Assembly (NCBI GenBank): GCA_009782015.1
Contig: WQUP01000037.1
Coordinates: forward strand, 1-7,122
Direction of reading: 5' to 3'
Source of the DNA: Endomicrobiia bacterium
GTDB lineage: Bacteria > Elusimicrobiota > Endomicrobiia > Endomicrobiales > Endomicrobiaceae
DNA: 7,122 nt
The translations under genes were made by a program, and so were the position numbers. The notes beneath the pieces are model-generated. The model worked only from the letters and a program-made list of their open reading frames with translations, made no database searches and had not been told where the DNA came from. Positions 1-7,122 of this stretch are shown piece after piece. Each line of letters opens with the position of its first letter. Within the stretch, counting starts at the first letter, position 1.

Positions 1-80
1 GTTATACAGTTTGCCAAGAATATGTTAGCAGTACCGATTGCGGCGTTGTGGTCATAGCATAAAGCAGACAACGCCTCCTG

Positions 81-125
81 CAAAAGAGAAAGGCGCCGCC
101 TAAGCAATTCAGCAAAGGCAGCGCC
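81..125 (-). terminator. probable rho-independent terminator after the cold-shock gene
   Basis: On the minus strand GGCGC (121-125) pairs with GCGCC (92-96) and GCCT (116-119) with AGGC (98-101), with one mismatch between the two helices and a 14-nt loop. The stem is followed directly by TTTCTCTTTT (82-91), a broken U-tract. It lies about 50 bases past the stop codon of the cold-shock gene, where a terminator is expected. The large loop and the interrupted U-tract lower confidence. An AT-only inverted repeat closer to the stop (around 155-175) is a weaker alternative. Confidence 0.45.
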
Positions 126-173
126 ATACGTAATGAAATATCTCTGATTACAATCCAGTTTTTAAATAAAAAA

Positions 174-377
174 CTAAACCTTTCTAATCTTAACCGCTTT
201 GGGACCTTTCTCGGAAGATACAACGTCAAATTCAACTTCCTGTCCTTCCGCTAAGCTTTTGAAACCTTCGCTCTGGATTTCCTGAAAGTGCGCGAAAAGA
301 TCCGCAGAACCGTCATCCGGAGTTATGAAACCGAAGCCTTTTTGATCGTTAAACCACTTCACTTTACCTTTTGCCAT
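174..377 (-). CDS. csp: cold-shock domain protein (CspA family)
   Basis: This 67-residue protein has the usual length of a single-domain bacterial Csp, a five-stranded OB-fold that binds single-stranded RNA and DNA and melts mRNA structure in the cytoplasm. The start [10 protein letters not shown] is typical. RNP1 is visible as KGFGFI (residues 13-18) and RNP2 as LFAHF (27-31), the variant with L and A instead of VFVHF that is common in several Gram-negative lineages. The chain ends in KAVKIRKV, the last strand. The ATG at 375-377 is preceded by GGGAG (388-392) with a 10-nt spacer. It lies 64 bases downstream of a small basic-protein gene on the same strand, and a -10 box in that gap suggests it can be transcribed alone. 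The family assignment is secure. Whether it is cold-induced or constitutive cannot be read from the sequence. Confidence 0.95.
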
Positions 378-435
378 GTGTGCAGTACTCCCTTTTTTAA
401 TTTACAGTTCTTATAGAACTGCTGTACATATTATA
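378..435 (-). promoter_or_regulatory. cold-shock gene promoter -10 and foldable 5' leader
   Basis: A perfect TATAAT lies on the minus strand at 430-435, just after the stop codon of the upstream gene. The expected start near 423 gives a leader of about 45 nt. No good -35 is visible, only an A-rich tract. The leader can form CAGTTC/GAACTG (405-410 with 416-421), or instead GCAGT (418-422) with ACTGC (382-386), which would enclose the ribosome binding site at 388-392. These two pairings share bases and exclude each other. Confidence 0.4.
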
Positions 436-441
436 CATTTT

Positions 442-720
442 TTAAAAATGTTTTTTCTTTTTATTTTTAAAACTAAAATCTCTGCCGCCGCTTTTGCTAA
501 ATGGATTCTTGTCTGAAAAAGAATCTCTCTTGTGCGGAAAAAACTTTTTCTCTTCAAACGGCTTGCGGTCAAAATCTCTTCCGTTGCCCCTGCCGAAATG
601 TTTTCTGTCCGAAAAAAAGTCCCTTTTTGGCGGAAAAGTTTTCTTCTCTTCAAGCAGTTTAGCGATTTTTTCCAATTGCGCGCTTATATTTTTCAGCTGC
701 GCCAATATTTCATTATCCAT
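442..720 (-). CDS. small basic protein with N-terminal coiled coil and two 32-residue repeats
   Basis: I do not recognise a family with certainty. The 92-residue product begins with a short amphipathic helix (residues 1-25, hydrophobic at L8, I12, L16, I19, L22, L23) that should form a coiled coil. The rest is rich in K, R, F, D and G and forms two tandem repeats, residues 26-57 and 58-89, sharing KK-x-F-P-x-KRD, FSD and GRDF. There is no cysteine, signal peptide or membrane segment. Such basic, aromatic, glycine-bearing tails often bind RNA, and the next gene downstream encodes a cold-shock protein, but an RNA role is inference. I chose the ATG at 718-720 because AAGGAG (727-732) precedes it by a 6-nt spacer. 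A longer in-frame start at 789 would translate the three hairpins and has no ribosome site. Confidence 0.65.
   Translation of the reverse strand: MDNEILAQLKNISAQLEKIAKLLEEKKTFPPKRDFFSDRKHFGRGNGRDFDRKPFEEKKFFPHKRDSFSDKNPFSKSGGRDFSFKNKKKKHF
454..645 (-). repeat. intragenic tandem duplication, two 96-bp units
   Basis: The two 32-residue repeats of the small basic protein correspond to adjacent 96-bp units, 550-645 and 454-549. They keep the motifs KRD, FSD and GRDF in the same register but have diverged elsewhere, so this is an old, selected duplication and not a fresh slippage product. Confidence 0.6.
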
Positions 721-733
721 TGCCTGCTCCTTA

Positions 734-789
734 TGCGCGCAGCGCACATCATTTCCGAAGGAAACATCATGTCCCAAGGGACACATCAT
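734..789 (-). promoter_or_regulatory. three tandem hairpins with TGATG linkers in an mRNA leader
   Basis: In transcript order there are three perfect short inverted repeats: TGTCC-CTTG-GGACA (770-783), TTTCC-TTC-GGAAA (752-764) and TGCGC-TGC-GCGCA (734-746). Each is preceded by the same five bases TGATG (784-788, 765-769, 747-751). Each stem has 5 bp and a 3-4 nt loop, each begins with T and ends with A, yet the stems share almost no other sequence. The last hairpin ends two bases before the ribosome site AAGGAG of the small basic-protein gene. No U-tract follows any of them, so they are not ordinary terminators. The array fills the space between the tRNA 3' end and the ribosome site. A leader bound by a protein, or an RNA processing signal, are possible roles. 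Confidence 0.7.
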
Positions 790-797
790 TGTCTTTC

Positions 798-887
798 TGG
801 CGGAAGGAGAGGGATTTGAACCCCCGATAGAGTTTCCCCTATACTAGTTTTCAAGACTAGCGCCTTAAACCGCTCGGCCATCCTTCC
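798..887 (-). tRNA. tRNA-Ser (anticodon UGA), CCA encoded
   Basis: The minus strand folds as a complete long-variable-arm tRNA. The acceptor GGAAGGA (881-887) pairs with TCCTTCC (802-808), followed by discriminator G and an encoded CCA (798-800). The D arm is closed by GCC/GGC. The anticodon stem CTAGT/ACTAG holds the loop CTTGAAA, with anticodon TGA at 851-853, which reads UCA and other UCN serine codons. The variable arm is a stem of about 6 bp with a GAAA loop. The T arm has the loop TTCAAAT. Discriminator G73 and the long variable arm are the identity elements of serine tRNAs. A sequence identical to its first 18 bases recurs at 1029-1046. Confidence 0.96.
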
Positions 888-954
888 ACTTTCGTCTTAT
901 ATTTAGGTGCGTCTGTTTTATGCTTCTGAATATTGTTATGAACTTTAATACGTG

Positions 955-1046
955 CCAGGAGTCGGTTCCGGTGCGCTCACCACTCGCGCCCGCGGCAGAC
1001 ACGTCCTCGTTATTCCTCGGACTGCCGCCCGCTCGGCCATCCTTCC
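955..1046 (-). ncRNA. candidate structured RNA beginning with a tRNA-Ser 5' half
   Basis: These 92 bases contain 64 G or C (70%), while flanks 888-954 and 1047-1080 have about 31-32%, so the island has sharp edges. On the minus strand its first 18 bases are identical to the acceptor strand and D arm of the neighbouring tRNA-Ser, and the match extends 4 bases upstream. After that it is not a tRNA: there is no anticodon arm, and the acceptor strand has no partner. Instead GCGGCAG pairs with CTGCCGC (1022-1028 with 992-998, 7 bp), and GGTG/CACC closes a short hairpin near 971-982. A strong promoter lies about 30 bases upstream. It may be a tRNA-derived small RNA, or a tRNA pseudogene joined to unrelated GC-rich sequence. 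Confidence 0.4.
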
Positions 1047-1081
1047 ACTTGACGTTTATATTTCTTAAAAGCGACTTGGTG

Positions 1082-1110
1082 ATTATACAAAGATTTAGTT
1101 CAGCGTTCAA
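1082..1110 (-). promoter_or_regulatory. sigma-70-type promoter for the tRNA-Ser region
   Basis: TTGAAC (1105-1110) and a perfect TATAAT (1082-1087) are separated by exactly 17 bases on the minus strand. Transcription would start near 1075, read through the GC-rich island and reach the tRNA-Ser about 190 bases later. It lies wholly in the spacer after the autotransporter stop codon. It is the best promoter match in the window. Confidence 0.75.
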
Positions 1111-1150
1111 GATTTCTAATGACACAGTATATGAACCATGCACTCTGCCG

Positions 1151-3775
1151 TTATGGCTTCAGCGCTCTTTGCAAGTCTTTGTTTGGAGGTTGGTTTGTAT
1201 TTATCGAAGGGATGCCTCCGGAAAGAGCTCTTTTCATGTCGTCGCTGAGCTGGATGTCTTCGTTTATTATTGCTCCCTCGTCTTCCGGTTCGGGAGGGGG
1301 CGGGGCGTATCTGTTGCTGTCGGATTTGTTCTGCCCGTTGTCTTTAGGCTTTTTCTCTTTTGCGGATATATAATAAGGAGTGTAGAATGACCAGCGAGCG
1401 CCAATGTTTGCGTAAAAGTTATTGTATGACAAAGCCGTCTGCAGATTTGCGTTTGCGAAAATGTCCAGATTTTCGATGATCTCGGCGCGCACTCCGGCGA
1501 AAAGCCCGAAAGAAAACTTTCCTTCCTCGGAGCCTCTGCTTTCAAAAGAAACGTCCGTGTTTTCAAAGTTTCCCGTTATTTGCGGATAAGCACAACTCAA
1601 AAGAAACGCCGCTTCGGCGCCGCACTGCCAGCCGAAAAATCTGTTCGATTGGTTCAATCCCGCTCCTATTTTTGCGGCGGTTCTTGTGTAAGAGTTTCCG
1701 GATATTTTAAGGTTTAAGCTGTCGGCTCCGGTTTCGTTAAATCCTCGATAAGAAGAACTTTTTGCCGAAAAGCACGCGTAAGGCCTGAAGAAAAAATCGT
1801 CGGCAAGCGCATATTTGTAAGCGCCTTCAAACTCGGCTCCCAGAGCCGTTGCGCCGAAAGACGCGCGAGCCTGCCTGTCTGCAAACGGGATGTTTCTCCA
1901 CGTTTCATAATCGTCAAAGCTGCACGAGAGCACGCCTTTTACTTCCAATTCTTGCCATGCGTATCCGCCGTAAAAGCCGAAACCTTTATTCTTTATGTCT
2001 GCGCTGTTGCCTTGGGGCTGCTTTGCGGACTGCGAGGCATACTTTCCGTAAATTCCGGCGGCAAAATCTTGATACGGAATCATATCGTATCCGATCATTA
2101 TTCCGTTTGAAGTTGCCTGATAGTCGCCGGGCGAATTTCTGTCTCCGAAAAAAGCGTTCGAGTTGCCTATGTACTGCGCCCATACTCCGCTGTTGACCGC
2201 CGTATTATCGTAATCTGTTTTGATTTTCTGAAAGACGTTCCTGCCGTCGCTTTCCGCGGCTCCGCTTCTTATGACGTTTGCCAAAAAGTAACCCGAGATT
2301 TGAGCAAGAGCGGTTTTTGCGTCATTTGTTTCAAGAGAGTCTATTACGGTTATCATTTTGTCGAGGTCTCCGGAGCTTGAAGATGAAAGCGCGTCAAAAG
2401 TTTTTGCCGTTTGGCTTTGGTTGAAAGTAAGACCGGAAAGCGATCTGAAATTTGTGCTCGCGCTTGCGCCCGTAAAAAGCGCCGTTATCCATCCGGCGAA
2501 AAAATCGCCGTAATCTATTTCGGGCATTACCGCAACCGACGACGATGTCAGCGTTACGGCCGAAAACTCGCCGCTTTGCGCGCCTGAAAAACCGATTATC
2601 TTATATGCCTTTTTCCTGAAATTTGTATCCGCGAAATCCATGTTGAGATTGAGGGAGCTTCCGGCGTCCAAAACGGCGTCCCCGGAGGATATTATCTTAT
2701 CGGTTTTATTGGACGCGAATATGTCCATATTCAAACTTCCGGCGTTTTTTAAACTCAAAACCGTAATTGTGTCGTCTTGAGAGTTTTGCATGTTTAGCGC
2801 GGAGCCTGCCGCGTTGGCGAGGTTTCCGGCTCTTAATCTTGCGCCTTTCATAAGATTAAACGCGCCTCCGCCGGACGCCGAAATGAGTACGTCAACGCCG
2901 TCAAGAAAAGCCGGCGCGTAAAGATTAAAATTTCCTTCGCCAGAGTAAACAAATTTACTGCCTGTTGCGTTTGCGGATATGCCGTCATGCATTTCTATCG
3001 ATGCTCCGGCAGCCGCATTGAAATTTACTTCGGCGTAATTGCCGATATGAAGCGCGTTTGAAACTCCGGCCGCCGTATTGCCTTCAAAAACGGCGGAGAT
3101 ATCGCTGCCGTCGCCGTTTATGTCGCTTGCGGTTACCGTAAGCTTTGCCGGAGAATACTGCAAGCCTTCTAGATATATGGCGCCGCCTTTGGAGCCGGAT
3201 GTGGAATTGCAGTAAAATTTACCGTTGCCGATAGTTGCGGCGGACGAGTAAAGATACAGAGCGCCGCCGCCGGCCGAAGCAGAGTTTGACGAAAAATTTA
3301 CCGTTCCGTCAAAAACTAATAACGAGTCGCCGGCATAAATCGCGCCGCCCCGATAGGCATTGTTTGACGAGAAAGCGGACGCGCTTGAAAAAGAGACGTC
3401 CGAAGCGTCAACCAATAAGGCTCCGCCGTTGCCGGCAGTAGTCATCTTAGTGAAATGCAAATTTGTGAAAGTTACGTTTGAGAGGTTGCCTATAAAAAAG
3501 CTGCCGTAGAGGCCGTTGCCGTGCAGTGTTGACAGCCCGGATGATGAAGTTCCGGTAAAAGTCAGCGTTCTTGAAAGCGCTTGCGGCAGATTTGAAGTAA
3601 AAATTATGGAAGGGCGGGTTATTTGAATGTCTGAAGCCGTAGATACCGAAACTGCGTCGTAAAGCTGCCGGAAATTCTGCACGGACGCGCTCTGCGCGTT
3701 TGCCGCGCAGGCAAAAAGCAGCAAAAAGAAAGTTATAGGCAATGATTTTAACGCAGCAGATTTTACAAAATTCAT
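1151..3775 (-). CDS. autotransporter with Pmp-like passenger and outer-membrane beta-barrel
   Basis: This 874-residue protein starts with a clear Sec signal peptide (basic start, hydrophobic run ITFFLLLFACA, cleavage probably after ANA at residue 27). Residues 117-233 show alternating GGA[IL] motifs (117, 143, 170, 197) and FxxN motifs (135, 161, 187, 230), the signature of polymorphic membrane proteins, which fold as a beta-helix on the cell surface. A linker with the autotransporter-like ALAQISGYFLA stretch (489-499) leads to a barrel at about 530-797 that ends in GARWSF, a typical final strand. Unusually 77 further residues follow, with APPPPEPE and two KRAL/QRAL motifs. AAGG lies 9 bases before the ATG. 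The adhesin or surface role comes from the family; its ligand is unknown. It is preceded by a 328-base spacer, so it probably has its own promoter. Confidence 0.88.
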   Translation of the reverse strand: MNFVKSAALKSLPITFFLLLFACAANAQSASVQNFRQLYDAVSVSTASDIQITRPSIIFTSNLPQALSRTLTFTGTSSSGLSTLHGNGLYGSFFIGNLSNVTFTNLHFTKMTTAGNGGALLVDASDVSFSSASAFSSNNAYRGGAIYAGDSLLVFDGTVNFSSNSASAGGGALYLYSSAATIGNGKFYCNSTSGSKGGAIYLEGLQYSPAKLTVTASDINGDGSDISAVFEGNTAAGVSNALHIGNYAEVNFNAAAGASIEMHDGISANATGSKFVYSGEGNFNLYAPAFLDGVDVLISASGGGAFNLMKGARLRAGNLANAAGSALNMQNSQDDTITVLSLKNAGSLNMDIFASNKTDKIISSGDAVLDAGSSLNLNMDFADTNFRKKAYKIIGFSGAQSGEFSAVTLTSSSVAVMPEIDYGDFFAGWITALFTGASASTNFRSLSGLTFNQSQTAKTFDALSSSSSGDLDKMITVIDSLETNDAKTALAQISGYFLANVIRSGAAESDGRNVFQKIKTDYDNTAVNSGVWAQYIGNSNAFFGDRNSPGDYQATSNGIMIGYDMIPYQDFAAGIYGKYASQSAKQPQGNSADIKNKGFGFYGGYAWQELEVKGVLSCSFDDYETWRNIPFADRQARASFGATALGAEFEGAYKYALADDFFFRPYACFSAKSSSYRGFNETGADSLNLKISGNSYTRTAAKIGAGLNQSNRFFGWQCGAEAAFLLSCAYPQITGNFENTDVSFESRGSEEGKFSFGLFAGVRAEIIENLDIFANANLQTALSYNNFYANIGARWSFYTPYYISAKEKKPKDNGQNKSDSNRYAPPPPEPEDEGAIINEDIQLSDDMKRALSGGIPSINTNQPPNKDLQRALKP

Positions 3776-3794
3776 TGATAAGCCTTTTCGCTCT

Positions 3795-3814
3795 TGGGTT
3801 TCTATAAAAACCCA
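3795..3814 (-). promoter_or_regulatory. hairpin in the autotransporter leader
   Basis: A perfect 7-bp inverted repeat, TGGGTTT/AAACCCA with a 6-nt loop (3802-3807), lies 20 bases upstream of the autotransporter start codon, just ahead of the AAGG ribosome site. It could be a translation control hairpin or the terminal stem of a longer leader. No U-tract follows it on either strand. Confidence 0.35.
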
Positions 3815-3822
3815 TAAAGTCT

Positions 3823-3898
3823 GTCATACCGGAAAGTTGTTAAAAGACGTTATTCCTCAGAACCCTGCGCCAGAATGTCTTAGTCTGGTGGGTATCTG
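3823..3898 (+). repeat. palindromic element 1, long form, GTCAT/ATCTG ends
   Basis: The ends GTC-ATACC (3823-3830) and GGTAT-CTG (3891-3898) pair over 5 bp. Inside are nested stems AAGAC/GTCTT (3844-3848 with 3877-3881) and ATTC/GAAT (3852-3855 with 3873-3876), while CCAGA/TCTGG (3870-3874 with 3884-3888) offers an alternative. The ends match those of the other elements in this window. Orientation is given by the GTCAT end. Confidence 0.45.
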
Positions 3899-3933
3899 CA
3901 GTTGAGAAAAGCCGGTCTTTATTCCAATCTTTT

Positions 3934-3970
3934 GTCATTGCGAGGCGATGAAATCGCCGCGGCAATCCAG
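3934..3970 (+). repeat. palindromic element 2, GTCATTGCGAGG type
   Basis: GTCATTGCGAGG starts an inverted repeat. ATTGC (3937-3941) pairs with GCAAT (3962-3966) and GGCGAT (3944-3949) with ATCGCC (3953-3958), with a GAA loop and a small internal loop, ending in ATCCAG. Similar GTCATTGCGAGG...GCAATC elements are scattered in intergenic DNA of many bacterial genomes, as I recall them. Copy number here is unknown. Confidence 0.7.
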
Positions 3971-3974
3971 ACTT

Positions 3975-4010
3975 TAAGGCAGATCCCGGACTACTGCCTT
4001 ACGGGATGAC
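3975..4010 (-). repeat. palindromic element 3 with interleaved stems
   Basis: Read on the minus strand it begins GTCATCCCG and ends CGGGATCTG, pairing CGGGAT with ATCCCG (4002-4007 with 3983-3988). A second perfect 7-bp inverted repeat, TAAGGCA/TGCCTTA (3975-3981 with 3995-4001), interleaves with it. The two helices are therefore either alternatives or a pseudoknot. Confidence 0.55.
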
Positions 4011-4068
4011 AAGCATAGGTTATTAGAGACACCCCTTTGTTATTTGAAATGAGGTGAAAGCGTACAAT

Positions 4069-4097
4069 AGTTTATCCGAAAATCAATGTAAAATCAA
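4069..4097 (-). promoter_or_regulatory. possible upstream promoter for the autotransporter gene
   Basis: TTGATT (4092-4097) and TAAACT (4069-4074) are 17 bases apart on the minus strand, each matching four of six consensus bases. It starts just past the stop of the second permease gene, about 290 bases before the autotransporter start. The transcript would carry the three palindromic elements in a long leader. The match is modest and the area is AT-rich, so chance is a fair alternative. Confidence 0.25.
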
Positions 4098-4103
4098 TGA
4101 TTT

Positions 4104-5252
4104 TTATGAAATGAATCTGCGCCTTGCGAGGTATGACAGGACAAAACATGCGGCGGCAAAAACAGCAAGCAGCGCGGAAGGCGCCAGAGAGTAGAATGCG
4201 CAAACGTCTCCCAGAATAAAAAGCCTTAGATGAGTAACCGCGTAAGTTGAGGGGAAAGCGTACGATATTATCTTTAAAACTAAAGGCAGAAATGCGTGCG
4301 GCCATGTCATGCCCGAGAGCATCGCGGCCGGAAACGAATAAAACATAAGCGCCGCCAGCGCCATCTCGGTAGAATCGAACAGCGCCGAAATCATCATCGC
4401 AAAGAAAACCACTGCCGTTATAAACGCCGTAGAAAGCGCAAAAAGGCCGGCGAAAGAATGCGTAAATATCGATACGAACGGAAGCATGATAAAAATATTT
4501 GCGAGATTTATCGCCGTTCCGATAATCACATAAGGCGCGGCCTTTCCGAAAAATGCGGCGGCGAAACTGCCTTCCGAGGCTTTGGAAAGTTCGCGCTTGT
4601 TTTTCGGTTTTCTTTCAAGCAGCACGGTTGTGCATACGGCGACAAGAAGTATCTGCTGCAAAACTATAAACAAAAGGCACGGCAGCAAAAAATCGGAGTA
4701 GTTCATTTGCGGGTTGAATATGTGTCTGACGTCGGCCTTTAAGGGTTCGTACGCCGCTTTAGCCGCATCGCGCGAATATCCTTTTTCAATAAGCGTTTTT
4801 TCAAACTCTCTTCGCGGAAATTGCGCGGCAAGCTCGGCGATTTTTTTCAAAAACGCGCTTGAAATCATGAATGCGCTGGCGTTTGAAGCGTTAAAAACAA
4901 CCGCCGGCCGCCCCTTTTTTAAGTTTGCGGTAAAGTTTCTCGGGATAAGATAAAACGCGCCTACGTCGTTTGAGAATATCCCGCGGTAGCCCTGCTCGGA
5001 CGAGCCGTAGTATTGCGTTATCTTAAGTTCCGGCGCGGCGTTAAGGCTGCGCGCAAGTTTTCTTGAAACGGCAGATGTGTCGCTGTTTATCAATCCTATA
5101 TTTATGTCGGAAGCCCTTTTGTTTATGTACAGGTATGAAATCGCAAGGCCGTAAGCCAGCGGCGCGGCAAAACATATCAGCAGCAGATCTTTTGAAGTAA
5201 AAATTCTGCGCCATTCCCGTAAAAATACGGATTTAAAATTTTGAAATTTCAT
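4104..5252 (-). CDS. ABC-2 type exporter permease, second subunit
   Basis: This 382-residue inner-membrane protein has the plan of the YhhJ/YbhS/YbhR group of ABC-2 permeases. It has a short cytoplasmic start, TM1 (about 22-42), a long extracytoplasmic domain (about 43-184) and five more TM segments (about 187-210, 238-262, 268-292, 297-315, 351-376). Family motifs are FNPQMNYSDFLLP (179-191) and LSGMTWP (312-318), followed by the P-S-T-Y-A-V-T-H-L-R stretch before the last helix. Such permeases work in pairs with a cytoplasmic ATPase to export drugs, lipids or polymers, often with an HlyD-like adaptor. Its start is 2 bases after the stop of the first permease gene, so translational coupling is likely; no strong ribosome site is visible. 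The substrate is unknown. Confidence 0.88.
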   Translation of the reverse strand: MKFQNFKSVFLREWRRIFTSKDLLLICFAAPLAYGLAISYLYINKRASDINIGLINSDTSAVSRKLARSLNAAPELKITQYYGSSEQGYRGIFSNDVGAFYLIPRNFTANLKKGRPAVVFNASNASAFMISSAFLKKIAELAAQFPRREFEKTLIEKGYSRDAAKAAYEPLKADVRHIFNPQMNYSDFLLPCLLFIVLQQILLVAVCTTVLLERKPKNKRELSKASEGSFAAAFFGKAAPYVIIGTAINLANIFIMLPFVSIFTHSFAGLFALSTAFITAVVFFAMMISALFDSTEMALAALMFYSFPAAMLSGMTWPHAFLPLVLKIISYAFPSTYAVTHLRLFILGDVCAFYSLAPSALLAVFAAACFVLSYLARRRFIS

Positions 5253-5254
5253 AG

Positions 5255-6463
5255 CTAATCCCGTATCCGTGCGCTTTTCTGTTTATTAAGGTCTTTAAGG
5301 ACCTTAAAGTCCTTAAGATCATTAAGACGATTGTTCACCAGCTGCGCCGTTACCCCGAAAAATATCACGGCAAGAACCGCCAGTTGTATTACAAAAGGGT
5401 ACGTAAACTCTATTCCCAAATCCTGCTGGTAAATTTTTCTGAACGCTTCTATAAAAGGAGTCAGCGGGATAAGCTGGACAAAATACGCCAGAGGTTTCGG
5501 CATCTGCGCCACGGGCCATGTGTAGCCCGAAAATAAAAACGCCGGCGCGGAAATCAAAAGACACGCTTTAAGCGAATCCAATCTGTTTTTAAAAATTGCG
5601 GCAAGCATAAGCCCGAGCGACACGCCGGCCAGCGACACAAACAGGCTTAATATCTCTGCCGCAAGAACCGTGGAAACTATGGGAATGTCAAAAAGCGGAA
5701 ATATTGCGCGGTATAAAATCTCAAAATGCAGCATGGCTATTAAAACATACATGAGAGTTTTTCCCAAAAGAGCTTTAAAAACGCTGTTTCCGGCAATCTT
5801 TTTCATGCGCCTGACGGTTCTAAAATCGTATTCGCCGGAAAGCGTGAGCGTTCCGGCGAGAATGAGAAGCTGATGCAGCACCGCAAGCCACAATCCCGGA
5901 GTAAGATAAAAATTGTAATTGAGCGCGGGATTAAAAAGCCTTGCGCTGTCGTTTTGCATAGGCCGGATAAGCGTCTTGGCTTGGTTTGAGGAAAAACCTC
6001 TTTTTGCAAGCGTCTTATATTTTATGCCGGCGCCGACGGTGCCGATTATGGTTGCCGCGTCTATGCTTGTTATGTTGCCTGTTATGTAATTTGCCGCGTT
6101 TGTGAAAACGACTATGGTTTGCGGCTTCTGCCGCTTTATATTTTTCTCGGTTCCTTTCGGTATGTATATTCCCAAAGAGATTTTGTCGCGCTCAAACAGC
6201 TCTTTCATCTCGCGTACATTTGAAAGCCTGTATCTGATGTCAATGTCCGGCGAGGCGTTGAAATAGCGGACGATAGTTCGCGATAGTTTGGAGTTGTCAT
6301 TGTCTATCACGGCTGCCGGCATTTTTTCAAGCATTCCCGAGGCATATATGCCTCCGAGAAAAATGCAGTCCGCCAGGGGAAAAACGATAAGCGCCGCAAG
6401 GTAAAGCCTGCGGCCTTTTAAAAATCCCCATTCGCGTTTGATTATTCTGAAGATATCTTTCAT
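5255..6463 (-). CDS. ABC-2 type exporter permease, first subunit
   Basis: This 402-residue inner-membrane protein has the same plan as its downstream partner: TM1 (about 20-42), an extracytoplasmic domain (about 43-184), then five TM segments (about 187-208, 235-257, 264-290, 299-315, 355-377). It carries FNPALNYNFYLTPG (177-190), SGYTWPVAQMP (312-322) and PLTPFIEAFR (333-342), all typical of YhhJ/YbhS/YbhR permeases. The two probably form a heterodimer. I start it at the ATG at 6461-6463: MKDIFRIIKREW matches the partner's opening, whereas the longer frame to 6568 is read through a palindromic repeat. No ribosome site precedes this ATG, but a TATAAA at 6470-6475 would give an almost leaderless transcript. 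The C-terminal tail after the last helix is made of a 9-bp tandem repeat. No ATPase gene is adjacent. Confidence 0.88.
   Translation of the reverse strand: MKDIFRIIKREWGFLKGRRLYLAALIVFPLADCIFLGGIYASGMLEKMPAAVIDNDNSKLSRTIVRYFNASPDIDIRYRLSNVREMKELFERDKISLGIYIPKGTEKNIKRQKPQTIVVFTNAANYITGNITSIDAATIIGTVGAGIKYKTLAKRGFSSNQAKTLIRPMQNDSARLFNPALNYNFYLTPGLWLAVLHQLLILAGTLTLSGEYDFRTVRRMKKIAGNSVFKALLGKTLMYVLIAMLHFEILYRAIFPLFDIPIVSTVLAAEILSLFVSLAGVSLGLMLAAIFKNRLDSLKACLLISAPAFLFSGYTWPVAQMPKPLAYFVQLIPLTPFIEAFRKIYQQDLGIEFTYPFVIQLAVLAVIFFGVTAQLVNNRLNDLKDFKVLKDLNKQKSARIRD
5286..5330 (-). repeat. five 9-bp tandem units at the 3' end of the first permease gene
   Basis: On the plus strand the units are TTAAGGTCT, TTAAGGACC, TTAAAGTCC, TTAAGATCA and TTAAGACGA, in perfect 9-bp register. 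Read in frame on the minus strand they give an [D/V]-[L/F]-[K/N] tripeptide series at residues 380-393. The array also contains the palindrome CTTTAAGG-A-CCTTAAAG (5293-5309). Confidence 0.8.
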
Positions 6464-6497
6464 TTTTAGTTTATACGAGAATAAAATTTTTTTGTTT

Positions 6498-6526
6498 GTC
6501 ATTCCGTGCTTGACACGGAATCCATG
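6498..6526 (+). repeat. palindromic element 4, GTCATTCCGTG type
   Basis: ATTCCGTG (6501-6508) pairs perfectly with CACGGAAT (6514-6521) around the loop CTTGA, with GTC before and CC after. It lies about 35 bases upstream of the first permease start codon. It is the reason the open frame extends falsely to 6568. Confidence 0.8.
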
Positions 6527-6573
6527 GGCACTAAAAATTATCGGAATTGTCCCTTGATAAACTAACAAATGGT

Positions 6574-6628
6574 GTCATCCCGAATCCTGTATTCCGACAC
6601 TACGGGACAGGCCCGTTTCGGGATCTCG
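6574..6628 (+). repeat. palindromic element 5, nested form
   Basis: The outer stem ATCCCGAA/TTCGGGAT (6577-6584 with 6617-6624) encloses CCTGT/ACAGG (6586-6590 with 6607-6611). An alternative inner hairpin ACGGG/CCCGT (6602-6606 with 6612-6616) competes with it. The ends GTC and CTCG match the pattern of the other elements. Confidence 0.65.
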
Positions 6629-6642
6629 GAAGTTTACTTCCG
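6627..6642. other. small hairpin beside element 5
   Basis: CGGAAG-TTTA-CTTCCG is a perfect 6-bp inverted repeat with a 4-nt loop, starting at the end of element 5. No T-tract follows, so it does not look like a terminator. It may be an outer part of the element. Confidence 0.5.
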
Positions 6643-6680
6643 CAACTCATTTCAGCATCTCGTCGTGAAAAGATTAACGG

Positions 6681-6707
6681 CAGATCCTGAAACAAGTTCA
6701 GGATGAC
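6681..6707 (-). repeat. palindromic element 6, GTCATCCTGAA type
   Basis: Read on the minus strand, GTC is followed by ATCCTGAA and TTCAGGAT around the loop CTTGT (stem positions 6684-6691 and 6697-6704), ending in CTG. It is a 27-base unit in inverted orientation to element 7, from which it differs at only four positions. Confidence 0.75.
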
Positions 6708-6733
6708 ACATTAGGTGGCATACTGAACGGCAT

Positions 6734-6760
6734 GTCACCCTGAACTCGTTTCAGGGTCAG
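6734..6760 (+). repeat. palindromic element 7, GTCACCCTGAA type
   Basis: ACCCTGAA (6737-6744) pairs with TTCAGGGT (6750-6757) around the loop CTCGT, with GTC before and CAG after. It matches 23 of 27 bases of element 6. One of the changed pairs keeps the stem intact by a double substitution. Confidence 0.75.
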
Positions 6761-6770
6761 GACACAACGA

Positions 6771-6789
6771 GAGGTTTTTAGAGAACCTC
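6771..6789. other. hairpin between the repeats and the divergent promoter
   Basis: GAGGTT (6771-6776) pairs with AACCTC (6784-6789) around a 7-nt loop. It separates the repeat cluster from the AT-rich promoter region of the plus-strand gene. There is no T-tract; its role is unclear. Confidence 0.35.
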
Positions 6790-6837
6790 CCTTGTGAAAA
6801 AATTGTGAATAATACGCGGCTGCGGCGCGGCTTTTTG

Positions 6838-6868
6838 TATAATATGAAAAATTATTTTGCTTAAGGAG
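6838..6868 (+). promoter_or_regulatory. -10 box and ribosome binding site of the exported-protein gene
   Basis: A perfect TATAAT lies at 6838-6843 and AAGGAG at 6863-6868, 8 bases before the ATG. The leader would be about 27 nt. The -35 position falls in a GC-rich stretch (6815-6830) without a consensus hexamer, which suggests either a weak promoter or one needing an activator. Two TTGTGAA copies at 6792-6798 and 6803-6809, 11 bases apart, lie upstream. Confidence 0.5.
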
Positions 6869-6876
6869 AGCGGTCA

Positions 6877-7122
6877 ATGAGAAAAATTTTGTTTTTATCT
6901 TTGGCGTTGTTTGCAACTCTGGCGAGCGGGGCGTACGGACAGCAGGTCGCAGGAACCGATCCCGAAAGGAATGTCTCTTCCGGAGCGATTTTATCCGTTT
7001 CGGGCTACAGCAATCCCGTTTTTATCTCTTCGGGCACCAACGGCACGACGCCGTATTTCATAGCGGTTACGGGCGGAGGCGGTGTAACTCTTACAAACAA
7101 CAGCGGCGGCGGACAGGGAGTC
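6877..7122 (+). CDS. exported protein, N-terminal part, cut by window end
   Basis: The first 82 codons are in the window. The start MRKILFLSLALFATLASGAYGQQ is a clear Sec signal peptide with likely cleavage after AYG (residue 21). The mature part is rich in G, S, T and N (for example TGGGGVTLTNNSGGGQG), like the passenger start of an autotransporter or another beta-helical surface protein, and recalls the style of the large autotransporter in this window. No enzymatic motif is visible. A strong AAGGAG ribosome site supports the start. It is divergent from the permease pair. Whether it carries a barrel domain cannot be seen because the frame is still open at the edge. Confidence 0.8.
   Translation, partial: MRKILFLSLALFATLASGAYGQQVAGTDPERNVSSGAILSVSGYSNPVFISSGTNGTTPYFIAVTGGGGVTLTNNSGGGQGV

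Follow-up and report, generated by a model that had tools for sequence, protein, structure and literature searches.

The three small hairpins at positions 734–789 of the window, by which we mean the whole 7,122-nucleotide stretch of DNA analyzed here, are probably the left part of a repeated palindrome, one that likely spreads non-autonomously and often comes to lie against the ends of tRNA and tmRNA genes. A supposed RNA leader thus becomes a genome-wide repeat family, many copies of which line the ends of stable-RNA genes. The array is not a leader of the 92-residue protein gene that follows it.

The array in the window

The first-pass annotation described three perfect hairpins with TGATG linkers at 734–789, and these are indeed present on the minus strand and recur elsewhere in the genome. 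The features in and around the array are as follows.

174–377, minus strand: cold-shock protein gene, a neighbor outside the element (Pfam CSD, E 4e-30)
442–720, minus strand: 92-residue basic protein gene, a neighbor outside the element (open reading frame with AAGGAG at 727–732)
734–746, minus strand: hairpin 3, TGCGC-TGC-GCGCA (from the sequence)
746–752, minus strand: heptamer box 3, ATGATGT (from the sequence)
752–764, minus strand: hairpin 2, TTTCC-TTC-GGAAA (from the sequence and by-eye comparison with other copies)
764–770, minus strand: heptamer box 2, ATGATGT (from the sequence)
770–783, minus strand: hairpin 1, TGTCCC-TT-GGGACA (from the sequence; other copies have an equivalent slot)
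783–789, minus strand: heptamer box 1, ATGATGT (from the sequence; found again in complement within the right half of full copies)
790–796, minus strand: left terminus AAAGACA, usually AAMKRCA, 1 nt past the tRNA 3′ end (from the sequence; like termini stand beside other tRNA ends)
798–887, minus strand: tRNA-Ser gene (anticodon TGA) adjoining the element (ARAGORN and Rfam RF00005)

TGATG lies at 788–784, 769–765 and 751–747 on the minus strand, and the hairpins are spaced 19 and 18 bases from start to start. The linker is in full the heptamer ATGATGT, whose final T doubles as the first base of a stem, and the true start of the array is nearer the tRNA, at AAAGACA (796–790), 1 nt from the tRNA-Ser 3′ end at 798. 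Likeness to the element ends after hairpin 3, with the break at 733; the right half, which in full copies adds ~100 further bases, is absent, and AAGGAG (732–727) and the ATG at 720 follow. The window has a single run of three perfect 5-bp hairpins (loop of 2–5, spacing of 15–21), and one of 100 base shuffles, which did not keep dinucleotides, also produced such a run; the recurrence of the array in the genome is the stronger proof of its reality. The annotation had also set aside a CRISPR and a terminator, and we concur on both: the varied parts are palindromes that recur elsewhere, with no Cas match among six window proteins compared with Pfam, and by reading there is no GC-rich hairpin with a T run, as hairpins 1 and 2 lead into TGATG and hairpin 3 into TAAGGAGCAGG.

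The surroundings of the array hold further features. The 5′ bases of tRNA-Ser together with their flank (AAGTGGAAGGATGGCCGAGCGG), at 870–891 on the minus strand, recur at 1029–1050 on the same strand, ~160 bases upstream of the tRNA. Also upstream, a GC-rich stretch at 951–1022 (minus strand) resembles by eye those before two tRNA-Ser genes of a related genome, G004 (loci L114 and L116), and is perhaps another tRNA-linked repeat. Farther out on the minus strand are an 874-residue autotransporter with a weak match to the Chlamydia PMP repeat (1151–3775) and two ABC-2 permease genes (4104–6568).

Copy number, range and anatomy

We compared the window's own genome (G000) with its congeners G001–G004, the five members of the genus included here. 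Positions 700–800 of the window, used as a DNA query, match 12 places in G000, the window included (11 others). A search with a full unit from locus L004 yields 20 matches for G000, 31 for G004 and 5 for G001, counts that include some fragments; 10 of the 20 in G000 span at least 175 of the 207 bases, and at E 0.01 there is no match in the other 38 of the 41 genomes searched. The neighbors of the G000 matches show that copies often stand beside tRNAs and that some are in tandem, with a period of ~206 bases.

A three-box pattern is matched by 15 of 294 genomes of the phylum. By eye, the matches in G000, G001, G002 and G004, all of one genus, look like the element, those in the other 11 genomes look like chance, and the fifth member of the genus, G003, has none. 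Among named genomes, the hairpin-1 pattern occurs in 16 stretches, namely 12 of Candidatus Endomicrobium neocapritermitis, 3 of Endomicrobia bacterium Th196P4bin33 and 1 of Endomicrobium sp. Gx485_bin123, while no viral contig scanned for phage carriage has it; in both cases, records very near the window's genome may lie outside the scanned set.

The 21 full copies, whose right ends were set by a pattern, measure 162–205 bp. Their order is, in most, AAMKRCA, then heptamers with hairpins between them, a short center, complementary heptamers with hairpins of their own and usually TGYCKTT. The left heptamers are ATGATGT in G004, in G001, at one G000 site and in the window, and ATGATAT or ATGATAC in 11 full copies of G000, while those of the right half are ACATCAT or GTATCAT, again with hairpins between. 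In 21 of 21 full copies, the left boxes and the complements of the right boxes have the same majority base at the variable position, although these derive from two sequence lineages and so represent few independent events. Fold predictions for five copies have the two halves partly paired, with hairpins branching off, in ways that differ between copies. Because the heptamers have complements in the right half and the halves are predicted to pair, the linkers look like the arms of a palindrome. Since the 11 full G000 copies have TGATA in place of TGATG, the proposal that TGATG acts as an overlapping stop-start fails. UGAUG is also a C/D-box-like motif; we rejected this identity as well, since some copies have TGATAY in its place and the right half repeats the box in complement.

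In all, this is a small multi-copy element with terminal inverted repeats in most copies and, judged by its size, nil coding capacity. TTCG-type loops are frequent among its hairpins. By eye, hairpin 2 of the window resembles what G004-type copies have in their third hairpin slot, and hairpin 3 probably corresponds to the fourth, slot 2 apparently missing as it is in the tmRNA copy of G001. The window copy would thus read box, slot 1, box, slot 3, box, slot 4, with the left part only. At four other loci (L021, L023, L024 and L025), a doubled hairpin, GGGGACAATGTCCC..GGGACATTGTCCCC, recurs, by eye within or beside heptamer-type palindromes at three of the four places.

Covariation of the stems

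The stems vary in sequence yet stay complementary, such that shape is kept. We aligned 17 TGATG-type left halves of the 19 extracted, an alignment that omits L163 (one hairpin short), L071 (from another genome), the window copy and several later finds. Pairing holds in 92.1% of 390 cells, with 31 unpaired, compared with 20–64% in slid controls. Two-sided changes account for 26 cells against a shuffle mean of 7.2, with 0 of 500 shuffles as high; stem substitutions are compensated, which bears out the earlier suggestion that shape and not sequence is kept. Two-sided change affects six pairs versus 3.6 in shuffles, of which 4 in 500 do as well, and one-sided change affects none in the 17 left halves. 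One measure points the other way: further pair types number 7, below the 8.8 that shuffles average, and 499 of 500 shuffles have at least as many. These figures are to be read with the knowledge that the structure was derived from the aligned sequences themselves and that related copies inflate covariation counts.

Two-sided change is expected under RNA selection and under template switching alike, and that seen here also fits a functional RNA. We discarded the counting of G-U pairs as a means of splitting RNA from DNA selection: an A-C mismatch here is a G-U pair on the opposite strand, and a lack of G-U would fit either. The abundance of natural two-sided stem changes makes their origin, by selection or by template switching, testable within one genus, and it carries the warning that covariation alone is no proof of a functional RNA.

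Placement at tRNA and tmRNA genes

Of the 34 left ends read, 18 are no farther than 8 nt from a tRNA or tmRNA, some on the 5′ and some on the 3′ side of the gene, and wherever a copy abuts an RNA gene it is the left terminus that faces it. The other 16 include 3 that stand behind another copy. G000 has 13 left ends at 10 sites. Eight stand no more than 8 nt from a tRNA, 5 of them beside a 3′ end and 3 beside a 5′ end, and another 3 belong to second copies right behind a first. At L211 1844–2150 (G000:C77), the element comes after an incomplete repeat of the tRNA-Glu 3′ end, ~230 bases past the tRNA itself, a duplication like that of an attachment site. The one left end without a recognized tRNA, around 1905–1930 of L210 (G000:C102), is preceded by bases (..CTTCCTCCGCATAAAGG) that resemble a tRNA 3′ end and are perhaps a remnant.

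In the G004 loci examined, 7 of 17 left ends are within 8 nt of a tRNA found by ARAGORN, and 9 are at RNA genes once the tmRNA found by Rfam is counted, which has one copy at each end (L150 969–1724, G004:C35) with both left ends toward it. The other 8 lie away from such genes, 2 of them 25 and 49 nt past one tRNA-Pro. One of the three left ends in G001 abuts the tmRNA 3′ end, and the single copy at L071 abuts neither kind of gene (0/1). The device for tRNA 3′ processing that had been suggested is unlikely, since copies are also found against tRNA 5′ ends and on both sides of a tmRNA.

For 8 of 10 sites, the random-placement probability is 2e-26, which relies on a whole-genome background and is a rough guide only; G003 serves better as a control. 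When the terminus motif is relaxed, which also counts other palindromes, an insert end lies within 7 nt of 15 of 23 tRNAs in G000, 14 of 33 in G004 (where one row, His, looks like chance) and 0 of 35 in G003, the reversed-motif control giving 4, 4 and 0; the G004 and G003 counts cover sampled stretches only (43 tRNAs listed in each), those of G004 partly chosen for elements. The box array itself is absent at 15 of the 23 tRNAs of G000. A hand count by coordinates in G000 and G004 places box arrays at 8 of 17 long tRNA genes (80 or more bases) versus 7 of 49 shorter ones, which may reflect a preference for tRNAs with long variable arms. Selection that keeps only gene-end insertions could explain part of the placement.

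Comparison of sites among congeners reveals empty as well as shared ones. The two spacers of the Tyr-Gly-Thr tRNA cluster measure 13 and 12 nt in G003, 190 and 152 nt in G004 with the element in the first, and 142 and 103 nt in G000 with another palindrome in the first. In G003, 32 nt separate tRNA-Leu(TAG) from the start codon that follows; in G004 this gap opens directly with the element, and the start of the gene beyond it looks, by eye, homologous to that of G003. At tRNA-Ser(TGA), G000 has the element and neither G004 nor G003 has boxes within 70 nt. Other sites are occupied in two genomes, namely the tRNA-Met 3′ and tRNA-Pro(CGG) 5′ ends in G000 and G004 and the tmRNA 3′ end in G001 and G004, and thus some insertions may be old, with part of the placement inherited instead of reflecting repeated targeting.

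A wider group of palindromes

We searched samples of three genomes (G004 and G003, 400 kb each; G000, 135 kb) for pairs of ends that face inward and whose 34-base arms are complementary; the contigs were chosen mostly for tRNAs or elements, and 2,853 of the bases read N. Arm complementarity was used in place of a class-wide terminus pattern, which we abandoned because, although 46 of 95 genomes match it, the reversed control is equal or higher in many and most rows look like chance. Inward arm pairs number 24 in G004, 9 in G000 and 0 in G003, while outward pairs number 0 in each. Without overlaps, 22 remain in G004 and 8 in G000, and one of these is a box array by its box count. In the remaining 29, the arms repeat every 7 bases, with an identity of 0.68 at shift 7 versus 0.34 when shuffled (z 33). 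These palindromes share termini with the box-array element and have arms of tandem heptamers, and the box array appears to be a member of this group in which hairpins came to stand between the heptamers.

In G004, 11 of 22 have an end within 10 nt of the stop codon of a gene running toward the palindrome, whereas random points in element-free gaps give a mean of 1.0 or 2.1, with 0 of 2000 trials of either kind reaching 11. Eight of the 22 overlap a predicted open reading frame of at least 100 codons; the one of these that we viewed is at the 5′ end of a long frame, and some palindromes may lie inside genes. Such palindromes are few in the sampled stretches of two genomes from another genus of the family: 200 kb of G014 hold one, and 184 kb of G023 hold four overlapping pairs at a single place. 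A further period count for G000 was set aside as inflated at all periods, most likely by N bases.

Proposed mobilization and origin

If the hairpins are part of a mobile palindrome, the element would insert at the foot of a structured gene end, likely beside folds, such that the RNA gene stays intact, and would be copied by an enzyme supplied in trans. Its complementarity would be renewed by template switching on a folded strand, with one side re-copied from the other, and arms and stems would be complementary through this re-copying, not through recognition by a protein. The window copy would have lost its right half, and its place before the ribosome site of the 92-residue gene would be due to chance. 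A bolder version, which we hold to be doubtful, posits an Endomicrobium superfamily of mobile palindromes that recognize shape instead of sequence, insert on either side at the feet of tRNA and tmRNA folds and spread via a folded single strand, arm copied from arm, so that heptamer arms and hairpin stems drift yet stay complementary.

A tally of two flanking bases showed no target-site duplication and no clear rule. An autonomous parent was sought through long-range arm pairs, of which the sampled stretches hold 1 in G004, 5 in G000 and 0 in each of G001 and G003. Two of the six (L172 and L216) enclose open reading frames that by eye are unlike transposases; the other four are one place in L224. 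In the stretches sampled, which are part of each genome, and with two of the six pairs read, we found no parent insertion sequence with these ends.

The proposal that the element is REP-like, moved by REP-associated tyrosine (Y1) transposases that cut a tagged single-stranded hairpin, strikes us as improbable. It would account for boxes at the hairpin foot that recall the REP tag, and PF01797 genes are present in the element-rich G004 (3) and G001 (2) and absent from the element-free G003, the three scanned of the five matching NF047646, the REP-associated tyrosine transposase, at 70–77 bits, just below the cut-off of 80. Nevertheless, no box array lies near any of the five Y1 genes, an inward pair of heptamer-type termini stands upstream of one at L061 only, and no Y1 gene was found in the element carriers G000 (71% complete) and G002 (93%), nor in G014 and G023, which hold a few palindromes. 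The RAYT-like gene at L060 (G001:C23) has a 30-base inverted repeat of its own (29/30) that is unlike the element ends, like described Y1 genes flanked by terminal inverted repeats (PMC3733652), and no repeat that long occurs within 400 bases of the genes at L059, L061 and L063. The stems, moreover, differ wholly among copies. A RAYT-type transposase is a possible mobilizer, but such an enzyme as the general mobilizer is not supported, given the lack of arrays at Y1 genes and the palindromes in genomes without a Y1 match.

We also think it improbable that the array is a functional RNA, in which a structure between tRNA, tmRNA and protein genes would serve for insulation, termination or processing. 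Compensated stem changes, many TTCG-type loops, the position at tRNA ends and, for the wider group, at stop codons are what such an RNA would show, but most tRNAs of G000 do without the array (15/23), none of 35 in G003 has an insert end, copies sit at 5′ and 3′ ends alike, the window hairpins are followed by no T run and no Rfam family was matched. Less probable still is an origin without transposition, in which fold-back copying at gene ends that form hairpins would create the palindromes on the spot and recombination would spread them. Stems and arms that change on both sides together and the position beside structured genes suit this reading, and hairpins are reported to be both generated and preserved by template switching (PMC8794818); however, similar termini and long copies that are 83–96% identical at unrelated tRNAs suggest copying from another site. 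Finally, the array's place just before the ribosome site led the first-pass annotation to propose a leader bound by the 92-residue protein itself or by the cold-shock protein, which is now scarcely credible. The gene, whose product has no Pfam match, was found in 2 of 40 relatives (G004 and G023), both of which keep AAGGAG, spacer and ATG. The annotation had regarded close relatives with the protein and the tRNA but without the hairpins as telling against its reading, and this was seen in part: neither relative has a three-box array in the 500 bases upstream of the gene, and, as noted, tRNA-Ser(TGA) of G004 and G003 has no boxes close by. The other copies read adjoin genes unrelated to this one. 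We accordingly retain the repeated, probably mobile palindrome as the best account of the array.

Comparison with known repeats

Placement near tRNA genes is better known for eukaryotic retroelements than for bacterial miniature elements. Among bacterial repeats, BIMEs consist of units in inverted pairs. Our literature search, conducted largely outside subscription papers, found no description of the present elements, nor do they appear in the available portions of PMC11257099, PMC3733652, PMC2267715, PMC4853749, PMC8794818 and PMC4679880.

The REP/BIME/REPIN sequences associated with RAYTs, as described in PMC3733652, resemble the element in being dispersed palindromes that are mostly extragenic and often near gene ends, in having a short conserved tag at the hairpin foot and in having termini that may supply a stop codon. 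The tag differs, being ATGATRY here versus GTAG or CGTC in REPs; neither REP tag was found at the 34 left ends, where CAATGATRY, or a form that differs from it by one base, comes after the terminus. The element further differs in its several unlike stems, its termini of the AAMKRCA/TGYCKTT kind, its frequent position at stable-RNA genes and the lack of a box array beside Y1 genes.

MITEs and composites such as BOX, Correia/NEMIS and ERIC are small repeats with terminal inverted repeats and internal hairpins, a build that the element shares along with, probably, their non-autonomy. Its arms, unlike theirs, are degenerate heptamers that change together, and the sampled stretches contain no parent insertion sequence with its ends. 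Heptamers themselves are familiar from the STRRs of cyanobacteria, which are intergenic tandem repeats present in many copies per genome. The TAACTGA repeats of Beggiatoaceae are likewise intergenic tandem heptamers, many per genome (PMC4679880). Both are mainly direct repeats, whereas here the heptamers form palindrome arms with recurring termini and, in the window's family, have hairpins between them. ERIC is named in PMC2267715. The template-switch rewriting of hairpins set out in PMC8794818 would explain two-sided, multi-base stem changes; it is a mutational process and not an element, and for these copies its action is our inference.

Because there is no array at Y1 genes, the L060 gene has a repeat of its own and palindromes occur in G014 and G023, which have no Y1 match, the element is not filed under REP/RAYT. 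It is closest to the REP/BIME and MITE repeats and differs from them in its heptamer arms, its freely changing stems and its frequent position at stable-RNA genes.
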